Shown here: positions 1 to 37,201 of the stretch, in pieces
Numbering within the stretch: position 1 is the stretch's first letter
Layout of the letters: the number at the start of each line of letters is the position of its first letter
From: Deltaproteobacteria bacterium
GTDB lineage: Bacteria; Desulfobacterota; Desulfarculia; Adiutricales; Adiutricaceae
NCBI GenBank assembly: GCA_031257535.1
Contig: JAIROO010000135.1
Coordinates: 1-37,201 of the forward strand
Direction: 5' to 3'
Length of the DNA: 37,201 nucleotides
Notes under the pieces: model-generated
Databases searched by the model: none
Seen by the model: only the letters and a program-made list of their open reading frames with translations
Told to the model about the DNA's origin: nothing
Position numbers and translations under genes: made by a program

Positions 1-2
1 CA

Positions 3-390
3 TCAAACTGGACTTTTAGTTTTAGGGTTAAGGACGTCCATTCTTTGTCCATAACCGCCACGCTACTTAGGCCAGCGCGGCGAATTACGCCCTGGACCAC
101 GCTTTTGTCAACATGCGGCAATCTTGCGGTAACGCGAACGCCTTAAACGCCTTTGGTGGCGCGTTGGCGGATCTGTTCGATATTTTCAGGCTTCAAACTG
201 GAACTGAAGTAAGGCGGGCCGTGGGTAGCGGCGAAAGTTTGGCCGCGCCGTCGACAATAATATAAAGGACGGCGGGCCTTCCCGTAATGGCGTCGGAAGG
301 ATATGTCGCCAAGCCCTGTGAGACTAAATTTCTCACATTTAGGGTTAACACAAGAGAGAGAGACTGAAGAGCGACAGCAAATCTGGTCAT
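3..390 (-). pseudogene. Degenerate coding remnant
   Basis: Minus-strand translation gives protein-like sequence interrupted by a stop and a probable frame change: ...YFSSSLKPENIEQIRQRATKGV*GVRVTARLPHVDKSVVQGVIRRAGLSSVAVMDKEWTSLTLKLKVQFD. The listed ORF 193-390 covers only the upstream part in another frame. Family not identified. Confidence 0.3.
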
Positions 391-754
391 GATTTACATT
401 CTTTGTGTTATAAATCCGTTAATATTGGTATTTTAATCTAAAAAGGTACATGAAAGCGATAAAATTCTTATATTTACAACTTTTACATATAAATAAAGTC
501 TTTTGATATTAATTACTCACGGAACGATGAATCCGCCAATTTTTCGCCGACATCACCAAATTTTGTAAACACTAAATATTATAGGTTGAAAAACTATCGA
601 AAATTAAAAAAAAGGTTTTGACCTTATTGTTAGCTTTTTCAGCGACTCTAAAATTTTAGCCATAACCATAAATTACCACAAAATTAAAACCTTAACAATT
701 AAAACAGCCATGTTTGATCGCTTTTGACGGCCATGTTAGCCAAAAAACGGAATT

Positions 755-866
755 AATCTTAAATAATCGTCATTGATCTTAAAAAATGATTTAATTTTAA
801 AAAAAATTGACTTAATATTAGAAAAAAGGGACTTAATCTTAGACAAAAAAAGGACTTAGTCTTTAG
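755..866. repeat. Degenerate tandem repeat, about 21 bp unit (TTAATNTTAGAAAAAAGGGAC-like)
   Basis: Successive units ttaatcttaaataatcgtcat / ttaattttaaaaaaaattgac / ttaatattagaaaaaagggac / ttaatcttagacaaaaaaaggac / ttagtctttag, read directly. Confidence 0.6.
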
Positions 867-1858
867 GCGGCCGCGAAAAACTGGCCTAAGATCTCAAGTT
901 GTTTATCGGCCCTAGACTCATGGTTAATAGCCTCCCGAAAAGCCGCCGCCTTGGGCATTTCCCTAACGTACCAAGTTAAAACCGTCCGTAAAGGAAAGGC
1001 CGCTTTTGGCCCTTTCAGCTCGATTAGCCAGTTGGCGTGGTTAAGGGCCGCCGCCAGTCTTTCGTTTAAGGTCGGGACAGAAGGCTCAAGCCCAGCTAAA
1101 ACTTCCAAGCACTGCCGAAAAAGCCACGGTCGCCCTCGAGCCGCCCGCCCGATCATGACCGCGGCCGCCTGACTAGTTCGTAAAAGCTCGACGGCTTTTT
1201 CCGGGGTAGTCACGTCGCCCGAGCCAATCACCGGAATCTTAACTTGATCCGCTAAACGCTTAACCCACTCCCAGTCGGCTTGGCCTAAAAAACCTTGTTT
1301 GCCGTAACGACCATGAAGAACTATGGCCGCGACCCCGACCGCCTCTAACCTTAGCCCTAAATCCAAGACGGTCGGCTGGCCTTGACTAAAGGCGATCCGA
1401 GTTTTAACCGTGACCGGAACTTTAACGGCCGCTACGACTTTAGCCGCGATGGCCGTGGCCAGATCAAAATCCGTAAGTAAGGCCGCTCCGTGCCCGCTGG
1501 AGACGACTTTACGGGCTGGACAGCCATAGTTTAGATCGATTATGCCCGCGCCATGGGCCGCGGCGACTTGAGCCGCCCTGGCCATGGAGTCTGGACACTT
1601 GCCAAAAAGCTGGACGCAAAAAGGCTTTTCAATTAAAGGATCGGTCTTTAAGAGATCTAAGGTTTTCGCCCCGTTATGGGCTAAGGCCACGGCCGAAGCC
1701 ATTTCGCTAACGGTCAAGCCCGCTCCATAGCTAAGGGCCAACCGTCGAAAAGGCCAGTTGGTTAGCCCGGCCATGGGAGCGAGGATAAATGGCGAGTTTA
1801 AAGTCACGCCCCCGATGGTCGGGACTAGTCGCTTAAGCTCAGCGGATGACCAGCTCAT
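863..1858 (-). CDS. dusB: tRNA-dihydrouridine synthase (DusB/NifR3-like)
   Basis: FILAPMAGLTNWPFRRL..., DLNYGCPARKV, GSGDV, MIGRAARGRPWLF motifs of the Dus family. Confidence 0.9.
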   Translation of the reverse strand: MSWSSAELKRLVPTIGGVTLNSPFILAPMAGLTNWPFRRLALSYGAGLTVSEMASAVALAHNGAKTLDLLKTDPLIEKPFCVQLFGKCPDSMARAAQVAAAHGAGIIDLNYGCPARKVVSSGHGAALLTDFDLATAIAAKVVAAVKVPVTVKTRIAFSQGQPTVLDLGLRLEAVGVAAIVLHGRYGKQGFLGQADWEWVKRLADQVKIPVIGSGDVTTPEKAVELLRTSQAAAVMIGRAARGRPWLFRQCLEVLAGLEPSVPTLNERLAAALNHANWLIELKGPKAAFPLRTVLTWYVREMPKAAAFREAINHESRADKQLEILGQFFAAA

Positions 1859-4466
1859 GGTTTTTGGTCAGATCTAAGATCCCTGTCTTAAAGACTAGAC
1901 GACCGGAGCCTAAAAAGAACCAACCGCTATCTAATTCTAATAAATCGATCTCGCGGTTAACTCGCCGTTTGGAGAGACCGTCGATGCTAACCGTCCCGGG
2001 ATTGTCTAAACCCAAAAACTCCAAGATAAAGCCCCGGCTGGGATTTGGCTGCCCCGAAAGTCGCCCTTCTTGGGGCTGTATATTAAAGGTTAAATTAGGC
2101 GTAGGTGGGCGGTTTACGTCATTGGGGGTCATGATAAAGCGGATCCGGATCTTTTCGTTAGTCGGGCTTTGGTAATTGGCGTCTTGGCCATTATCGTCGT
2201 AATAATCGAAATAAGAGACCTCTGACCCGGGAAAAGCCATGACGTGCAGCCAATCTTGAAAGGCCGGGTTGCCTGAGGACGAGGGAATAATGGCCCCGGC
2301 TTTAAAGAGGAGAGGGGCTAAAGGCGAGCCTCTTTGTTTACAGGGCAAACGCCGCCGGCCAGTGGTGGCCTGGTCGATGACGGTCCGGCCGTAAAAATCG
2401 TACCAACGCCCCCGCGGCAAGGTCAAAGTGGTCACTTCCTCGCCGCTTCTGACCCCGGCGGCCACTAAAACGTGCGGCCCCACCATGGCCTCGGACACGG
2501 CTTCACTGGCCACTTTGTCGTCTTGAAAATGATAAACCAAAGGCGCGACCACGGGTTCGCCGTTTAAATAGGCCTCGTGAGCTAAGGAGTAGAGGTAAGG
2601 AGCCAGTCTCGCCCTTAATGTCAGATTGGCGTTTAACCAAGTCTCGCCTAAAAAAGCTCTAGGAATTAACAAAGGCGTGCTTATTAAGACGTTCCGGGCC
2701 AGCCAAGCCGCGTAGCTCTGGTTTAGCTCCCTTAAGGGAAACTGGCTTAAATACGGAAAAACGTCTGGCGTGAAGTAGTCGATCCCCGAGAGACTTAAAC
2801 CGCCCCGGGCTAAGCCTTCGGTCAAGGGAAAGAGTAAGTTTGGGTCTAAGTAATAAAAACCCGCCCCGTAACGACCTTGTCCGGCCAGGCCCGAGCGAGT
2901 TAGTAAAAATAGTCGCGGCTCGGGTTTTGGCGGTCGCGACGACCTTAAGCTCCTTAAGCCTAACCAAAAGCCCTCCATCCATTTAAGGCTAAAGCGGTTG
3001 GCCCAGACGTAATGGGAATGGTCCCGATCCTGCCGCTCACCGCGATACCAAGCTAAAGGGCTATAACTTTCCGGTTCCCCGCCTTCCAGAAAAAAGGAGG
3101 TAAAACCCATTTCCATGGGCCCATCCCGATATACGCTGTGCCAGAAGGTGACCCCGTCCGAGAAGGTGTAGTCGATTAAGCCGCTTATCTTGTCCTTATA
3201 AAGTAAATCCAAAGGCTCGCCCCGACTCGAGGAGCCAACTAAAAGCCCTTGGGCGTTTAGCTGGGCGTAAAAAGAGCCTGGCCCTTTTTTGGGCACGTAG
3301 GGGTTTTCCACGACCATAAGATTTAGGCCCTCGGCTTTGGCTTTGGCGAAAAGGCTTAAATCCCGGGTCGGGCTATCGGCCTGAGTCAATTCTCCGCTAG
3401 AGGGATCTCGAAGGACGGTTAACTGATCGTTAATGGGTAGATCCAGTAATAAAGCCCCCGCGGCTTTAAACGGTTCGATCCTCTCTTTTAGCTCCCGAAA
3501 GTACTCCTCCCAGGTTTGGTTGGCCAGCTGAGCCCGATCCACAAAAAAAGGCGAAAAAACGCTTTTAGGGGGCACGGGCGACCGACCAACTAAGCTTAAG
3601 TAAGTCTTGCGGACCGCTTTTAGATCCTCGCCGACGATGACAAAAAAATCGAGGGAGCCAAAAGGATCGACCGGCCCTAAAAGGCTGACCGTCCAGGGAT
3701 TAGGGGAAAAATCCCAGGCTAAGGGCCGGGTTTCGTTAAAAAAAATGGCCGCGGTCTCATTGCCCTCGCCTAAGGCGAACATGATCGGGGCCTGCAGACC
3801 CGCGGTCCCGCCTTGAGCGGGTTTAACCACCTTATTGCCAAAAGGGCCGCCCACCTGGATTAACTGACCGATTAGATTTAACCGTAAACTCATTAACTCC
3901 AGGTCGGCCCCTAAACCCACGACCTGAGAGTATCTAGACCCGTCAATGGTTAGCCCCGCTAAGAGCCCATCGGGATTAAAGGGCGAGATAGAAAAAATCT
4001 CCGTCCCATTATCCCGGGTTAACCTTAGAATAGGTCGAAAAGAAACCGCGTCCTCTAAAGTCGCGTGGACGTTAACCGGGTCGCCATTAGCCCGCCACTG
4101 GCTCTGGGGAGTCAGCATGATGGAGCTAGGCGGTTTTAAGCCTCTTGGCCGGCCAGGAGCGCTGGGACTCGAGCGGGCTCCCAAACCCGGAACCGGGCCA
4201 GTCTCCGCGGGCGGCTGAGTGGCTGGATCCATCTGGGTTAGGGTAAAGCGCCATAAGCCGACCCGAATCCACTCGGCGGTCAAAAAGTAGTTGCCAAAGG
4301 GGTAAACGTTTTTTTGCCCCATCTGGCCTTGTAAGACCTGATTAGCCGGAGCTCCCTCAGCCAAACCCACCTTAGCCAATAACAAAAGGACAGTTAAGGC
4401 TAGACTTAACCCTAGACGCTGCGCGCTGACGCTCAATTTATGGCCTCTTTTAACGCTTATAGTCAT
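1839..4466 (-). CDS. Secreted glycoside hydrolase family 31-like protein (alpha-glucosidase/xylosidase superfamily)
   Basis: N-terminal signal-like hydrophobic segment; GFTSFFLEGGEPE and LLTRSGLAGQGRYGAGFYYLDPN match the GH31 catalytic-domain layout; C-terminal beta-domain. Overlaps the dus start by 20 bp. Confidence 0.82.
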   Translation of the reverse strand: MTISVKRGHKLSVSAQRLGLSLALTVLLLLAKVGLAEGAPANQVLQGQMGQKNVYPFGNYFLTAEWIRVGLWRFTLTQMDPATQPPAETGPVPGLGARSSPSAPGRPRGLKPPSSIMLTPQSQWRANGDPVNVHATLEDAVSFRPILRLTRDNGTEIFSISPFNPDGLLAGLTIDGSRYSQVVGLGADLELMSLRLNLIGQLIQVGGPFGNKVVKPAQGGTAGLQAPIMFALGEGNETAAIFFNETRPLAWDFSPNPWTVSLLGPVDPFGSLDFFVIVGEDLKAVRKTYLSLVGRSPVPPKSVFSPFFVDRAQLANQTWEEYFRELKERIEPFKAAGALLLDLPINDQLTVLRDPSSGELTQADSPTRDLSLFAKAKAEGLNLMVVENPYVPKKGPGSFYAQLNAQGLLVGSSSRGEPLDLLYKDKISGLIDYTFSDGVTFWHSVYRDGPMEMGFTSFFLEGGEPESYSPLAWYRGERQDRDHSHYVWANRFSLKWMEGFWLGLRSLRSSRPPKPEPRLFLLTRSGLAGQGRYGAGFYYLDPNLLFPLTEGLARGGLSLSGIDYFTPDVFPYLSQFPLRELNQSYAAWLARNVLISTPLLIPRAFLGETWLNANLTLRARLAPYLYSLAHEAYLNGEPVVAPLVYHFQDDKVASEAVSEAMVGPHVLVAAGVRSGEEVTTLTLPRGRWYDFYGRTVIDQATTGRRRLPCKQRGSPLAPLLFKAGAIIPSSSGNPAFQDWLHVMAFPGSEVSYFDYYDDNGQDANYQSPTNEKIRIRFIMTPNDVNRPPTPNLTFNIQPQEGRLSGQPNPSRGFILEFLGLDNPGTVSIDGLSKRRVNREIDLLELDSGWFFLGSGRLVFKTGILDLTKNHELVIR

Positions 4467-4526
4467 TTAGAACTTAAATAGTTCAAAAAACTAGTTTTTC
4501 TGGACTATTAGGTCGCTAATAGACTA

Positions 4527-5000
4527 TTAGCGGTTATACTCGCGCACGGCCCGGGCCAGATCCCTTTTGGAGTCGGCGTCTTTCAAAGCCTGGCGCTTGT
4601 CGTGGAGTTTTTTGCCCTTAGCTAGGGAGACTTCCACTTTGGCTAAACCATTTTTAAAGTAAAGCCGAGTCGGAATAAGACTAAACCCCTTTTCTTGGGT
4701 TTTACCGATTAAACGCTTGATCTCTTTTTTATGGAGTAAAATCTTGCGTCGCCTTAGAGGGTCGTGATTACCGTAAAAAGCCTGAGGATAGAGATTGATG
4801 TTAGCCCCGACGAGATAAGGCTCGCCAGACACAATCCTCACGAACGCGTCTATAAGGTTAGCCTTACCTTGCCGTAAACTTTTGACCTCGGACCCGGTCA
4901 GAATCAAGCCCGCCTCCAGACGTTCGCCTAACTCGTACTCAAAGTGGGCTTTTTTATTCTGGCAAATAATTTTATAACCCTCATGGTTAGTTGATTTCAT
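4527..5000 (-). CDS. smpB: SsrA (tmRNA)-binding protein SmpB
   Basis: NKKAHFEYELGERLEAGLILTGSEVKSLRQGKANL...LAKGKKLHDKRQALKDADSKRDLARAVREY is diagnostic. Confidence 0.98.
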   Translation of the reverse strand: MKSTNHEGYKIICQNKKAHFEYELGERLEAGLILTGSEVKSLRQGKANLIDAFVRIVSGEPYLVGANINLYPQAFYGNHDPLRRRKILLHKKEIKRLIGKTQEKGFSLIPTRLYFKNGLAKVEVSLAKGKKLHDKRQALKDADSKRDLARAVREYNR

Positions 5001-5295
5001 GGTTATTAACTTTCAACAAGAAAAAGGGGAAAGATTGAGGAGCCGCCAATTTAAGCTCAAGGTCCCAAGGTCAAGCAGGATTATAGACGTTTAAGGCCGT
5101 TAATTCAATTAGTCGCGGGGTTTGATTTTAGCTCTTTCGCTTAAGGGCGGCTAATTTTTAAAATTTTTGACTCAAAAATGAATAATAAACCCCTTGGCCA
5201 AAACCTTCGAATTTTGGCGCAAAATAGTCTTGCCATAAAAGCCAAAAAATCGTAAAATAATTCTTTACGTCCTATTTTTAGGGCTAAAAGAGATT

Positions 5296-5371
5296 GGGGA
5301 TGTAGCTCAGTTGGGAGAGCGCGGCGTTCGCAATGCCGAGGGCAGGGGTTCGAACCCCCTCATCTCCACCA
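5296..5371 (+). tRNA. tRNA-Ala, anticodon CGC, CCA encoded
   Basis: ggggatg...catctcc acceptor stem, GCTCAGTTGGGAGAGC D-arm, CGGCG-TTCGCAA-TGCCG anticodon arm, GGGGTTCGAACCCC T-arm, 3' ACCA. Confidence 0.95.
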
Positions 5372-5682
5372 TTAATCTCTTTGTTTTTTGTGTTTTTTGT
5401 CCATAGCCATGAACTAAATTTATAAAATTAATAAGTTGACTCTCTATAATTCTAATAAATCATTTTTATAATATTTTTTAATTTAATTTTCTCCATATTA
5501 ATATATTTAAACAATAATTATTAACTAGACTTATTGTTAATCACGAAGTATATAATAAAGTTTTAATTTTTACATCAATGAGCTTGTTAGTCATTATAAA
5601 CTAAATATACTTGTTAAAATTTAAACTTTTTCCTACAATTATTATTAATATACACTAAGAAGATCTTGTTATTGAAAATCTC

Positions 5683-6666
5683 ATGAAGAATAAATCCGCA
5701 AAAAAATTTAATGTCGCAGGTCCTTGCACGCCTAATAAGCGCTACATTTTGCCAGTCTTACCAAGGCTGCCTATCGCGGATGAGATGATCGATAATGAAT
5801 ATTATTTCATTCTTCACGCGCCTCGTCAATCTGGGAAGACTACTTTTATAAGATCTTTAACGGATAAAATCAATAATGATGGCCAAAGATACGCTTTGAA
5901 TTGCTCCTTGGCAACTTTAAGAAGCATTAACGATGAAGAAAAAATCTTAACTAGGATAGTTTCTCAAATAAATGAATCTATATTTTTTCAAAATTAGATA
6001 TCATTAAACAAAAAGCTGATACTTATAGTTCATTGCCAGGGTTGTCAGATCCTGACAAGAATGTTAAGAGATTTCTTAATCAGCTTTGTCAAGATTTAGA
6101 TAAGTGGATGAATGGAAATCATCTTGATATGAATGGTCTTCTTGTATCATTTCAGGAATAATGGTCTAAAAATTCTGAAATGTATGTTAAAAATAATATG
6201 TTAGATAGTTTAGTAAATAATAGTATCAGAATAGCTTTAGATAAATATAATGCTTCAGAGCAATATGTTCAAAATTTAGAGTTAATTAATATTATTAAAC
6301 ATGGTTTAACCAATCTAACAAATGAGGCTTTAACTCACTTAGTCCTATTCGCGTTTTTACAAAGGGTCTTAAATGGAGGCGCTGATTTTATCCAAAGAGA
6401 ATACGCGCTTGGCGCTATGAGGTCAGATATATGTGTTGGTTACAAGGGACTTTATTATCCTCTCGAAATTAAGATTAAGAGTTCTATTGAAGGCTCACAA
6501 AAATTTGAGCAAAGTTTAAACAACTCTATCAATATATGAATAAAACTAGAGCCAAAAATGGATGGCTAGTTATATTTGACAAAGATTTCACTAAACCTTG
6601 GTATGAAAAAATTTATTGGAAAACGCAAAAATATAATAATAAAACTATACATATTGTCGGTTGTTA
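5683..6666 (+). pseudogene. AAA-like ATPase / PD-(D/E)XK nuclease-like protein, degraded
   Basis: N-terminal FNVAGPCTPNKRYILPVLPRLP...ILHAPRQSGKTTF (Walker A) stops at 5997. Middle fragment KQKADTYSSLPGLSDPDKNVKRFLNQLCQDLDKWM lies in another frame. C-terminal ALGAMRSDICVGYKGLYYPLEIKIK, then a frameshift near 6517 into KQLYQYMNKTRAKNGWLVIFDKDFTKPWYEKIYWKTQKYNNKTIHIVGC*. Walker B region appears missing. Confidence 0.85.
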
Positions 6667-7263
6667 ATTTTTATATCTTTTTTTGTTTTAATTTTATACG
6701 TGACTGCCTTAAAGTCCGGACGCCTAAGAACTTTTTACCTTTATCTTGCCACTCCTCTTTGGTCTAAAAGCTTATTTTCTTCCCGCCTTTCGCTTTCGCG
6801 GCTCCAGAAAAAAAATAGAATTTAACCTATTGAGGCCTAATCCGCTTTTTTCCCCTATTTAGAAGATTCTAAGGCCAGTATTAGCCAGGGGAGAGTTGAA
6901 CCAAAAATTTCTAAAAAATTTCTTTTACAAATCCCAAATTTTTGTTTTTTAGGCCTTGACAAACTTTATAGCCGACTTACTTTGTTAGGGCCAAGGCTTT
7001 TTTGCCGGGTATTTTTCTTTCTTCGTTTTTGACTTTTGGCCTTGCGCCACTTTTCATGAAGTTAATTCGTTGTCGTTTTAGTCTACGCTATTCCTTTTTA
7101 TCCCTATCAAACCATTAATATTTATTTACTAGATAATTATATTATCTATTTCCAATTTTTTTACCATATTTTTCAATTGACATTATTTTATTGCTATTTT
7201 TTTTATAAATTTCAAAATAATAGCGTGTAATCTTTATTTTTCCTTTTTTTAGCGAGGTACTAT

Positions 7264-9096
7264 TTGCTCACTGACGTTTTCAACCGTTTTTCACGTCTAT
7301 ATTTATCTATAGACTATCTTTATACGCTGGATCAAATTAAAGAGTCTATAGATAAGGCTAAACTTTTAGGCGCGATGCCTCTTATCGGTCCAGAAAATTA
7401 TAGCGAACTTTTGGCTACGGTTAACTCCTGGTTAAAGCCAAACATAGTCGTTTTTAACTTAACCCTTGGCGTTGACGATGAGTTTTTTTACCCCCTTGAT
7501 CTAGACAATTTTTTTAACCCAGTCTTAGCCGAGGACAATTTGAACGACTGGCGCGAGTCGGTCCTTAAATGGATTCGCGGCTCTTTCGACCCTAGTGGCG
7601 TGGCCACGCTTTATCTCCCGCCCCTTCTTTCGCCCACTGAAAAACGATTACCCAAGATCTTATGCTGGCTAAACGAAAAAAACGTACTGGCCACCAAAAC
7701 CTCCGCCAGCCATATCTGGCCCTATTTTTTACGCCAGTACGGTCAAGCCGTAGAGAGCTTAGGTTTAAACCTTAAACCTAAAAAAAGTAACCCAACGTCG
7801 GACGAGATCGCCAAATACTATCGAACTACCCAAGACGCTACGGCTTGCCGAGCCTTAACCACTGACGAGCTTAAACAGTTCGTTTGTTGTCCTAAGGATT
7901 TGCCTACCGACAATAGCCTCGCGAGCTTAAACCGTTACGCGCTCGATTCCATTCTCATGTCTTTCGAAAAAGCCCGTCCTTATTTAGAGGATCTGGATTT
8001 TCAGCGAAGAGCCCTAACTATTGAACGGGAAAGAATAAAAAACCAAGTCTACGACCATAAAAAATACGTCATAACTCAAGCCAAGGCTACGGCCGGACGT
8101 AATTCCCAGACGACTTCTTTCTTAGGGCCCCCACCAGGTCAAGTCTTAAGCCTTATTTTTAAGGCCAAAATAGAGCCTGACCCAGCTAGTCCTAAAAACG
8201 CCCTAGTTCCTCCTTTTAAGACCTATCGTCTCTTAGACGGGAGCCAAATCTTCGTCAATGGCGAAGACTTTTGGGAACTCGCTGAACCTGACTCAGAGTC
8301 CTCTTCAGGGCCAAAAAAACCCAAATCCGGGTCAGGGGCCTTGAGCTTAATTATGGCTCTAACGGGGCTAGATCTCGAAATGGCCCAAGCCCATCTTGAG
8401 AAATTCTTCTCTTTAGGCCAAACCTTAGCCGCGGTTAGATATCACCTGGCTTTAACGGCCAAAGATTATCTTAAGGCGGACAAAAATGTCGCCTTTGAGC
8501 CAATACCTACGACCGAAGAGACTTGGCCCAAGGTTAAACGTTATTTAGAAATTGTGTTTTCTCTCCCAGCCTCTGTCCTTAACAAGGCCCACGCGACCGA
8601 GACTCTCTTAAGTACCCAAAAGAGTTTAATCGTGTTTAGACGAGCCTCTAAATTGGGCGATTTTTTTATTTGGCCCCAACCTCTAACCGAAAACCCCCCG
8701 GAGTTTATCGACCTCACACCTTTAAGCGACCCTTTAATTTTCGAAGGCCCTAGCTCGCCTATTTTTCTGACTGACCACCCTTTAGAGGGCTTAGCCTTAA
8801 AAGCCTTTTTCCCCCAATGCCCGGTTATGGTCGTGAGCCCAGAACTACCCGCCGCCAAAGTCAGTTCCATTTTGGCCGGGCGTCCGGCTCTGATCGCCAC
8901 GCGAGTTGGCCGCCAAGGCCGATTACTGGGCCGGAGCCTAAAAAATCTGAATTTACAAGAACTAAAGGCGCCTTTAGGCGATTTTTGGCTCGCTTTTTGG
9001 CGCCAAAGTCAAACCCAAGATCTTAGCCAGACCCACCCTAAGGTTCTCGCGGACTTAAAAACCGTAAGGCTTAGTCGCCCTGGGAGTTTTTTATAA
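7264..9096 (+). CDS. CHC2/DUF3991-Toprim-like primase-type protein associated with mobilization (TTG start)
   Basis: FVNGEDFWELAEP...GSGALSLIMALTGLDLEMAQAHL resembles the CHC2/DUF3991 segment; FLTDHPLEGLALKAFFPQCPVMVVSPE resembles a Toprim-like segment; next gene is a MobV relaxase. GAGG lies 7-8 nt before the TTG. Confidence 0.5.
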   Translation: MLTDVFNRFSRLYLSIDYLYTLDQIKESIDKAKLLGAMPLIGPENYSELLATVNSWLKPNIVVFNLTLGVDDEFFYPLDLDNFFNPVLAEDNLNDWRESVLKWIRGSFDPSGVATLYLPPLLSPTEKRLPKILCWLNEKNVLATKTSASHIWPYFLRQYGQAVESLGLNLKPKKSNPTSDEIAKYYRTTQDATACRALTTDELKQFVCCPKDLPTDNSLASLNRYALDSILMSFEKARPYLEDLDFQRRALTIERERIKNQVYDHKKYVITQAKATAGRNSQTTSFLGPPPGQVLSLIFKAKIEPDPASPKNALVPPFKTYRLLDGSQIFVNGEDFWELAEPDSESSSGPKKPKSGSGALSLIMALTGLDLEMAQAHLEKFFSLGQTLAAVRYHLALTAKDYLKADKNVAFEPIPTTEETWPKVKRYLEIVFSLPASVLNKAHATETLLSTQKSLIVFRRASKLGDFFIWPQPLTENPPEFIDLTPLSDPLIFEGPSSPIFLTDHPLEGLALKAFFPQCPVMVVSPELPAAKVSSILAGRPALIATRVGRQGRLLGRSLKNLNLQELKAPLGDFWLAFWRQSQTQDLSQTHPKVLADLKTVRLSRPGSFL

Positions 9097-9280
9097 AGAC
9101 CTTTAAAGCGGAAAGGCCGTTAACGACTAACGTGAGAGGATCGCTTTGGCTCGCGATTAAAGTTTTAGCCAAGTTTCCCGGCCAATCGCCTCTGATTCGA
9201 CCACCGCCCCTTAGCTAAGAAAGCCAAGAGAACTAGTTTTTTTCAAGGCCTTTAACTTTTGGCTTGAACTAAACCAAAGA

Positions 9281-9350
9281 GCCCTTCTTAAGGTTTTGCC
9301 TGGCCAAGGCTCTTCTTTAGGCTTTGTCCTGGCCAGGGCTCTTCTTTTTG
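9281..9350 (+). repeat. Direct repeats, 28-29 bp period, upstream of relaxase gene
   Basis: gcccttcttaaggttttgcctggccaag / gctcttctttaggctttgtcctggccagg / gctcttctttttg at 9281, 9309, 9338. Confidence 0.7.
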
Positions 9351-9383
9351 AAAGACTCTTTTTAACCAAAAATGGAGGTCATA

Positions 9384-10952
9384 TTGAGTGGTATTTGGTG
9401 TTTTATCAAACACTCTAAAATAAAAAATTGGACTAATTTAGAAGAGACCTTCGCCCATAACGCGCGTCTAGTCGAGGTCGTTAACGCCGACCAAAAGCGG
9501 ACTCGCCTAAACCAGCTTTTATTAGGCCCGGAAGCTCTGGATCCTAAGGCTTATTGTTTAGAAAGGCTAAAAGGCCAATCTATCCACTGTAACCAAATTT
9601 TGGCTACCGCGATGATCTTGGAAACTAGCCCTGAGTTTTTTCGACCAGGCCGGGTCAGCGAGCCAGGCTTATATTTTCCAGAAAAACTGGACCCTTGGGC
9701 ATTAGCTAGCCAAAAGTGGCTGACCACGACATTTGGCGATTTAGCCTTTAGCGCCTATTTGCATTTAGACGAGGTCACGCCTCATATCCACGCGCTAATT
9801 ATTCCTCTTAAACCGTCGGGAACTCTTTCATGGTCTTCAATGTTTAGACCGTACAAGCTCCTAGAGTATGGTCAAAGCTACTTTAGGTCCCTTCAACATT
9901 TGGGCGTCCAAAGATATGGCGGCCGAGCGCCGGTCGCGAAAACCCAAAAGCGCGTCAATTATTACCCTTACGTCGAGCGGGCGAATTATCCCAACCTCTT
10001 TTTAAAACCGTTTATGGCCCCCGCGCTTAATTGGCCCCCTAAAATTTCAAGTCTTTGGCCCTTTACGCCCGAGAAAATCGTTATGGAGGCTTCTTTAAAG
10101 GCTTTGGCCTTAGAGAGTCAAACCCTTTTAGCCCGGATCGAGAGCCAAAAAGCGATCCTGGCCCTAGAAAATCGCCAGCTTAAGGCCTTTATGGATAAAG
10201 TTTACCTAAGGTTTGAGGCTCAACAAAAGGCCAAAAAACTCCAGTATCTCCTTGACGACAAATTATTTAAGCATTGGTTGGCCACGACTCCGGGCGTTAT
10301 GTCGGATCCAATGGCCTTAGCTCCTCGGAGATCTTACCTCGAAACAAAGCGTCCGACTCTTAACCCGCCTGTTTTATCGACCCCAAAAGCGACCAAAAAA
10401 TTGGGGAAAGTTCTAGCTGTTACAACTTATCGGGCTTGGAGTTCGCCCGAGTTTGAAGGGTTCTTTCAGATAGGCTTTACAAAGTTCAAAGTTGGCCCAG
10501 GCTCATATTGGCGGGATTTGACTAATCAGGTCCAAGGTCAAGGTTCTATCGCCTTTTTTGCGAGCCTTTTAGACTATTCAAGCGCGCAAACTCAACAAAT
10601 CGTTAATTTAATTGCCAACTATAAACAAATATCAAGAATTTCAAATCATCCACAACAAATTTTAGCCCGGTGTCTGGCCGTCGACCTCGTTCGCCAAGCC
10701 CCCCTAAAACTAGCTCATTCTCTCAAATTACTTCCAGAGGATCCGAAAAAAAAACTCGACCCCAAGGAACTGGAAAAGCTGGAACTGGAAAAAAAGGCCA
10801 AAATCAAAATGTTGTTCGATTCCGCTAAACCTCTGTATTGGCCTGTTCAGAAAAGCCAGAGCGCGCCTTATAAGGAGCCCCAAAAAAAGATTCCGCTTAA
10901 GCCTTTGTTTGAGCCTACATTGGACCCAGACCACCCAAAAATGAAGTTCTAA
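9384..10952 (+). CDS. MobV-family (Mob/Pre) plasmid mobilization relaxase
   Basis: Motif I HNARLVEVVNADQKRTRLNQLL (compare HNERxxE...SxxNxxL of MobM-type relaxases) and metal-binding HLDEVTPHIHALIIPL. Start revised from ATG 9372 to TTG 9384 because GGAGGT lies at 9374-9379. Confidence 0.88.
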   Translation: MSGIWCFIKHSKIKNWTNLEETFAHNARLVEVVNADQKRTRLNQLLLGPEALDPKAYCLERLKGQSIHCNQILATAMILETSPEFFRPGRVSEPGLYFPEKLDPWALASQKWLTTTFGDLAFSAYLHLDEVTPHIHALIIPLKPSGTLSWSSMFRPYKLLEYGQSYFRSLQHLGVQRYGGRAPVAKTQKRVNYYPYVERANYPNLFLKPFMAPALNWPPKISSLWPFTPEKIVMEASLKALALESQTLLARIESQKAILALENRQLKAFMDKVYLRFEAQQKAKKLQYLLDDKLFKHWLATTPGVMSDPMALAPRRSYLETKRPTLNPPVLSTPKATKKLGKVLAVTTYRAWSSPEFEGFFQIGFTKFKVGPGSYWRDLTNQVQGQGSIAFFASLLDYSSAQTQQIVNLIANYKQISRISNHPQQILARCLAVDLVRQAPLKLAHSLKLLPEDPKKKLDPKELEKLELEKKAKIKMLFDSAKPLYWPVQKSQSAPYKEPQKKIPLKPLFEPTLDPDHPKMKF

Positions 10953-11782
10953 TAACAAGCCTTTGACTGTTTAATTGGTAACCAATGGCTTATTTTTATC
11001 CATTAGTTTACATTCAACCTTTAGATTTTATCGACGAGCCCAGCCGCCGCTCCCAAAACTCTGGCCCAAAATGAGGGAGAAAACTTTGCGAAGGACGCCT
11101 CACCGCCCTTTTCGGGTAAGAGCCGCCTTTAATTGGCTCAAAAATCCATGGGCAGGGGTAGAGATAGAATGAGGCGCCGCCCCTTTTTTAGCGGTAACTA
11201 TGGACCTTAAATTTTAATTTAAAAAATTGGGGGCCAGACGGTTAACTTTTTTTTGGGCCGCCGCCTTAATAGGCGTCCGAACTGATTTTTTTTAGATTTT
11301 TTTACCATCGCCAAAACGCGCCCCTGGCTTTTAGGTTAATAAACTAGCTCTTTTTCGCCGCTCGCTAAAAAAAATGTGCTATAATGGTTTTAGTTAAATT
11401 CAAGCCTAAAGTTTATATTTTTACATAACCTTTAAATTGCTTCTATAGACTTATTTTATCGATTTTTATTATTAAAAATAATTCTTTAGCTTATTTTTAT
11501 TTCCTTATTAATATAATATTAACAGTTTTATAAATACATAATATTCAGTATTATTGTTTTTTTCTTGTTTACTTACGCTAAAATATTTTATTTCGCCGTT
11601 ATTTTGGGGCTGGCCTTTTTTTGGCTAAGCCAATTATATTTTTTTTCCGACCTAAAAATAAGGTCCTGGCCGCGAGACGTCAAAGCTACCTAAAGTCACA
11701 AACGCGTCTTTTATTGGATCTCGCTAAAAACGCGGCGCGGCCATGCGAGTATAGGCCAATTTTTTTAGGCTGAGGAGGATTT

Positions 11783-13171
11783 ATGCGCTTTAAGCGACGC
11801 ATTTCTTTGGGTTTTGTCGTTCTTTTGGCCCTAGGTTTGGTCACCCCCGCTTTAACCGCCTCTGGGGACTCGATTCCCGTCGCCGAACCATTTGTGGGCA
11901 AAACGCTGGTCGACGGCCTTAAAGCTCCCTGGTCTCTTATTTGGGGTCCAGACGGCCAGCTGTGGCTAACCGAACGTCAAGGGAAAACCGTGGTCTCGGT
12001 AAATCCGAAAAATGGCCAAAAAACCACTCTTTTAGAAATCCCCGAGGTCAATGTCGGCCCGCAGCACGAGGGTTTATTAGGTTTGGCCTTAGCCCCGGAC
12101 TTCGCGACCTCGGGCTTGGTTTATTTGAACTACACTTATCTAGACGGCCAGATCGAAAAGCACAAGATTGCCCGCTATAAATACGATCCAGCCTCTAAAA
12201 AACTGGTCGAGCCCAAAGACGTTTTAACTGGGATCCCCGCCGGCGTCGACCATCAGGGGGGACGGCTGGTCTTTGGCCCAGATGGCGCCCTTTATTTAAG
12301 CAAAGGCGAGCTGGGCCACAATCAGGGCGGCAATCGCTGTAAACGTAACGACGCCCAAAGGCTCCCGACGGCCAAAGAAGTGGCGGCCAAAGACTACTCG
12401 GCTTACGTGGGCAAAGTCTTAAGGCTGACCCCAGAAGGCGAAATTCCCGCCGACAATCCGGTTATTAATGGGGTTAAAAGCCACGTTTTTACCGTGGGCC
12501 ACCGTAACCCCCAAGGTCTTTTATTTGTGGGCGAGACTCTTTTTGAGGTTGAGCATGGGCCTTCCACCGACGACGAGCTAAACGTCTTGGTTTCGGGTGG
12601 GAACTATGGCTGGCCCTATATCGCGGGCTATCGGGACGACCAGGCCTACGCCTTTATCAACTGGTCGGCCGTCAAAGACTGCGCTAAAGTCGACCCCGGC
12701 GCTTATTTACCCGTTAATCAGCCAAAAGTTCTAGAAACCTCTCGGAAAGCTAAGGATTTTAAAGAACCCATCCGGACCTTCTACACCATGCCAACTAACT
12801 ATAACTTTCAAGACTCAAAATTTGGGGCTTTGGCTTACTTAGGCTGGGCCACCATCGCCCCGTCTAGCTTAGACTACTATCCCCCGGACGGTCCCATCAA
12901 AGCCTGGCGGAACTCCATTATCATCAGTAGCCTTAAAAACGGGGCTCTTTACCGGGTCCCCTTAAGTGGCGACCAAAAACAAGCCCAAGGCGATCTGATC
13001 AAATATTTTCCCACCGCCAACCGTTATCGCCAGGTTTTAATTAGTCAAGACGGACGAGCCATTTACGTTATCACCGACAACGCCGGCAACGGCTTAGACG
13101 AGGCTGGCCTACCTAACCAAACTATGAAAAACCCCGGATCCTTATTGGTTTTCGAGTATAAGGGCCAATAA
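11783..13171 (+). CDS. Secreted PQQ-type soluble sugar (glucose/sorbosone) dehydrogenase-family beta-propeller protein
   Basis: Signal peptide; PWSLIWGPDGQLWLTERQGKTV, HEGLLGLALAPDF, GHRNPQGLLF, EHGPSTDDELNVLVSGGNYGWP, TDNAGNG. GAGGAGG ribosome-binding site upstream. Confidence 0.92.
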   Translation: MRFKRRISLGFVVLLALGLVTPALTASGDSIPVAEPFVGKTLVDGLKAPWSLIWGPDGQLWLTERQGKTVVSVNPKNGQKTTLLEIPEVNVGPQHEGLLGLALAPDFATSGLVYLNYTYLDGQIEKHKIARYKYDPASKKLVEPKDVLTGIPAGVDHQGGRLVFGPDGALYLSKGELGHNQGGNRCKRNDAQRLPTAKEVAAKDYSAYVGKVLRLTPEGEIPADNPVINGVKSHVFTVGHRNPQGLLFVGETLFEVEHGPSTDDELNVLVSGGNYGWPYIAGYRDDQAYAFINWSAVKDCAKVDPGAYLPVNQPKVLETSRKAKDFKEPIRTFYTMPTNYNFQDSKFGALAYLGWATIAPSSLDYYPPDGPIKAWRNSIIISSLKNGALYRVPLSGDQKQAQGDLIKYFPTANRYRQVLISQDGRAIYVITDNAGNGLDEAGLPNQTMKNPGSLLVFEYKGQ

Positions 13172-13267
13172 AGACGGCTTTTTTAGGCCAAAACCTTTAA
13201 AAGCGATATTTTTCCCATCTAGGTGGAATAGGTCTTAGTTTTGGATTTTCAAAAAAAACTCTCGAAC

Positions 13268-13322
13268 AAAAACGGCCGCGAAAGACCCTAAACTTTATAG
13301 GTTTTCGAGCGGCCGTTTTTTT
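13268..13322 (+). terminator. Rho-independent terminator
   Basis: aacggccgcgaaagacc ... ggttttcgagcggccgttttttt: long stem followed by a T-run, downstream of the PQQ dehydrogenase. Confidence 0.8.
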
Positions 13323-13875
13323 AGCCCTAAAAGAATGGCGCCTATGAATTCTACTTAGGCTAGAGTCAGACTTATTATCGACGCTGGCCTTTGATGGCGT
13401 AGTAAAAACCCTGGCGTTGAAATTTTAGGCGCGTGCCTATACTATATACACTAGTATATAACTATGTGGACCACCAAATACTATGCTTAAACAAGCCCTT
13501 AAAAAATAAAAAGAAGTTTTAACGCGCTCATCTAACTTGAGACGGTGGGCTTATTTGAAAAATTAACGCGCCGTTGGCTAGTTTTCCGATTGAAATTTTT
13601 TTGACTGTATGATATTTTTATCGTTAATAGCGTAAGAGGTAATAACAACGCTTAAACAAAAAACAGCGATGGCCACTTGGCGGAGAGAGGCGTTTTTGAG
13701 GCCCAATAAAGCGAACGCTTCGGCGTTTGGCCATCGGTAAGGCTAGATAAAAAAATCGAAAACGATTATTTGTTTTTGATTGAAGCCCTAAGACCGGATT
13801 TAGAGTTTTCTTAGGCTTAAAGTCTAGATTTTTCTTCTGGCCTATCCCCAAAATTCTTTCTTTAAGGATATTTCC

Positions 13876-15027
13876 ATGGAACCGAACCAACAATTTATTC
13901 AAAACTTGATTCGGTCGCGGAAAGCCAAAGGCTTAAGCCAAAAAAATTTGGCCGACGCCTTAGGTTGCGCTTTATCGTTTATCCAAAGGATAGAACGCGG
14001 AAAAACCGTTCCCGATATGGAAGTGATTTTCGCGATAGCGAAAGCCTTAGACGTTATGTCTTACGAACTTTTCCAGGAAATTCGAGAACTACGCTCCGTC
14101 CGCTTCCGTTCATATAAAAAAATCAACCCCGCGCTGAGAGAAACAATACTCGCCCACGCGGCGGTCGATCTTGATTCTTTCCTTTTCCTTGAGGACCTTC
14201 TAGAAGACAAGATACAGTTTCGCCTGGCCAACATAATTAAACGCGGCCATTTCCAAAGCCCCGCGGAAGCGGCGCGTCAATGCCGAAAAGAGTTAGGTCT
14301 CAATCTAACCGAACCTATCTACGATATATGCGGTCTAATGGAAAAATCGGGCGTGAAAGTTATCCCTCTATCCATTCCTTCCGATGATTTTTTTGCCTTG
14401 TCTATAGGCCCGACTGATGGCGGGCCAGCCGTTGTCTTAAACGTTTGGGAAAAAATTACCTTGGAAAGGCAGATTTTCAGCCTCGCCCATGAACTAGGCC
14501 ATCTCGTTTTACACCCTGACGACTACGTCCAAGGTCTTCCAGAGGGAACTAAGGACGACAAAAAACAAGAAAAGGAGGCTAATAGTTTCGCCGGACATTT
14601 TCTTATGCCAAACGATGGTTTTTTCCAGGAATGGAAAAAGTATCATGGGATGAGCTTCGTCAACAACGTCCTTAAAGTCAAATGCGTTTTCCACGTTAGC
14701 TATCAAACCGTTCTCTATCGCCTTTACGAAAATAGCAAATTCAAAAATTTTAGCGCCTTTCGGGTAAGATTCATGACCGATTTTGAAACCATTTATGGTT
14801 ATAAACTCGGCCATAAAGACGACCCCCCCTGTCATTCGCCAGAGTACTGTAACGTCCAAACGCCTGAACCTTTCGAATCGCCAAGGATAAATTTTTTTGA
14901 CGGCCGCTTTAAGCTTCTGCTTAGAAAGGCTCTTAGCCAGGGCAAAATTTCCATTAGCCGCGCCGCGGAGATACTCAGGTTCAGTATGGAGAAAATGCGC
15001 GATTTAGTCTTTAGTTGGCGGTATTAA
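13876..15027 (+). CDS. XRE-family HTH fused to ImmA/IrrE-type (M78/DUF955) metallopeptidase
   Basis: IRSRKAKGLSQKNLADALGCALSFIQRIERGKTVPDMEVI (HTH_XRE) and FSLAHELGHLVLHPD (HExxH zinc peptidase) with the EKEANSFAGHFLMP follow-on motif. Confidence 0.95.
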   Translation: MEPNQQFIQNLIRSRKAKGLSQKNLADALGCALSFIQRIERGKTVPDMEVIFAIAKALDVMSYELFQEIRELRSVRFRSYKKINPALRETILAHAAVDLDSFLFLEDLLEDKIQFRLANIIKRGHFQSPAEAARQCRKELGLNLTEPIYDICGLMEKSGVKVIPLSIPSDDFFALSIGPTDGGPAVVLNVWEKITLERQIFSLAHELGHLVLHPDDYVQGLPEGTKDDKKQEKEANSFAGHFLMPNDGFFQEWKKYHGMSFVNNVLKVKCVFHVSYQTVLYRLYENSKFKNFSAFRVRFMTDFETIYGYKLGHKDDPPCHSPEYCNVQTPEPFESPRINFFDGRFKLLLRKALSQGKISISRAAEILRFSMEKMRDLVFSWRY

Positions 15028-15551
15028 AATTGACGCGTCTAAAGGAGACTTCTACTCCCCCCAAAAAATCTATAATCATGGACGCAAATATCGTAATCGA
15101 CTTTTTTGACGTCAAACCTGAGTTCTTAGGCTTGACAGTCAATTATTTCGCGCCCATTTATGTAATAAAAAATGTTTTGGAAGAGACTAAAAATATTGAT
15201 ATAAATAAATTATTATCATTTGGAGTGATTATATTAGAGACAAAAATCCCTGACTCTTTTAATGATTATAAAAAAACATTATCAATGACTGACCGTTTAT
15301 GCCTGCTAACCGCTAAACAATATGACCGCGTTTGCGCTACCAACGACAAGGCTCTCCGGAAATCTTGTGAACGTGAAGGGGTTCCAGTTATTAGGTGCCT
15401 TAAGCTAGTCTTCGAGCTGTGTAATGCCGAAGTAATCAAAAAAGATGAGGCCGTTGCTTTCGCCAGGGCTTTAAACAAGACCAATCCATATTTTACAGAC
15501 GATATAATTAAAACATTTTTTGATTCTATATTTAATATAGATATCAAATAA
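15015..15551 (+). CDS. PIN-domain-like protein (putative RNase toxin)
   Basis: SIIMDANIVIDFFDV (first Asp motif), VLEETK, MTDRLCLLTAK, RVCATNDKALRKSCEREGV (PIN motifs). Overlaps the upstream XRE-peptidase gene by 13 bp if the TTG start is used; ATG 15078 is an alternative. Confidence 0.75.
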   Translation: MAVLKLTRLKETSTPPKKSIIMDANIVIDFFDVKPEFLGLTVNYFAPIYVIKNVLEETKNIDINKLLSFGVIILETKIPDSFNDYKKTLSMTDRLCLLTAKQYDRVCATNDKALRKSCEREGVPVIRCLKLVFELCNAEVIKKDEAVAFARALNKTNPYFTDDIIKTFFDSIFNIDIK

Positions 15552-15850
15552 TTACTCATATCGAAAAATTTTATATACAAGTTGCAATATGTTTCTGTAA
15601 TAATTATAAAATATACGTTATTTACGCCTTTAAGCCGCCTATCCTAAAACTTTCCGACGCGGACTTAAAAAAATCAACCCCGAACAGGCCGCCAAATGTT
15701 TTTTCGTTAAACGCTTTACCGAAGATGACCGGTAAAGCCTAAGTATTTAACGACGTGTTGGATTATCTTTACCAGGTTTACGCCTTTAGCCACCAATAAA
15801 TGCCAAGGAGCCTCCATCGCGCTTTTGACGAAAGACTCTAAAACGACCAG

Positions 15851-15985
15851 GACGCTCTCGCGTATTATCGCGTTTCAAGCCGCCGTCAGGAACAAACGGC
15901 ACTTATATCGCTTAGGTTTGTCAAAAAAATTCTATCGGGGTTGGTTAAGGTTCCAACGACGAACTGAGAATAGCGGCCGCTTAAA
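15851..15985 (+). pseudogene. Possible serine-recombinase N-terminal remnant
   Basis: Frame reading gac gct ctc gcg tat tat... = DALAYYRVSSRRQEQTALISLRFVKKILSGLVKVPTTN*, resembling the resolvase N-terminal strand with YYRVS. No intact ORF. Confidence 0.35.
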
Positions 15986-16715
15986 AAAAAAGGCTTACGT
16001 TCTAAAAAAACCTGGCCCTTAAAAAACTCACCCTAAAAAAAATTGAGCTAAAACAAAGTTCTAAGGCAATTTTCCGCCAAAAAGGCCCTAAATTTGTCCC
16101 CCGCTTAAAAAATAGGCCTCCCTCAAGGGCATTTATAAAAAATTATTATTTTCAACTATTTAAATTTCGAATAAATAATTTTTAGACCTACCCCTTATTC
16201 TTTTTCAATCAAGGGGTCTTAGCCTTTCGTTCGCTTAATCGTCCCCTTTTTATTCTAAGCTCAAAATTCAATTTTAAGCTTTCAAAATATAATAAAAATT
16301 TAGGATTATTTATTTTTTAAGACCCAAAACCCTTGGTAACTTATTTCCTTCCCTCCCCTTATCTTAAGGTCCCAAAAAAAATTTTGTGTCAATAAATTTC
16401 CTTGACTATTAAATTTTTTTATGATATTAATCTTTCAGCTATAGGCATTTATAATAAATGTCTTCGAGCCTAATCCTCTATAAATGATTTTTTTTTGGGT
16501 TTAAACTAAATTTTGGCTTTTCCAGTTCGCTTTTTTTTGGTTTTTTGGCCCTTTTTGGCTATTGGCTTTTTATTTCGCGATAAAAGCCCTTTTTAGCCTT
16601 TCGCGGCTTTTTTTCGCTTTCTTATTGACTCCTGGCCAGACTCTCGTTGGTAGCCCTAAATAGGTCAGGCTTTTTTTACTTCGCGCGTTAAATTTAGGGT
16701 TTTCCGCGCGCTACT

Positions 16716-16759
16716 TTCGCGGCTTATTGGTTTAATAGTTCTTTTTCTTGGGCCGCGAA
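16716..16759 (+). other. Inverted repeat (hairpin) TTCGCGGC...GCCGCGAA
   Basis: 8-bp perfect arms at 16716-16723 and 16752-16759, followed by the palindrome GGGAGCGCGCGCTCCC at 16769-16784. Confidence 0.7.
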
Positions 16760-16845
16760 CGCGTTTTTGGGAGCGCGCGCTCCCTATTCTTTTTAAGGCC
16801 ATAATCCGGATTTTGGCCCAGAACGCTTTTCGCCTGGCCACCATC

Positions 16846-16909
16846 GCTAGCCCTTTTCGTCCGCCTCCGCCCTTTGAAGGCGAAAGGCCGGCTTAAAGGA
16901 TGACCGCCC
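16846..16909 (+). ncRNA. Candidate structured element, copy 1
   Basis: GCTAGCCCT...CGCC-CTTTGAA-GGCG...AGGCCG...AGGATGACCGCCC; compare copy 2 at 17175-17241. Confidence 0.3.
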
Positions 16910-17066
16910 TGGGGGTCGGTATCTGTTCATTCGTTAAAGTTAACGCTCTTTGTTTGTCTTTTCTCTTTAAACGTTTTGTTTTTAGGGCCTAAAATAAAGG
17001 GCTTAAACCTAATAATCCGTCCACCGTTTTAGGCTTATTTTCTGGTAGCTTTTAATGGTTGATCGC

Positions 17067-17102
17067 CTCGCGACTTATAAAGACTCGTTTTATCGTCGCG
17101 AG
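17067..17102 (+). other. Inverted repeat CTCGCGAC(tt)ATAAA...TTTAT(c)GTCGCGAG
   Basis: 8-bp outer plus 5-bp inner perfect arms, read directly. Confidence 0.75.
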
Positions 17103-17174
17103 CGTGTTTGTTTCGGGACGATTGTTATGGGTCTTAAGATAAGCCAAATAAGCGCGTCCACGCGTATAGCCGTC

Positions 17175-17241
17175 GCTAGCCCTATTAATGGCGTACCGCT
17201 AACCTTTGAAGTTAGTAGGCCGACCGACAGGATGACCGCCC
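17175..17241 (+). ncRNA. Candidate structured element, copy 2
   Basis: GCTAGCCCT...CTAAC-CTTTGAA-GTTAG...AGGCCG...AGGATGACCGCCC; same loop as copy 1 with different but complementary stem bases. Confidence 0.3.
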
Positions 17242-17627
17242 CGGCCTTTTTGCTGGACCGTCGATAATGGCTGACCCAGAGCTTACCCCTTTTGGTCTAG
17301 TTTTTGGCCTGTTTAAAGCCGCTGTTTTCGCGGCCTTAACTCCTTTTTTTTTCTAAAAAACGGGCCATGTTTTTTTTTGACTCTCGCGCCTTTTGGCGAT
17401 TTCGCCAAAAGGCGCCAAAGCCTTGATTTTCTAAGGGTCTAGCGAGCGGCTTTTCGCTTTTTTAAGGCTGACCAAAATAATAGGCGACCAGTTTTTGGCC
17501 CCTTTTTGTTTTTTGGTTTTCGGCCACTTAAAAGGTCCCTTTTATAGTTTTTATTCGCGGCGCTCTTTGGCTTTTTTAGCGAACAAGACGCGCGGGTTTA
17601 AGGATATTAGTTTTAAGCCTTGTTTTT

Positions 17628-17765
17628 GGCTCTGGCCTTGGCTGGCTCTTTTTGTTGGCTAAAGCTACGGCTTTGGCTCTTTTTGGCTTACCCCGGCTTT
17701 GCCTCTTTTTGGCTCTAGCCACGGCTTTGGCTCTTTTTTGGCTGCCACGGCTTTGGCTCTTTTTT
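17628..17765 (+). repeat. Tandem repeat, 26-29 bp unit GGCTnnnnCACGGCTTTGGCTCTTTTT, about 5 copies
   Basis: Unit starts at 17628, 17657, 17685, 17711, 17740, each ending in GGCTCTTTTT or a near variant. Confidence 0.85.
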
Positions 17766-18325
17766 GGCCTGATTATTAAGGTTTTTGACGCTTAATGACT
17801 TTAAAATCCGTTTTTAGGGTTTTTAGGCGCGTAAAACCTTTATTTTCGCCGGCGCCTATTTTGGGCGTTTTTAAGGCTAAAGGTCTTGGCTTAAAACTAT
17901 TTTTTAAGGAACGACTTTTTCTCGCTATGGGTGCCTTTTTTTAAGCCGCCCATGGCTAGTTCCTTATTTACGTCCTCGCTTTCAATTCCCCCCGCGTTTT
18001 CTATTCGCCTTTTTGGTTAGCCTTTTTTCTCGCTAAAAGCGTCGTTTTTACTCCATAAAATTTTTTTAGGGCCCGGGTCGCCAAATTATTTAGACTCTTT
18101 ATCTCATTTTTATCTGTTTTTTTGTCGATTTTTTGGCGTTTTATTGGCTTTTTGTTTAATTAAAGTAGCTCTATTTTTGGCTTTATATTTGTTTAGCTGT
18201 AATCTAGCTATTTTTGATCGCCTAAAATAGCGCTCTTAATGGCCTTAAAACCATTATCTATAAGGCGTTATCTAGCCAACTTAACGTCGCCCTAATTCGT
18301 CTGACCCTTTTTAGGAGTTTTTCAT

Positions 18326-18838
18326 ATGTCGGTCGTAGTTTCGCCCTCTAACCCCCCTGAACCCGTCAGCCCCCACGCTTTGGAGTTGGCGGCTTTAGAG
18401 CCTATCTTTGAGACTTACCAAAACGCGGCTAGGGGGTCCTTAATCCCGGTTCTCCAAGCCGCCCAAGAAACTTACGGATATCTGTCGACCACGGTTTTAG
18501 AGACCATCGCCTCTCGTCTTAATTTTCCCATCAGCCAGATCTACGGGGTGGTCACCTTTTATTCCCAGTTCCGCTTAGCCCCTAGGGGCAAGCACGTTAT
18601 CCGAGCCTGCCAGGGCACGGCTTGTCACGTCCGCGACTCCTCTTTGGTCTTAGAGACTTTAAAGTCCGCCTTAGGGGTCACCCCCGGCGGGACGACCGCG
18701 GATCTTCAGTTTACCTTAGAAACCGTGGCCTGTATTGGGGCCTGTAGCTTAGCCCCGGTCATGATGATCGACAACGAGGCTCACGGCCGTCTGCGCCCTG
18801 ACCGCGTTCGGGCCATTTTAGACAAGTACCGCGGGTAA
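18326..18838 (+). CDS. hydC: NAD(P)-dependent [FeFe]-hydrogenase NuoE-like subunit (HydC/HndA)
   Basis: PVLQAAQETYGYLS, VYGVVTFYSQF, ACQGTACHVR, CIGACSLAPVMMID thioredoxin-like [2Fe-2S] motifs. Confidence 0.93.
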   Translation: MSVVVSPSNPPEPVSPHALELAALEPIFETYQNAARGSLIPVLQAAQETYGYLSTTVLETIASRLNFPISQIYGVVTFYSQFRLAPRGKHVIRACQGTACHVRDSSLVLETLKSALGVTPGGTTADLQFTLETVACIGACSLAPVMMIDNEAHGRLRPDRVRAILDKYRG

Positions 18839-18855
18839 AAAGGAGGCGGAAACCT

Positions 18856-20766
18856 ATGAGAAAACTAGAAGATCTGCCTCGCTTAAATGGAGTCATGGAT
18901 CTCGAGGCCTTAAAAAGCCGCGTCTTACCCAGGATCGCCATTAGGCGCGACCCCAAAGCCGCTCCCTTTAACGACGTCACCCATCACGTCATGATCTGCG
19001 GCGACACTGGCTGCGCCTCCTCGGGCTCCAAAGCCATAATTGAGACCTTTAAAGAGGAGTTGGCCGCCCGCAATCTCGACAAGACCGTGGACGTGGTCGT
19101 GATTGGTTGCCACGGGTTTTGCGAGATGGGCCCTTTACTGGTCGTCTATCCCGACGACTTTTACTACATTCGGCTTAAACCCGACGACGTGGCCGAGATC
19201 ATTGAGGAGACCATTATCCATCGGCGCCCGGTCCCTAAGTTTTTGTATCACGACCGGGAGACCATGCGCCCCATCGTTCATTACCAAGAGATCGAGTTTT
19301 ACGCCAAACAAAACCGGATTCTTTTGGCTAATTGCGGGCACATAAACCCCGAGGACGTGGAGGAGTACATCGCCAACGACGGGTATAAAGCCTTAGCCAA
19401 GGCCTTAAGCCGTCGCGACGACCCTTTAAGCCTTTTGGAGGAGATCAAAAAATCCGGTTTAAGGGGCCGGGGGGGCGGAGGTTTTCCGACCGGTCGTAAA
19501 TGGGAGCTGTGTCGCGAGGCCCCAGGCGACGTTAAGTACATTATCTGTAACGCCGACGAGGGCGACCCCGGGGCTTTTATGGACCGCTCGCTGATGGAAG
19601 GCGACCCTCACCGCCTTTTAGAAGGCATGATTATTGGAGGTTTAGTCATTGGGGCCAAGGAAGGCTACATCTACGTCCGGGCCGAGTACCCAATCGCCGT
19701 TAAACGCCTTAAAAACGCCATCGCCCAGGCCGAGGCTTTAGGTTTACTGGGCGACAATGTCTTGGGCACGGACTTTTCTTTTAAGATCTTCGTCAAAGAA
19801 GGAGCTGGGGCCTTTGTTTGTGGGGAGGAAACGGCCTTAATCCACTCCATTGAGGGTCAAAGGGGCATGCCCACCTCGCGGCCTCCATTTCCAGCGGTCT
19901 CTGGCCTGTGGGGTCAGCCCACCAACAACAATAACGTGGAAACTTGGGCCAACGTCCCGGGGATCATTTTACGCGGCGGAGAGTGGTTCGCCTCCTTTGG
20001 CACGGAAAAATCTAAAGGGACCAAGGTTTTCGCCTTAACCGGCAAAATCCGCAACACCGGTCTCGCCGAAGTCTCCATGGGCCTGACCATGCGGGAGATT
20101 ATTTACGACATCGGCGGGGGCGTCCAAAACAACAAAAAGTTTAAAGCCGTCCAGATAGGTGGCCCGTCGGGCGGTTGTTTGCCCGAGTCCATGATCGATA
20201 GGCCCGTTGACTACGACTCCCTCATCGAGGCGGGAGCCATGATGGGCTCAGGAGGTCTAGTGGTCGTGGACGAGGACACTTGTATGGTGGCTCTCGCTCA
20301 GTTCTTCTTGTCCTTTACTCGGGACGAAAGCTGCGGCAAATGCACCCCTTGTCGCGAGGGCACCACCCGGATGCTCAACATCTTAAATAACATCACCAAA
20401 GGTCATGGCAAAGCCGGGGATATCGAGCTACTCGAAGAACTAGCCAAAAACATTAAGATCTCGGCCTTGTGCGGTTTAGGCCAGACCTCGCCTAACCCCA
20501 TTCTCTCGACCTTAAACTACTTTCGGGAAGAGTATAAAGCTCACATCTACGAAAAACGCTGTCCCGCCCATCACTGCGTGGCCCTCATTAGCTACTGGAT
20601 CGACCCAGACCGCTGTATTGGCTGCGGGGCTTGTCGGAAAAAGTGTCCGGTCCAGGCCATTGACGGCTCCGCTAAAAAACCCCACACCATCGACGTCGGC
20701 AAATGCATTAAATGCGGGGTCTGCTTTACGGCCTGCCGCAAAACCCGCGCCATCTTTAAAAAGTGA
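18856..20766 (+). CDS. hydB: [FeFe]-hydrogenase NuoF-like diaphorase subunit (HydB/HndC)
   Basis: N-terminal [2Fe-2S] CGDTGCASSGS; SGLRGRGGGGFPTGRKW; ADEGDPGAFMDRSLMEGDPH; ESCGKCTPCREGT; two C-terminal 4Fe-4S motifs. Confidence 0.96.
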   Translation: MRKLEDLPRLNGVMDLEALKSRVLPRIAIRRDPKAAPFNDVTHHVMICGDTGCASSGSKAIIETFKEELAARNLDKTVDVVVIGCHGFCEMGPLLVVYPDDFYYIRLKPDDVAEIIEETIIHRRPVPKFLYHDRETMRPIVHYQEIEFYAKQNRILLANCGHINPEDVEEYIANDGYKALAKALSRRDDPLSLLEEIKKSGLRGRGGGGFPTGRKWELCREAPGDVKYIICNADEGDPGAFMDRSLMEGDPHRLLEGMIIGGLVIGAKEGYIYVRAEYPIAVKRLKNAIAQAEALGLLGDNVLGTDFSFKIFVKEGAGAFVCGEETALIHSIEGQRGMPTSRPPFPAVSGLWGQPTNNNNVETWANVPGIILRGGEWFASFGTEKSKGTKVFALTGKIRNTGLAEVSMGLTMREIIYDIGGGVQNNKKFKAVQIGGPSGGCLPESMIDRPVDYDSLIEAGAMMGSGGLVVVDEDTCMVALAQFFLSFTRDESCGKCTPCREGTTRMLNILNNITKGHGKAGDIELLEELAKNIKISALCGLGQTSPNPILSTLNYFREEYKAHIYEKRCPAHHCVALISYWIDPDRCIGCGACRKKCPVQAIDGSAKKPHTIDVGKCIKCGVCFTACRKTRAIFKK

Positions 20767-20775
20767 GGCCCCCCT

Positions 20776-22518
20776 ATGAGCGAAAAAGTATCTTTAACCA
20801 TCGACGATCTCCCGGTCACCGTCCCTCAAGGCGTGACCATCTGGGGGGCGGCCCAGACTTTAGGCCTAAAAATCCCCACTTTATGTCATCACTTTGACGT
20901 TAAACCCTATAGCGGCTGCCGGGTCTGCGTGGTCGAGGTGGTTGGCTCCAGAGCGTTGGTGGCCGCCTGCTCGGGCCCAGTCGCCGAAGGCCTGGTCGTT
21001 AAAACCAACTCCCCGAAAGTTAGGGAGGCCCGGCGCTTAATCGTCGAACTCCTTTTAGCCAACCACCCCAGGGACTGTTTTACCTGCCCTCGAAACCAAA
21101 GCTGCGAGCTCCAGACCTTAGCCTTAGAGCTGGGAGTCAGAGAAGTGAGGTTTGAGCAGGACAAGCCAACCTGGGAGTTAGACGAGTCCTCGCCTAGCTT
21201 AATCCGCGATCCCAATAAGTGCGTTTTGTGCGGTCGCTGCGTTAGATTCTGCGCCGAGATCCAGACCTGCTCGGTCTACACCTTCGCCAATCGGGGTTAT
21301 AACTCCATCGTCACCACGGCCTTTGGTCAGGGTTTAGGCGAGGTTCGCTGCACGCTCTGTGGCCAGTGCTCGGTGGTCTGCCCAGTGGGGGCCATCACCG
21401 TTAAAGACCACACGGAATATGTCTTAAACGCCATTAACAACCCCGACAAAATAGTCATCGTCCAGACCGCCCCGGCGACCCGGGTGGCTTTAGGCGAAAC
21501 CGTAGGTCTCCCTCCGGGCTCCATCGTGACCGGTAAAATGGTGGCGGGTTTAAAACGCTTAGGCTTTGACCGGGTCTTAGACACCAATTTTACGGCCGAC
21601 GTCACCATCATGGAAGAGGCCACCGAGTTTCTTCATCGCTTGAGCGAAGGCCATAATCTGCCCATGATTACCAGCTGCTCTCCGGGCTGGATCAACTTTT
21701 TAGAGATGTTTTACCCGGAAATGGTCGAGCTCCACTCCACCTGTAAAAGCCCGCAGCAGATTTTTGGGGCTTTGGTCAAAACTTATTACGCTAAGATTCA
21801 AGGCTTAGATCCAGCTAAAATCGTCTCCGTGGCCATCATGCCTTGCGTGGCTAAAAAGTTTGAGAGCGTTCGGCCCGAGATGAACGCGAGTGGCTACCAG
21901 GACGTGGACTACGTTTTAACCACCCGAGAACTGGGCCTTTTATTAAAGTCCAGTGGTTTAGACTTAAAAACCCTAAAACCCGAGGCCTATGACCCCATCA
22001 TGGGCCTGGGCACGGGCGCCGGGACCATCTTTGGGGTCACGGGCGGGGTCATGGAAGCGGCCTTACGAGCGGCTTACGAGTTAGTGACCAAAAAAACCTT
22101 AACTAACGTGGAGTTCAACGAGGTCCGGGGTTTGACGGGGATTAAGGAAGCGGAAATAGATCTTGACGGAACCAAAATTAAGGTCGCCGTGGGCCACGGC
22201 TTAGGTCGAGCCCGCCAGATCATGGAAACCATCAAAGCCGGTAACCCCCACGGCTGGAGTTTTATCGAGGTCATGGCCTGTCCGGGCGGGTGCGTGGCCG
22301 GGGGTGGCCAACCCATTAGCCTGGATCTGGCTTATCGGAGCAAAAGAGCCAAAGGCCTTTATGAGGACGACCGCAATCTGCCTTTACGCAAAAGCCAGGA
22401 CAATCCCGAGGTCCAAGCCCTATACCGCGATTATTTAAAGGAACCGGGCGGGGCTTTAAGCCATCAGCTTTTACACACGAGTTTCGCTAACCCCCACGAG
22501 CGGTTTATAAAATCTTAA
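20776..22518 (+). CDS. hydA: [FeFe]-hydrogenase catalytic subunit (HydA/HndD)
   Basis: H-cluster motifs TSCSPGWINFLE, MPCVAKKFE, EVMACPGGCVAGGGQP; N-terminal [2Fe-2S], HPRDCFTCPRNQSCEL cluster and two 4Fe-4S clusters. Confidence 0.98.
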   Translation: MSEKVSLTIDDLPVTVPQGVTIWGAAQTLGLKIPTLCHHFDVKPYSGCRVCVVEVVGSRALVAACSGPVAEGLVVKTNSPKVREARRLIVELLLANHPRDCFTCPRNQSCELQTLALELGVREVRFEQDKPTWELDESSPSLIRDPNKCVLCGRCVRFCAEIQTCSVYTFANRGYNSIVTTAFGQGLGEVRCTLCGQCSVVCPVGAITVKDHTEYVLNAINNPDKIVIVQTAPATRVALGETVGLPPGSIVTGKMVAGLKRLGFDRVLDTNFTADVTIMEEATEFLHRLSEGHNLPMITSCSPGWINFLEMFYPEMVELHSTCKSPQQIFGALVKTYYAKIQGLDPAKIVSVAIMPCVAKKFESVRPEMNASGYQDVDYVLTTRELGLLLKSSGLDLKTLKPEAYDPIMGLGTGAGTIFGVTGGVMEAALRAAYELVTKKTLTNVEFNEVRGLTGIKEAEIDLDGTKIKVAVGHGLGRARQIMETIKAGNPHGWSFIEVMACPGGCVAGGGQPISLDLAYRSKRAKGLYEDDRNLPLRKSQDNPEVQALYRDYLKEPGGALSHQLLHTSFANPHERFIKS

Positions 22519-22530
22519 CTTTTTTAATCA

Positions 22531-22565
22531 GGCCAAAAAAACCGAATCACCCGGTTTTTTTGGCC
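22531..22565. terminator. Bidirectional-type terminator hairpin downstream of hydrogenase operon
   Basis: Perfect 14-bp arms GGCCAAAAAAACCG ... CGGTTTTTTTGGCC. Confidence 0.85.
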
Positions 22566-23003
22566 TAAATAACGCCCCCAAAAATCTCCTTGCGCTTTTT
22601 TTAGCCCCAAAAAACCAAAAAACGGCCGGTTATGGCCAAAAAATGACTTGGGCCATAAAACCATTAGTCTGACCGATTAACGGCAAGACTTTGGCCCCCA
22701 AATCCAAGAAAAAACTCCCGTAAACCAAAATAAAGTTCTAAGACCAAAATAAACGCCAAGACCCCCTAAGACGCGCCAAAAACCTCGCTAAACCAAAATA
22801 ACGACGGATAAGCCAGTCGCTAAACCGAAAAGAAAAACCCTCGTCAGCGTAAACCAAAAAGGCTAATTTAAAGGGCCATCCAAAAAACGTCTTGACTAAT
22901 TCCCACCTAATCCACTATATTTAGACTAATTTAAGACCTCGTTTTACTAGAATCTAAGGCCAGGGTCAAACGTTAAATTTTGGTAATCGCTTAAGGCGCT
23001 AAG

Positions 23004-23081
23004 GGTCAAATCTCTTTTGGCGCTCAAATCTTTTTTGGTGACCTAATCTTTTTTGGAGACCTAATCTTTTTTGGAGACCTA
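23004..23081 (+). repeat. Tandem 18-bp repeat (ACCTAATCTTTTTTGGAG) running into a start codon
   Basis: Two perfect units at 23041-23058 and 23059-23076, two degenerate units before them, and acctaATG after. Confidence 0.85.
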
Positions 23082-23642
23082 ATGATCATTAATATTCACG
23101 GCTTTACGGGCCACGGAGCCAACTCCAAATACGACTGGCTAAAAGCCAACGTTCCTGACCAAGAGATCGTCGCCCCAGATCTGGACTACGTCGCCACCCC
23201 GCCGGAAGAGATCTTAAAGACCCTTTCGAACCTAGTCGGATCGGCCATCGCCACCCCCACCGTCCAAGAGCTATTTGTTTTAGGTAGTAGTTTAGGCGGT
23301 TTTTTCGCGCGACTTTTAAATATAATCTACCCTTTAGTCCCGACTATTTTAATTAACCCCACTCTTTGTCCTTTTATCCCTTTAAGGGGTTTAATCGACG
23401 ATAAGGCCTATTTGGCCCTTTTCGCTCGCTTAACCTTCCAAGACGACGCTAACCCGCCCCAAGGCCTTCACGTGATCGTGGGGAAGGCCGACGACCTCAT
23501 CGACCACGCCCACTTAACAAAACCATTGTTACCGCCTAACCTAAAAACATATTACGAGATCCCAGGCGGCGTCCATAGGCTGGTTTTAACCGAAGAAGTG
23601 GGGGCTATCTTGCGCTCTATCTTGTTTTCAAAAAGCGGCTAA
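23082..23642 (+). CDS. YqiA/UPF0227-like alpha/beta-hydrolase esterase
   Basis: IINIHGFTGHGANSKYDWL, LGSSLGGFFA nucleophile elbow, LINPTLCP, VIVGKADDLID, GGVHRL catalytic His. Confidence 0.8.
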   Translation: MIINIHGFTGHGANSKYDWLKANVPDQEIVAPDLDYVATPPEEILKTLSNLVGSAIATPTVQELFVLGSSLGGFFARLLNIIYPLVPTILINPTLCPFIPLRGLIDDKAYLALFARLTFQDDANPPQGLHVIVGKADDLIDHAHLTKPLLPPNLKTYYEIPGGVHRLVLTEEVGAILRSILFSKSG

Positions 23643-23810
23643 ACCATATTTTTGACCCGCTAAGACCTCTTTTGGCTAAAGTCAGGTCAGGGTTAGAGTC
23701 TTAAAAGGCCTAGTTTTTTTAAGGCGAAGATAACGGCTAAGCCCCTTGGTAAGTTCCGCGAATGGGGTCGCCCCTAAAAAGTTGGGGCCTTAAACGATTT
23801 GTCTACTCGA

Positions 23811-24000
23811 AGTTGGCCGCCTTTAGCCCCTTTAAATTTTCTGGCCCCTAAAATTTCTCCCCTCTACCCCCTTTAAATTTTCTGGCCTCTAAAAGTTGGC
23901 CGTCTTTAGTCCCTTCAAATTTTCTAACCCCTAAAATTTATCCCTTATAGCCCATTTCGATTTTCTGGCCCCTAACAGTTGGCCGCCTTTTTTGCCCAAG
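23811..24000. repeat. Tandem repeat, about 41.5 bp period with alternating A/B units (about 83 bp higher-order unit)
   Basis: A1 23811-23852, B1 23853-23893, A2 23894-23935, B2 23936-23976, partial A3 from 23977; shared core TTTAAATTTTCTGGCCCCTAAA. Confidence 0.88.
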
Positions 24001-24024
24001 ATCTCTTTCGATCTTGGTTTTTTT
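23996..24024 (+). terminator. Rho-independent terminator-like hairpin
   Basis: CCAAGATC-tctttc-GATCTTGG-TTTTTTT. Confidence 0.8.
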
Positions 24025-24054
24025 AGGTTTTGGTCTTGACTTCGCTCTCGCTCC

Positions 24055-24093
<39 letters not shown>

Positions 24094-24499
24094 CTTTAGG
24101 GGGTTTTTTCAAAAATCCTCTTAAAGGAATTTGGGTAAAACCGTTATTTTTCGCGCTTCGCCCTGGGTAATGATTACCCAAAAAACCAGGGGTCTTATAA
24201 AATACCCAAAAAAATTTCATAAAACTACTAAAATTAAATTTTAAAACCATAATATAAAGTTATTATATTTTTAAATTTTAAATTAATTATAATTGACCAG
24301 AGACCCAAAAGTTGGGCTCGTTACCTAAAAAGGAAATATGAACCAAAAATTTTCCCTGGCCCTCTGGCTTTATTTAGGCGGTCATGATTAGATTTAACGT
24401 CTATTAAAGCCAGTTTTTGTCGCCCAAAACTTTAAATCAAGACCTAGCCTAGAGCCTTGCGGTTCTTGACTACCGGTCAATAATACATATATATTTTTA

Positions 24500-24531
24500 A
24501 CTGAATATATTATTTAATTGATATATTCAGT
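24500..24531. promoter_or_regulatory. Perfect 11-bp inverted repeat, AT-rich
   Basis: ACTGAATATAT-tatttaattg-ATATATTCAGT. Confidence 0.5.
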
Positions 24532-25072
24532 GAATATTTTTCTTAAACCCAAGTCAACCAGTCAAGTTTCGCTCGCCAGACTAACGTATGTTTTAATAAT
24601 AAATTATCTTCAACTTAAAAATTGGCTTCGATTGCCCTTTTTTTTGAGGAGCGGAATCCGATTTTTAGGGCCAAAAAATTGGTCGGGCGCCAAAACCAAG
24701 CTGGTTTAGCCGCCTCTTTCCCTCATAAGCGTATATAACATTCGATCGCTAGTTTATGGCGCCAATTTTGCTGATAACAGGCTCTAGGTGGGCCGCGAAA
24801 CAACGACCCTTTTTTAGGGCCGAAAGTAAGTTCGCCCCTTCAGACCAAGGGGAAATTTTTGGCCACCAAAACGTAAAAGATCGTTTAAAGGCGAGGCAAT
24901 TTAACGTTAAAAAATTTAAACGTTTTAAACATAACCAACTATTTCAGGCGTCATTGATTTTCGCTAAAGGGATAAGTCTATTGACTTAACCCTTTTTGTC
25001 GTCTGTACGCCTTAACTAACGTCTTTAAACCGAATTAATTACGCTATTTTTTTGAAATATTTGGTGACTCAT

Positions 25073-28000
25073 ATGATAAAACATCGAATCCTTTTGGCAA
25101 TCGGCCTCTTGTCGATGTTAACCCTTTCTAAAGTCGCTTTGGCCATTACCGCCGACCCCTCTGACTATTATGTCGCCCCCCCATTAATGATAGGTGGAAC
25201 AAAACCTGCGATATTGCTGGTTTTGAGTAAAGACATCAAAATGTTCGCCCCAGCTTACTCGGCTCCGGCTGACCACGACGGGGATGGGCGCATGGACGTC
25301 GGGTTCAATCCAGCCATCGAATACACGGGCATCTTCGATCCGTACTCGTGTTACGCCTATAAAAAAGGCGCGATAAATTACACGGACGATAAGGGCAATC
25401 CCGACAAAAACGGCTCTGACGTCACCAAAAGAGGCCGCTTTTTTCGCGTGGGAGCTTCTATTCCCGACGAGCCAGACGCGGGACCGCCTTATCCAGACGC
25501 CAACCGCTTACCCGACGAGATTAAAAATGGTTACGACGATTCCTCTAACGGTCGGCCGGGTTATCGAGCTCCGCGCTCCAAAACCGGGATCTGCCCCCAA
25601 AGGCGGGATCCGGGCTCTGGGACTAAGCTGGACTCGGATAATCTCATCTGGAGCGGCAACTGGCTCAACTGGATCTCAAGCTCTCGGATCGACGTTATTC
25701 GTCAGGTTCTTTACGGGGGCAAAAGGATTTTAGACACCCCAACCTCCACGTATCTAGCCGCCGAGCTAATCCCGGAAAACGCCGGGGTCTGGGCTTACGA
25801 CGATTTCACCAAGTATTTCTGGTTAGATTACAACGAGGGCTCGCCCTATTACGACACCTTAAAATACTCTCCGGTCGACCCCAACCGGTGGGGCGGCAAA
25901 TATCGGCGGCTCCACGTTTATGGCCGGGTCGACAATAAACTTTTCATAATCGACAATATATGGTTTATGCGGCAGCACGAGGACACCTTAAACCACGAAG
26001 GTTTTCGGTCCTTTAGCGCTTTTTACCCCGCCCGGGACAAAGCCCAGTACTTACCCATTGAGTTTGTCTTAAACCTTTTCGCCGACATTTATAAGACCAG
26101 CGAGCTCGAGATGGTGGTTGAGGCTTGTAAACCTTTAACCCAAAAAGAGTCCTGGGACCTTTATTATGGCCATATCATCGGCCGCACTGACGCGAATAAA
26201 TATAAAGGCCGGGTCCCGACCAAAAAAGAAGAGATCCCCAACGAGTCGCTAATTGAGGCTGGGGATTACTGCCAGCGTTATGGCAATAACTTTAAACCCT
26301 CGGGCGTGATCCAAAAATACTCCCAGTTAGACCAGGCTTTGTTTGGTTTATTGACCGGGGCCTTTAGCGACCTCAATCGCTGGGACGCGGGCTGGCTTAG
26401 ACAAAACGTCGCCTCCATCCGCAATCACATTAACCCGGACGGCACTTTTAAGGGCGACAGCCAAAGCAATATTTTTAAAATGCTGGACGCCATTAGCCAA
26501 GTCACCAAAGCCCCCTTAGAGCCTTGGCAAGAAAAACCTAAAAACAACCTGCCAGTCGTGGACGCGAACTTAAAAAAACAGGGCAAAGGCTGGCGGGATC
26601 CCAAAGAGTCGAACTTTGGCAACCCCATTGGCGAGATGCTGTATGAGGGCTTACTGTACTTCGCCAAAAACTCTAAGTCCAACTATAACTACTGGCCGAC
26701 TTTTTTGGAAAATAACGAGGAAGTCGATCTCCCGCGCTTAGGGGCCACGGGTTTTGAGCCTTGGCGCTCGCCTTTGGCCATTGACTCGGGCGACTGTTTA
26801 AAACCGGTTATTTTGCTGTTAAGCGACGTGACCACTAGCCACGACGGCGACATGCTGCCCGGCTCCCCCCACGGGACGCGAGTCGGCGGCGAAGTGGCTC
26901 CGGCCTTAAACTTAAACTTTCCCGACCAGGCGAAGTTTCACGACGCTAAGGGTTTGGGCAAAACCTTTAACGTCAAAAACTACCTAGACGTTATTACCGA
27001 ACTTGAGGGTTTAAACGGTAAATCCTTTTATATCGCCAACTTAAACCCGGGAGCCTCGGGGGCCACCACTGACTCGGAGGCCAATAGCTCAAGGCAGCCC
27101 GTCGACCCGGCCGACACCAACCTTTGCGTCCCTCGGGTTTTAACCTCTTTAGCCGACGTTCGGGGCATCTGTCCTTCGGCGCCCCAAACTTATGGGACTT
27201 ATAGCGTGGCCGCGGCCGCTTATTACGGCAACACCCACGCCTTTGACGGCGGCCTAAACAGCGTTCAGACTTACGTCGTGGCTTTACCGACCATTTTCCC
27301 GGAAATTAACTTAGAGTCCAAAAACCGGGTCATCGCCATTAGCCCCATCGCCTTGTCGGTCAAATACCCTTGCGGCAACAATGGGGAGGGCGACCGGACT
27401 TACTGCCAAGGCTTAGGTAACGAGCCCACGGGGATCTCTTATCTAGGCCCCTTCGCCACCAGCGTCATCCAGTGGCGGTCCGACGACCAAGGCCGGGTCT
27501 ATAGCGGGGCGGTCTTCGCGGGTTTTAGTAGCCGCTTAGAGGGCGAGGGGGCCGACTACCAGCTGGACGCCCCGGTCCGCTACTATTTTGATCTGATCCG
27601 CGAGTGCCGACCGGCCGAAAAATGCGGGGACTCTTTAACCAGTAGTTTTCGCTATAAAAACGCCCATAACGGCGGCGGCTATCCGACGGCGGCCCAAGAA
27701 CAAAACTTAACCCGCTTCTTCTTTAACCAAGACAAGTATAAAACCAAGTACGCTTATACTTTAAAAGGCGACTCAGCGACCTATAAAGACGACATTAATG
27801 GCTGGGGCGGCAAGATTGAGCGACAAATCGCCAAAAAAATCTTAGCCGACTTCCAAGATGGTCGCTACGCTGGGGCCGCGGTCAAGCGCCGCCGGGAGTT
27901 TGTCTATAAGAACTGGGACGACCCCAAAAATCCCAACTATATCCTCTCCGGCGAAAGACCGAAAAACTACGGTGTCGCCGCCTATATTCCCGCGGGTTGG

Positions 28001-30283
28001 GCTCAGATCCCGGCGGGGGTGGTTAAAGGCACGGCCATTTTATCCACCAACCTCGACGCCGACCCCTCGCAGATGGAAGCTTACGCTTTGGCCTTTTACG
28101 GCGAGCTCTCTTCTAGCAACCGCCAAAAAGCCATGCGCCTCTTACCCGGAGCGGCCAACTATAACCCCGCCTCCAGCGACACCTCAGGCGACACGGTCCC
28201 CAATGAGGCGGCTAGCCTTTTTATCGACCGCCCCTTCGCCGACATTGGTTATGGCGAGGTCATGGACACGTACGGTTATATTGGGGAAGCCGGCAAGATC
28301 TATAAGAAAGTCGACAAACCCGAAGACATTGACGAGGCCATTGGGGTAGCCATCTTCACTTACTCCATGTACGAGACCATTGACGGCTCGGATCGCGACC
28401 GGCCCATGAATATTGGCTACTATCTCCATGGGGGCTTAAACTACGCCGAGGCGGCCGCGGACAACCCCAATCGAGCTTTGGGGGTGGCCAATGGGACTTA
28501 CTTAGAGATCCAAAACGAGCACAATTACATGGGGGGCAGCTCTTACACTTTAAAAGACAACACCACCACCTTCCGGAAAGACCATGGGCTCATGACTATT
28601 GGCCACGAGCTCAATACCCCACCGACCTGCTTTCGGGCGGGGCAAGTTTCGGCTAAACCCACTAACTTCGTGGCCGCGGACCGCGATCCCTTGTTTTTTA
28701 AAGGCCATCACCCCGCCAACTTAGCCATGCCAGGTTACGCCTCGGACCAAGACCCCACGCCCCACTCCCTGGCTATCCCCGGCTGCGGGAGCCCGAGATT
28801 ACCGCTAACCGCGACCCGTTTATTTCTGTTTCCCACCCAAGGCGACTCGGTCCACCCGACCTACTTGCCTAACCCTTTGTGGCTAGCGGCTAAATACGGG
28901 GGCTTTAACGATATTAACCACGACGGCGTGCCCCAGAAAGTCGAATGGGACTCCACGCCCGCCCCCAATGGCGACGGCATTCCCGACAACTATTTTTACG
29001 CTAGTAACTTGTCTCTTTTAAAAGAAAAGCTGATTGAGGCTTTTGAGAAAATAATGTCCAACTTAACGGTGGGCGCCGCCTCCTCGGCTTCCATTAACTC
29101 CATCATGGGCGGCGGGATCACCATTAGGACCTATTACCAGACCATCCACTCCCCCTATGGGGCCGAACCCCCGACTAACGAAGTGAAATGGATTGGCGGG
29201 ACCTACTCCCTTTTCGTCGACCCTTATGGCAACCTGCGCGAGGACACCAATCAGAACGGGGTTTTAGACTTAGAGTGCGGATTCGCCGACTCTCCGGGCT
29301 CAGGTCGGGGTCCGGGCTCTTTGGGCGACTGGATCGTGGAGTTCGTTAATTGCCAGGACATTTACGACGCCACGGAAGGCAAAAAGTGCCAAGACGCCCT
29401 CGATGTTTCCGATCTAAAGTCCATCGTCCGGATCTTTCCAGATCAAACGGGCCACAACAACGTGGACTTCCAGCGCAGCCGTTACTTGTCCTTAGAAAAC
29501 GTCTACACCGTCTGGAATCTGGGACAGAATCTGGCCGCTTATAAAACCAAAGACCAGCTCTTAAGTCGCCGGAACGTCTATTTTTACCACGAGGACCTAA
29601 GCGGGGCTACCCCGGTCGCCCTGTCGACGACCAACAAGTTTGAGCCGAGTAAGGCCGCGCGCTTGTATCAGAGCCTTATGACTAATGACGCGGCCAGCGC
29701 GGCCAGCTTAATCGAGTACGTTTTAGGATGGGACCAGCCCCAGTACCGCTCCCGTCAAACTTTAGCTCCTTGGCTGAACGAAAAAGGAACGCCCATCACC
29801 TGTCGCTTAGGCGATATCGTGAACTCTCAGCCCGTTATCGTGGGGGCTCCTTTTTCCTCTTTTGACGAGATGTACCGCGACTCCTCTTACGGGGCTTACC
29901 GGATCTACCGCAAAGACCGGAAAAACATCGCCTTAATTGGGGCCAACGACGGGATGTTGCACGCCATTAACCTAGGCCGGCACGTCTCTTACGCGGCCGG
30001 CAAAAACGGCTACGTCGGGGCCGACGGCCAAGAGCTCTGGGGTTTTATTCCGCAGTCTCTTCTGCCTCATCTCCAGTGGTTGGCCCGCGAGGACTATGGG
30101 CACTCTTATTTCGTGGATTTAACGCCCTTCGTGGCCGAGGTCAAAGATCCCAACCGCTCGGGACCCGAGCAGTGGCGGACCATTGTTTTAGTAGCCTTAC
30201 GGTTTGGTGGCCGGGCCATTGAAGTGGCCCCGGCCACCAAACAAACTCCGGCTAAGTACTCTTACTCCGAGGTCTTCTGCTAG
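25073..30283 (+). CDS. pilY1: PilY1-like giant type IV pilus protein, N-terminal part (split gene)
   Basis: KPAILLVLSKDIKMFAPAYSAPADHDGDGRMDVGFNPAIEYTGIFDPYSCYAY, GDIVNSQPVIVGAP, ALIGANDGMLHAINL, ELWGFIPQSLLPHLQWL, YFVDLTPFVAEV are PilC/PilY1 beta-propeller hallmarks. Start moved from TTG 25052 to ATG 25073, preceded by GGTGA. Confidence 0.88.
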   Translation: MIKHRILLAIGLLSMLTLSKVALAITADPSDYYVAPPLMIGGTKPAILLVLSKDIKMFAPAYSAPADHDGDGRMDVGFNPAIEYTGIFDPYSCYAYKKGAINYTDDKGNPDKNGSDVTKRGRFFRVGASIPDEPDAGPPYPDANRLPDEIKNGYDDSSNGRPGYRAPRSKTGICPQRRDPGSGTKLDSDNLIWSGNWLNWISSSRIDVIRQVLYGGKRILDTPTSTYLAAELIPENAGVWAYDDFTKYFWLDYNEGSPYYDTLKYSPVDPNRWGGKYRRLHVYGRVDNKLFIIDNIWFMRQHEDTLNHEGFRSFSAFYPARDKAQYLPIEFVLNLFADIYKTSELEMVVEACKPLTQKESWDLYYGHIIGRTDANKYKGRVPTKKEEIPNESLIEAGDYCQRYGNNFKPSGVIQKYSQLDQALFGLLTGAFSDLNRWDAGWLRQNVASIRNHINPDGTFKGDSQSNIFKMLDAISQVTKAPLEPWQEKPKNNLPVVDANLKKQGKGWRDPKESNFGNPIGEMLYEGLLYFAKNSKSNYNYWPTFLENNEEVDLPRLGATGFEPWRSPLAIDSGDCLKPVILLLSDVTTSHDGDMLPGSPHGTRVGGEVAPALNLNFPDQAKFHDAKGLGKTFNVKNYLDVITELEGLNGKSFYIANLNPGASGATTDSEANSSRQPVDPADTNLCVPRVLTSLADVRGICPSAPQTYGTYSVAAAAYYGNTHAFDGGLNSVQTYVVALPTIFPEINLESKNRVIAISPIALSVKYPCGNNGEGDRTYCQGLGNEPTGISYLGPFATSVIQWRSDDQGRVYSGAVFAGFSSRLEGEGADYQLDAPVRYYFDLIRECRPAEKCGDSLTSSFRYKNAHNGGGYPTAAQEQNLTRFFFNQDKYKTKYAYTLKGDSATYKDDINGWGGKIERQIAKKILADFQDGRYAGAAVKRRREFVYKNWDDPKNPNYILSGERPKNYGVAAYIPAGWAQIPAGVVKGTAILSTNLDADPSQMEAYALAFYGELSSSNRQKAMRLLPGAANYNPASSDTSGDTVPNEAASLFIDRPFADIGYGEVMDTYGYIGEAGKIYKKVDKPEDIDEAIGVAIFTYSMYETIDGSDRDRPMNIGYYLHGGLNYAEAAADNPNRALGVANGTYLEIQNEHNYMGGSSYTLKDNTTTFRKDHGLMTIGHELNTPPTCFRAGQVSAKPTNFVAADRDPLFFKGHHPANLAMPGYASDQDPTPHSLAIPGCGSPRLPLTATRLFLFPTQGDSVHPTYLPNPLWLAAKYGGFNDINHDGVPQKVEWDSTPAPNGDGIPDNYFYASNLSLLKEKLIEAFEKIMSNLTVGAASSASINSIMGGGITIRTYYQTIHSPYGAEPPTNEVKWIGGTYSLFVDPYGNLREDTNQNGVLDLECGFADSPGSGRGPGSLGDWIVEFVNCQDIYDATEGKKCQDALDVSDLKSIVRIFPDQTGHNNVDFQRSRYLSLENVYTVWNLGQNLAAYKTKDQLLSRRNVYFYHEDLSGATPVALSTTNKFEPSKAARLYQSLMTNDAASAASLIEYVLGWDQPQYRSRQTLAPWLNEKGTPITCRLGDIVNSQPVIVGAPFSSFDEMYRDSSYGAYRIYRKDRKNIALIGANDGMLHAINLGRHVSYAAGKNGYVGADGQELWGFIPQSLLPHLQWLAREDYGHSYFVDLTPFVAEVKDPNRSGPEQWRTIVLVALRFGGRAIEVAPATKQTPAKYSYSEVFC

Positions 30284-30285
30284 AC

Positions 30286-31896
30286 GTGACCGACACCGAA
30301 AAACCGCCCACCCTTTTGTGGCGCTTTACCGACCCCCAACTGGGCCTAGTCGTGGCCAGACCCGTGGTTAGCCGCTCCGACCAGAACTTTATGGTCATCG
30401 TGGGCAGTGGGCCGACTTACGATCTCTACGACCCCAACGCCAAGACCACCGAGCCTGGGCCCGAGGGTCGTTTAGCCTACCGGGGCTACAGTAACCAGTC
30501 AGCCAAACTATTCGTGTTTGACGCTATAAAGGGACCAGGAACCAAAAACTCCGGGGTCATGACCATTGAGAGTGGCCGGCCCAAGAGTTTTATCGCCCAG
30601 TCCTTTATCGCCATCGCCCCGGCCGATACCGTCCGAGTCGACTCCAATGGCCAGACCCAGTGGCGCAACGTTTTGGCTTACTTTAGCTTAAACCAAGCCG
30701 CTCCCGACGACCGCCTCTTGTGCCTTCGGTCCACCGACGATCTGGATCCCTTCCTAAATTACGCGAACCCAGAAGACCGCTGTGGACCCTCCAGCTACGG
30801 CCCTTATGGCTTCTTGGACAAAGGCGGCGTTTATCGCTTAAACATGGCTGGCGACCCCTCTGCCTGGGCCAATAACTTTAAGCTCTTCTTTGAGGCCGAC
30901 CGCCCGATTAGCGGGGCGGTCAACGCGACCACTGACCCCAAAGGCAACGTGTGGGTGATCTTTGGCTCGGGCCGGTACTTCCACGACGAGGACAGCCGTC
31001 TGTGCGAAGGGGCGGGCAACGTCAAAGAGTGCCGCTTAAACCACATTAATTACCTTTATGGGATCAAAGAGCCGCGCCTTGCCGACGGGTCTTTTAGTTT
31101 TGGGTCGGTCAGCGACCAAAGCTTAACCGACGTCTCCAATGTTTACGTCTATCCCAATGGCTCCATCCGCGTCCTGTCTAGTGGCGGGGTCAGCGGCTCA
31201 CTAGGGGTTCCCGGGGGCACGGTTGACTCTTACGCGAACCTGGTCGCCTATCTCGCCTCCGACAAAACCGGGGGTTATAAAAAGGCCCTCCACACCCAAG
31301 ACGCCTCGGTCATTGACGGGCAAGAAATTGGCTCGCCCAACGATTCTATCTACGACCAGTCAAACTGGTGGAAAGGCTTAAGCGCGGAAATGCTCATCCA
31401 GCAAGTGGCCATCGCCAATTTCTGGGGCCAGTCCCATATGGCCTTTAGCTCCTTCTTGCCCGAGAACGTGGCCTGCGGCAGCGCGGGCAAAAGCTACCAT
31501 ATCCTTTTGGATACCTTCACGGGCCTGCCCTCGCCCGTTATGGGCTCGGCTCTGTTTTTGGCCTATAACCGCACTCAAGATATGGTGGGCCTAGACTCGA
31601 GCGGCGACAAACCCATCTCCGATCATTATAGTTACGCCGAAGGCATGAACGTGCCCACCACCGTAGTCACTACTTATATTAACGGTCAAGCCAAAACCGC
31701 CTTTGTCACCACCACCAGCTCAGGGGTCGGGGGCGGCGGCAATTTACGCCACAACGAAAAGTCCGACCCCTTAAACTTAGGCGGCGGAGGCAGCTCGCCC
31801 GGCGGGTCACAGCAGGCTTACGTGGAACCAGTGGCGGAAACCCCCAAAGGAGTCGTCTCCTGGCGGGAAGTCTTAGACCATTCTATTTTAGAGTAG
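30286..31896 (+). CDS. pilY1: PilY1-like protein, C-terminal part (second half of the split gene)
   Basis: Reading the frame upstream of GTG 30286 gives LLDVTDTEKPPTLLWRFTDPQLGLVVARPVVSR, the next propeller blade of PilY1, in the -1 frame relative to the preceding ORF. Confidence 0.85.
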   Translation: MTDTEKPPTLLWRFTDPQLGLVVARPVVSRSDQNFMVIVGSGPTYDLYDPNAKTTEPGPEGRLAYRGYSNQSAKLFVFDAIKGPGTKNSGVMTIESGRPKSFIAQSFIAIAPADTVRVDSNGQTQWRNVLAYFSLNQAAPDDRLLCLRSTDDLDPFLNYANPEDRCGPSSYGPYGFLDKGGVYRLNMAGDPSAWANNFKLFFEADRPISGAVNATTDPKGNVWVIFGSGRYFHDEDSRLCEGAGNVKECRLNHINYLYGIKEPRLADGSFSFGSVSDQSLTDVSNVYVYPNGSIRVLSSGGVSGSLGVPGGTVDSYANLVAYLASDKTGGYKKALHTQDASVIDGQEIGSPNDSIYDQSNWWKGLSAEMLIQQVAIANFWGQSHMAFSSFLPENVACGSAGKSYHILLDTFTGLPSPVMGSALFLAYNRTQDMVGLDSSGDKPISDHYSYAEGMNVPTTVVTTYINGQAKTAFVTTTSSGVGGGGNLRHNEKSDPLNLGGGGSSPGGSQQAYVEPVAETPKGVVSWREVLDHSILE

Positions 31897-31926
31897 TTAA
31901 GCTAAAAATAAATGTTTTTAGCTTAA
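31897..31926. terminator. Hairpin after pilY1
   Basis: Perfect 12-bp arms TTAAGCTAAAAA-taaatg-TTTTTAGCTTAA. Confidence 0.6.
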
Positions 31927-31946
31927 TAAGCCCCTCTAACTAAAAC

Positions 31947-31972
31947 AAAGGGGGGGCGTAAGCCCCCCTTTT
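31947..31972 (+). terminator. Rho-independent terminator-like hairpin
   Basis: AAAGGGGGG-gcgtaag-CCCCCCTTTT. Confidence 0.75.
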
Positions 31973-31991
31973 GGTTAAATTGGAACGAACC

Positions 31992-33152
31992 ATGACCTTT
32001 TTTCAATCAGAAGTCGCGAGGCCCAAAGAAGCCTTAGCCACCCAGATCGTGGTTTGCCCCAAGTGCCAGACCAAATACCGTTTAAACGGGGCCGTCCCTG
32101 ACCAGGGCTTAATCCTTTCTTGCTCGGTTTGCCAGTCAAAATTAGTCATTCAACCCCCCGCCCCGGCCGGGGCGGGGGAGGCGACCGAAGGGGTTAAGAC
32201 CCTTGACCCCAGCCAGGCCAATCCGCCGCCTCAGCCTTTATCGTCCAAAAGCTCGGCCTTAGTTCTTGGTAATCAGTCGACTTTCGCGGCGGTCAAAGGA
32301 GACGACTCGGTCGAAGGCCCGGATAATAGCCTTAGTTCGGTTAACCCGCCCGCGAGCTTAGTTGAGTCCAAGGAGGTCATCAGCTTTAGCCCTAGTCTAA
32401 AGGAGCTCAGCCGCGAGGTTATTTGCCCTAGCTGCTTACAACCCTTAATCGCGACCTTGGCCGTGGGCCAGGACTCGTGGCTCAACTGTCCCCACTGCGG
32501 GGAAAAATTCTTGGCCCCGGCTAATCCCGCCTTGGTCTCTTTAAACGCCGCCCCTTTGGCTAAAGGCTTTAAACCCGCTAAAGCCAAAAAACGTCTAGTT
32601 TTAAAGGTTGACTCCTTAGGCCAGCTTTATGAGATCGGGGTCCTCGACCAGTCGTTAAGCCAAAAAAGACGGATCGCTTTAGCCCTAATCGTGGTCGTCG
32701 CCATAGGGTTAGGCTTGTATGGGCTTTTATTAGTCGCCTCGTGGCGGGAAGCCCACAACTTATCCGCCCCCACCCTCCCGCCAGAAGTCATCGCCCCGAT
32801 CGCGGCTTACGACGACGGCGACTTTCGACAAGACCTTTATAGTTTCTCGCGGTGGTCAAGGGGCAAGTTTCTTTCCAATTTTGAGATCGATTACTCTGGC
32901 TACTCGTCCCGTTTGTTTAAATACGCCATAAAAAAGTTAGCTCCCAAAGACTGCCAAGAGTTTACTAGCTTAACTTTAAACGCTTTAGACCAAGGGGGCG
33001 TGAAGATAACCGGCCATTGTTACCAGACCCGCTTAGCTAACCCGACTATTTTAGTCAACTGGCGCGGCCGGGAGGCGATCTTAACCACCCCAGAGTCGAG
33101 CGAGATCATTACAGTGGAACTTTATCCAAAGGCTCAATTCTTCAAATCCTAA
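31992..33152 (+). CDS. Two-zinc-ribbon (MJ0042-type) membrane protein in pilus locus
   Basis: VVCPKCQTKYRLNGAVPDQGLILSCSVCQSKLVI and VICPSCLQPL...WLNCPHCGEKF, then a single TM IALALIVVVAIGLGLYGLLLVASW. The TTG start at 31971 lies in the terminator hairpin, so ATG 31992 is preferred. Confidence 0.75.
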   Translation: MTFFQSEVARPKEALATQIVVCPKCQTKYRLNGAVPDQGLILSCSVCQSKLVIQPPAPAGAGEATEGVKTLDPSQANPPPQPLSSKSSALVLGNQSTFAAVKGDDSVEGPDNSLSSVNPPASLVESKEVISFSPSLKELSREVICPSCLQPLIATLAVGQDSWLNCPHCGEKFLAPANPALVSLNAAPLAKGFKPAKAKKRLVLKVDSLGQLYEIGVLDQSLSQKRRIALALIVVVAIGLGLYGLLLVASWREAHNLSAPTLPPEVIAPIAAYDDGDFRQDLYSFSRWSRGKFLSNFEIDYSGYSSRLFKYAIKKLAPKDCQEFTSLTLNALDQGGVKITGHCYQTRLANPTILVNWRGREAILTTPESSEIITVELYPKAQFFKS

Positions 33153-33164
33153 ATATTAGACCCC

Positions 33165-33211
33165 AAAAAAGGCTTTGACCCTAATTTTAGGTTCTAGCCC
33201 CAGCCTTTTTT
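33165..33211 (+). terminator. Terminator-like hairpin between zinc-ribbon gene and pilW-like gene
   Basis: AAAAAAGGCT ... AGCCTTTTTT arms. Confidence 0.55.
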
Positions 33212-33253
33212 AACCATCACGGATAAAAACCCCCATAAAAATGGAGACAGGCT

Positions 33254-34393
33254 ATGAGTAGCCTAAAAACTTTTTTACCCCCCCACAAAGACCCGGTGGC
33301 TCTAGCCGAGGGTCAAGGCGAGCCAGCGAGTTACGCTCCTTCAACTAAAAAATCTGGCCATAAGGCGGGGTTAACCTTGGTGGAGTTATTAACGGTTATT
33401 CTTTTAGGCGCCATTCTCATTTCCATGGCCCTATTAATATATATCACCACCTCGCGCGGCTTTATGCGTCAGGAATCCCTAGTGGAGCAGATGCTAAACC
33501 TCCGCTCGGCTATTACCTTTATCGCCCGGGACACTCGCATGGCCGGCAATGGGTTTTCCCTTTTAAACATGGGCCAGAACAACAAGATCTTGGTTTACCA
33601 AAAAAACGACGCTGGCGAGCCTTTAGACTGGTTTCGCTACGACCCGACTAAACCTGTTTTTGGGGTTCAGCCCCTGTGGTTTGAGGGTCACGACGACGGA
33701 CCGGACGTCTTAACCATAGCTTATCTCGCCCCAGAGTTTTCCGCGCCCTTAGGTCGGTTAGGCGAACTTTATCGGGCCAACGACGCGGTCTTAAAATTGG
33801 AGCCGGCCACGATTTTGGATTATCCAGCCGCCATTAACCCCAACGAGGTCTTAGCCGTCCGCGACCAGTTGGCGGTGGTCGCCCCTAGTGGCGAGGCGAT
33901 TATTTTAGAGTCCCTGGATAACGCTAGCGATTTTCCAGATATTAACGTGGGTCCGACTCCCTCGTCTTTCCCGCCTGGTTACTTAAGCGGGGGCGACAAT
34001 TTCCCCCAGGGCAGCTTGGTCTACAACGTTAGAAGGCTCTACGTCCACTCCTTTCGCGTGGATACCGCCACTAACTCTTTGTATATGGACACCTTAAGGG
34101 AGACGGGCGAGCTTTTGGCCGAGGGCATTGAGGATCTTCAGGTGGCTTTCGCCGTGGCCAAAGCCGACCCCGCCGTGGAAGATAATTTGGTTCAAGTTTT
34201 GACTGGCTATGACTTAAGTAAATCGGAAAACGTCTTAAAAGTAGCTCGAATAGTTTTAGTTTCCAGATCCGCGACCAAAGATCCTTACTCCAACGTCTAC
34301 CCCAAGATCCAGGCTTTAGACCACAAACCCCTTGGTCAAGACTCCTTTCGCCGCCGAGCCCTAGAAAGCGTCGTTAGCTTACGTAATTTTTAA
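33254..34393 (+). CDS. pilW: PilW-like minor pilin/assembly protein
   Basis: HKAGLTLVELLTVILLGAILISMALLIYITTSRGFMRQE prepilin N-terminus; PilW-like length and position. Confidence 0.8.
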   Translation: MSSLKTFLPPHKDPVALAEGQGEPASYAPSTKKSGHKAGLTLVELLTVILLGAILISMALLIYITTSRGFMRQESLVEQMLNLRSAITFIARDTRMAGNGFSLLNMGQNNKILVYQKNDAGEPLDWFRYDPTKPVFGVQPLWFEGHDDGPDVLTIAYLAPEFSAPLGRLGELYRANDAVLKLEPATILDYPAAINPNEVLAVRDQLAVVAPSGEAIILESLDNASDFPDINVGPTPSSFPPGYLSGGDNFPQGSLVYNVRRLYVHSFRVDTATNSLYMDTLRETGELLAEGIEDLQVAFAVAKADPAVEDNLVQVLTGYDLSKSENVLKVARIVLVSRSATKDPYSNVYPKIQALDHKPLGQDSFRRRALESVVSLRNF

Positions 34394-34454
34394 CCAAAAT
34401 AACCTTATAAAGTCAGCCGCTTTGACTTAATAATAAGCGTTTTCTTAGCGCCTT

Positions 34455-35132
34455 TTGGAGACTTCCATGAGACAGTCAGCCCCTAAAACCTGGACTCGGC
34501 CGGGATTTTCTCTGGTCGAAATAATTGTGGTCATCGCCATAATGGGTATTTTACTAGGCGTCGCTATCCCCACCTATCTGACTTTAGTCCCGGGCGTGGA
34601 TCTACGGGCCGACGGCCAAAAGCTGGCCTTCGCCCTCCAAAGGGCGAGGCAAGTGGCCTCCACCTACAATCGGCCCACCAGGGTTTTATTGGATTGCACT
34701 CCGGGGACCTTAAATTTTGACGGGAATAAAAATCCCTGCCGGTTAGCCGTGCAATTAGCCGTGTACGACGAGCTGGGGGTAGTTAGGCGCTGGGTTATGG
34801 TCCAAGCTGGAAAAATGGATTTAAGCCCACACACCGTGGTCACCTATAAAAACGCCTACACGACTAAAAGAGAGCAGTTTGACTATTATCAGAGCTTTTT
34901 TAATGGCTTTTACGACTTAAACGGGGCTGGGCCGCGGACTTATGGGGTCGCCGAAAAAGATGGGTTTAACGGGGACAGCGTGGTCGTGGTCTATATCCCT
35001 TCCGGAGAGGCCATCACTTATAGTAAGATCGCCTTAAGTTTAAAAAGCGACCGCAAAGCCTCTTTGCCTGGCTTAACTTTAGAGGTCATCAACAGCACCG
35101 GCTACGCCCGCGTAAAAGAAAATACCGCTTAA
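34455..35132 (+). CDS. FimT/GspH-like pseudopilin
   Basis: PGFSLVEIIVVIAIMGILLGVAIPTYLTLVPGVDLRADGQKLAFALQRARQVA. Confidence 0.85.
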   Translation: METSMRQSAPKTWTRPGFSLVEIIVVIAIMGILLGVAIPTYLTLVPGVDLRADGQKLAFALQRARQVASTYNRPTRVLLDCTPGTLNFDGNKNPCRLAVQLAVYDELGVVRRWVMVQAGKMDLSPHTVVTYKNAYTTKREQFDYYQSFFNGFYDLNGAGPRTYGVAEKDGFNGDSVVVVYIPSGEAITYSKIALSLKSDRKASLPGLTLEVINSTGYARVKENTA

Positions 35133-35179
35133 AAAACGGCCCTTTTTTTATTAGCCGGACCACATAATAGGTAATTACG

Positions 35180-35605
35180 ATGACTTACGCTTTAACTTCT
35201 CCCCCGAAAAATCGTCGAAAGGGGTTTACTCTTTTAGAGACCCTCTTCGCTTTATTGATCTTACTTTTGGGTTTTTTCGCGGCCATCGCCATGAATAGCG
35301 CGGCCTTAAAAAGCGGCGTTCTGAACGAGACCCAGTTTCAAGCCGTTTTCTTGGCAGACTCGAAGATCGAGGAGATCCGTTCTTATATGCCTAAGTTTGC
35401 TGGGTCCACGCTCACTTTAATCGAGCATTTCGATAAGAATGGCTTACTCTTAGCCAATCCAGCCCAAGCTTTTTTTACCCGAGAGACGGTCATTAATTTA
35501 CAAACTCCCTCCGCCAAAACCGACGAGGTCCGAGTGACGGTTAAAGCCGTTAGATCGTCCTTGGCTATTTCGTATTTAAGCATTATCGACCACGTTGACG
35601 ATTAA
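35180..35605 (+). CDS. pilV: PilV-like prepilin
   Basis: RKGFTLLETLFALLILLLGFFAAIAMNSAALKSG. Confidence 0.8.
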   Translation: MTYALTSPPKNRRKGFTLLETLFALLILLLGFFAAIAMNSAALKSGVLNETQFQAVFLADSKIEEIRSYMPKFAGSTLTLIEHFDKNGLLLANPAQAFFTRETVINLQTPSAKTDEVRVTVKAVRSSLAISYLSIIDHVDD

Positions 35606-35634
35606 ACTTAAAATGGCCATTTGGAGGCCCTAAT

Positions 35635-36333
35635 ATGTCGCGCCCCTTAGCTCCTAACCACTCCCCTTCCGCCCGCTCGGGCATGATTTTAATCACGACC
35701 TTGGTTTTAGTTCTCATCCTGACCGTGGCCGGGGGCGTTCTTTTATATAAAAACCGCTCTGAACTCGCGACGACCACCAACTTTCGAAACCACCAGAAAG
35801 CTTTGGCTAACGCCGACACGGTCATGAAAGTAGCCATGAAGGCCTTAGACATAATGATCGCGAACCCTTCCATTGACTCGGTCATCGAGTCTTTCGCCCA
35901 CTCGGGAAATTACAAATATAAATTTAAATTTAGCCCTAATTTCGCCGCCTTAGCTGAAAACGTGGGCGACGCTAGCCGCTCTTCGGTTAAATCCCGGTAC
36001 TTAGGCGCGGGCGGAAGCGCAAGTGGCAATATCCCCGACATTACCGTAAGCGACCAAAACGATCGGATTATTGGCCTGGCTCGAATCTCCTATGATTTTA
36101 TTGATCGGACCATCGCTTATGGCGGAAAAATGAACGCCGGCGACTCCATCGGCATGTCTGGTATGGGCTCAGGCGCGGAAGCCGTGACCAGTTTTTACGT
36201 TATCACCGTGGTTGGCCGGGATCCAGACGCGGCCGAAGGGGATCTCTACGCCACTGGAGCGGATCTGTCGGCTGGGCCTCAGGCTTTCTTAACGGCCTTG
36301 TACTGCGTGGGGACCGCTTGCGCTAAATCTTAA
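35635..36333 (+). CDS. pilX: PilX-like pilus assembly protein
   Basis: SGMILITTLVLVLILTVAGGVLLYKNRSELATTTNFRNHQKALANADTVMKVA; PilX-type N-terminus and gene order. Confidence 0.7.
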   Translation: MSRPLAPNHSPSARSGMILITTLVLVLILTVAGGVLLYKNRSELATTTNFRNHQKALANADTVMKVAMKALDIMIANPSIDSVIESFAHSGNYKYKFKFSPNFAALAENVGDASRSSVKSRYLGAGGSASGNIPDITVSDQNDRIIGLARISYDFIDRTIAYGGKMNAGDSIGMSGMGSGAEAVTSFYVITVVGRDPDAAEGDLYATGADLSAGPQAFLTALYCVGTACAKS

Positions 36334-36334
36334 A

Positions 36335-36363
36335 AGCCAAAAACTTTAAATAAATTTTTGGCT
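36335..36363. terminator. Hairpin at end of pilin operon
   Basis: AGCCAAAAA ... TTTTTGGCT. Confidence 0.5.
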
Positions 36364-36851
36364 AAATAACGCTCCCCCTAGTCTTTTAACGCCGTCCTCG
36401 CTTCCCCCCCCCACTAGTTTTTTAACGCAGCTCCTTGTTTTAGAGGGAAAACGCGCTCTTAAGAAAAACAGTCAAATTACCAGTTTTTTTAACTATAAAG
36501 ACGCGTTTTAAGATATTAAACTTTTTTGGCGTTATATTGGCCTAATATTTTTGGAGTAAGCCTAAAGCCAAAAAACCTTTTGGACCAGACGAGAATTTTT
36601 ATTCATGATTTTATCGTGAAACAAATATTTTTTTTAAAAAATTTTGTTTTATGACTTCGGGGTGACGCGGCGAGTCATGAGAGTTTTTGGTAGATCTTTT
36701 TGGCGAGACGATAGGGTTTTAGGGCGAGATCTTGTTATGGGTAAGGCCATAATGTTTAGGCCTACCATAAGGTTCAAAAGTTAAAGTTATTTTACGAACT
36801 TGTCATATCTTATTATTTTTTTTCTAATAAATAATTTTTTTGGTCCTGACC

Positions 36852-36909
36852 GACTCCGCAAAATACGGCCCGCCGCGAGTCAGCGAAATGCGGCCCGCCG
36901 CGAGTCAGC
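36852..36909. repeat. 25-bp tandem repeat GAGTCAGCGAAATGCGGCCCGCCGC, 2.3 copies
   Basis: Copies at 36852-36876 and 36877-36901, plus partial gagtcagc. Confidence 0.85.
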
Positions 36910-37002
36910 TTGGCTTTTTTTTATTGTCCACCAGCGTCACTTTTTGGGATTAGTCGATCTTTGTGGATCGCCACGTTAATGTTTACCAAAATGGCTCACA
37001 TT

Positions 37003-37095
37003 AACCATCTCATAGTTTACCACTCTCGGGCCCAGTCGCCATAAAATAACCATCTCATACTTTACCACTTCACTCCGGGTCCAGTCGTAATAAAT
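37003..37095. repeat. 45/48-bp direct repeat (AACCATCTCATAGTTTACCAC...CCAGTCG..ATAAAT)
   Basis: 37003-37047 and 37048-37095 read directly. Confidence 0.8.
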
Positions 37096-37098
37096 AAA

Positions 37099-37135
37099 TT
37101 AACCAAGTGATCAGTTAATGCGGTCACTTGGTTAA
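37099..37135. repeat. Perfect 12-bp inverted repeat
   Basis: TTAACCAAGTGA-tcagttaatgcgg-TCACTTGGTTAA. Confidence 0.85.
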
Positions 37136-37201
37136 GTCTTATTGTATATATACTTACTGGCTTTTCATACATTAAAACATTAATATATAAAAATAGAAAT
37201 A

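Follow-up and report, generated by a model that had tools for sequence, protein, structure and literature searches.

TRAP and CsrA, as well as put and other antitermination elements, provide examples of multivalent protein sites in bacterial leaders. GGA is exposed in CsrA sites, and T-box leaders carry the antiterminator motif AGGGUGGNACCGCG. Tandem riboswitches (glycine, c-di-GMP-I, Moco/Wco and further classes) also repeat a structured module within a leader, and the accessible text of a survey of such arrays (PMC9481103) reports a tungsten-cofactor class upstream of ferredoxin hydrogenase genes and names four aptamers as its largest same-class array. A likewise repeated module is described here from the leader of a putative hydrogenase operon, present twice in the window (the whole stretch of 37,201 nt analyzed, on contig G000:C198 of the 3.7 Mb draft genome G000). 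Unlike the tandem riboswitches, this module has no Rfam riboswitch match, reaches up to six copies in relatives, and has no expression platform visible beside the copies. The two window blocks are best explained, at a probability of about 0.7, as two occurrences of a new structured RNA that acts in cis from the hydABC 5′ leader and probably controls expression. Comparison of its sequences shows the element to be a structured RNA of a family not listed before; the broad kind to which it is assigned, the cis-regulatory leader RNAs, is known, but its copy number is unusual.

Identification and distribution of the element

The original prediction placed two look-alike blocks of a possible structured RNA, matching no known family, at 16846-16909 and 17175-17241 of a gene-free region. 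Both blocks are present at these positions, and 15552-18325 contains no ORF of at least 100 aa. A repeat search of the window aligned 16871-16912 with 17203-17244 at 76% identity, and comparison of the leader with itself by BLAST found a 76-nt match at 72% (E about 9e-6). The order GCTAGCCCT, CTTTGAA, AGGCCG, AGGATGACCGCCC is common to both copies, and the CTTTGAA loop is closed by CGCC/GGCG in copy 1 and by CTAAC/GTTAG in copy 2, as had been proposed. The equal spacing that had also been claimed applies to the other gaps, which are 6 nt in both copies, but not to the gap from GCTAGCCCT to CTTTGAA, which measures 17 nt in the first copy and 20 nt in the second. The strong hairpin noted before each copy (TTCGCGGC/GCCGCGAA at 16716-16759 and CTCGCGAC/GTCGCGAG near 17067-17102) exists in the sequence but shows no sign of membership in the conserved unit. 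The CTTTGAA loop and AGGCCG occur in some copies only and lie outside the conserved part. Against Rfam 15 at the gathering threshold, the window gave only a tRNA at 5296 and eight related loci gave nothing; the best sub-threshold matches over the region (E 0.059 to 9.4) were chance-like. Nor was a matching RNA motif before hydrogenases or in these metagenome-assembled genomes (MAGs) found among open-licence papers.

A search for homologues in related genomes, suggested with the prediction, showed that the element recurs and that the repeat is well beyond chance. BLASTN of 16700-17320 against 60 related genomes produced one clear genome, G004, with matches at three successive places, and weaker matches in G003. 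Scanning with the core pattern gave matches in G001, G002, G003, G006 and G014; in G000 its only matches were the two window copies. A first covariance model (R1), built from ten copies, located arrays in 7/7 genomes of genus g1 and in G014, which belongs to the sister genus g9, and a second (R2), run on 41 genomes of the order, again returned these eight, besides two weak hits (E 0.013 and 0.057). The model hits numbered 34 (window 2, G001 4, G002 4 with one weak, G003 5, G004 4 with one weak, G005 6, G006 5 and G014 4), and 32 copies could be read cleanly. One further, diverged copy precedes a second hyd operon in G005; it scored 18.5 bits with R1, which was not trained on it, and 42.8 bits with R2, whose training set includes it. 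Copies per hyd leader thus ranged from 1 to 6 among relatives. Judging from isolate codes, the array-bearing bacteria are apparently termite-gut MAGs, and hydrogen turnover is central in the termite gut.

With R2 at E ≤ 0.01, no further genome with the element was found among about 295-297 sampled genomes of the phylum, and model and pattern searches revealed no convincing copy in the rest of the order or outside the phylum. Weak covariance-model hits in other genomes of the family (E 0.01 to 1 per genome) were attributed to chance, given 37-41 genomes. The hydC upstream regions of 18 further family genomes, some of them shortened by contig ends, contained no array. Two of these regions (L086 and L091) show other repeats; L091:1740-2080, from G012 of genus g7, is a different tandem hairpin-like array (GGCGGGCTGAAGCYANCCCTYCGCC...) about 2 kb upstream of hydC, with a GCYAGCCCT-like half in common with the element and without GGAWGACCGCC. 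Chance was likewise judged to account for the pattern matches from other phyla and from phage contigs: 0/13 of those inspected fold as drawn, and 12/13 lie in stop-free frames of at least 258 codons, the exception being L155 (longest frame 57). The remaining outside hits were judged by model score alone (12.8-34.6 bits, in sequences whose core the pattern had already selected). By eye, the phage hits appear to read as the DNA cytosine methyltransferase motif PCQPFS.

Secondary structure and covariation

Across the 32 copies, which come from eight genomes, a variable outer stem (P1) leads into an asymmetric internal loop that forms the conserved core, and this is capped by an inner hairpin that again varies. 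The core consensus is UCGCYAGCCCU / AGGAWGACCGCC, with UC-GC-YAGC-CCU on one strand facing AGG-AWGACC-GC-CC on the other, and most loop positions are invariant or nearly so. The innermost P1 pair (-3/+3) is standard in 32/32 copies (GC 24, AU 3, UA 2, CG 2 and GU 1), has changed in several ways (AU, UA, CG) in different genomes, and ranked first in unguided scans in which columns were compared by RNAalifold-type covariance and by APC-corrected mutual information. Other P1 pairs vary with compensation, with a frequent one-base bulge at +6. In helix 2 (CCU/AGG), 99% of cells are paired, and one copy carries CCA/UGG instead.

For the complete 12-pair structure, 83% of cells are standard, compared with 73% in shuffles and 33-50% in slid registers. 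It outperformed all slid registers and, in each of cells paired, double changes and covariation, was matched by 0/500 shuffles, a control that ignores relatedness; copies of one array are not independent because they have partly arisen by duplication. Outer arms folded with their own partners at -10.3 kcal/mol and with swapped partners at -6.6 kcal/mol (z = -8.8; 0/20,000 permutations). Inner hairpins had a mean z of -1.7 relative to dinucleotide shuffles, and in some copies contain a second recurring block, CCGCCAAC...GTTGGTAGG. Within the limit set by related copies of the same array, these pairing tests are independent evidence for the predicted structure, and the covariation supports the structured-RNA reading of the original prediction. 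In G005, L083:5106-5835 alternates between elements with inner GGTTAGAGCGGCCC and elements with inner CCGCCAACCC; duplication of a unit of two elements apparently enlarged this array.

Table 1. Positions of the leader features and downstream genes in the window. The covariance model (CM) scores given for copies 1 and 2 are partly by construction, because both copies belong to the R1 and R2 training sets.
Feature	Position	Strand	Basis or remark
Promoter-like TTGACT-N17-TATTAA, with TTGTCAA/TTGACA-like dyad over -35	16402..16430	+	Equivalents in all g1 hyd leaders
Element copy 1 including outer stem P1	16834..16921	+	CM 78.6 bits (R1), 74.3 bits (R2); BLAST matches in G004; pairing tests
Copy 1, P1 5′ arm	16834..16843	+	Pairs with 16910-16919; innermost pair A16843-U16910; pairing tests
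Copy 1, core 5′ strand TCGCTAGCCCT	16844..16854	+	Columns (near-)invariant in 32 copies
Copy 1, variable inner hairpin P3 bearing the CTTTGAA loop	16859..16892	+	Folding test
Copy 1, core 3′ strand AGGATGACCGCCC	16897..16909	+	Columns (near-)invariant in 32 copies
Element copy 2 including outer stem P1	17163..17253	+	CM 70.8 bits (R1), 70.2 bits (R2); 86% identity over 78 nt to a G004 copy
Copy 2, core 5′ strand TCGCTAGCCCT	17173..17183	+	Columns (near-)invariant in 32 copies
Copy 2, inner hairpin CTAAC/GTTAG around CTTTGAA	17196..17216	+	Several relatives read CCGCCAAC...GTTGGTAGG here
Copy 2, core 3′ strand AGGATGACCGCCC	17229..17241	+	Columns (near-)invariant in 32 copies
Pyrimidine-rich spacer from array to first gene	17254..18325	+	Not alignable with most relatives
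NuoE-like subunit (HydC), putative regulated gene	18326..18838	+	PF01257, E 3e-51; NuoE models
HydB-like subunit	18856..20766	+	Pfam 51K/Fer4; PDB matches including electron-bifurcating HydB, E 2e-245 and 3e-235
HydA [FeFe]-hydrogenase subunit	20776..22518	+	PF02906; best PDB match electron-bifurcating HydA1 8a6t, E 6.5e-198

Genomic setting

The genes downstream of the array, homologues of HydC, HydB and HydA in a row, match a predicted HydABC-type electron-bifurcating hydrogenase. Throughout g1, the array precedes the NuoE-like gene in sense orientation; next come a HydB-sized ORF and HydA, to the extent that the contigs were read, and the orientation of the copies is always that of hyd. The array contig of G014 ends about 440 nt past the last copy and its hyd contig starts about 350 nt before the gene, and no overlap was found between these ends; because of the contig breaks between array and gene, the G014 array likely, rather than certainly, adjoins the hyd operon. 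Elsewhere, 0.3 to 1.1 kb separate the end of the array from the hyd start codon.

A promoter-like sequence of the TTGACA-N17-TATTAT type with a TTGTCAA dyad precedes the first core of every g1 leader; the candidate in G014 is poorer than those of g1. In the comparison of leaders, two stretches recur across most genomes, namely this block and the element array, the spacer being mostly unalignable. Both are retained while the ORFs upstream of the leader vary between genomes. At 16385-16430 and the equivalent g1 sites, a conserved dyad, TTGTCAA-N8/9-TTGACA, spans the -35 and is a possible operator. The sense strand of the spacer at 17254-18325 is strongly T-rich and A-poor (41% T, 17.5% A) and contains repeated TTTTTGGC units; the pyrimidine bias is strong in G000 and weaker elsewhere.

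Possible functions of the array

As a cis-acting element, the array would be transcribed within a leader starting at the conserved promoter-like sequence, one trans factor would bind separately at each core, and the several sites would jointly set how much transcript is completed or survives. Against this cis-leader reading stand the distance from array to gene, which is unusual for a riboswitch, the lack of a terminator platform near the elements, and the narrow taxonomic range. The putative trans factor could be a small metabolite or ion, as for a riboswitch, or a protein, with roughly even odds between the two.

An array of riboswitches, in which each core would be an aptamer for a hydrogen- or redox-linked small molecule or ion and the repeated copies would steepen or grade the response, is a possible but tentative explanation. 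A conserved aptamer-like element with covarying stems is found upstream of a gene, and conserved unpaired internal-loop nucleotides between freely covarying stems are the usual look of a small aptamer; the existence of tandem riboswitches and of the tungsten-cofactor class before ferredoxin hydrogenase genes, both taken from the accessible text of the survey (PMC9481103), also speaks for it. Terminator-like hairpins, however, were not commoner than in shuffles of the nine leaders scanned (in the window alone, scanned more loosely, 12 were observed and 5.7 expected), and the leader scan gave no consistent terminator after the array. The element is also restricted to a single operon type in a single narrow clade, and its six copies exceed the four of the largest same-class array named in the survey text. 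Of the known classes, the T-box resembles the element in the order AGG...ACCGC on one strand of a bulged helix, as in AGGAWGACCGCC, but the aligned copies read AWGACC where a T-box would have the UGGN bulge for tRNA pairing, their other strand is a conserved GCYAGCCC, a consistent terminator is lacking, and no Rfam T-box match was obtained. Two further classes were rejected by inspection: the kink-turn, as the second strand has no GA, and the hammerhead or hairpin ribozyme, whose core letters are absent.

Equally tentative is an array of protein sites, where an RNA-binding protein on each core would, through multivalent binding, stabilize the leader or permit read-through by polymerase. The up to six copies, the absence of a local platform, the long leader and the narrow clade fit such an array, as does the precedent of multivalent protein sites in bacterial leaders, but no candidate protein was found. 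CsrA was considered: G000 has a CsrA gene, and the several AGGA-containing hairpins resemble CsrA leaders and CsrB-type sponges. CsrA nevertheless fits poorly because the AGG is paired to CCU, so that no exposed ANGGA was found in a hairpin loop; moreover, conservation extends far beyond GGA, one copy has GAA, and CsrA binding would leave the rest of the core unexplained.

A more specific proposal, that the element is a new RNA sensor of hydrogen or redox state with up to six receptors setting bifurcating-hydrogenase expression in these gut bacteria, must be considered doubtful; a reduced cofactor, a metal cluster, formate and a redox protein are examples of what it might sense.

The promoter-like sequence, the distance to the gene and the repetition of one module would also suit a separate non-coding RNA gene before hydABC that acts in trans, for example as a sponge. 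This is improbable because the element accompanies hyd throughout g1, with G005 carrying it at each of its two hyd operons, and because in the array-bearing genomes (drafts of 64-96% completeness) R2 hits at E ≤ 0.1 are confined to hyd leaders or the broken G014 contig (in G000, to the two window copies); the lack of a consistent terminator after the array also tells against it.

Very unlikely is a repeat acting at the DNA level, without RNA function, such as a REP- or MITE-like sequence, an integron attC-like hairpin or a protein-binding DNA site. The element resembles REP/BIME and MITE sequences in being palindromic, repeated and intergenic, and the arrays partly grew through unit duplication, but in the array-bearing genomes it is not dispersed, occurring at hyd operons only, always in the one orientation sense to hyd, with asymmetric core strands that are both conserved and with compensatory pairing. 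Inspection for attC sites found no GTTRRRY ends.

The decayed coding repeat offered as an alternative in the original prediction, on the grounds that both window copies, read in one frame, give a similar RMTA stretch, can be dismissed because the spacing is not in threes (the halves are 18 to 60 nt apart, with 15/10/7 copies at 0/1/2 mod 3) and each frame contains a stop in 20-26/32 copies, while the ATG of AGGATGACC, also rejected as a start codon, is AAG in several copies.

The preferred reading, a cis-acting leader element, gives a structured RNA family defined comparatively and tied to one key enzyme of hydrogen metabolism in bacteria apparently of the termite gut. The occurrence of 1 to 6 copies in close relatives provides a natural series for testing why regulatory RNA modules are repeated, and the narrow target makes identification of the ligand or protein tractable.

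Flanking genes

Between a GSDH gene and the hyd leader, window positions 13876-15551 encode an HTH + M78 protein (ImmA/IrrE, spr1629-like antitoxin) and a 178-aa partner; in G004, the interval from the GSDH-like gene to the leader lacks such ORFs of 120 aa. Farther upstream in the window, a 610-aa ORF without a Pfam match adjoins a Mob_Pre (plasmid recombination) gene at 9372-10952.
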